This document shows, in pieces, positions 1 to 36,629 of a stretch of DNA of 36,629 nt. The position numbers were made by a program, and so were the translations under genes. How positions within the stretch are numbered: the first letter of the stretch is position 1; each line of letters begins with the position of its first letter. The notes under the pieces were generated by a model that was given only the letters and a program-made list of their open reading frames with translations, was not told the DNA's origin and did no database searches. The DNA comes from Gammaproteobacteria bacterium (GTDB taxonomy: Bacteria > Pseudomonadota > Gammaproteobacteria > Steroidobacterales > GCA-2729495): positions 1 to 36,629 of the forward strand of contig JAQWPD010000123.1 of assembly GCA_029245525.1 (NCBI GenBank), written 5' to 3'.

Positions 1-627
1 CTGCAACAGCAGCAAGCTCATATAAGCAAAGCCTGCGATATGCCCCGAGGTCAGTTCTACCGGGTGATACCAGAAGGTATAGATAATGGCCCAGGAAAAG
101 TAATAGCCATGGTAACGCTTTACGATCTCTCCAATACTTAAGAGCGGCTTAACCTTATAGCCGAAAACCAACCCGCGACGATTGTTCTCCATCAGCAGAA
201 TCAATAACAGCATCAGAATAACCGACATCATTGAAGAAGACTCATGCACATCCTGAGCCAACGCGTCGTAAAAGTACCGTGTTTGAACAATATGGACCAA
301 CATGAAAAATCCGTTCAGCGCAATTGCATAGACGTTGAATGAATGCAGGCCAAAAATATACTTAGGCCGCTGTTGCTGACCTTTTGCTATCAAAAACCAC
401 ATACCTATCTGTTGCAGCGAGTAGGGCACCCAAGCTGACAAACGCGTCCACATATCCGGAGCATTCAATTGCCAGTAGTACCACATGTCACCTTTATCGA
501 GAGGAAACGCAGTGCCATCACTGACCACGCCAAACATCATGACCATAACCATAAAAAAGGCGCAAAACGCCAGGCCCCACCACATCTTGAAGGGGTAAGT
601 CACTTCGGTTGACGCGCTATTACTCAT
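1..627 (-). CDS. Polytopic membrane protein of unknown function (C-terminus off window)
   Basis: A reading frame open from the ATG at 627 to the window edge gives 209 residues beginning MSNSASTEVTYPFKMWWG. It contains several hydrophobic, aromatic-rich segments, roughly residues 15-36, 62-80, 90-112, 131-148 and 180-209. Loops hold scattered His residues (HSFNVYAIALN, VHIVQTRYFYDAL, YHPVELTSGHIAG). The membrane location is seen from the hydrophobicity. I do not recognise the family. It is divergent from the exported SDR at 881, with about 250 bases between them. The repeated His residues near membrane segments could be metal or heme ligands, but that is a guess. Confidence 0.75.
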   Translation of the reverse strand, partial: MSNSASTEVTYPFKMWWGLAFCAFFMVMVMMFGVVSDGTAFPLDKGDMWYYWQLNAPDMWTRLSAWVPYSLQQIGMWFLIAKGQQQRPKYIFGLHSFNVYAIALNGFFMLVHIVQTRYFYDALAQDVHESSSMMSVILMLLLILLMENNRRGLVFGYKVKPLLSIGEIVKRYHGYYFSWAIIYTFWYHPVELTSGHIAGFAYMSLLLLQ

Positions 628-880
628 AAATTACCGTCTTAACGTCCATAGCATTAGATTACGAAGTTTAACAGTAGCGATGTATCAGAAGATTCGACAG
701 CTAAGCCGCTTTGGATGTGCGGCAAGTGGTCGGATACCAGCCCGCAAAACGCTATTCAGAGACATATATTGCAGGTCGATACATCTATGTTGCTGCGTGA
801 ATAGGGCACGGCAAGCGCTGGTACGAAGCTCGCAACTGAGCCACAATGGCACCCCAGCCCACTATTGGAGTCAGCAACAA
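628..880. other. Divergent intergenic region
   Basis: About 250 bases separate the membrane protein at 627 from the SDR at 881. The SDR frame stays open upstream to an ATG at 680, but the extra 67 residues are Cys/Arg-rich and look non-coding, while a clean signal peptide begins at 881. I therefore treat the stretch as promoter-bearing intergenic sequence. I could not assign a convincing -35/-10 pair. Confidence 0.5.
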
Positions 881-1672
881 ATGCAACGTTTAACAGTATT
901 TCTCATTGTTCTTAGCGGCCTAGTAAGCGGCAGCGCCATTGCTGGGCTGAATCCGGATAAGCAGACCGTATTTATTACGGGCGCTAATCGCGGCATCGGA
1001 CTCGAGTTTGTTAAACAGTATGCAGCAGGCGGCTGGAATGTTATTGCCACTACCAGAAACATCGATTCATCCGATGACCTTCGGGCACTAGCAGCGACAA
1101 ACAGCGGTATCATTATTGAACAACTTGATGTCACTGACTTTGCCCGAATCGATGAACTCACCAAAAAATACGAAGGTCAGAGCTTTGATGTTTTTATCAG
1201 TAATGCGGGCATCACGCCCAAATACAAAACCGCTTTTAGTCGTGCCAATAAAATTGACTATGACATGGCCCGTAAAAGCTATGAAGTAAATGCGTTGGCA
1301 CCACTGCACCTTTCAACAGCGTTTATGGAGAACGTTAGCGCTGCAGAGAATGGCAAGATTGTCATTATCTCGAGCAAAGGGGGCTCTTTTGGGGCGAAGG
1401 AAGCTGAATTCCCGATGATGTACAGCTATCGTGCCAGCAAGGCCGCACTCAATATGTTGATGTACACCCTGGCATTTGAAACCCCGAAGAAAGGCGTGAT
1501 TCTCAGCGTCTTATCACCGGGTCAGGTGCATACGGCTGACGGGAAGCAGCGCAAAGGCACTATCATGCCGGAAGAAAGTGTCGGCAAGATGATTGTCGTC
1601 ATCGATGGACTAAGCCCCGAGAACAATGGCGAGTTCCTGAATTACGAGGGCGGAGGAAATATCCCCTGGTAG
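881..1672 (+). CDS. Exported classical short-chain dehydrogenase/reductase
   Basis: A 263-residue classical SDR with an N-terminal signal peptide (about residues 1-21, ending SAIA). The coenzyme motif TGANRGIG is at 33-40, an Arg after beta-2 (ATTRN, 56-60) suggests NADP(H) preference, NAG is at 108-110, the catalytic Ser region is VIISS at 161-165, and YxxxK is Y183/K187. It should catalyse NAD(P)-dependent alcohol/carbonyl interconversion; the substrate is unknown. The ATG at 881 is chosen because the signal peptide starts there; the frame extends upstream to 680 without protein-like sequence. It is a clear paralogue of the exported SDR at 27628-28419, sharing GIG-EFVKQY and IATTRN blocks. 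Export of a pyridine-nucleotide enzyme is odd, since free NADP(H) is not expected in the periplasm. Confidence 0.85.
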   Translation: MQRLTVFLIVLSGLVSGSAIAGLNPDKQTVFITGANRGIGLEFVKQYAAGGWNVIATTRNIDSSDDLRALAATNSGIIIEQLDVTDFARIDELTKKYEGQSFDVFISNAGITPKYKTAFSRANKIDYDMARKSYEVNALAPLHLSTAFMENVSAAENGKIVIISSKGGSFGAKEAEFPMMYSYRASKAALNMLMYTLAFETPKKGVILSVLSPGQVHTADGKQRKGTIMPEESVGKMIVVIDGLSPENNGEFLNYEGGGNIPW

Positions 1673-1696
1673 GCAATAAAAAGCGGCCCAACACCC

Positions 1697-1927
1697 ATGA
1701 CCATGAAGCCTATCAATCCAATCAACCCGAAAAAAATTAACCTGAGCAAGTGGACCGCGACTCAGCCACGCAACAAAGAGAAACATTGGCTGGTTATCAA
1801 ACTACTGCGGGATGAAAACGAGCAAATTACGGGCTGTGAATTAGAAGCAGTGATCAACAAGCGGGTTATCCGTATTGACTGGAGAGAGCTAAAAGATCCT
1901 GCCACTTGGACCCAAGGCTGGGTATAG
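1697..1927 (+). CDS. TIGR02450-type Trp-rich small protein
   Basis: A 76-residue protein containing NPKKINLSKWTA, NKEKHWLVIKL, IRIDWRELKD and a C-terminal TWTQGW. This is the pattern of the TIGR02450 family (small Trp-rich proteins, mostly in Gammaproteobacteria), whose function is unknown. There is no signal peptide, so it is probably cytosolic. Starts at 1697 and 1703 (ATG ACC ATG) are both possible and no strong ribosome binding site decides between them. It follows the SDR by 24 bases on the same strand and converges with the gene ending at 1951. Confidence 0.8.
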   Translation: MTMKPINPINPKKINLSKWTATQPRNKEKHWLVIKLLRDENEQITGCELEAVINKRVIRIDWRELKDPATWTQGWV

Positions 1928-1950
1928 AACTGAAGTTAGCCGCCGACAAG

Positions 1951-2562
1951 CTACCGGGCAACGGACTCTTCGGCAGCATCGTCGTTAATTCCAGCCACCT
2001 CACCACTGGCAATACGAATTGCCTCAACTAGCGATACAAGCCCTGCATCACTCAACAAACCTTTGTATAACAGCAGTGGCTGACCACTCGCATCGGCGAT
2101 CACAATGGTCGGCTGACCATCAATCGGCAGCTCAACTTCCGCCGCAAAGTCCTCAAGATCTTTTAGATATAAAATGCCAGCCTGGCTCATCGGAAACCGG
2201 CCTTCATACGATTTCGACATCGCACCCGAAATCATTCCTTTGACAAAAAATGGCGGACTGCTCATCGCCGAAAAGTGATACGGCATAACGCTATCAGAGA
2301 ATACTCCGGCTGCTTCGAGGGCCGCCTGCCAGTCAAGTAACTGCCCTTGCTGCTGTTCACCACTTTCACGGTCATTGCCCATGCCGAGAAAAACAATATT
2401 CAGCACACTTCCCTGCATACCTGAGGGAAATACAAACTTCTCACCGTCAAACGTTTTTAGCTTAACGACCGGAAAACTGCCTCTGATCGTATCCTGAGCG
2501 ACTGCCGCGCTAAAAGGCAAAGCCAGCACCACAAGCATTGCAGCAATAGGAAAAAGTTTCAT
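1951..2562 (-). CDS. Exported thioredoxin-fold-like protein without CxxC
   Basis: A 203-residue protein with a Sec signal peptide (MKLFPIAAMLVVLALPFSAAVA, about residues 1-22). The rest resembles a thioredoxin/AhpC-type fold: a beta strand after a gap-rich region (SVLNIVFLGMGN), a helix, and the late segment ELPIDGQPTIVIADASGQPL that matches the cis-Pro strand-turn-strand seen in such proteins. There is no CxxC and no resolving Cys, so ordinary disulfide chemistry is unlikely. It may be a chaperone-like or structural member of the fold. The family is unrecognised beyond this. It lies 37 bases downstream of the methyltransferase on the same strand and is probably cotranscribed with it. Confidence 0.7.
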   Translation of the reverse strand: MKLFPIAAMLVVLALPFSAAVAQDTIRGSFPVVKLKTFDGEKFVFPSGMQGSVLNIVFLGMGNDRESGEQQQGQLLDWQAALEAAGVFSDSVMPYHFSAMSSPPFFVKGMISGAMSKSYEGRFPMSQAGILYLKDLEDFAAEVELPIDGQPTIVIADASGQPLLLYKGLLSDAGLVSLVEAIRIASGEVAGINDDAAEESVAR

Positions 2563-2599
2563 CTAAGGCCCCATCAACTTCACTGCAGCAGAAACTGCA

Positions 2600-3220
2600 T
2601 CAAACCCGCTTAAACCAGTAATAGGCTTGCGCCATGCTGCCACCAACTGATTCAGGCATGCCATCGTATTCTTCAAACTCAAATTTCTGCTCCTGCAACT
2701 CCGGGGCGAAAAAGTCATTAATAGCCTTCCGACTTGCGCGGGTGGGGCCAAATTCACTTTGCATTTCATCCGGAGTGCGTTGCAACCAGTGCAAAATAAC
2801 AAAATTACCGCCGGGCGCAATGCTCTGCATAACCCGCTCTCGATAGGCAGGATAGCGCATCGGATCAGTGTTATGCAGCAGTCCGTGATCCAGCACTAGA
2901 TCAAACTCCGCTGTAGGTTCCCAAGTGGTGACATCAGCTTCAATAGTGGCGACGGTCAGTCCCTGCTCTGCAGCTCGCTGGGATGTCATCTCGAGCGCTT
3001 TAGGAACAAAATCAAGGGCGGTCACTTCCCAGCCCTGCGCGGCCATGTAAACCGAATCGGTGCCACCACCACAACCAATGTCCAGAACCTTACCGGAGGG
3101 CCGTGTTGCAGCTATCTCGTCAATAAACCGCGACGGGTGATCATGCGCCCAGGGCAACTTACTGTAATGATCGGCATAGCTGTAAACCTGATCAAAGGTC
3201 TTTTTTTCGTGTGTGCTCAT
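2600..3220 (-). CDS. Class I SAM-dependent methyltransferase
   Basis: A 206-residue Rossmann methyltransferase. Motif I is VLDIGCGGGTDS (about 45-56), an acidic motif II residue follows in VTALDFVPKAL, and the motif IV region is FDLVLDHGLLHN. The length and the LLHNTDPMRYPAYRERVMQSIAPGG segment resemble the TPMT/TehB-like branch that methylates small thiol or chalcogen substrates, but the substrate cannot be read from sequence. It is cytoplasmic (no signal). The ATG at 3220 has GGAG 7 bases upstream. It is followed closely by the thioredoxin-fold protein and preceded by the MFS gene 43 bases upstream on the same strand. Confidence 0.85.
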   Translation of the reverse strand: MSTHEKKTFDQVYSYADHYSKLPWAHDHPSRFIDEIAATRPSGKVLDIGCGGGTDSVYMAAQGWEVTALDFVPKALEMTSQRAAEQGLTVATIEADVTTWEPTAEFDLVLDHGLLHNTDPMRYPAYRERVMQSIAPGGNFVILHWLQRTPDEMQSEFGPTRASRKAINDFFAPELQEQKFEFEEYDGMPESVGGSMAQAYYWFKRV

Positions 3221-3263
3221 CTCTGGGCTCCGTATGCTTCAGATAATTACGCTATAAATACGG

Positions 3264-4613
3264 TTAGCCAACCTTGGTTGGCTTAAGCAGCCGCAAAGGC
3301 TCTTCCTGAGGCCACCGAATACGGACATAGACTGTCATAAATGCAACGATCAAATTTGCAAAGCCCATGAGCAGAAATGGCGCACCGGGGCGCCATGAAT
3401 CGAATAGTATGCCGCCGAAGAAGGAACCCCCTAGCGTACCTACTGCACCAAAAAAGCTCCAGACACCAATAGTTGCCCCGGTAAATTTTGGGTCAACTTC
3501 CTGACCTATTAAGGTCGTCCCTGCAAGAATCGCCGACATCTGACCAATGCCTAACAGCACTGCTGGAATAAACCATACGCCTTCAAACGGGTTATCACTA
3601 AAGCCAAATGCAAGATACCCCAAAGCCGCCAAAGACATTCCCACAACCAGCGCTGTAACTCGATTTATTTTATCGTTAAGAATACCGATAATCGGCGCAC
3701 AAATAAGTGCTGCTGTTTGAATTGTTGCAAAGACAATTGTCGCCTGCAGTAAAGCATCGGCTTCAGACATTCCGATTCCAACTCCGGCAATCGTACCCCA
3801 TAACGATACGTAGGTGCCGATAACCACGACATCACCGCGCGCTGCAAATGCCGATGCGAACGACACAAAAATTCGTGGATTACGTCCTGCGACAATACCC
3901 TGACCCATTAATTTTAAAAATGGTATTTTGTCTTTGTCCGCGCTGACCCGGTCACCGCCAATAAGCCCTATTGCAACAATAATCCCTGCAGCAACACACA
4001 GCGCACCCAATATTGCCATCGACAAACGACCGGTAGTGATAGGCCCGTAACCCATGCCTGACAACAGTTTTGGCAAAAACCCGCTTAAGCCTGTTAGCGC
4101 CAGAATACCGACACCATTTAACATGCCGGCCATCGCAACCATTTTTCCACGCGATTTCTCTGCCGGGTAGTCCGTTAACAAGGTCGAGTAGATTGACACA
4201 ATGCAGGCAGCGCCCAATGAATAAACAAGGCGAAATAAAGTCAGTTCCAATACCGATTCTGCAAACGGGTAAACCATTAAACCCGCGGCAGTAATGATAA
4301 ACCCAAGGGCAAAAATACGCCGACGACCTACTTTGTCAGCCAATGCCCCAAAAGGACCGACCAGCAAGATCATTACAATCTCATGCAACACCGCAAGGTA
4401 TGCCGACACCGAACCCTGCTCTGCAACAGGCACATCCAGCATTGCGGTAAGGATGTAGGGTTGAAAAAAGTTGATCACCACAAGGAATGGGATGCCGGTT
4501 AAACAACCCCACAACATGGTGTAACCATTAATCCTGCTAAGGCCTGGCTGCAGCCAGAGGTAGCCCAACAGCCGTTTCGAGCGATGGGTATCAGATAGAG
4601 AATCCGTTGACAT
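3264..4613 (-). CDS. Major facilitator superfamily transporter
   Basis: A 449-residue inner-membrane protein with about 12 hydrophobic segments. MFS motif A is visible between helices 2 and 3 (GALADKVGRRRIF), and the half-repeat equivalent is IIGILNDKINRV. It should be a secondary transporter driven by an ion gradient; the substrate is not predictable. ATG at 4613 has GAGGA 5 bases upstream, a good start. It is first in a same-strand run MFS, methyltransferase, thioredoxin-fold protein (4613 to 1951) with short gaps, so an operon is likely. A drug or metabolite exporter paired with a methyltransferase is a reasonable but unproven reading. Confidence 0.88.
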   Translation of the reverse strand: MSTDSLSDTHRSKRLLGYLWLQPGLSRINGYTMLWGCLTGIPFLVVINFFQPYILTAMLDVPVAEQGSVSAYLAVLHEIVMILLVGPFGALADKVGRRRIFALGFIITAAGLMVYPFAESVLELTLFRLVYSLGAACIVSIYSTLLTDYPAEKSRGKMVAMAGMLNGVGILALTGLSGFLPKLLSGMGYGPITTGRLSMAILGALCVAAGIIVAIGLIGGDRVSADKDKIPFLKLMGQGIVAGRNPRIFVSFASAFAARGDVVVIGTYVSLWGTIAGVGIGMSEADALLQATIVFATIQTAALICAPIIGILNDKINRVTALVVGMSLAALGYLAFGFSDNPFEGVWFIPAVLLGIGQMSAILAGTTLIGQEVDPKFTGATIGVWSFFGAVGTLGGSFFGGILFDSWRPGAPFLLMGFANLIVAFMTVYVRIRWPQEEPLRLLKPTKVG

Positions 4614-4776
4614 AAACTTCCTCAGTACCGAGAACCTCAGTTGTCGATAAAACTAATTAATGAACGTCTGGTTTCGACACAAATGCCGGTGATGTTCGCC
4701 AGCATAATAATACGTAATGACACTGCAGCGATTAACCTTAACGAAAAACTGACCGCACAGCAGAAAACAGCAATAA

Positions 4777-5592
4777 CTAAGGGCTCGAGACCTCTTCCGC
4801 CGCTATGCCGGGCAACGAAAACGGGTCTACCCTGGCCCCACCAACACGGGCTCCCCAATGCAAATGCGGGCCCGTCACCCTTCCGGTTGCTCCGGCGAGG
4901 CCGATCACCTCGCCTTTGCGAAGCATCTGCCCCGTCGACACAGTGATTTCGGACAAATGCAGGTACATGGTCAACACACCCATACCGTGATCGACAAACA
5001 CCGCGCGCCCATTAAAGAAAAAATCGCCGGTCAGCACAACTTTACCCGCATTGGAGGCCAGAATTTCCGTGCCTGTGGCAGCAGTAAGGTCGGCGCCTGA
5101 ATGAGGCGCACGCGGCTGGTCATTAAACACGCGGCGGTGACCGAAGTTACGGCCACCGGTCATACCTCGCACGGGAACAAGAAATGCACCCTGCCAATAA
5201 GGCTCCGGCGATGTCTTACTGTATGCCTCATTAATAAGCTTTCGATCAGCGGTGGCACGCTGCTGATTTTCGTTGCTCAGCTGGACGTATTTCGGCGCTA
5301 CTCGAAGCTTGGTGGTGGGATAATCCTTCACCCTGACATCGATATCGACCACCTCTGTGTTCGATTGATCATCCGCCGAGTTATAAGTGACGGTCAGTGG
5401 ATAGCGTCCCGGCGCAACATCCAGGTCAACACCAACCAAGCCGAACCAATCATTGTCAGATGGAGCAAGTGCCAGTTTCTGCCCTTTAAACTCAATAGTT
5501 ACTGCATCAACATCAATCGCGCCAGGCACCTCGAAGTATAGGGCCTGCCCGGGAATCGCCGATAGCATCACCAACAAAGGCAGCAACATCAT
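4777..5592 (-). CDS. Exported M23 family metallopeptidase (LytM-like)
   Basis: A 271-residue protein with a short signal peptide (about residues 1-18). It has a beta-rich N-terminal domain and a C-terminal M23 peptidase domain. Zinc ligands are visible: HSGAD (H164, D168) and HLHWG (H243, H245), with the family's YLHLS segment at 210-214. M23 enzymes cut peptide crosslinks in peptidoglycan, acting in the periplasm. All expected ligands are present, so it is likely active. The start ATG overlaps the stop of the upstream serine hydrolase (ATGA at 5589-5592), which indicates translational coupling. Confidence 0.9.
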   Translation of the reverse strand: MMLLPLLVMLSAIPGQALYFEVPGAIDVDAVTIEFKGQKLALAPSDNDWFGLVGVDLDVAPGRYPLTVTYNSADDQSNTEVVDIDVRVKDYPTTKLRVAPKYVQLSNENQQRATADRKLINEAYSKTSPEPYWQGAFLVPVRGMTGGRNFGHRRVFNDQPRAPHSGADLTAATGTEILASNAGKVVLTGDFFFNGRAVFVDHGMGVLTMYLHLSEITVSTGQMLRKGEVIGLAGATGRVTGPHLHWGARVGGARVDPFSLPGIAAEEVSSP

Positions 5593-6782
5593 GATTTACG
5601 TATGCCCCGGATGGCCGTATTAACCAGATAGGTGTTATCCCAACTGGGTTTAACCGGGTTGCGCCCGGTAGCAGGCCCCATGCGCACGATCACCAACTCT
5701 TGTGATGGCACAACGTAAACCCGCTGTGCGCCGTAACCAGAGGTGAAATAAGTGTCCTCTGTTAAAAACGGCTCACTGCGCTGATAGCCACCGGCCAACT
5801 TATCAGCGCGGGGATTCGGCTCCCGCGAATAGCCTAACCAGATCTGATACCCATACCACTCAAAAGTGGGCGACGGGCGGATCATCCGCTGGATAAAACT
5901 GCTGTCAACAATCTGCTCCCCGTTTACCTTGCCCTCGCCCAATAGCATCATGCCAAAACGACCCCAATCCATCGACGGTGCCAACAAGCAACACGACGAA
6001 TGCGCCTTACCACCATCCTGATCAATCCATAGGTCAGCACCCTGCGCACCCATCGGACCCCAAAGCTTGCTCTGCAAATACTGCGTGTAACGCACGCCAG
6101 TGGCACGCTCAATAATCAGACCCAGTAACTCTGCGTTCACATTGTTGTACTCAAACTTGTCTCCGGGCGTCCAATCCAATGGCGTGCGCAACAGCACAGG
6201 ACTGCTGTTGCTGGCAAACAACCATTTGAATTCGTCAGAAAATGGATTGATGCTGAACGGGTACTCAAGCAGACCGCTGGACATCCACATCATCTGCTCA
6301 ATGGTAATTGCGCCGCGCGGATCATTCTGCCACTCCGTCAGATACAAACCCACCGGATCCGTGATTGCACCAATAGAACCGTCTTCAACAGCGGCCTGCA
6401 CAAGGATCGGCAACACACTCTTGTGCATCGACTGGGATTGAGTCACACGGTTTCGATCCCAGCCTTTGTTGTACCACTCGAGTTGCACCACACCCTGATG
6501 AATAACAATTAGCGAGTGGGAATCTTGGGCGTAGGCATACTCAGCCATGTCGGCAAGCGCTAGGGGGTCGATGGTTTTTTGAGCACCCGAGGCCTGCGGT
6601 AAACGGTATGAGGCATCGCCGGCAACATGTTCGCGGGGAGACAGCCCAGAATAGGTCAGGTCATCGGTGGCAAACATGCCTACGTAACGCGGTAACAACT
6701 GCGCATCAGAAACGTACAACCAAGCCACGGCAAGCACGATGACAGAAAGCAAGACCGACAGGCAGATGCCGACAATTCGCAT
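5589..6782 (-). CDS. Serine hydrolase, beta-lactamase/class C family
   Basis: A 397-residue protein anchored by an N-terminal hydrophobic segment (about 4-24). The catalytic SxxK motif is SMHK (118-121) and YxN is YNN (212-214), as in class C beta-lactamases, esterases and DD-peptidases (Pfam Beta-lactamase). A GYGAQRVYVVPSQELVIV segment near the C-terminus corresponds to the third-motif strand. The frame is open to a GTG at 6821, but the ATG at 6782 begins the membrane segment and has GGAA upstream, so I prefer it. It is coupled by a 4-base overlap to the M23 peptidase, so the pair may act together on cell-wall material; an esterase function is equally possible. Confidence 0.88.
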   Translation of the reverse strand: MRIVGICLSVLLSVIVLAVAWLYVSDAQLLPRYVGMFATDDLTYSGLSPREHVAGDASYRLPQASGAQKTIDPLALADMAEYAYAQDSHSLIVIHQGVVQLEWYNKGWDRNRVTQSQSMHKSVLPILVQAAVEDGSIGAITDPVGLYLTEWQNDPRGAITIEQMMWMSSGLLEYPFSINPFSDEFKWLFASNSSPVLLRTPLDWTPGDKFEYNNVNAELLGLIIERATGVRYTQYLQSKLWGPMGAQGADLWIDQDGGKAHSSCCLLAPSMDWGRFGMMLLGEGKVNGEQIVDSSFIQRMIRPSPTFEWYGYQIWLGYSREPNPRADKLAGGYQRSEPFLTEDTYFTSGYGAQRVYVVPSQELVIVRMGPATGRNPVKPSWDNTYLVNTAIRGIRKS

Positions 6783-6874
6783 GACCAATTCCAACGCTTC
6801 ATCTGAAGCAGTTATTAACACTGAGCCTAAGTCTTAATCTAACACGACTCAAGAGCAATAAACCGGTATGAGGT

Positions 6875-7225
6875 TTACGCGTGCCCTTTTGGCAACGCCG
6901 GTTGCACAAGAACCCATGGCTTGATTACTACTGTCCACATCAGCGCGTCTGTTGCTAACCATTGAATGGCTTCAGCATCGGTAACTACTCGCACCTTGCC
7001 CGTATCCAGCCACTGGGCGACAAGCTGATCGTTGTCCTGTGCCATCTGGTACGCAACCTCAATCAAGTCGAGCTCGGTGGCAACAGAAACGGCATGGCCG
7101 GCCGCAAAGAATGTCTGCAGTTCAGACCAGTCAATTTTGGCTGTTTCACCCAGAATACGCGTACGGACTTCGTCTTCTACTCTCTTTCCGGCGGCGGTGG
7201 GCTCATCAGTTTGCGGCATTATCAC
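6875..7225 (-). CDS. DUF2288 family protein
   Basis: A 116-residue soluble protein. The blocks GETAKIDWSELQTFFAAG, TELDLIEVAYQMAQDN and LWTVVIKPWVLVQP match DUF2288 (COG5626), an uncharacterised proteobacterial and cyanobacterial family. There is no signal peptide or metal motif. Starts at 7225 and 7219 (ATG ATT ATG) are both possible. It lies 18 bases downstream of the FG-GAP lipoprotein on the same strand, which suggests shared transcription, although the cytosolic protein and the lipoprotein have no obvious joint function. Confidence 0.85.
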   Translation of the reverse strand: MIMPQTDEPTAAGKRVEDEVRTRILGETAKIDWSELQTFFAAGHAVSVATELDLIEVAYQMAQDNDQLVAQWLDTGKVRVVTDAEAIQWLATDALMWTVVIKPWVLVQPALPKGHA

Positions 7226-7243
7226 TTCCTGCAGTCTACCGAA

Positions 7244-9304
7244 CTAATAAAGGTATACCGCGCCGGCTCCCGGAGCATCAGCATTCTGGTTGGCGGCATC
7301 GGACGGGTCATCGCGGTCAGGATCGGCCCCTATGCCACCGCTGGCAACCGGCTCTGAAGGCGCGGAAACAGCCATCGATGTCCCGAAACCGCTGAGACTC
7401 ACAGCAGCGCCGAATTCAAACTCAGAACCAGGCATAGTATTCGGCGCTTTAATATAACGCGAGCGACGCCATTCCAGATCAACTGGGCTTTGCAAAAACA
7501 AATAAACCGCACCAGTATCGTTCGCATTGTTATCCTCCAGGCCAAGAACTCCCCTAGCGCTGCCATCCTCACCCGGCGCGCCAATCGCAACCATGCCGGC
7601 GTATGCGTCACTGTCCAGCGTGCTCAAATCAACCAGACTCGCCAAAGAGACCAGAGCCACTGAAGCACCAAATGCATCACCGGCTTCGCCGTTCGCCGGG
7701 TCCCCGTCAAGCAAACTGTTTGCATCGAACGTGGTAATAGCCGAATCCCACTCACCACTCGCACGGGTGTACAAGTACGCGGCGCCTTGACCTAATGCTG
7801 CGTTTGGAGCACCCACCAAAAGATCATCGCCGTAAACGCTAAAATCGAGCGCTTTACCAAACAGCATATTGTCTTCGTTAACCGGCGGCTTTAAGTAAGC
7901 CTGATAAACCCAATCAAAATAGGTGGCATCATCAACAACAAAAGAATCACGACTGTAAACATACACAGCGCCAACCGAGTCATTTAAAAACGAGTCACTC
8001 ATGGATTCACTGGCGTTGAAAACACCCGCATTACTGCCGTTCTCATAGGGCGCGGCAATGGCCAGCGTATTGCCTTCATCACTAAGCGCCACTGTACTGC
8101 CAAATTTATCGCCCTCGGCAAAAGCAATAGCCGGTGATTTAATGAGAGCCTGCAACTCCCAAACAGGGTCGCCCAGATCGTCTGTACCGGTGCGAACAAG
8201 CACATAAACTGCACCGGATCCGTCAACCGTGGTGCTCGTGTCCGGCACTTCATCGTCGTTAAAAATGCCGCTATCACCAATATTGTTGTTCGGCGCGCCA
8301 ATAGCCAGAGTATTGCCCGCTTCATTAAACGACAAAGCTGCGCCAAACTCAGCACCCGCAATAATGACCTCCGGCTTAATGTAATTAACCAAAACCCACT
8401 GACTGCTGATTTTCTCGTAGATGAATACAGCGCCGGAATCAACCGAAGAATTGTCGGTAACAGGGTCCGTGCATTGATCCTCATCAATTGCAGCGCAACC
8501 GCCGTCTTCACGCGGAGCGCCGACGGCCAGGTAAAGACCATTGCCACTAATAGCCACCGCGCGACCAAACCAGTCGCCGGCGCCGCCTTCATTCTGCGCC
8601 GCCACTGCAGCAGCGGCCGCATCGACCGTATCAGCTGAAGTACTGAGGTCCGGAGCCTTCAGATAATTCAACTGCACCCACTGACCAAAGCTATTGATGG
8701 CATAAGCGTAAACAGCACCCGATTCAGGCGCAAGCTCATAGCCATCAGCGGTACGATCATCAATGGGCTGCCCCGCTAATGAACCGTCGCCAAGTACAGT
8801 GCCCGTTGAGCTCGAATCCTCAAGCGGCGAACCGACAACAAGCATCGCACCGGCAGCGTCTATGCCAATTGAAGCACCAAAATTATCGGCCTTGCCCACA
8901 GCTGCATTCGAGGCTTTAAAGTAGCCCGTCGCGTCAAGGTTATAGTCATCAAAGATTGTAAAAGTGTCGCTTCTGGCACAGCCGTTGAGGTTGCACCCTT
9001 CCAGATAAAACTGCTTTTCATCTTCCCAAGCATATAAATGCACCGAAGCGGCAATATTCAGACTCTCCGCATACGAAGGCAAATTTCCATACAACTCAAA
9101 ATCGTTAGGGCCTTCGGCCCCATCGTCATCGCGGTACAAATTGTATTCGCCGGCAATAACACTGTTCCAACTGAGCGCTATACGGTTGGTGCGCACACTG
9201 ACATCAATATCCGACGACGGTGGTACCGGTTTCTCGCTGCCGCCACAGGCGACAAGCAAAAGAGCGGACAGTCCTATTCCAAGGACCTTAACAATTCGAG
9301 CCAT
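7244..9304 (-). CDS. FG-GAP/integrin-alpha-like beta-propeller lipoprotein
   Basis: A 686-residue lipoprotein: signal peptide with lipobox LVAC (Cys20). Residues about 33-130 form a fibronectin-like module (TNRIALSWNSVIAGEYNLYR) with two Cys. Then come seven repeats of the pattern FG-x-x(V/A)-x(5-10)-LAIGAP, for example DNFGASIGID/LVVGSP, DWFGRAVAIS/LAVGAP, AEFGAALSF/LAIGAP, DKFGSTVALS/LAIAAP, LFGKALDF/LLVGAP, DAFGASVALV/VAIGAP and FEFGAAVSLS/MAVSAP. Seven repeats fit a closed seven-bladed propeller as in integrin alpha heads. Acidic clusters such as DRDDPSDAANQNAD and DNNANDT could bind calcium. The protein is probably on the outer membrane, with a binding or adhesion role inferred from the fold only. 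The next gene, DUF2288, follows by 18 bases. Confidence 0.88.
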   Translation of the reverse strand: MARIVKVLGIGLSALLLVACGGSEKPVPPSSDIDVSVRTNRIALSWNSVIAGEYNLYRDDDGAEGPNDFELYGNLPSYAESLNIAASVHLYAWEDEKQFYLEGCNLNGCARSDTFTIFDDYNLDATGYFKASNAAVGKADNFGASIGIDAAGAMLVVGSPLEDSSSTGTVLGDGSLAGQPIDDRTADGYELAPESGAVYAYAINSFGQWVQLNYLKAPDLSTSADTVDAAAAAVAAQNEGGAGDWFGRAVAISGNGLYLAVGAPREDGGCAAIDEDQCTDPVTDNSSVDSGAVFIYEKISSQWVLVNYIKPEVIIAGAEFGAALSFNEAGNTLAIGAPNNNIGDSGIFNDDEVPDTSTTVDGSGAVYVLVRTGTDDLGDPVWELQALIKSPAIAFAEGDKFGSTVALSDEGNTLAIAAPYENGSNAGVFNASESMSDSFLNDSVGAVYVYSRDSFVVDDATYFDWVYQAYLKPPVNEDNMLFGKALDFSVYGDDLLVGAPNAALGQGAAYLYTRASGEWDSAITTFDANSLLDGDPANGEAGDAFGASVALVSLASLVDLSTLDSDAYAGMVAIGAPGEDGSARGVLGLEDNNANDTGAVYLFLQSPVDLEWRRSRYIKAPNTMPGSEFEFGAAVSLSGFGTSMAVSAPSEPVASGGIGADPDRDDPSDAANQNADAPGAGAVYLY

Positions 9305-9508
9305 GAATTACTCCAGAAGCACCGGCGGCAAAGGGCCAATCACTTCATATAGACAATACATAAATTATGTAGGTTCAATAATTATATCAGCTAAAGCATC
9401 GCCGCCGGATTTCCCAAACAGGGCATCCGCCTATCTTTACCCGTCAATTGGGCCGCAAACAACCGGTCACCCACAGGATCAGAGGACAGCTGTCTTCGGC
9501 AGGAGGGC

Positions 9509-10342
9509 TTAAAGCGAAAAGCCCGGCAGCAATGAGCCACTTCGAGCCCTGTAATTTTCATATTCTGGCTGCGCGCCATATTTTTCAGCGTGCAGTTGAT
9601 CGACGCGCTGCGCTTCGGAAATCATCAATATAATGATATACAACGGCGCAACGATCAGGGCCAGCATATTCGGCACGTTATTAACAGCAGCAAGACCCGC
9701 AATAATTAAGCCCACATGCAGCAATATCTCGCCAGCGTAGTTCGGGTGTCGCCACCGCGAAAACAAGCCTCCAGTAACCAATCCATCTGGCTCATCCGCC
9801 TTGACAGCCTGCTTCTGGGCATCTGCCAATGCCTCAATGAGTGTCCCGGCAAACATCACTGCGATACCCACAACAATGACCGGCGTCAATACCCCTTTCG
9901 CAGCGACAAAATACAGAGCCATTAAATGAAAAGTGTGCAATAGAGTGCACTGAAACCATATCGCCAACTTAATCGGCAACGGCATTGCTGCGCTGTTCTC
10001 ATCAATAATTTTTACCTTACCCGCATACGACTCACTGTGCATCCGCTGCCAGGTAAACCAAAATAAACGCAGGCCATAGGCAATGCCAACGCCTGCCATT
10101 AATGCGGCCACCACGCTCGGCATGCTCCACCAGATTAATGCGGAACTCAGCGCCACACAGATAGCGTAGCTGTAATTAAAAACATAAACAAAATTAACAA
10201 ATACGAGCAGGCAGCTGACAGAAGCCACAGCGAACATGCCCCAATTCAGAGGTGTCCAGACGCCACCGATCACTCGCCAAATAAGCAGAGCGAGCATTGC
10301 CACACAAAACGCTGAAAACACCTGGCGAATTAATTTCTGCAC
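9509..10342 (-). CDS. DUF1295 membrane protein (steroid 5-alpha-reductase/ICMT-like)
   Basis: A polytopic membrane protein of 277 residues. The diagnostic C-terminal block DGLVTGGLFSRWRHPNYAGE, followed by further membrane helices and KYGAQPEYENYRARSGSLLP, is the DUF1295/isoprenylcysteine methyltransferase-like signature (RHPNY..E). Related enzymes reduce or methylate hydrophobic substrates in the membrane; the exact reaction here is unknown. The frame is open to a TTG at 10372, but the GTG at 10342 has a strong GAGGAGG 8 bases upstream, so I use it. It is divergent from the CoA-binding gene at 10495, with a perfect inverted repeat between them. Confidence 0.85.
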   Translation of the reverse strand: MQKLIRQVFSAFCVAMLALLIWRVIGGVWTPLNWGMFAVASVSCLLVFVNFVYVFNYSYAICVALSSALIWWSMPSVVAALMAGVGIAYGLRLFWFTWQRMHSESYAGKVKIIDENSAAMPLPIKLAIWFQCTLLHTFHLMALYFVAAKGVLTPVIVVGIAVMFAGTLIEALADAQKQAVKADEPDGLVTGGLFSRWRHPNYAGEILLHVGLIIAGLAAVNNVPNMLALIVAPLYIIILMISEAQRVDQLHAEKYGAQPEYENYRARSGSLLPGFSL

Positions 10343-10387
10343 AACTGATGCCTCCTCAACAAGCGGCCGCAACGCAGGGGTCGAAAC

Positions 10388-10401
10388 AATAACTGGTTAT
10401 T
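10388..10401. promoter_or_regulatory. Perfect inverted repeat, candidate operator
   Basis: AATAAC-TG-GTTATT is a perfect 6-base inverted repeat with a 2-base centre. It sits between the divergent DUF1295 gene (start 10342) and CoA-binding gene (start 10495), a position typical for a repressor site. The regulator is unknown and chance occurrence is possible. Confidence 0.3.
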
Positions 10402-10494
10402 TTGAAGGATTTACCGCTTGCATACCATCGCAATGTGCATATGTAAGTGCAGCCAATGATTCTCTAAATACGTCCGGTCGGCTATGCTTACCTC

Positions 10495-10902
10495 GTGGAC
10501 ACACAAACAACAATTAGCGCCATTCTCGATGAAACCCGATGTATTGCTATCATCGGGGCGTCAGACAAATCTCGGCGGGCTGCCTACGGCGTCATGCAAA
10601 TGCTGCAAAGCCACGGTTACCGCTGCATTCCGGTAAACCCAAGGTTAGCAGGGCAGACTCTGCTTGGCGAAAGGGTTTACACCAAACTCGCCGATATACC
10701 GGTGCCCGTCGATACCGTCGACATGTTTATCAACTCAGAAGCGGCGGGAAAAATAACTGATGAAGCTATTGCCATTGGTGCTAAATCGGTCTGGATGCAG
10801 CTGGGTGTGATCAATCAACCCGCCGCGGCACGTGCGCGTGCCGCCGGTCTTAAAGTGGTTATGGATCGCTGCCCTGCCATCGAACTCCGCAAACGCCATT
10901 AG
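10495..10902 (+). CDS. CoA-binding domain protein (YccU-like)
   Basis: A 135-residue Rossmann protein. The N-terminal strand-loop IAIIGASDKSRRAAYGVM and the later segments GYRCIPVNPR and VDTVDMFINSEAAG match the CoA_binding (YccU/YneT) family. The middle segment SVWMQLGVINQPAAARARAAGLKVVMDRCPAIE carries the conserved C-terminal MD-RC motif. The family binds CoA or a related nucleotide; the cellular role is not settled. The start is GTG at 10495, with no clear ribosome binding site, chosen because the length then fits the family. It is followed 17 bases later by a radical SAM gene on the same strand. Confidence 0.85.
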   Translation: MDTQTTISAILDETRCIAIIGASDKSRRAAYGVMQMLQSHGYRCIPVNPRLAGQTLLGERVYTKLADIPVPVDTVDMFINSEAAGKITDEAIAIGAKSVWMQLGVINQPAAARARAAGLKVVMDRCPAIELRKRH

Positions 10903-10919
10903 ATTGAGACCGACTCAGC

Positions 10920-11801
10920 ATGCAATACATTGAACCTCTATTTCGCCCGCCATCGGAAGCCCGCTCACTCATACTGCAGGTCAGCAATGGCTGCTCATGG
11001 AACAACTGCACATTTTGCGAGATGTACACGCAGCCACAAAAAAGGTTCTCCATAAAACCCCAGTCTGCTATTGATGCAGAACTCGCCTTCATTGCGGATC
11101 AGGGCGTTCCCGTAAGGCGGCTTTTTCTCGCCGACGGCGATGCCATGACCTTATCCACTCGCAGACTGAGAACTATCCTAGAATCTATCCGTAAATATTT
11201 ACCTGATGTGCAGCGGGTTTCTTCCTACTGTCTCCCACGCAACACCAAAAATAAAACCGCGGCAGAATTGAGTGAATTGCGCGAACTCGGGCTCAGCTTG
11301 TTCTATGTGGGCTGCGAATCAGGCGACAATCTTATACTTGAGAGGGTAAATAAAGGCGAGACTTTTGACAGCTCACTTGCAGCGCTTGAAACAATCAAGG
11401 CTGCCGGTGCTAAAAGTTCAGTCATGATATTAAATGGCATGGGTGGACGTCGGTACAGCGAACAGCATGCAATTAACTCGGCCAGATTAATGAATGCCGC
11501 GCAACCGAACTACCTATCAACACTGGTGCTGAGCTTTCCCGATGGCATGAAGCGCTATCAGGATGGTTTTAAAGACGAGTTTGAACCATTAAGTCAACAT
11601 GAGTTATTTGTTGAAATGCACTCTCTCATCAGCACATTGGAACTAGAACAGACCATCTTCCGCAGCGACCATGCGTCCAACTACCTCAGCCTGAAAGGCA
11701 CACTCGGTAAAGACAAAGAAAAATTAATGAGCCTCGTGAATAACGCCATCAACAACCCAGAGCAAGTGCCGCTGCGCAAAGAGTGGCAGCGTGGACTATA
11801 G
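10920..11801 (+). CDS. Radical SAM protein with CX4CX2C cluster motif
   Basis: A 293-residue radical SAM protein. The cluster-binding motif is CSWNNCTFC with Cys at 25, 30 and 33, giving four residues between the first two Cys instead of the usual three. Later radical SAM elements are visible: VRRLFLADGDAM (strand 2 with the SAM-contacting acidic region), LFYVGCESGDN and a GAKSSVMILNGMGG segment. It probably cleaves SAM reductively at a 4Fe-4S cluster; the substrate is unknown. It belongs to the broad COG1032/Elp3-like group. Its stop lies 2 bases from the stop of the convergent hydrolase gene. It may be cotranscribed with the CoA-binding gene 17 bases upstream. Confidence 0.85.
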   Translation: MQYIEPLFRPPSEARSLILQVSNGCSWNNCTFCEMYTQPQKRFSIKPQSAIDAELAFIADQGVPVRRLFLADGDAMTLSTRRLRTILESIRKYLPDVQRVSSYCLPRNTKNKTAAELSELRELGLSLFYVGCESGDNLILERVNKGETFDSSLAALETIKAAGAKSSVMILNGMGGRRYSEQHAINSARLMNAAQPNYLSTLVLSFPDGMKRYQDGFKDEFEPLSQHELFVEMHSLISTLELEQTIFRSDHASNYLSLKGTLGKDKEKLMSLVNNAINNPEQVPLRKEWQRGL

Positions 11802-11803
11802 CG

Positions 11804-13456
11804 TTAATCGAGGCAGCGGCGGTTAAGCCACTCCAGTAAATCTCTGGCCACCCTTGCCTCGACCCCAGCTAGGCCGTGGTCAATATCTTCGTACCAAATC
11901 TCGTCAACGCTTGGCGCATTCGCCGCCGACTCTTTCAGCTGGGCAAAGCGTTCAGCATTATTGTAACTATCGGTCGTACCCGACAACAACAACACGGGCA
12001 CATCGGCTGCAGCAATATGTTCACTGTTGCAGCTGTCTGCATTAGGTCCCCACCATGACAACCAACTCGCCGCACGTTGTGTCCACCTAAATCGTCCACG
12101 CGATAAGCTCGGCGGTGGCTGACGAATATCAACATCCACTAAATAAGTTTCGCCATCACCATCGGCTATCGCCGCCTCGGCAGCAGCAACAGCGCCATCG
12201 TATAGTTCGCCAGCAGCCGCGCGGAACCACTCCGGGCAATCCGCAGTGGGCATGAGATGAGCAATTCCAACGATATTTGGATGCTGTCTTATCGACTGAT
12301 ATCGCCCTACGCTTAAGCTACCGATGCTTGCGCCCGCCAACACCACACGCTTAATACCGCGTGCTATGAGGTGGTCCATCCAACCATCGAAATCTTGCAG
12401 CTCATCATCCAGCAATGCCGTTTCGTGCCCTGACCAACCGCTGCGATGACTCTGCATCGCTAGCACATTTACCTGCTGCGCGAGCACAGGCGCCATCTTT
12501 AAAAACAAACTGCTCATCGGTGAACTGGTGAGTCCGTGCATAAGTAAAACCGCGACGTCTGAGTTAATGTTTTCCGGCGACCACATAAATCCATATAAAC
12601 TGCAGTCTTCGGTATCAATATTCACCAGCTCAAGACCGGTGTTATTAATTAGGTCGTCATCCAGATGCCACGCCCCTTTATGCAGCAAGTCCAACAAGTC
12701 TTCCCGCGCGCCATAATGCCGGTCAACACGATGAGTCTCACTGCTGCTCTGCCGCAAAAACGGGGGCAATTCGCTCTCAAGCTCCGCAAAAATCAGTGAT
12801 GGTACTGCTGTTTTTTGCCAGGCATCACTAAGCCGGGTTAGAGACTGTGGCGCCCACCAAGCCAGAAATGCTGAGGCCTGCATCGTGACTTCAGGCCCTG
12901 CATCAGCCAAGCAATCGATACGGTAATCCATGCCCGCACCCTGCCGGGCAGCCACCGCAGCCTCGCGCAGTTTCAGGGCATAGGCCTTCTTCCCAATCGA
13001 AGCAGCCAACCAATCAGACAAATTGTCAACCGGATCAACCAGGCAAATGCCCTTTACACGACTGTCACGACCTTCCGCTGCATAAGACCCGGCTGACCAG
13101 CAACCAACCTCCTCACCTATTAGATAAACGTCGTTAAAGCCGTTTGTTGCTAGGTAATCTATAGCCAAACGGATATCATGCCGATCGTGCTCGGGGAGAG
13201 ACATTAACTGGCCCTCACCCCCACGCCGCCGCAGACTCAAGCTTAGAAATGCAAACCCCTTATCAGCAAGCTGCGGACCAAACGTTTGCGCAAAATCATC
13301 ATGCGGATAACCACCCCAGGAATGAAGAAATACAAAGACTGGCCGCGGCTGACCTATACTGTGACCATCTGGCAACCACAAAAGTGAATGCGGCATCGGA
13401 TTAAACCCGGCGCCGTCAACATCGCGCCAAACATTTACCAAATGAAAGCTGCTCAT
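11804..13456 (-). CDS. Tandem alpha/beta-hydrolase, N-terminal unit degenerate
   Basis: A 550-residue protein with two alpha/beta-hydrolase folds. The N-terminal unit has the oxyanion-loop LHSWGG (44-49), but the nucleophile elbow reads GEEVG (114-118), Glu replacing Ser. The C-terminal unit has LMHGLT (305-310) and an intact elbow GASIG (S377), then LLLSGTTDSYNN and IDHGLAG, which supply plausible Asp and His. So only the second unit should be catalytic; the first may bind substrate or be structural. There is no signal peptide. The frame is open to a GTG at 13495, but the ATG at 13456 has CGGAAC upstream and is preferred. It is divergent from the MipA-like gene. Confidence 0.8.
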   Translation of the reverse strand: MSSFHLVNVWRDVDGAGFNPMPHSLLWLPDGHSIGQPRPVFVFLHSWGGYPHDDFAQTFGPQLADKGFAFLSLSLRRRGGEGQLMSLPEHDRHDIRLAIDYLATNGFNDVYLIGEEVGCWSAGSYAAEGRDSRVKGICLVDPVDNLSDWLAASIGKKAYALKLREAAVAARQGAGMDYRIDCLADAGPEVTMQASAFLAWWAPQSLTRLSDAWQKTAVPSLIFAELESELPPFLRQSSSETHRVDRHYGAREDLLDLLHKGAWHLDDDLINNTGLELVNIDTEDCSLYGFMWSPENINSDVAVLLMHGLTSSPMSSLFLKMAPVLAQQVNVLAMQSHRSGWSGHETALLDDELQDFDGWMDHLIARGIKRVVLAGASIGSLSVGRYQSIRQHPNIVGIAHLMPTADCPEWFRAAAGELYDGAVAAAEAAIADGDGETYLVDVDIRQPPPSLSRGRFRWTQRAASWLSWWGPNADSCNSEHIAAADVPVLLLSGTTDSYNNAERFAQLKESAANAPSVDEIWYEDIDHGLAGVEARVARDLLEWLNRRCLD

Positions 13457-13563
13457 AGATTGTTCCGTTACTAACTGGTCCACCGATGTTAACACCTGAG
13501 CTCATGACGTCACCTGCTCACTACTATCCCATCAACTTGCTCTTTGGCAGTAAGGAGTTGAAC

Positions 13564-13602
13564 ATGCCCCTAAAGTTATGCCCAAACCCGGTCTCTTTAT
13601 GA
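13564..13602 (+). CDS. Possible 12-codon leader peptide coupled to the MipA-like gene
   Basis: A short frame, MPLKLCPNPVSL, starts at an ATG with the best ribosome binding site in the region (AAGGAG at 13552-13557, 6 bases upstream). Its TGA stop overlaps the ATG at 13599 of the outer-membrane gene as ATGA. The ATG at 13599 itself has no good ribosome binding site, so it may be translated by coupling. The alternative is that the downstream gene starts at 13578 and this frame is accidental. Confidence 0.4.
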   Translation: MPLKLCPNPVSL

Positions 13603-14480
13603 AAAAGTGCATTCAATCGATCCTGGTCGCCACCGCAGTGTGGCTTAACCCAGCCACACCTATACTCGCAGCCGACGTGCCGGCATCCGTCGTCACTGAG
13701 GACTCCAATGATCCGCTATGGGAGATGCGCTTAGCTGGTTTCGGCCGCTACGGGCCTTCCTACCCCGCCTCAGAGGAGAGTCAGGTCAATATTGTGCCAC
13801 TGCCCTTACCCATATACAGAGGCAAGTTTCTGCGTTTGGGCGAAGACTCGGAAAGTCCAATCCGCGGACGTGTATTCCGTTGGGAAAGAGTCAAACTGGA
13901 TTTTGCTTTTGATCTCAACTTCCCGGTGGATAGCGACGATATAACGGCCCGCACCGATATGCCGGACCTTGACCTTATGCTGGAAGTAGGCCCGGAGTTA
14001 GAGTTTCAATTCACTAAAACGCCGAAACTTGGAGGACACTGGTATCTGGGCTTACAGCTTCGCCCCGCGTTCTCTTTCGCTGACATTAAACCCGAATTCC
14101 GGGGTGTCGCTTTCAGCCCCGAATTTACTTATCAGATTAATTTTGACGCAGGGCGTGATTCAATAAAATTTCGCATCACGCCAACTTGGGGCAGCAGTAA
14201 GTACACGGGTTTCTTTTATGGCGTCAATTCAAAATATGCTACTGCGAGTCGCTCAGCTTACGAGGCCAAAAGTGGCTACATTGGAACTGATCTTACATTC
14301 AGTTGGATTAATACCATAAGCGAACGCTGGCAGTTCGTTGCTGGCACACGCTGGTCAGTTTATAAAGGTGCCGCAAATGACACTAGTCCGCTATTCACAA
14401 AAGACTACGGCATCGGTGTATATGCAGCATTCACTTGGAAATTCTGGGAAAGCCAGCGCCGCACAGTAATACCCAACTAA
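13599..14480 (+). CDS. MipA/OmpV family outer-membrane protein
   Basis: A 293-residue outer-membrane beta-barrel protein with a signal peptide (MKKCIQSILVATAVWLNPA, cleavage near AADVPA). Family features are the early WEMRLAGFGRYGPSYPASEE segment, alternating hydrophobic strands, LEVGPELEFQF, and a C-terminal GVYAAFTWKF strand before WESQRR. MipA/OmpV proteins are outer-membrane proteins linked in some bacteria to murein synthesis complexes or osmotic response. The start at 13599 places the signal peptide correctly; an in-frame ATG at 13578 would add MPKPGLF. It may be translated by coupling to the small frame upstream. Confidence 0.85.
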   Translation: MKKCIQSILVATAVWLNPATPILAADVPASVVTEDSNDPLWEMRLAGFGRYGPSYPASEESQVNIVPLPLPIYRGKFLRLGEDSESPIRGRVFRWERVKLDFAFDLNFPVDSDDITARTDMPDLDLMLEVGPELEFQFTKTPKLGGHWYLGLQLRPAFSFADIKPEFRGVAFSPEFTYQINFDAGRDSIKFRITPTWGSSKYTGFFYGVNSKYATASRSAYEAKSGYIGTDLTFSWINTISERWQFVAGTRWSVYKGAANDTSPLFTKDYGIGVYAAFTWKFWESQRRTVIPN

Positions 14481-14533
14481 AGGTCTACGGCATAGAAAAG
14501 CGCCACTTCAGCTGCTTTTATTTAGTAGACGAT

Positions 14534-14555
14534 ATGGTATACATACCGCTACCAT
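14534..14555. promoter_or_regulatory. Nested inverted repeat upstream of the Tat SDR
   Basis: GGTAT-AC-ATACC (14536-14547) lies inside a wider ATGGTA...TACCAT repeat (14534-14555). It sits 25-46 bases before the ATG at 14581, overlapping where a promoter would be. It could be an operator or a small RNA hairpin; no regulator is identified. Confidence 0.3.
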
Positions 14556-14580
14556 AAAAAACACACCATCGAGGCACGTC

Positions 14581-15642
14581 ATGCAGATCACTCGTCGCAC
14601 CCTACTTCAAGCCGCTACTGTGGCCGCTGCCACACCTGCTGTGGTCGCATGTTCACAACGTGATGACCTTCCCCTACCGGGCAATGCGCCAGTCGGTTCG
14701 TTTGGTAAAGAATCGACAGCTGAAGAGGTGACCGCAGGTCTCGACCTTACCGATCAAACCATACTGGTCACAGGCTGCAACTCGGGCATTGGTTATGAAA
14801 CTATGCGGGTACTAGCGCTGCGTGGCGCGCATGTGCTGGGCGCTGCGCGGACTGAGGCTAAAGCAATCGATGCCTGCAGCAGCGTTATTGGAAAAACGAC
14901 GCCGGTAGTTATCGAACTTTCGGATTTTGATTCAGTTGTTCGGGCTGCTGATAGCATTAAAGCCGAGCATATAAGCATTGATGCGATTATTTGCAATGCG
15001 GGCATCATGGAGCTGCCAGAACTGGAACAGGTGTATGGCATAGAAAAACAATTCGTGGTCAATCATCTCGGTCACTTCTTGTTAGTTAACCTACTACTCG
15101 ATCAAGTTAATGCCGCAGATCAGGGACGGGTGGTCATGGTGAGCAGCGGTTCCTCCACTCGGCTGGCTCCGGCTGAGGGTATCTACCTGAATAACTTATC
15201 CGGTGAGGGATGGTATGAACCGGGCACCGCGTACGGGCAGTCCAAACTGGCTAATGTGCTGGTCTCGCTCGAACTCGCAAACCGCTTCGATGGCACTTCA
15301 GCCACAGCAAATTCTCTGGCTCCCGGTGTTATTCCAACCAATCTCGGGCGTCACATGCCCCGCTGGAAAACGCTAGCACTGGAGACCATTGGCAAGCCCT
15401 TCACCAAAACCGTGCCCCAGGGCGCTGCTACCACGTGTTACGTAGCTGCAAGTCCCGAGCTAAGCACCGCATCAGGATGGTTCTTTAGAGACTGCAATCC
15501 ATATCGTCCGGGCGGCAATACTGAAAATGCCGAGCTCGCCGCAGAACTGTGGATAAAATCGGAAGAAATACTCATGCCTTGGTTAAATCAGGGTGCGCCT
15601 GTCGCGTTTAATTACGCTTTCGGCGGCCTGGGGATGCGCTAA
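14581..15642 (+). CDS. Tat-exported lipoprotein SDR oxidoreductase
   Basis: A 353-residue SDR preceded by a twin-arginine signal (ITRRTLLQAATVAAATPAVV) ending in a lipobox VVAC, Cys24. The SDR core follows after a linker: TGCNSGIG (64-71), NAG (139-141), VSSGSS (187-192), and YxxxK as Y218/K222 (AYGQSKLANVL). The pattern resembles retinol dehydrogenase/WW-oxidoreductase-type SDRs. Tat export would allow the enzyme to fold with its nicotinamide cofactor before translocation, which fits a periplasmic, lipid-anchored oxidoreductase. The ATG at 14581 has GAGG 6 bases upstream. A DUF1838 Tat protein follows 50 bases later, probably in the same transcript. Confidence 0.85.
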   Translation: MQITRRTLLQAATVAAATPAVVACSQRDDLPLPGNAPVGSFGKESTAEEVTAGLDLTDQTILVTGCNSGIGYETMRVLALRGAHVLGAARTEAKAIDACSSVIGKTTPVVIELSDFDSVVRAADSIKAEHISIDAIICNAGIMELPELEQVYGIEKQFVVNHLGHFLLVNLLLDQVNAADQGRVVMVSSGSSTRLAPAEGIYLNNLSGEGWYEPGTAYGQSKLANVLVSLELANRFDGTSATANSLAPGVIPTNLGRHMPRWKTLALETIGKPFTKTVPQGAATTCYVAASPELSTASGWFFRDCNPYRPGGNTENAELAAELWIKSEEILMPWLNQGAPVAFNYAFGGLGMR

Positions 15643-15692
15643 CAACTGCGGCAGCAACGGCTACCCTGGGGCTAGAATCAGATGGAGCAACC

Positions 15693-16544
15693 ATGAACCG
15701 TCGACAGATACTGCTGGCAATGGCCGGGACAGGACTGGCTCATGCAGCTAATACTGCTAATGCAACAGCAACACCGACGCAAAACCTTGTTGGCAATAAG
15801 CTGCTTGACGCCTATGTCCGACTATCCGGTAGCTTCGATGACCGACTGATTATTTGGTGGATGGACGGCAAACAATACGCGGTGGTTAATGGTAAATCTC
15901 AAGCGCTATTCGGCATGAAGGTGGGCATGTTTCATCGCTTCTTCCAACAGACTGATGGCAATTTCAAGGTCGCTTTTTTTGAACTGACTTATTTTACCGA
16001 TCTTGATAGCGGTGTGCTGCTAAAGGAGTTCAAAAACCCCTTTACCGGAAAAACAAATCGGGTAAGACACACCCGCCTCGGCCCAGAGGTCCGCCTACTA
16101 ACAATGAATGGATTATCAAGCCCAGACAACCCTATGGTGAAGCAGTACTCATCAAGCCTCGGCCCTGCCCGTATTATTAACAACCAAGTCTGGGTTCCCA
16201 CTTCGGTAGAAGGCATTATTAAGTTCCCCAAGCCAACTGCGCCGGAAATACTGCTGAGCATTTACACCACGATAAATGGCAATCTGAGTGACGCCCTCGA
16301 CCGCGACAAGATGTCAGTACCCTGCTCGCTGGCATTCAACAACACACAACCCTGGATACCGTGGATGGGGCTTAAAGACCACCCAGGACATCTAATGGGA
16401 GTGGCAAATGGCTGCAAAATGGAATCAATGGAAGAACTGCCTGAGGACTATTTAGCCTGCGCGCGCGAAGTGCATCCGCGCTACATCAATGACCCTATTG
16501 CCGCGCTGAGCAGACAAACCCTGCTTATTAGAGAAAGTGCTTAG
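15693..16544 (+). CDS. DUF1838 family Tat-exported protein
   Basis: A 283-residue protein with a short twin-arginine signal (MNRRQILLAMAGTGLAHAA). The body matches DUF1838: FFELTYFTDLDSGVLLKEFKNP, then FTGKTNRV, and PWIPWMGLKDHPGHLMG near the C-terminus. The family has no known reaction; it is often found near oxidoreductases. The second copy in this window is at 31092-32096, sharing the L-TGE/W-NP-TG and PW-PWM blocks. The ATG at 15693 has GGAG upstream. It follows the Tat SDR by 50 bases, so the two products probably share a compartment and possibly a substrate. Confidence 0.85.
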   Translation: MNRRQILLAMAGTGLAHAANTANATATPTQNLVGNKLLDAYVRLSGSFDDRLIIWWMDGKQYAVVNGKSQALFGMKVGMFHRFFQQTDGNFKVAFFELTYFTDLDSGVLLKEFKNPFTGKTNRVRHTRLGPEVRLLTMNGLSSPDNPMVKQYSSSLGPARIINNQVWVPTSVEGIIKFPKPTAPEILLSIYTTINGNLSDALDRDKMSVPCSLAFNNTQPWIPWMGLKDHPGHLMGVANGCKMESMEELPEDYLACAREVHPRYINDPIAALSRQTLLIRESA

Positions 16545-16601
16545 GCTACGAGCCCATCAAGCACAGACGAATACTGTCGATATTTATCCAAAAAAACCTA
16601 T

Positions 16602-17357
16602 CTAACTGCCAGTTAAACTCAACAAAAATTCCTTACGGGTCTCAGGTGTTGTCTTAAATGCGCCGCCAAGTGCGGTGGTGGATGTCTCGCTGTTCGAATC
16701 CATAACACCTCTCGCTTTAACGCAATGATGGGTCGCAACGATGTGCACCGCAACGTCATCCGTTTCGAGTAGCGTCTGCAGTGCTATCAGTATCTGCTCT
16801 GTGAGTCGCTCCTGTACCTGCGGGCGCTGAGCAAAAAACCGAATAATTCGGTTGATCTTGGATAAGCCAATAACCTTTTTCTGCGGTATGTAAGCCACGG
16901 CTGCACAACCATCGATGGTAACGAAATGATGCTCACATGTGGATGACAGATTAACGCGACTGATCTTAATCATTTCGTCGACCTGCATTTTATTCTCAAT
17001 CACCGTGACTTTTGGAAAGCGCCGGTAGTCAAGCCCAGAGAAAATTTCCTCGACATACATCTTCGCTATGCGCCGCGGTGTATCCTGTAAACTATCGTCA
17101 CTGAGGTCGAGGGCCAATACCTGCATAATCTCTGTGAAACAGAATTCAATTTTTTGCTTCTGCTCGGCTCTGCTCAAACTATTTGGCAGCAGCGGCGTTT
17201 CAATCCCTCGGGCTTGCAGCGCATCGCGAACCAGCATCGCCTCTGGGCTAAGCTTTACCAGCATGCTACTCGTTGGCTCAGTGACGCTAAAACCCAGAGA
17301 ATTAACGGAAAGCTCTTTGGTAACGGCGGTGCTTGCGAGCGGATTCAAGTAGCTCAT
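16602..17357 (-). CDS. folE: GTP cyclohydrolase I (FolE)
   Basis: Type I GTP cyclohydrolase, 251 residues, converting GTP to 7,8-dihydroneopterin triphosphate for tetrahydrofolate. Zinc ligands and active-site residues are present: STCEHHFV (C141, H143/H144) and [10 protein letters not shown] (C212). The blocks [19 protein letters not shown] and [10 protein letters not shown] with [13 protein letters not shown] are nearly the E. coli sequence. The first 31 residues are extra relative to E. coli FolE, whose start aligns near M32 (MLVKLSPEA). However, the ATG at 17357 has AAGGGA 8 bases upstream, so the extension is likely translated. The gene is divergent from the hvfA-type cassette. Confidence 0.95.
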
Positions 17358-17486
17358 GCGAATAGTCCCTTCTAATAGTGTGTTATTTAGGCAGCTTCAG
17401 AAGACTATTCGCCCAGCAGCAGCAAAGGGTTTCACAACTGAGCCACAACAATATGAGTGCTTAGCCATTGTTTTGTATGAAAAAAA

Positions 17487-17500
17487 TTGATTACAGTCAA
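17487..17500. promoter_or_regulatory. Fnr/Anr-like box
   Basis: TTGATTACAGTCAA differs from the Fnr/Anr consensus TTGAT-N4-ATCAA at one position (G for A). The arms extend to a perfect ATTGA-N6-TCAAT inverted repeat (17486-17501). It is 130 bases upstream of folE and about 220 upstream of the hvfA-type gene, so it could serve either. Oxygen or nitric-oxide control is an inference from the motif. Confidence 0.4.
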
Positions 17501-17582
17501 TAATCCCCGTATTTGTGCAACTTTTTAATGTTGTTTACAGTCCATTCATTTGTCCTGCTTCGTCAGTGCAGTAACTCGCAAA

Positions 17583-17667
17583 CGCACCCTGTGATGCGCT
17601 ACTGTAAAGCCGGAGATTGGATGGACCTCCGGTGAGGTAGGCTCAGCAAAGCTGTGAGCGACTCACC
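17583..17667 (+). promoter_or_regulatory. Structured leader upstream of the hvfA-type gene
   Basis: Three stems can form: CGCA/TGCG (17583-17598), CCGGAG/CTCCGG (17610-17632) and GGTGAG/CTCACC (17631-17667). The last encloses an inner GCTCAGC-AAA-GCTGTGAGC hairpin (17641-17658). The second and third stems share two bases (17631-17632), so they compete. It ends 51 bases before the hvfA start. I do not recognise a known riboswitch family. A cis-regulatory RNA is possible; random folding cannot be excluded. Confidence 0.35.
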
Positions 17668-17718
17668 TTAGAAAAATCGACCTTGCCGGAATACGGCCTT
17701 ATATTACTGGAGTTAAAC

Positions 17719-17955
17719 ATGTCTAAATTGAAAATTGCTATTGGTGCTGCTGTCGTAACGGGACTGGGTATTGCTGGTGTAGCTAATGCTGAAGATAACG
17801 ACAAACTGTTCTCGATGGATGAGCTCTCTAGCGGTTATTTAACCGCTGGTGCTCACGAAGGCTCTTGTGGCGAAGGGAAATGTGGCGACAACAAAAAAGA
17901 TGACGATGACAAAAAAGATGGTGAAGGCGCATGCGGTGGCGACAAAGCTTCTTAA
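17719..17955 (+). CDS. hvfA: HvfA-type oxazolone/thioamide RiPP precursor (copper-binding)
   Basis: A 78-residue precursor. Residues 1-24 form a Sec signal peptide ending VANA. The segment FSMDELSSGYLTA (31-43) is the conserved leader-like part seen in HvfA peptides. It is followed by three EGxCG pentapeptides: EGSCG (47-51), EGKCG (52-56) and EGACG (69-73), separated by a Lys/Asp run. In Haemophilus, EGKCG Cys residues are converted by an MNIO enzyme to oxazolone/thioamide pairs that bind copper. Only one of the three motifs here is canonical. The ATG at 17719 has GGAG 6 bases upstream. The maturase genes follow immediately. The mature product should act in the periplasm. Confidence 0.88.
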   Translation: MSKLKIAIGAAVVTGLGIAGVANAEDNDKLFSMDELSSGYLTAGAHEGSCGEGKCGDNKKDDDDKKDGEGACGGDKAS

Positions 17956-17985
17956 GCATTACGTTTAAACGCATGAACTTCACCC

Positions 17986-18858
17986 GTGGAGACTAAATGC
18001 TCCAACAAACTATCGGCACCCTCTTTACCAGAGGGTGCCGGTCTTGGTTTAAGGCGCAGCCTTTTACCGGAACTGCTCGAGCAGCAGCCGGAAGCCGTTA
18101 GTTTTTTTGAGGTCGCGCCGGAAAACTGGATTAATGTCGGTGGCAGTTATGGCAAGAAGTTTCGGCAGCTTACAGAATGTAAGCCGCTGCTGTGTCATGG
18201 TCTATCCTTGTCTATTGGCAGTCCGGCGGCTCTCGATTTCGAATTACTAAAAAAGCTTAAAGATTTTTTTAAAACACACCAGGTCGCTTTATACAGCGAG
18301 CATCTGAGCTACTGCAGTGACCACGGTCATCTCTATGACCTTATGCCGCTCCCGTTCACTGATGAGGCGGTGCACTACGTTGCCGGACGAATCCGTCAGG
18401 TTCAGGATTTTCTTGAGCAACGTATCGCCATGGAAAATATTTCTTATTACGCCGCTCCCAGTCCGCATATGCAGGAGACGGCCTTCATAAATGCTGTATT
18501 GGAAGAGGCCGACTGCGACCTACTATTGGACGTGAATAACATTTACGTAAATAGCATTAACCATCGTTACAATGCAGAAGATTTTTTACTTGCTCTGCCT
18601 GCGGAACGGGTGCGTTACTTTCATATAGCCGGCCATTATGTTGAAGCCGAAGACATTCGTATCGACACCCATGGCGCTGCGGTCTGCAACCCCGTCTTTG
18701 AACTGCTGGATAAAGCCTACAACCACTTCGGTCCACTGCCGACATTGTTAGAACGCGATTTTAATATCCCTCCCCTGAAAGAACTATTAACCGAAGTTAA
18801 TCAAATCACTAAAATACAGTCCACTCATGGCAACACGGAGCGGCGAAAAATTGTCTGA
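17986..18858 (+). CDS. hvfB: HvfB-type MNIO (DUF692) RiPP maturase
   Basis: A 290-residue TIM-barrel multinuclear non-heme iron oxidative enzyme (DUF692/MNIO). The expected polar ligand set is visible along the barrel: H71 ([10 protein letters not shown]), E105-H106 (SEHLSY), E150-N151 (MENISYY), D182-N185 ([10 protein letters not shown]), H213 and H217 (FHIAGHY), D227-H229 (DTHG) and E256 (LLERD). It should oxidise Cys residues of the upstream precursor to oxazolone/thioamide. It acts in the cytoplasm. The start is GTG at 17986, 30 bases after the precursor stop, with no obvious ribosome binding site; the [10 protein letters not shown] block begins at residue 14, as usual. It overlaps the next gene by 32 bases. 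Confidence 0.92.
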
Positions 18859-19609
18859 CTTACGACAACAACAAGTGGCGTTCGCAGCACACATTCGCGA
18901 CCCCGAAGTGCACCCGCCACCAAACGATATCGAAGACCGTCGGATGACAATTTATCGTGAATTGTTTTTCAACAACATTAATGCGTTTTTAAGCGGGTAT
19001 TTCCCTATTGCAAAGTCAATAGTGGGCGATGAACGATGGGCTGTGTTAGTTCGTGGCTTTTATCGCGATCATGCAAGTCGCACCCCTTTATTTACCGAGC
19101 TCGCCTGCGAATTTCTAAACTACCTCGCCAACGAACGCATTGCGCCAAAAGATGAACCGCCTTTTATTACCGAACTTGCTCACTATGAGTGGGTTGAAGG
19201 CGCGCTAAACCTTGCCGCCGACCCAGAATCTGACGAAAAATTGCTGGATGGCGATCTGCTTAAGCAAGCACCTCAGGTGTCGCCGTTAGCATGGCTATTA
19301 AGCTACCATTGGCCTGTCCATGAAATCAGCGCTGCACAGCAACCCACGGCGGAATTAGATACGCCCATTCATTTTCTGGTTTACCGGAATGCTGTCGACC
19401 AAGTCGTATTCAACCGATTAAATACAATGAGTGCTTGCCTACTGCAACTGATCTATGGGCCGGACAACACCACTACAGGAAGTGCGGCACTCAAAATGCT
19501 GGCGCGGCAAATGCAGCATCCCGAAGAGGATAAGCTTATTTCTGCCGGAAGCACAATGCTCTCAGAATGGCGGGCAAAAAATATTATTCTCGGCACCCAC
19601 TCCGTTTAA
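18827..19609 (+). CDS. hvfC: HvfC-type (DUF2063) RiPP maturation partner
   Basis: A 260-residue protein. The N-terminal DUF2063 domain has [50 protein letters not shown] and [10 protein letters not shown], and the second half has [21 protein letters not shown]2063 proteins form a complex with the DUF692 enzyme and are thought to recognise the precursor. The gene overlaps the maturase by 32 bases, which indicates tight coupling. A DoxX-like membrane gene (hvfD), common in related operons, is not present downstream; the next gene is a convergent MATE transporter. Confidence 0.9.
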
Positions 19610-19711
19610 GAATTCGAAAGAATATACAGAAATTGTCGGGCTTTGCGGGCCAATGAGAGGGCATAAAAAACCATCATGAAACCACCTCGTATAACAGGTT
19701 AAGCGCTTTTT

Positions 19712-21052
19712 CTAGCCATGGCGCCGATGCCTGCGAATATAACTGCCGAGCCATACGTAACCGGCAACACCAATAACCATGTTGGCGGTAGCGCCAGCAA
19801 AAAATAACCCGCTCACACCCAGCCACCATTCGAGTAACAGCGCCAACGGCAGAAACACAAGCAATGCGCGGCATACTGAAACCAATACCCCCGGCAGCGG
19901 GAAGCCCATACCGTTAAAACCGGCGCACACTGACATCACCATGCCATAGCCAGCGTAGCTGAGAGCCATGATTCGCAGATACGTAACAGCAACCTCGCGA
20001 ATTTCAGTGGTCTCACTAAATAACGATGCCAGCGTCGGCGCTAGAAAGTACAGCACCACCGACATACCCAAGCCATAGCTAAGACAAAACTTGGCAATCA
20101 TTTTTCTCGCTTCCAGCATCCGGCCATGTTCGCCAGCCGCAAAATTCTGTCCCATGAACGGACTGGTTACCGCCGATACAGCGTAGAATGGTATCAATAC
20201 CAATGGCTCAATTCGGATACCCACACCAAAACCGGCAACAGCAACAACACCATAGCCTGCAATCATTGCAACGATAAGGCTATTGGCAATCGGCACCACG
20301 GTATTCGTCAGCATGGCAGGAGCGCCAATACGCAACATCTCAAGCCAAGATGAGCAAATTACCGCAAAGCTGGCAAAAGGCGTTGCAAATACCCGCAGCT
20401 TGAAATGCAAATACGCGATAGTGCCCGTCATAACAATAATATTAGACGTGAGTGTTGCTAAGGCAGCCCCCGCTATTTCAAGGCGGGGAAAGCCGAATAG
20501 TCCGAAAATCATTATAGGATCGAGGACAAGATTAACCAAAGCGGCCAAAGTAATGATCTTGCCCTCGAGCATTGAGTTACCGCGCGCGCGCATCGAAGCG
20601 AGGCAAATCCAGCACACCGCATTTACGGGTGCCGACCAATACCAAATACTCATGAAATCGGTAATCAACGGCATTAAATTATCGGTGGCACCGAGCGCGC
20701 GGAACAGCGGGTCGATGGTGAATAGACCAATCGCCACGACAACCAGCATCACAATAGCGGCAAGCATCACAGTATCGGTAGTTTGTCGGCGAACCATTAG
20801 CTGGTCTTTGCGTCCGGCCGCTCGCGATATAACCGATGCAGCACCCGCCTCAAAACCAATAATCACACTCGTCAGCAACCACAGTACCGGGAAACAAAAT
20901 GCAATAGCTGCCAGGGGCATATCGCCAAGGCGCGAGATGAAAAATAGATCTACCGCGTCAAAGGAGATAATAGCCACCAGCCCGAGTGCCATTGGCAGGG
21001 CCTGCTGACGCAGATGCTGCGGCACCGAGCCTGTGGTGAGATCTGTAGCCAA
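19712..21052 (-). CDS. MATE family multidrug/cation antiporter
   Basis: A 446-residue inner-membrane protein with about 12 helices. MATE features are the FISRLGDMPLAAIAFCFPV segment near the N-terminus, GFEAGAASVISRAAGRKD after helix 2, and the half-repeat equivalent GFGVGIRIEPLVLIPFYAVS with PFMGQNFAAG. MATE proteins export cationic compounds in exchange for H+ or Na+; the substrate is unknown. The start is TTG at 21052, supported by GGAG 8 bases upstream. The last residues (YIRRHRRHG) form a basic tail. It is convergent with the hvf cassette and divergent from the Rieske gene. Confidence 0.88.
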   Translation of the reverse strand: MATDLTTGSVPQHLRQQALPMALGLVAIISFDAVDLFFISRLGDMPLAAIAFCFPVLWLLTSVIIGFEAGAASVISRAAGRKDQLMVRRQTTDTVMLAAIVMLVVVAIGLFTIDPLFRALGATDNLMPLITDFMSIWYWSAPVNAVCWICLASMRARGNSMLEGKIITLAALVNLVLDPIMIFGLFGFPRLEIAGAALATLTSNIIVMTGTIAYLHFKLRVFATPFASFAVICSSWLEMLRIGAPAMLTNTVVPIANSLIVAMIAGYGVVAVAGFGVGIRIEPLVLIPFYAVSAVTSPFMGQNFAAGEHGRMLEARKMIAKFCLSYGLGMSVVLYFLAPTLASLFSETTEIREVAVTYLRIMALSYAGYGMVMSVCAGFNGMGFPLPGVLVSVCRALLVFLPLALLLEWWLGVSGLFFAGATANMVIGVAGYVWLGSYIRRHRRHG

Positions 21053-21282
21053 AATTAAAACTCCGACACCCAGCGAACAAGGCTCTCATTCTGCCAGAAT
21101 TGCTGAGGTTACAAAGACAATTACACCAGCAAAGCAGCGCGCAGCCACCAACCAAACAGCATATCCGCACCGTGATAGGCGATGACTGCCGCGCTTGTTT
21201 ACATCGAGTGACACATTACAATCAGGGTCTTACGAAAACAGAATTCGTCTATGCTGTGGGAATCGCCGCTCCGGAGCACACT

Positions 21283-22431
21283 ATGAACATTAATAACTGG
21301 TATGCCGCCTGCATCGCTGAACATCTCGACGACAAACCCCAACAAGTCACCATACTGGGTGCTAACTTGGTGTTGTTTCGCGATGATGCTGGAGCTGCTT
21401 ATTGTCTGAGTGACCTGTGCATTCATCGCGGGGCCTCGCTGTCTATCGGCGAATGCAAAAATGGCACCATCATGTGCCCGCAACATGGCTGGAGCTACAA
21501 TGGTGAGGGTAAGTGCACGCTGATTCCAGCCGGCAGCAAACATCCCGCTAAACCACCAAAACGCGCGCGCGTACCTGCCTATCCAGTGCAAGAAAAATAC
21601 GGTCTATTGTTTGTTTTTTTAGGCGACATGGCTGAAAACGAGCGCCCTGAAATTCCCGACATCATGCCAGAGTACGATACCGGCGACTGGCATATCGGCA
21701 TCATTCCTCGCAACAAAGACATTAGCTACATGCGCATGCATGAAAACTACAATGACCCCTGTCATGTGCATTACGTCCATGAGTTCGCTGCCTGGCTGCC
21801 AAAAGGCGTAACCATCATCGATCATGAAAACTCAGACAGGCATGTTAAAGCTTTTCACGCATCCTGGAACGCTAAGGGGGAGTTTAATGAACACATTGGG
21901 CTCATGATGGAGTACAACGTTATCAGCTCCGTATCACGCAACACCAACTATCAGCCAGACTACCCGTATCAGATTGTAACCGCCTATGTCACACCGGTTG
22001 ACGAATTAAACAGTCAGATATTTATGATTATGCTAATGGCTAAAGAAACCACAAAAACATTCGGCCTCGATGGCAAAGCACTAAGAGGAGCCAGTGCCGA
22101 AGAACATCAAGCACTGGTGGATATGACCCGCGATCAGGTGATGGATGAAGACTATGCGGTGCTAAAAACAACAAGGCCCCGACTCTCGGCGCCATTTACT
22201 GAAGAGTTATTGGTGGAAACTGACCGCACTCTTGCTCAGGTGAGAAAGATCACGCAGGAGTATGCTGTGAAAGCTGGGGAAATCGATACCGCCGCCTTAT
22301 CCGACTTGATAAATAGCCATATCCATGTCATTCCCTGCCCCGGTCATAAGGCTGATCCGAAAAACTGGGTACATAAAACAGTGCCGCTAAAAAATAGCAC
22401 CAGAAAAGACGAACTAAAAGCTGTTAGCTAA
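21283..22431 (+). CDS. Rieske-type aromatic-ring-hydroxylating oxygenase, alpha-like subunit
   Basis: A 382-residue non-heme iron oxygenase. The Rieske 2Fe-2S ligands are C46-x-H48 (CIHRGASLS) and C65-x2-H68 (CPQHGW). The mononuclear iron site is NDPCHVHYVH, with D158, H161 and H166 fitting D-x2-H-x4-H. Such enzymes insert oxygen into or demethylate aromatic and alicyclic substrates and need electrons from a reductase, which is not encoded nearby. The ATG at 21283 has GGAG 6 bases upstream; an open frame to 21100 has no protein-like sequence. A diheme cytochrome c gene follows after 47 bases and a GPH symporter after that, all on the same strand. Confidence 0.9.
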   Translation: MNINNWYAACIAEHLDDKPQQVTILGANLVLFRDDAGAAYCLSDLCIHRGASLSIGECKNGTIMCPQHGWSYNGEGKCTLIPAGSKHPAKPPKRARVPAYPVQEKYGLLFVFLGDMAENERPEIPDIMPEYDTGDWHIGIIPRNKDISYMRMHENYNDPCHVHYVHEFAAWLPKGVTIIDHENSDRHVKAFHASWNAKGEFNEHIGLMMEYNVISSVSRNTNYQPDYPYQIVTAYVTPVDELNSQIFMIMLMAKETTKTFGLDGKALRGASAEEHQALVDMTRDQVMDEDYAVLKTTRPRLSAPFTEELLVETDRTLAQVRKITQEYAVKAGEIDTAALSDLINSHIHVIPCPGHKADPKNWVHKTVPLKNSTRKDELKAVS

Positions 22432-22478
22432 CACCCTCAGCTCCTCTTAAAATCCGTTTTCTATCGGTACACACACCC

Positions 22479-23435
22479 ATGAGAAAACTGCTCACTCTGC
22501 TAGGCACTGCATTTTTTCTGTTGCTTGCAACGGTATTGATCTATCTTTTCACCTTGCCAAAGTTCACAGAACCTTCAACTGAAATAATTGAAGCCAATCC
22601 TGAGCAACTCGCCCGCGGTGACTACCTGTTTAACGCAGTACTCGGCTGCCCTGTTTGCCATTCCGAGCGCGATTACTCACAATTTGGTGGTCCTCCGGTG
22701 GCACCATTTGGTGGAGGTCGTGCTTGCTCTGACACCGGCAAGCCACTGCCTGGTCTTGCCGAGTCCGGTGGACTCCCCGGCACAATTTGCTTTCGCAATA
22801 TCACGCCACATGAGACAGGTATTTTTGACTGGACCGATGGCGAATTACTTCGCGCTGTGCGTGAAGGTATCGGCAAAGAGAATCAAGCCCTGTTCCCGAT
22901 AATGCCGTATTTTATTTACCGCAACTTATCAGACGAAGATGCCCAATCGGTAGTCGCGTATGTGCGATCGCTTGAAGCAGTCGATCACTCCCTTCCCGAT
23001 ACAGCGATCAACTTTCCAGTGAATTTGGCAATAAGGCTACTGCCCGATCCGCTAAACAGTCCGGTCCCTCAGCCGGACACGAACAACCCTATAGCCTATG
23101 GCAAGTATCTTTCTACGGTAGCCCGCTGCTCCTTTTGCCATTCACCGCGAGACTCGCGCAGTCGCCAAGCCATAGAGGGGCTAGAACTCGCTGGTGGCGT
23201 CGAATTTCAGGGACACAATGGTCTGATGTACTCCACGAACCTAACACCACATGCCGAAGGCTTGGGTGAAATGAGTGAAGCAGAATTTCTCGCCCTATTC
23301 AGGCGCACCACCGACCCTTCCGCCGCAGATATCAACCTAATGCCATGGACGTACTACGGCAATATGTCCGACGCCGACCTCAGCGCGATCTTTGCTTATC
23401 TTCAGTCTGTGCCAGCGGTCAGCTATTCACCCTAG
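22479..23435 (+). CDS. Diheme cytochrome c, membrane anchored
   Basis: A 318-residue protein with an N-terminal hydrophobic anchor (about 4-26). It has two CxxCH heme sites, CPVCH (57-61) and CSFCH (217-221). Likely axial Met ligands lie in PIMPYFIYRNLSDED (M142) and NLMPWTYYGNMSDADL. The two halves are similar in pattern, so it is an internally duplicated cytochrome c, as in cytochrome subunits of membrane-bound alcohol and aldehyde dehydrogenases. It should carry electrons in the periplasm. It is placed between the Rieske oxygenase and the transporter, probably one operon. No quinoprotein or molybdo-enzyme partner is seen in the window. Confidence 0.92.
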   Translation: MRKLLTLLGTAFFLLLATVLIYLFTLPKFTEPSTEIIEANPEQLARGDYLFNAVLGCPVCHSERDYSQFGGPPVAPFGGGRACSDTGKPLPGLAESGGLPGTICFRNITPHETGIFDWTDGELLRAVREGIGKENQALFPIMPYFIYRNLSDEDAQSVVAYVRSLEAVDHSLPDTAINFPVNLAIRLLPDPLNSPVPQPDTNNPIAYGKYLSTVARCSFCHSPRDSRSRQAIEGLELAGGVEFQGHNGLMYSTNLTPHAEGLGEMSEAEFLALFRRTTDPSAADINLMPWTYYGNMSDADLSAIFAYLQSVPAVSYSP

Positions 23436-23528
23436 CAACACGATAAGAAGCGGCATAAGAATTCATGCATTCTCCGGTTATTTTGCGGTAACTTGTCTGC
23501 TATGGTTCAGTCAACCAAGGGGGATTAC

Positions 23529-24890
23529 TTGAACAGCGCTCAACAGAAAAAACTGCCGGTATCGGCCTACTTCGGCTATGGCGCTGGTCAGGTTGGCGGA
23601 CAGATACTCCGTGACACACCTGCACTGATCCTGCCCATCTATATGACCACTGTGCTGGGCCTAGACCCAGCCATCGGTGCGCTGGTTATCCTGATCGCTA
23701 AAATCTGGGTGGTTATTGCCGACCCCATCGCAGGCGTGATCTCTGATAAAACCAACACCCGCTGGGGACGTCGCCGCCCGTTTATTTTAGCTGGTGGCCT
23801 GATCGCTGCGGTTAGCTTCCTGATGCTGTTCTTTGTGCCTGATATCAAAGATCAGGCGTTGTTTATCTATATGGCAGCAATCTATCTATTGCTAAACACC
23901 GGCTACTCGATGTTCTCGGTGCCGTATCTGACAATGGCGTCTGAAATGTCGGATGATGCGAACGAACGCACCACCATTTTGTCGTTCAGAAACGCTGCTC
24001 TCGCAGTGGGCTTGTTAATAGGCGGAGCCCTGGCACCGGAGATTATCAGCCGGGCGATACAGGACTATGGACAGACCGCACAACAAGCCTATGAATGGAT
24101 GGCCCTGGTGGTGGGCAGCGTTATTATGCTTTCTACCCTATGGGTGTTCTTCGGTACACGGGGCGCCAGAGGCACACCGGCTGATGAAATCACCCTACCG
24201 TTGCTGGAGCAAATTAAAACCGCGTGGGCAAATAAGCCGTTTGTCACGCTCATCACGGCCAATATCGTGCAATACATCAGCGCGGGCATCGGTTACGCCG
24301 GCGGCCTGTTCTTCTTTGCCTATGCAATGGGGTTTGGCGCACAATCATTCAGCGTTATTGCCATTTGGATTGTGGTTATTTGCTTCTCTTCGATTGCCGC
24401 GATGCCCATACTGGTATGGGCCGCAAAGCGCTGGGGGAAAATGCCAGTGTATAAATGGTGCTTATTTTTATACGCTATTTGTATCCAGTTTTACTGGCTG
24501 GCCGATAAAGACTCCATGTGGATCGTCTGGCTAATTGCAGGTGGTATAGGCTTCTTAAACGGCGGCTTTATTCTGATGTCATTCTCGGTACTCACTGACA
24601 CCATTAATTACGATCGTATTAAATCAGGAATCAGCCGTGAAGGCGCTTTGTCTTCCGTTTATTCGGCAGTAGACAAGGTAGGCAATGCCTTGGGCTCCGC
24701 TGTTTTCCTCGTGTTCCTTTCATTCATCGGCTTTGTTGAATCGACTGATGGCAGCATGGCACCACAGAGTGACTCGGTGAATACTTGGATTGCGTTTGCC
24801 TACATTCTGGTGCCGGCTATACTGCACTTGAGCAGTATCCTGGTACTCAATCGCTACAAGCTGGAAGACTATAAAAAGCAGCCCAAGTAA
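23529..24890 (+). CDS. GPH-type MFS symporter
   Basis: A protein of about 453 residues with 12 hydrophobic segments. The early AYFGYGAGQVGGQILRD and the loop DPIAGVISDKTNTRWGRRRP are the signature of the glycoside-pentoside-hexuronide:cation symporters (DP-G-SD-T-WGRRRP). The middle part carries GFLNGGFILMSFSVLTDTIN, as in that family. The substrate is an organic solute, not further defined. Several starts are possible: TTG 23493, ATG 23502 and TTG 23529. The last has AAGGGGG 5 bases upstream and is preferred. It is the third gene of the Rieske run, so it may import the oxygenase substrate. Confidence 0.87.
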   Translation: MNSAQQKKLPVSAYFGYGAGQVGGQILRDTPALILPIYMTTVLGLDPAIGALVILIAKIWVVIADPIAGVISDKTNTRWGRRRPFILAGGLIAAVSFLMLFFVPDIKDQALFIYMAAIYLLLNTGYSMFSVPYLTMASEMSDDANERTTILSFRNAALAVGLLIGGALAPEIISRAIQDYGQTAQQAYEWMALVVGSVIMLSTLWVFFGTRGARGTPADEITLPLLEQIKTAWANKPFVTLITANIVQYISAGIGYAGGLFFFAYAMGFGAQSFSVIAIWIVVICFSSIAAMPILVWAAKRWGKMPVYKWCLFLYAICIQFYWLADKDSMWIVWLIAGGIGFLNGGFILMSFSVLTDTINYDRIKSGISREGALSSVYSAVDKVGNALGSAVFLVFLSFIGFVESTDGSMAPQSDSVNTWIAFAYILVPAILHLSSILVLNRYKLEDYKKQPK

Positions 24891-24905
24891 GGTGGAAAAG
24901 CTGGG

Positions 24906-25135
24906 TTAGAACCCACGATGAGAACCTGGCACAAGCTCTCGGCTATCCGCTTCGCGCCGGTACTCCGTGTCGCTCTGACACAACTCAACGATGCCGGCCC
25001 ATCCTTACCGTAAATCTTGACCCGCAGTTCGCAACGATTGCTCGGGCAGACATAGGGCATACGTCTGCGTATAGGCTCTGCCCGCTGCTTGTACAGTTCC
25101 GCAGATTTCGCAGCAATATCAGGCTGCCGTGGCAT
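24906..25135 (-). pseudogene. Small Cys-containing candidate protein, probable frameshift
   Basis: From the ATG at 25135 one frame reads MPRQPDIAAKSAELYKQR and continues with MPYVCPSNRCELRVKIYGKDG, which looks like a folded metal-site protein (C30, C35). After about 24992 that frame turns Ser/Leu-poor in sense and runs into the end of the transporter gene. A shift to the other frame within GATGGGCCGGC gives GIVELCQSDTEYRREADSR and a stop at 24906, which is charged and protein-like. I infer one gene of roughly 75 codons disrupted by a frameshift, or an assembly error. The family is not recognised. It is divergent from the NmrA-like gene. Confidence 0.4.
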
Positions 25136-25196
25136 AATTCAAGCCATCCAACCAATCGGCAACCGTGCGCTAGCGGCTGCCCAAGCGGAGAACAGC

Positions 25197-26051
25197 ATGA
25201 TCTTACTAACCGGAGCTACCGGTAAAACCGGTGGTGCAGTAGCAGAATCACTCGCAAAACTAGGCGTACCTTTTCGCGCCATTGTCAGAGATCAAAACAA
25301 GGCCGCAGGGCTAAAGAGCTTGGGTGGCGAACTTGCTGTAGGCGACCTTTCTGACAGAGCCTTTCTTGACCAGGCGCTAGAAGGCATAACCAAGGCCTTT
25401 CTGGTATTGCCGAACGTGGAAGATCAAGAAGTGATGGAAGCGCAGTTTGTAGATGCCTGTGCGGCAAAAGGCGATATCCATCTGGCATATCTCTCATCAA
25501 TGGAATCGATTCCTGGTTGCGCCACCACCGTCACCAAAATGCATGTCCGGATAGAAGAGCACATTCGCAACTCCGGCCTCAACTACACAATGATTCGTCC
25601 AACCTTCTTCATGCAATTGTTTATTGGTTCAGCCGCTAAGATCAAAGAAACCGGCAACATCGTCATGCCAACCGCTGATGGCACCGTTGTTCCCACCGAC
25701 ATCCGTGACGTAGGCGATGTCATCGCCAAAGTACTCACCGAAGACGGTCACGAAAGCCAAAGCTACGACATTACCGGCCCTGAGTTACTTACTCTGGGCG
25801 AAGTCGCAGCAAGGTTCAGCAAAGTACTTGGTAAAGAGATTAAGCATGTCAGTCCGCCCATGAGTGCCTACTCAGATGTACTGCGTAAAGTAGGTTTTCC
25901 GGAATGGAGAGTTGAAGCCGTCACAGGTGAGCTCGGCGGTATCGCCGCTGGCATGATTGATCATAAGACTGACCTAATGGACGAAATGCTGGGTCGCCCC
26001 GCACGCAGAATTGACGATTTTGTCGCCGACTATGCACACCTTTTTAAGTAA
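25197..26051 (+). CDS. NmrA-like NAD(P)-binding protein (cytoplasmic)
   Basis: A 284-residue atypical SDR. The N-terminus MILLTGATGKTGGAVAESL is the NmrA/TMR GxxGxxG coenzyme site. Further family blocks are ELAVGDLSDRAFLDQALEG, HLAYLSSMESI, YTMIRPTFFMQ and a YDITGPELLTLGEVAARFS segment. There is no YxxxK, as usual in the NmrA group, which includes NADP sensors and quinone or aldehyde reductases. The ATG at 25197 has GGAG 6 bases upstream; the open frame to 25089 is unlikely to be translated. Unlike the NmrA-like protein at 32183-33085 it has no signal peptide. A hairpin follows its stop. Confidence 0.88.
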   Translation: MILLTGATGKTGGAVAESLAKLGVPFRAIVRDQNKAAGLKSLGGELAVGDLSDRAFLDQALEGITKAFLVLPNVEDQEVMEAQFVDACAAKGDIHLAYLSSMESIPGCATTVTKMHVRIEEHIRNSGLNYTMIRPTFFMQLFIGSAAKIKETGNIVMPTADGTVVPTDIRDVGDVIAKVLTEDGHESQSYDITGPELLTLGEVAARFSKVLGKEIKHVSPPMSAYSDVLRKVGFPEWRVEAVTGELGGIAAGMIDHKTDLMDEMLGRPARRIDDFVADYAHLFK

Positions 26052-26060
26052 GCGCTCATG

Positions 26061-26096
26061 AACAAGCGTCGGTGGCTTACAAACCACCAACTTGTT
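26061..26096. terminator. Hairpin between convergent genes, possible bidirectional terminator
   Basis: An outer AACAAG/CTTGTT stem (26061-26066 with 26091-26096) encloses an inner GGTGG/CCACC stem (26071-26075 with 26084-26088). It lies between the stops of the NmrA-like gene (26051) and the CPBP gene (26118). The T-tract is weak, so termination strength is uncertain. Confidence 0.5.
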
Positions 26097-26117
26097 TACC
26101 TGAGCTGACAACCCACA

Positions 26118-26942
26118 CTACACCAAGGTGTCGGCAAGTGGGCCTTGCTGTTTTCGGGTTATTACCCAATAACTCACGACGGCTATAGCCCCCACAGTCA
26201 CCAGCATGTTGAACGTCAGAAACATTGGAACGGAGATCGCCAGTGCCATGTTTCGCGCAACATTAACGACGGTATGCCAAATAGCCGCCATTAAAATACT
26301 TTGGGTTTTATCGTGGATTAGCGTAAGCCATATCGTGGCCGACAAGATGCCCAAGCCGAAACCCATAAATTGCACAAAGCCAAATTCGGGGCGTGACAAG
26401 AACTGTGGCAGATGCCAGAACAGCCAAAACGGGAACAACACTAAAGAGGCCAACAGTGGACCGCGTGACTTTCGCAGCCAGGGTATAGCAAAACCCCGCC
26501 AACCGGGCTCCTCACCAAATCCCTGAACCATGCCACCGACGACAACTAATTCGAACAGTCCAATAGCGGTTAAGTAATACAACGATTTTTCGGTAACAAA
26601 CTGCGGCTGCTGCCCGGTGTTTACCCATGAAATGGCAACTGCTATAGCCAACAGCAAGAACGGGCTAAGGCAACTGAATAACAGCCAGACCTTAGGCACT
26701 CGCCAGTGCAGCAACCCACGCAGGATCACAGTCACACCGGCCGTGCCACGCAGCGCCTTCATAACCAATAGGGCAGCAACCAGCGGCCCGAAGGCTGCCA
26801 GCATTTCGACTGCATGCGGCACATCCGTATCGATGAGCCCGCGGCTCGATAACGCCAGTGGCGCCGTTAAGCTCCAGGTAAGCCCATAGGCCAGAAGCAC
26901 ATAACTGAAGAACGGGTAACGCTGGATTAAATCCCGAATCAT
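26118..26942 (-). CDS. CPBP family intramembrane glutamic protease
   Basis: A 274-residue polytopic membrane protein. CPBP (Abi/CAAX) motif 1 is EEPGWRG (E144, E145, R149), motif 2 is the H in FWHLPQF (H177), and motif 3 is IWHTVVNVARN near the C-terminus. All expected active-site residues are present. Family members include Rce1-type prenyl-protein proteases and bacteriocin-immunity proteins; the role here is unknown. The ATG at 26942 lies 8 bases after the GST stop, so the two genes are cotranscribed. It is last in the minus-strand group that begins with the fused cytochrome c at 29632. Confidence 0.88.
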   Translation of the reverse strand: MIRDLIQRYPFFSYVLLAYGLTWSLTAPLALSSRGLIDTDVPHAVEMLAAFGPLVAALLVMKALRGTAGVTVILRGLLHWRVPKVWLLFSCLSPFLLLAIAVAISWVNTGQQPQFVTEKSLYYLTAIGLFELVVVGGMVQGFGEEPGWRGFAIPWLRKSRGPLLASLVLFPFWLFWHLPQFLSRPEFGFVQFMGFGLGILSATIWLTLIHDKTQSILMAAIWHTVVNVARNMALAISVPMFLTFNMLVTVGAIAVVSYWVITRKQQGPLADTLV

Positions 26943-26950
26943 GAGCAAAG

Positions 26951-27559
26951 CTATGCAGCAGGCTTAGGTGGGATGCGTACTTGAGACTCGACAAAGCCAT
27001 CCAACTGGCTAACAAGATCACGCCACTCCGACAATCGTGGGTGGCCACTGTAATCGAATTTGTTGCCGAGGCTGGTCATTAAGTAAGCAGCAATCGCGAA
27101 GTCAGCTATGGATAAGTCGCCGACAATAAATTCTCTATCTTTAAGCTGCAATTCCAGCACATCGAACAATGGATCAATCACAGCCATATCGGTCTCATCA
27201 CCGGTTTTAAACCGACCCATTAAGGGCATTAAATGACAACTCTGCCAGTGCAACCAGCGATCAACATCTGCTCTGCCGCGAACATCTTCAGGCAAGGAAT
27301 GAGTTTGCGGAAACTTTCGGGCCAAATAACTTAAAATGGCGTTGGATTCCCACAGACTAAAATTGCCATCCACCAGCACGGGCACCTTGCCCATTGGGTT
27401 AAACGCCAGAAACTCGTCAGTAGACGTCTCTTTTTTCGCAAAATTAACCTGATGAATGTCTACCGGCAAATCGAAGTGTTTAACAAAAGCGACAACCTTG
27501 CGGTTGTTCGGAGTAATGGGAAACGTATGCAGTAACATAGTGCGGCTCGGCAGCGACAT
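26951..27559 (-). CDS. Glutathione S-transferase family protein
   Basis: A 202-residue two-domain GST. The thioredoxin-like N-domain has MLLHTFPITPNNRKVVAF, the cis-Pro segment FNPMGKVPVLVDGNFSLWES and the SNAILSYLARKFP helix. The C-domain has DRWLHWQSCHLMP and the conserved VGDLSIADFAIAAYLM. GSTs conjugate or reductively process electrophiles with glutathione in the cytoplasm. The start could be ATG 27559 or ATG 27538 (MLLHTFPIT), which fits the family better; neither has a strong ribosome binding site. It lies between the exported SDR and the CPBP gene. Confidence 0.9.
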   Translation of the reverse strand: MSLPSRTMLLHTFPITPNNRKVVAFVKHFDLPVDIHQVNFAKKETSTDEFLAFNPMGKVPVLVDGNFSLWESNAILSYLARKFPQTHSLPEDVRGRADVDRWLHWQSCHLMPLMGRFKTGDETDMAVIDPLFDVLELQLKDREFIVGDLSIADFAIAAYLMTSLGNKFDYSGHPRLSEWRDLVSQLDGFVESQVRIPPKPAA

Positions 27560-27627
27560 AATTTTGGGACACGTCTAGTATGCCCTATTGTGCATAAAAG
27601 CACAGGGCGTTGCCGCTGGCAGGCCAG

Positions 27628-28419
27628 CTACTCGATAAGCTCGCCATCCCACTGGACGGTGCTGCCGGTTAGCTCTATAGGGAATTCATCCATTACCTGA
27701 ATCATGCCGGCAACGCTTTGTTCAATAGGTATAGCATTGGTGCCACCCGCATCGGTTTCACCATGAGTTAGAACGCGTCCAGGCAATAACGTGACAACGC
27801 GCAGCCCCTGACGCGTCCAGCGCAGTGCGATCTCTAACTGCATGGCATCCAATGACGCCTTACTGGTTTTATACAGTGAAAATCCGGGCACCGGTATACC
27901 CCGCTTGCCTTTACCAGTAGTCAAAGCAGCCATCAACTTGTGATCACTCTTCTTAACATTGGGATAAAAGGCTTCTGAAACCTTCAGCGGACCCATTACG
28001 TTGATTCGATAGGTACGGATAAACTCATCGTAATCGATAGTACCGACCATCTGCGATTTCTCGGGGCCTTTCATCAAGCCTGCATTATTCAGCAATACAT
28101 CAATCGGCTGATCTTTATATTTAGCGGCCAGCGCATCAATACCCTCGTGGTCTAGCAGGTCAAGGCGCTCAACAACGACATTAGGATGATCTGCCGCATA
28201 GGCATTTAACTCTTCGGCAGAATCCGGGTTACGGGTGGTCGCAATAACCAACCAGCCGAGGTCGGAATACTGCTTTACAAACTCGAAACCAATGCCGCGA
28301 TTAGAGCCGGTAATAAGCACAGCATTCTGCGCCTTCACACCTGTTTCGCCTTGGGCAAATATCGGTGCAGTTATAAGCATAGCGATCACGACTAAGAGCA
28401 CTCGTCTAAATAAATTCAT
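27628..28419 (-). CDS. Exported short-chain dehydrogenase/reductase (paralogue of 881-1672)
   Basis: A 263-residue SDR with an N-terminal signal peptide (MNLFRRVLLVVIAMLITAPIF, cleavage near FAQ). TGSNRGIG is at 37-44, IATTRN at 59-64, NNAG at 111-114 and YxxxK as Y183/K187. The catalytic Ser position reads ALTTGKG (about 165-171), so Thr appears to replace Ser. The RR in the signal could allow Tat export, but the motif is weak. It matches the SDR at 881 over much of its length (RGIG-EFVKQY, ATTRN). The ATG at 28419 has GGAGG 5 bases upstream. It is 55 bases after the fused cytochrome c, so both may act in the periplasm together. Confidence 0.88.
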   Translation of the reverse strand: MNLFRRVLLVVIAMLITAPIFAQGETGVKAQNAVLITGSNRGIGFEFVKQYSDLGWLVIATTRNPDSAEELNAYAADHPNVVVERLDLLDHEGIDALAAKYKDQPIDVLLNNAGLMKGPEKSQMVGTIDYDEFIRTYRINVMGPLKVSEAFYPNVKKSDHKLMAALTTGKGKRGIPVPGFSLYKTSKASLDAMQLEIALRWTRQGLRVVTLLPGRVLTHGETDAGGTNAIPIEQSVAGMIQVMDEFPIELTGSTVQWDGELIE

Positions 28420-28474
28420 CACCACCTCCAAAATTCAGTCATAGAAAAGCACAATAATGGTGCTCCCGCCAACG

Positions 28475-29632
28475 TTACTCGCGACCTTCAAATACTTCGG
28501 CCCAATAGGTGTTGCCCTGTGAAAACCTAGCAGGCCAGCGAGCACCTACACGAGGGTTAAACATGAGCACCAGTCCAAAACACTCCGTCAAGTCGCCATC
28601 CACGCCTGGTACATCGCTGAAGTTGTAGCACATACGGTCTTTCTCCCCATTCTCTCCTTCGGTGCGCCATTTACCACCGATGCCTTCCACACTATCAATG
28701 GTGTTATCGGGGTTAAAACGAGCATTCACAATTACGACTTCGCCATTAACCTTAATTTCATAACGCATCGTGTTGTTAAACAGGAATGTCCAGTAGTCGG
28801 GATGTGCATCACCCTCCAAAGGATGGGGCCGATCTTCGATGAACGTAACATCGACCTTAAAGTCATCGAAGCCTTTCACCGGTGTAATGACTTCAGCGAT
28901 CTCACCGAAGACCATATTTGCGTCAACCTTCGGCCGCACACAATGCATCCATTCATAGGGGTGAACACCGATACGCTGAATAGCAAAACAGAAGTGGCGC
29001 TTGTCGCGCATGCGCCAGATGCCGGTAAGGCCGCGGTTGTTGCCGGTTATGGTTCCATCGTCATTGAAATAGGCGACGAAGCTATAGCTGCCGTCTTCAT
29101 AAGGGATAGTGAACTTTACTGTATTGTTCATATACAGCGCCCAGAACTCGGGGCTGCTGCTCTGCAACTCGGCATCCAGCCCGCCGGTTACAAGAGTTGC
29201 GGTTTTCGCCTCATCCCAATCCACAGAACCGCTGCTGCGAAGCACGTAAGCGGTTAAAGGCAGAACCTTATCCGCTGGAATATTAACGGCCGGCATTGCA
29301 TTACCCGGCACTACAGCGCCCGGGTCCTGCACGTAGGCGGCGAACAGCTCCGGGGTCCAGTTACGCGACTCATTCTTCAATGCATCTGAATAGGCGAACC
29401 CAGGCTTAGTGCCCAGCTGCCGCTTAAATAGCTCGTGCAGGTTAGGGCCTGATATATCAGCCTGGCCTTCCCCAGCGGTGTGACAAAAGGCACAGTATTG
29501 TTGCCAGGTTTGCTCGCCTGCAATCATGTCGGCGTCTTTTAATGCCTGCTCAGAATAATCATCTGCATGTGACGTTAGTGTAAAAAAAACCAACGCAAAA
29601 CCAACACTAAGCGCCATTATCACTTTGTTCAT
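28475..29632 (-). CDS. Cytochrome c fused to a duplicated C-terminal domain
   Basis: A 385-residue exported protein (signal about 1-23). The N-terminal class I cytochrome c domain has CAFCH (47-51) and a likely Met ligand in GNAMPA (M113). The remainder contains two copies of one domain, about 163-231 and 280-354. Each copy has the pattern W-x-(L/F)-x2-NNT-(V/M), then NDDGTI or NPDNTI, then G-(I/K)-W and two Cys (C215/C231 and C335/C351) that could form a disulfide. I do not recognise that domain. The fusion suggests electron transfer to or from a bound ligand. It is divergent from the solute-binding protein at 29926 and leads the SDR-GST-CPBP run. Confidence 0.85.
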   Translation of the reverse strand: MNKVIMALSVGFALVFFTLTSHADDYSEQALKDADMIAGEQTWQQYCAFCHTAGEGQADISGPNLHELFKRQLGTKPGFAYSDALKNESRNWTPELFAAYVQDPGAVVPGNAMPAVNIPADKVLPLTAYVLRSSGSVDWDEAKTATLVTGGLDAELQSSSPEFWALYMNNTVKFTIPYEDGSYSFVAYFNDDGTITGNNRGLTGIWRMRDKRHFCFAIQRIGVHPYEWMHCVRPKVDANMVFGEIAEVITPVKGFDDFKVDVTFIEDRPHPLEGDAHPDYWTFLFNNTMRYEIKVNGEVVIVNARFNPDNTIDSVEGIGGKWRTEGENGEKDRMCYNFSDVPGVDGDLTECFGLVLMFNPRVGARWPARFSQGNTYWAEVFEGRE

Positions 29633-29925
29633 ATTATGCGTTCCATTAAACCCAATTCAAACATGGTCCATTGTTGCAACAATAAGAGCCCCGCAGAGTA
29701 TGAATGGCCCGAAAGTCTGCTAGATGGACTGCCTAGAGGCATGATTTGGCAGCCCACGCGGGTTCAATAGTCACGAAACCAGACCAATAGGCAGTCAGCT
29801 TTTCCACAGGGCTGCGATTAATCTTCAAATAATGCTATTTCTTGTTGCTGAAAATGCTACCTCAAACTGCCCCGAGTGAAAATAAACGCTCGCCTATTGA
29901 ACTCATGATCTACAGGAGAACACCC
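29633..29925. other. Divergent intergenic region
   Basis: About 290 bases lie between the divergent fused cytochrome c and solute-binding protein genes. It holds small hairpins: TGCC-TAGA-GGCA inside a wider CTGCC...GGCAG (about 29730-29750). An open frame entering from 29842 is continuous with the solute-binding gene but lacks a signal-like start. No promoter could be assigned. Confidence 0.5.
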
Positions 29926-30963
29926 ATGAAATCCCGTCTTTTCATAGCACTGCTTGGGGCCGCCCTCAGCATGACACTATCAGGCACCGCCAACGCCGGT
30001 GCTCACGGCGGTCAGGCTGTCTCAAAAATTGAAGACCTGCCCGCGCGCAATGGCGATTGGAGTCCTGAAGAGGTCGCCGAAGGGCGCGCACAGCTTATTC
30101 AGGCATTCGATGCCGCATGGATACGCATCATCCACAGCAAGCGCTACCAGGATGTGCTGGACAGCGAACCCACTAATATGCCTGGCGCATCAGAGAACTA
30201 CATCATTCGTCTGGTGGATTGCCTCCCGCAACCTGAAATTGCCCCATGGCCAGAAAAACCGGTTGGCATGTTTAAAGACATTCTCGATACCGGCGTTATT
30301 CGACAGCTCACACAGGGCGTTCCTGAAACTCAAGCAAACACTTCATGGTACTTCTCGGGCGTGAGTCAGAAGTTACAGGAAATGGTCATTGATGATATCG
30401 CTAATCACTACAACACAAAGTTGAAAGTCGAGAGCATTGTGCTGGCGCCAGGTCGGTTACCGGCAACATCAATTCTTACTGCCAACAAAATCGATTTCAT
30501 TTCACAGCTAAATGCTCTTGGTGGCAACACGCAAGGCATGCGCCGTCGCACATCACGCCGTTTTAGCTGCACAATGTCGGCATCAACTCAGTTCATTCAC
30601 ATACCAGCAAAATCTGAACTGGTCCAAGAAATCAAATCTCTTGGTGATCTGGTAAATCGCCCAGATATCTCCGTATGCGCTGGACCTCTCACTACACAAA
30701 CTGCACAGGCATTCATGCCTGAACATACGGTTAAGACTAAGTATGTTAATGACCTCACTGTCTGCGATAAAGCCGTTAAAGATGGAAAGCTGGACGTCAT
30801 CATCAACCCACTGAATGACCTTTCAATAGCTGGCATTGATGGCTATGTTGCCGTGCCGACCATGATAGTTGCCGGCACACCGTTATGGGTAGCTGCCGAA
30901 AATATTGCGTGCGACGACGATGGTAATCCCAAAACCGAAGACGAGTGCTACCGCGTAGACTAG
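29926..30963 (+). CDS. Periplasmic solute-binding protein, family 3-like
   Basis: A 345-residue protein with a Sec signal peptide (MKSRLFIALLGAALSMTLSG, cleavage near NAGAHG). The mature part resembles SBP_bac_3-type receptors: KLQEMVIDDIANHYNTKLKV, the ANKIDFISQLNALGG strand-turn, IKSLGDLVNRPDISVCAG and KDGKLDVIINPLND. Three or more Cys occur in the mature chain. No ABC permease or ATPase gene is nearby, so it may serve as an orphan receptor; similar orphan binding proteins accompany periplasmic dehydrogenase systems. The ATG at 29926 has AGGAG upstream. A strong terminator follows. Confidence 0.82.
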   Translation: MKSRLFIALLGAALSMTLSGTANAGAHGGQAVSKIEDLPARNGDWSPEEVAEGRAQLIQAFDAAWIRIIHSKRYQDVLDSEPTNMPGASENYIIRLVDCLPQPEIAPWPEKPVGMFKDILDTGVIRQLTQGVPETQANTSWYFSGVSQKLQEMVIDDIANHYNTKLKVESIVLAPGRLPATSILTANKIDFISQLNALGGNTQGMRRRTSRRFSCTMSASTQFIHIPAKSELVQEIKSLGDLVNRPDISVCAGPLTTQTAQAFMPEHTVKTKYVNDLTVCDKAVKDGKLDVIINPLNDLSIAGIDGYVAVPTMIVAGTPLWVAAENIACDDDGNPKTEDECYRVD

Positions 30964-30989
30964 TGGTGTAAAAGCATAAGTTCAAAACC

Positions 30990-31021
30990 AAAAAGGCCGC
31001 GGCATTCGCCGCGGCCTTTTT
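30990..31021 (+). terminator. Rho-independent terminator
   Basis: GGCCGCGGC-ATTC-GCCGCGGCC, a 9-base perfect GC stem, is flanked by five A upstream (30990-30994) and five T downstream (31017-31021). It lies 27 bases after the solute-binding protein stop. The symmetry lets it work for the convergent DUF1838 gene as well. Confidence 0.93.
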
Positions 31022-31091
31022 GTTATCAGCTTTAATACACTTGAAACTATCAGATAATAACTTTATGTGATTTGCTACTTGGTAAACTGGT

Positions 31092-32096
31092 TTAATCCAG
31101 CGCAGGTAACGGCTCATTTTCAGCTGCATAAACACTGAAGCTTGAATCATTCTTGCTGCCCCACGAGCTTGCAGGTGGCGCCTGAAAGTACTCGGGGTAA
31201 CGCTCTTCAGTAATCTTTCTCAGCGGTGCAGGAATATCATCTATGGTTTTGAGCTTAGTCATAAAACTACGGAAAATGACTGAACCGTCGGCCTGGCCCT
31301 GACGCATCCATGGCAGCCATGGGCCCACACGCGTCCAAGTACCATCGTAATGAGCGCCTGTAACATCCTGATTAGCAAGCTCCTCATAATTAATAACGCG
31401 CTGGAAGATTTCGGCAATACGCAAGACTTTACCGGCAGACTCACGCGGCCATTCTTCAGGCGTCAGCTCACTTGGAAATGCAGTATGCACCTCAAACGTT
31501 GAGAAGACTTTGTCGCCAAAACGCTCCCAACCCAAAGGCAAAGGCACTTGCATTAGTGTACCGTCAAAATCCATCTCAATCGCAACGCCAAATTTTTCGC
31601 TAACGATGAGGTGTGCATTCACCGTCATATTGTGAATAGGCTTCACATCACAGATTTCGCCAGTGTAGGGGTTCTTCCACTGATCAATAAACTCGCCGGT
31701 TTTAAGGTCTTTATAAAAAGCCAGTTCACGGTTATATATTTTAAATGAGCCGTCAGATTGCTCTTCTGCCCGGACTACGCCAAATCCTTCAAAACCGATA
31801 AGTGGCTTCAACGGACGATCACGACGTGTATCGCCAAACACTGTGCCTCCGAACCAGCCCGGGGTTTCTATTGAGGGGTCAAGGTTAGCCGTGGCTTTAA
31901 CAAAAGCACGTAAGCTCTGCGCAGGATCATTGAAATCCACATTCTGCATATTAGGCTGAGCTTGAGCCTGCTGACCACCACCGTTTGAGCCACAGGCGCT
32001 TATCATTGCGCCGCCGGCCATCAGGCCGCCAACACCGGCAATAGATTTAAGGGTTTCACGCCGACTGCGGCTTTTATTTGTCCAATTATCGTTCAT
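31092..32096 (-). CDS. DUF1838 family Tat-exported lipoprotein
   Basis: A 334-residue protein. The N-terminus has a twin-arginine signal (SRRETLKSIAGVGGLMAGG) with lipobox ISAC, so it is a Tat lipoprotein. DUF1838 blocks follow: AFYKDLKTGEFIDQWKNP, YTGEICDVKP, TFEVHTAFPSE and GPWLPWMRQGQADG. It is longer than the copy at 15693, with an extra segment before YRE-like LAFYK. Function is unknown. The ATG at 32096 has GAGGAG upstream and is preferred over 32111. It lies 86 bases after the exported NmrA-like gene, in the same orientation, and shares the terminator at 30990-31021. Confidence 0.88.
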   Translation of the reverse strand: MNDNWTNKSRSRRETLKSIAGVGGLMAGGAMISACGSNGGGQQAQAQPNMQNVDFNDPAQSLRAFVKATANLDPSIETPGWFGGTVFGDTRRDRPLKPLIGFEGFGVVRAEEQSDGSFKIYNRELAFYKDLKTGEFIDQWKNPYTGEICDVKPIHNMTVNAHLIVSEKFGVAIEMDFDGTLMQVPLPLGWERFGDKVFSTFEVHTAFPSELTPEEWPRESAGKVLRIAEIFQRVINYEELANQDVTGAHYDGTWTRVGPWLPWMRQGQADGSVIFRSFMTKLKTIDDIPAPLRKITEERYPEYFQAPPASSWGSKNDSSFSVYAAENEPLPALD

Positions 32097-32182
32097 ATGT
32101 TTGCTCCTCAACGGGGGGTTGAAGTATACCCGAGCTTTAATGGTGAGCGGGGCACTTGCTCAAGAAAATTCTACACCGATGG

Positions 32183-33085
32183 TCATTGGTGGCCGACGTC
32201 TTTCCACCCTGTGGCGACCAAATATCCGTTAAGAGTCATTAGCCCGGGATAATTCGCCTGCAGTGCATCGACATCTGCATCGTAACCAACTTGGTCATAC
32301 CATTGAAATAACGGCCGTATGGGTTTAGGTAATGCAGCAAGATATTCCTCCAGCGGCATACGCGTATAAACGATTTCTGTGCCCATAACCTGACTGAATG
32401 TATCCACATATTCTCGCACAGTCATCCGGTCTCCAGCTATATTCTCTGCTCTACCCAACCAGACATCGGGATGATCAAAAGCCTCGCCAGCAAAAAACCC
32501 GATATCACGGATACTAATAAACGCAAGAATGCGGTCAGGTGAGCGGGACTCGACAATACCATTAGCGAGTATGCGTTGTTGCTGGCCGTCAAAGTTTTCC
32601 ATGAACGCCACTGGACGCAGCACCGTATAAGGAACACCGCTTTGTACAAGATTAAGCTCAATCTGCATTTTCGGTGAACCTGCTACGCCTTTCCCTGGTT
32701 CGGCAGCAGCTCCCGAGGAGTAGACTAAATGCTTGATGCCCGCCTGTTTTGCAGCAGCGATGACATTATTACCCTCTGCTAATTCGTTTCTGGAGTAACC
32801 GCTGTAAAAGAAAACTTTATCAACACCCTTCATTGCCAAATCTAGAGATGCAGGATCAGAGTAGTCACCCTGCACAAGTTCCGCACAACGATCTGCTATC
32901 CGTAAGGCTTTTTTTCCTTCTGGCTTACGCGTTAAACATCGCACGGCGTAACCGCGTTCTAGCAGCTCATCTACAACGGCATTGCCCTGATTACCCGTGG
33001 CACCGCCAACCAGAACAAGCTCTGAAGCTGCGCCTGCAACCGGCCAATACGCTATGGTCATAATTAATAAAATTACACTGCGCAC
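32183..33085 (-). CDS. Exported NmrA-like NAD(P)-binding protein
   Basis: A 300-residue atypical SDR. From GTG at 33085 it starts MRSVILLIMTIAYWPVAGAA, a short signal peptide, directly followed by the coenzyme site GGATGNQG (27-34). Further blocks are ELVQGDYSDPASLDLAMKGV, KHLVYSSGAAAEP and YTVLRPVAFMENF, as in NmrA/HSCARG-type proteins. Thus another Rossmann protein with an export signal. The GTG at 33085 has GGAGAG 5 bases upstream; the open frame extends to 33256 without protein-like sequence. It is upstream of the DUF1838 lipoprotein, probably one transcript. Confidence 0.82.
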   Translation of the reverse strand: MRSVILLIMTIAYWPVAGAASELVLVGGATGNQGNAVVDELLERGYAVRCLTRKPEGKKALRIADRCAELVQGDYSDPASLDLAMKGVDKVFFYSGYSRNELAEGNNVIAAAKQAGIKHLVYSSGAAAEPGKGVAGSPKMQIELNLVQSGVPYTVLRPVAFMENFDGQQQRILANGIVESRSPDRILAFISIRDIGFFAGEAFDHPDVWLGRAENIAGDRMTVREYVDTFSQVMGTEIVYTRMPLEEYLAALPKPIRPLFQWYDQVGYDADVDALQANYPGLMTLNGYLVATGWKDVGHQ

Positions 33086-33339
33086 GCACGCTCTCCAGGA
33101 ACCATCGCGCAAGAGCGACAACGGGATAGTCCGCAAAAATGTGATATAAATTACCGGCCTCACTAAACATCCCAATATACGACAAAGATTACCCCGAGTA
33201 TCGTTACAAACCCAGGCTGGGGCAAGCACTGCAAAACCTCGGGCTCGGTTATGCACACATTGAAAACTTGCCTAGATTAATTGCAGCATGCCAGTCAATT
33301 ATTAATTGAGGCTTTGACTGTGTCTAAAGGAGCATCACT

Positions 33340-34584
33340 ATGACAAAAACGCCACGCCACCAAGCGCTGTTGATGCATCTGTTGCTCATCAGTGCGGCTG
33401 TATTTGCTGCATCCTGCTCCTCCCAGAAAGATAACGACCCCACAGCTAATTCTGCAATACAACGTGATTGCGAGAGCTGCCCGCTAATGATTCCGGTTAA
33501 CTCGGGTGAATTTCAGATGGGCACCGCAGTGGCTGATCGCCTCATTGATCCGCGCACTGGCGGCCCCGCAACGAATGATGAGCCACAACATACAGTGCGC
33601 ATCGAAGCATTCAGCATTGGCATCTATGAGGTGAGCGTCAGAGAGTTTGCCGCATTTATCACTGCCACCGAACACGCTACAGCCACTAAGTGCATGGATT
33701 TTAGCAAGCCAGGTGGCTTTACCATTAGCACTGAGCGCAGCTGGCAGAATACTGGCTTCATTCAGGGCGGCGATGAGCCCGTAGGGTGTATCTCTTTTTA
33801 CGATGCGCAGGCCTATACCGAATGGCTGAGTTACATAACTGGAAAAAACTACCGCTTACCTACCGAAGCAGAGTGGGAATACGCTGCACGCGCCGGCAAT
33901 ACCGGCCCCTACTTCTGGGGTAATACCGAGGATAACGCGTGCGACTATGCAAATGTTCGCAGCACTGGTGCTGACACCATCAGCAAACGGCAAGTCGAGG
34001 CTGATAAAGCCGGCTTTCCCTGCGATGATGGCTTTGTCCACACCTCGCCGGCAGGCAGTTTCATGGCCAACGCTTTTGGCGTATACGACATGCAAGGCAA
34101 TAACTGGGAATGGGTCACCGATTGCAGCCATAAGAATTATGTGGGCGCTCCCAATGATGGCAGTGCCTGGACTGAGGAAAACTGTCAGTTCGGCGTGATT
34201 CGGGGTGGCTCTTTTTTGAATCTTGTGCAACGCTCCAGCGTGACCGTTCGCGCCGGTCGGCCACGCTCTGGGGCAGCCAGCAATATGGGCTTTCGTGTCG
34301 TTAAAGGCACCACGGCAAGTGAACTTGTTGCTGCCGTAGCTTGGAAGGATGAGACAAATGACGCTTCGGGTAAAGGCGGACAACTGTTCAACGAAAACTG
34401 TGCCGCCTGCCATCAGGAGCGCGACGAATTCGAGGGGCTATATGGCAAAGATTCAGAAACTCTGTTTACTGCCATTAAGTTTGGCGGAAATAACGTGATG
34501 AGCATGCCGGCTTTTGACCAACAACTCAGTGATGCCGATATTCGCGTCCTCGTAAACTATGTTCGAAGCCAAAATGGCTGGTAA
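33340..34584 (+). CDS. FGE-like domain fused to cytochrome c, lipoprotein
   Basis: A 414-residue lipoprotein with lipobox AASC (Cys26). Residues about 47-325 form an FGE-sulfatase (SUMF1/EgtB-like) domain: IPVNSGEFQMGT, YRLPTEAEWEYAARAG, YFWGN, GVYDMQGNNWEWV, VIRGGSF and NMGFRVVKG. The copper-binding Cys pair of true formylglycine-generating enzymes is missing near the C-terminal GFR (GFRVV), so it probably does not make formylglycine. Residues about 344-414 are a cytochrome c domain with CAACH (354-358) and Met ligands in MSMPAF. The ATG at 33340 has AAAGGAG upstream. The rluE gene follows by 3 bases. Confidence 0.88.
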   Translation: MTKTPRHQALLMHLLLISAAVFAASCSSQKDNDPTANSAIQRDCESCPLMIPVNSGEFQMGTAVADRLIDPRTGGPATNDEPQHTVRIEAFSIGIYEVSVREFAAFITATEHATATKCMDFSKPGGFTISTERSWQNTGFIQGGDEPVGCISFYDAQAYTEWLSYITGKNYRLPTEAEWEYAARAGNTGPYFWGNTEDNACDYANVRSTGADTISKRQVEADKAGFPCDDGFVHTSPAGSFMANAFGVYDMQGNNWEWVTDCSHKNYVGAPNDGSAWTEENCQFGVIRGGSFLNLVQRSSVTVRAGRPRSGAASNMGFRVVKGTTASELVAAVAWKDETNDASGKGGQLFNENCAACHQERDEFEGLYGKDSETLFTAIKFGGNNVMSMPAFDQQLSDADIRVLVNYVRSQNGW

Positions 34585-34587
34585 GTC

Positions 34588-35133
34588 ATGAGCAAGGTCA
34601 TCCTATTTAACAAACCGTTTCGGGTGCTCTCACAATTCCGAGCGCATGAAGACAAGGTTACCCTCGCGCACTATATCGATGACAAAAGTCTGCGGCTGGC
34701 AGGGCGGCTTGATTTTGACTCTGAGGGGTTGCTGCTGCTCACCGATGACGGCAAGCTCGCTGCCAAAATTACTGACCCGAAATACAAAAACCCTAAAACC
34801 TACTGGGTTCAGGTTGAAGGGCTCCCAACCAGGGAATCACTCACTCAGTTACAGGAGGGTATCCGACTTAAGGACGGGTTTACCCGTCCAGCAGAAGTCT
34901 GTTTAATTAATGAACCTGATACCCTCTGGAAACGCGATCCGCCGATACGTTATCGGGCAAATATTCCGACCAGCTGGATAGAACTCACAATCCGCGAAGG
35001 CAAAAACCGACAGATACGGCGCATGACCGCTGCAATAGGACACCCTACCCTGCGATTAATCAGGGCGCGCGCAGGGGAATGGTTACTGGATAAACTGCAA
35101 CCCGGTGAGATTCGAATAATTAGGCACAGGTAA
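34588..35133 (+). CDS. rluE: 23S rRNA pseudouridine synthase E
   Basis: A 181-residue protein matching RluE, which makes pseudouridine 2457 in 23S rRNA. The catalytic motif is GRLDFDSEGLLLLT with Asp42. Also visible are MSKVILFNKPFRVLSQF, KYKNPKTYWVQVEG and the C-terminal REGKNRQIRRMTAAIGHPTLRLIR, the RluE/RsuA family signature. There is no S4 domain, as in RluE. The start is 3 bases after the FGE-cytochrome gene, so it is probably cotranscribed, though no functional link is expected. Two hairpins follow its stop. Confidence 0.93.
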   Translation: MSKVILFNKPFRVLSQFRAHEDKVTLAHYIDDKSLRLAGRLDFDSEGLLLLTDDGKLAAKITDPKYKNPKTYWVQVEGLPTRESLTQLQEGIRLKDGFTRPAEVCLINEPDTLWKRDPPIRYRANIPTSWIELTIREGKNRQIRRMTAAIGHPTLRLIRARAGEWLLDKLQPGEIRIIRHR

Positions 35134-35192
35134 TCAACTCGCTGGGCATAGGCTAGCTAAGACTTGAGCAAGAAAGAATCGGTGAGCGGAAA

Positions 35193-35254
35193 ACCGACCG
35201 GTTACCTTGCGGTTTGGTCGGAAATTTTCACAACTCCCCGCTACAATCGGGGAG
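35193..35254 (+). terminator. Two hairpins downstream of rluE
   Basis: CCGACC pairs with GGTCGG (35194-35199 and 35216-35221), and the second stem is flanked by AAATTTT. A perfect 7-base stem CTCCCCG-N7-CGGGGAG lies at 35234-35254. Either could terminate rluE transcription, or they could be a leader of the gene at 35292. No good T-tract follows the second stem. Confidence 0.4.
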
Positions 35255-35291
35255 CGTAGACTAAAATTTAAACCACTTTTCGGGAGCAATC

Positions 35292-36059
35292 ATGTGCCTG
35301 CAATCTAGAGCTCTGGCAACAATACTGGCAACTTTCTGGGCGCTTGCCGGCATTAATGCATCGGCCGACTCAACCGGGCTTACGCAACTACCGACAGCGC
35401 AGAACTACTGTTTGGCGGCGCAACGTGTGCTTGCTCGCACGCAATTGGACATGGACCTGGTAGTGCATGAAGACTTCAATCGCTTCGTCAAATCCAAAGC
35501 CATTATTAATGGCCCCGATGGGCGCCCGCAGATTCAACAATTCAATTGGTTGGATGCTGATGGCAAGGTTCTTGGCATTTCCTGCAAATTAAAAAATACC
35601 GATCATCTTAACCTCACCTTTGGTGCTGGCAGTGCGGGACCGGATTTACCGTGTCAGGAGATGAATCGGCAAGTGCTTGGTTTGCTCAGCGCGCAACTAG
35701 GGCCAAGCGCCTTTTCAACGTATCGGGCAGTAATATTTGATCCCGATGAATCACCCGGCAATCCGGAAACCCGGGGAATGACCGGCCCGGAATGGCTAAA
35801 ACCCCATCTTCTGGCCTATGTCGGGACGGCAAATGGAGGTCAGGAGCTCCATATCGTCAGCAAAGGGTTCATCGTTGAATTCACCGACCCCCGCTTTAAC
35901 AAAGCCCCCGACAGGTTCCGCGGGGTGCATTACTGCCATTTTATCGCACCCGGGCAGCTTGAAAAACTGCTCACAGGAGGCAGCGAACCACCCATCAGCG
36001 TAGGCCGAAACCCCACTGCCGATGATCTCGCCACAACCACCGGGCTCGGCAGCCGCTGA
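35292..36059 (+). CDS. Exported protein of unknown function
   Basis: A 255-residue protein with a probable signal peptide (SRALATILATFWALAGINAS, cleavage near SAD). The mature part has four to five Cys (YCLAAQ, ISCKLKN, DLPCQEM, VHYCHF), an NLTFGAGSAG segment and a C-terminal VEFTDPRFNKAPDRFRGVHY block containing HYCHF. It is probably periplasmic. The family is unrecognised. The ATG at 35292 has GGGAG 6 bases upstream. It sits between rluE and the EF-G paralogue on the same strand but with wide gaps, so it is probably transcribed alone. Confidence 0.8.
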   Translation: MCLQSRALATILATFWALAGINASADSTGLTQLPTAQNYCLAAQRVLARTQLDMDLVVHEDFNRFVKSKAIINGPDGRPQIQQFNWLDADGKVLGISCKLKNTDHLNLTFGAGSAGPDLPCQEMNRQVLGLLSAQLGPSAFSTYRAVIFDPDESPGNPETRGMTGPEWLKPHLLAYVGTANGGQELHIVSKGFIVEFTDPRFNKAPDRFRGVHYCHFIAPGQLEKLLTGGSEPPISVGRNPTADDLATTTGLGSR

Positions 36060-36431
36060 AAAGGGCAAAAAATCAGGCCTGTGGACAAAACCATGGCTGT
36101 AAAAGCTCGTTTTTGACGGAATCCGAGGCCAACAAGCCATAACTGTAAATTTCAGACAATTTTCATAGTTTTACGCTGGTTCATACCGCAGCCACCTGTT
36201 ATTATCTCGCGCCCACAAGCGGGTATTCCTGAATAACGGGAGTAGTGCTCTGAAAAGCACAGACACGCGTAATGCAATGCCAAACCCTAGCTTCCGTCCG
36301 GCGCCCTGGCCTTAATTTGAGCTCAGTGCGCCATTTGTGTTTGCCAATTGTCGAACTGCATAGAGTTACACGGAAACGGGCTTCGGCAACCCGCATTTTA
36401 TTAACCAACAATTTTTAAGTGTAGAGCTTTC
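36060..36431. other. Intergenic region upstream of the EF-G paralogue
   Basis: This 372-base stretch has no convincing gene. It holds small hairpins GTGCT/AGCAC (36245-36260) and CGGG-CTTCGGCAA-CCCG (36377-36393), the latter followed by CATTTTATT about 35 bases before the EF-G start. A TTGACG at 36113-36118 could be a -35 element, but no good -10 matches it. It probably contains the fusA2 promoter and untranslated leader. Confidence 0.5.
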
Positions 36432-36629
36432 ATGACTGACCTTAGTTTGTATAGAAACATTGGTATCTTCGCCCACGTGGACGCGGGCAAAACCACCACC
36501 ACTGAGCGAATCCTGAAGCTCACCGGTAAAATTCATAAAACTGGCGAAGTGCATGACGGGGCTGCGACCACCGACTTCATGGATCAGGAACAGGAACGCG
36601 GCATTACTATTCAGTCAGCGGCAACAAGC
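36432..36629 (+). CDS. fusA2: Elongation factor G paralogue (FusA2/FusB type), 3' truncated by window
   Basis: The first 66 residues are visible: [20 protein letters not shown] contains the P-loop (AHVDAGKT), then [20 protein letters not shown] and [15 protein letters not shown] (switch regions). It is a translational GTPase. The short N-terminus [13 protein letters not shown] and the wording [17 protein letters not shown] resemble the second EF-G of Pseudomonas (FusB/FusA2) more than canonical FusA. The absence of rpsL, rpsG and tuf next to it agrees. It could be one of the EF-G functions (elongation or recycling). The rest lies outside the window. Confidence 0.88.

Follow-up and report, generated by a model that had tools for sequence, protein, structure and literature searches.

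A small hvfABC-type cassette divergent from folE in a gammaproteobacterium: probably a copper-peptide locus of a known and largely ordinary type

Introduction

The window analysed here, a stretch of 36,629 bases (contig C28 of a gammaproteobacterial genome of 2.28 Mb in 123 contigs, 98% complete), bears a short gene cassette that resembles hvfABC. This raises the question whether the cassette makes a copper-binding peptide of an already described kind, what its EGxCG motifs would become, and whether the neighbouring folE gene has any part in the system. We find that the locus is very probably an EGKCG/oxazolin-type (captophorin) RiPP cassette, in which HvfB and HvfC would make 5-thiooxazoles and the Sec-exported peptide would bind envelope copper. 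It is a genuine, intact and selected cassette of an already known type, largely ordinary, and it leaves the understanding of the family unchanged.

Results and Discussion

The window carries an intact hvfABC cassette

A preliminary description of this DNA had recognised an hvfABC cassette for a copper-handling peptide and, adjacent to it, a divergent folE gene. Both the positions of the open reading frames and the assignment were borne out by ORF calls and profile scores, with HvfB and HvfC clearly above the family cut-offs and the precursor narrowly so. The intact cassette occupies positions 17719-19609 of the plus strand, and the genes are as follows.

17719-17955, plus strand: hvfA-like precursor of 78 aa; ATG start preceded by GGAG; matches NF050137, is kept in the genus and has a low dN/dS
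17986-18858, plus strand: hvfB, MNIO (DUF692) peptide maturase; GTG start tentative; matches PF05114, NF003818 and PDB 3bww
18827-19609, plus strand: hvfC, RRE/DUF2063 partner (PME type 1); overlaps hvfB; start tentative, because the sister genome G002 lacks this ATG; matches PF09836, PF22106, NF050145 and PDB 3dee
16602-17357, minus strand: folE (GTP cyclohydrolase I), divergent neighbour by profile matches, with no demonstrated part in the hvf system

The gene downstream of hvfC is a MatE gene on the opposite strand. A profile search of the contigs found one PF05114 match in the genome, and a search of the same contigs revealed no second copy of the precursor. The comparison within the genus covers three genomes, namely the window genome, the sister G002 and G001; the cassette is also intact in G002, and the contig of G001 stops 30 codons into hvfB, which limits the comparison of its cassette to that part.

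The two enzyme components are readily classified. HvfB scores 435.1 bits with NF003818 (cut-off 360) and 350.5 bits with Pfam PF05114, and HvfC, which adjoins the MNIO gene, scores 287.2 bits with NF050145 (cut-off 142), besides its matches to PF09836 and PF22106. The best PDB relative of HvfB is 3bww (E 1.5e-71), MbnB entries being weaker, and HvfC matches 3dee with E 7.5e-11. In the PDB alignment the window stretches LDVNNIYVN and DTHG lie over the corresponding stretches of 3bww, and the two Asn (N-N) and D-T-H are invariant in the window HvfB and five aligned relatives. Residues N175, D242 and H244 of Haemophilus HvfB, ligands of site 3, are needed for activity (PMC13419390), and we infer that they map to these two stretches.

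The precursor passes the HvfA-family domain model NF050137 (NCBIfam) narrowly, at 19.7 bits against a cut-off of 19.5. When the same model was applied to seven related precursors, four passed (G002 with 22.1, L005, L012 and L014) and three stayed below the cut-off (G001 with 19.4, L022 with 19.1, L018 with 16.1). With the Haemophilus HvfA equivalog model NF050188 the precursor scores 28.7 bits, far below the cut-off of 95. It is thus a relative of HvfA and not an HvfA equivalog in the strict sense, and it is no chance ORF.

The three-motif core lies within the range of the family

The precursor is laid out as an apparent Sec signal (residues 1-24, placed by eye, boundary ANA/ED), a leader, LFSMDELSSGY, and a core in which a tandem pair of motifs is followed by a linker and a third motif. 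The claim that there are three EGxCG motifs, one of which is EGKCG and the others EGSCG and EGACG, agrees with the ORF translation.

17857-17886, plus strand: tandem pair EGSCG EGKCG, residues 47-56 (EGSCG 47-51, EGKCG 52-56), identical in three of three genus genomes
17923-17937, plus strand: third, isolated motif EGACG, residues 69-73; EGTCG in G001

G002 has the same three motifs as the window, and G001 has EGSCG, EGKCG and EGTCG together with five extra linker residues; the genus varies at position 3 of one motif and in the linker, and neither of the other two genomes has lost any of the three Cys. Lack of conservation of these Cys in close homologues, which the preliminary description had named as speaking against its proposal, was therefore not observed. 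Elsewhere in the family, a second genus (L005, L012, L014, L018) has precursors with 4-5 motifs, a mix of EGKCG, EGSCG and EGGCG, and the precursor of L022, from a third genus, contains EGSCG and EGGCG.

A wider census of named genomes took the best 80 of at least 573 loci and accepted as precursor any ORF that holds two or more E[GA]xCG motifs and ends in the stretch from 700 bases upstream of to 60 bases inside the hvfB match. This rule favours EG-type motifs, and a different ORF rule used in a first pass gave 61 precursors; moreover, L053 and L014 appear to represent one genome. A precursor ORF was present in 62 of these best 80 loci, with 403 EGxCG motifs in total, in which x is Lys 339 times, Ser 22, Ala 17, Gln 7, Asn 4, Met 4, Arg 3, Thr 3, His 2, Val 1 and Gly 1. 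At least one non-Lys motif occurs in 28 of the 62 precursors, and the window-like leader pattern F-x-M-x-x-L-x-x-G-Y (FSMDELSSGY in the window) in 23. The remaining 18 loci have no precursor ORF by the rule. In two of them (L052, L070) such an ORF lies at another place in the stretch, and in the other 16 it is absent from the fetched stretch, some of these stretches ending at a contig edge (that of L088 just upstream of hvfB); L087 and L115, both among the 16, have an irregular Cys peptide in its place.

The core had been described as non-canonical, and this did not hold: 64 of the 403 motifs in relatives are non-Lys, Ser and Ala are the commonest replacements, and Ala is processed by the homologous enzyme pair FonBC. 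The letters of the window motifs lie inside the known range of the family. A word-start literature search gave no match for EGACG, EGSCG or EGxCG; such a search misses EAACGEGACG, which is present in PMC12668002.

One might still suppose that the cassette is decaying and that its irregular core reflects relaxed selection, as two of the three window motifs are not EGKCG and three motifs is near the low end of the family (among the 62 named precursors, six have two EGxCG motifs and one has three). We give this idea hardly any credence and regard it as largely refuted. Against G002, hvfA shows dS 0.42 and dN 0.034 (dN/dS about 0.08), and the first 260 codons of hvfB give a dN/dS of 0.09, that is, both genes are under purifying selection; in addition, the genes are free of stops, the cassette is intact in G002, and non-Lys motifs are also found in five precursors of other genera in the family.

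Irregular precursors were also seen next to hvfBC in L067, L102, L103 and L108 (Methylobacter, Methylococcaceae), with motifs such as EMSCG, EGACG and EMKCG; those of L102 and L103 also have Met-rich linkers. These precursors stray further from EGKCG than the window precursor does.

The product is expected to contain 5-thiooxazoles

The preliminary description expected up to three oxazolone/thioamide pairs, one at each Cys. This was the first assignment published for HvfA, and the names in NCBIfam still carry it. We consider it very improbable for the window peptide: the HvfA modification has since been reassigned to 5-thiooxazole by two groups (PMC12668002, PMC13419390), including the original one, whose authors withdrew their oxazolone/thioamide assignment (PMC13419390), and the window HvfB scores 45.9 bits with the equivalog model of the methanobactin enzyme MbnB, far under its cut-off of 325. 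The expectation is therefore replaced by that of 5-thiooxazoles.

In the mechanism that we propose, HvfC would bind the leader of the 78-aa precursor and present it to the iron enzyme HvfB, which would oxidise the Cys of the EGxCG motifs with loss of 4 H each, giving 5-thiooxazoles; the modified peptide would then leave by Sec and bind copper in the envelope. For the modification and its chemistry, as well as for export and copper binding, we draw on the literature on homologues. Expression of three Microbulbifer genes, including that of an EGKCG precursor, led to a loss of 4 H per Cys, the choice of heterocycle being left open in the accessible text (PMC12538549). FonBC processes a two-repeat substrate in which both repeats have Ala at position 3 and also accepts Arg and Thr there, whereas Phe or Glu at this position severely impairs processing and Pro is tolerated at no position; Ser is not among the position-3 variants named in the text available (PMC12668002). 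By analogy, EGACG is an expected substrate, and EGSCG is a likely one, because Ser is small and FonBC accepts both Thr and Ala.

Which of the three motifs would be modified is a finer question. The tandem pair EGSCG-EGKCG is the most likely target. A one-repeat FonA construct is left unmodified by FonBC and a two-repeat construct is modified (PMC12668002), and the isolated third motif may therefore be skipped. It is also the variable motif in the genus (EGACG or EGTCG) and stands after a linker of varying length. A modification confined to the tandem pair, with EGACG as a vestige or a plain thiol, is thus worth considering, albeit somewhat doubtful. On the other hand, the E-G-x-C-G frame of the third motif is kept in three of three genus genomes, singly spaced EGKCG motifs occur in relatives (for example L062 and L059), and when one Cys of a Microbulbifer construct with two motifs was replaced by Ala, the remaining Cys was still modified, whichever of the two it was (PMC12538549). 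We thus hold that EGACG is probably modified too.

Comparison with known systems and the absence of DoxX

The oxazolin system HvfABC(X) of nontypeable Haemophilus influenzae has the gene order A-B-C, as the window cassette does. The two also share the families of the enzyme and its partner, the EGxCG core and an apparent Sec signal; they differ in that Haemophilus HvfA has three AEGKCGEGKCG repeats with six modified Cys and a DoxX-like HvfX (PMC13419390), whereas the window cassette has three motifs, a single EGKCG and no DoxX. The captophorins fontiphorin (fon, Fontimonas thermophila) and gonophorin (ngo) likewise depend on an MNIO and PME1 pair acting on EGKCG repeats, and the acceptance of Ala at position 3 by FonBC matches the window EGACG, although FonA itself has seven sites (PMC12668002). 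The Microbulbifer mmr cassette (mmrA-C) also combines an EGKCG-type precursor, an MNIO and a DUF2063 protein; its precursors contain five to eight Cys in EGKCG units as opposed to three Cys in the motifs of the window precursor, and the accessible text is silent on DoxX (PMC12538549). Bufferins Buf1/Buf2 are Sec-exported, are made with an MNIO and a DUF2063 protein and handle copper, as is proposed for the window, but their precursors are DUF2282 or 6/12-Cys proteins (PMC12452194), and the window HvfB, at 268.6 bits, is under the cut-off of 310 of the BufB equivalog model.

The preliminary description had stressed that no DoxX-like hvfD is present. The absence itself stands, as no DoxX gene adjoins the window cassette; the name does not, since in the Haemophilus operon the DoxX-like protein is named HvfX (PMC13419390). 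The sole DoxX-family gene found elsewhere in the genome lies on contig C63 and, in a tblastn comparison with the DoxX of a related cassette, gave nothing significant (lowest E 0.14). When a PF07681 protein from L012 was used as query, a match in the cassette region was found in 28 of 64 named loci with enough flank, and in 18 of 50 named loci with a precursor; both counts are lower bounds, because tblastn was run with this one query. In the second genus of the family DoxX is present at three of four loci (L012, L014, L018; not L005). DoxX is thus often absent from relatives, and its absence from the window cassette is unremarkable.

What makes the window cassette useful is that its lineage, a natural one whose precursor is very small, has Ser, Ala or Thr in place of the Lys of EGKCG; because of this, the cassette (78 aa, three Cys) is a handy small substrate for finding the residues that tune processing and copper affinity.

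folE is a neighbour in one genus

FolE is a metal enzyme, and the preliminary description had suggested that the cassette shares a control region with folE. The divergent order is kept in three of three genus genomes, and to this extent both the conservation of the arrangement and the adjacency hold. Outside the genus the arrangement was not seen: folE lies near hvf in none of the 60 named loci whose sequence reaches at least 3 kb upstream and 2 kb downstream, and no folE match was found beside hvf in L005, L012, L014, L018 and L022, where at most about 1.5 kb was searched on each side. The neighbourhood therefore looks genus-specific, and the fact that FolE is a metal enzyme gives no link to copper.

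Identity of the 361-nt intergenic region to G002 is 68/82 next to folE, 66/100 at 17441-17540, 39/50 at 17541-17590 and 111/127 at 17591-17718. Conservation of the last segment exceeds that of the middle (Fisher p 1.7e-4) and that of hvfB synonymous sites (p 1.5e-5), these p-values being optimistic, because the segment boundaries were set after the alignment had been viewed. The higher conservation next to each gene could, together with the kept order, be read as a sign that folE and hvfABC are one regulated pair which responds to a single metal signal by way of the intergenic region between them. We find this improbable: folE is absent from the vicinity of hvf in the 60 testable named relatives and from the searched flanks in other family genera, and the middle, 17441-17540, diverges at the level of hvfB synonymous sites, which favours two separate control regions. 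Neither the neighbourhood nor the intergenic comparison gave evidence of shared control, and beyond divergent adjacency within one genus nothing linked folE to hvf. The alignment suggests that both ends of the intergenic region are constrained and the middle is not, that is, two control regions and not one.

The genome has three FolE-family genes: that of the window, a 69% identical paralogue of the same subfamily on C15, and a distant one on C123, which presumably adjoins molybdopterin-type genes, to judge from ORF order and the sequences there.

Two conserved leaders at the ends of the intergenic region

The leader sequences are the parts of the locus that might hold something new. Their features are listed below.

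17591-17718, plus strand: hvfA 5' leader of 128 nt, conserved within the genus
17594-17635, plus strand: 13-codon ORF MRYCKAGDWMDLR in the hvfA leader
17631-17636 and 17662-17667, plus strand: invariant arms GGTGAG and CTCACC in the hvfA leader
17358-17412, minus strand: folE-leader hairpin ending at the folE start codon (ATG), which belongs to folE and not to hvf; -18.9 kcal/mol, z -3.27

The hvfA leader also holds GCCG/CGGC directly upstream of the ribosome site, and the GGUGAG/CUCACC arms appear in the fold or centroid of each of the three genomes. The small arm 17628-17676, hand-picked and folded for the window only, reached z -2.86. Taken whole, the leader does not fold better than its shuffled versions in any of the three genomes (z -0.66, -0.95, -1.05), and in the alignment fold of three complete leaders none of 49 pairs was changed on both sides and kept, for which reason we claim no structure. 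Nor do we claim translation of the 13-codon ORF, because it differs from that of G002 by two non-synonymous changes and one synonymous change and has no clear ribosome site. An Rfam search of 16500-20000 on both strands (E up to 10) gave two chance-level snoRNA matches far under their gathering scores and nothing else, and conservation of the hvfA leader does not extend to the next genus.

A sigma-70 scan gave two sites against 0.6 expected; the site at 17677-17705 is unlikely as the hvfA promoter, as almost no leader would remain.

The folE hairpin is formed by the arms GCGAATAGTC and GACTATTCGC and would cover the ribosome site. In the three genus genomes its z is -3.27, -3.28 and -4.57, and the outer stem folds in all three; one pair has undergone a compensatory change, and two others are disrupted, each in a single genome. 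The exact arms GCGAATAGTC and GACTATTCGC are absent around the two other FolE genes of the genome and one of G002. No counterpart was seen upstream of other family FolE genes among 15 loci (three of them from the genus itself, two not parsed and one cut by a contig end), but the filter used there also missed the window hairpin.

On the three genomes compared, the constrained 128-nt hvfA leader and the hairpin abutting the folE start codon are candidates for new elements. One could go further and propose that the hvfA leader is a genus-specific post-transcriptional switch, acting as a folded RNA or through the 13-codon ORF, through which translation of the copper peptide would respond to copper or thiol stress, and that the separate hairpin over the folE ribosome site controls GTP cyclohydrolase; we would give such a proposal only a small chance of being right.

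hvfBC genes beside nth and DUF1841

A separate arrangement came to light among order-level HvfB-family loci. In all 15 of those without an EGxCG ORF in the fetched stretch (L002-L004, L006-L009, L011, L013, L015-L017 and L019-L021, with at most about 1.5 kb on each side, L013 being the source of both queries), hvfBC stands beside nth (endonuclease III) and/or a DUF1841 gene. Such hvfBC genes, with the precursor elsewhere in the genome, may serve cluster miners more than the window cassette does. Of these 15 genomes, 11 have an HvfA-family domain match on another contig; none was found in the other four. In the best 80 of at least 573 named loci, nth occurs in 33 and DUF1841 in 13.
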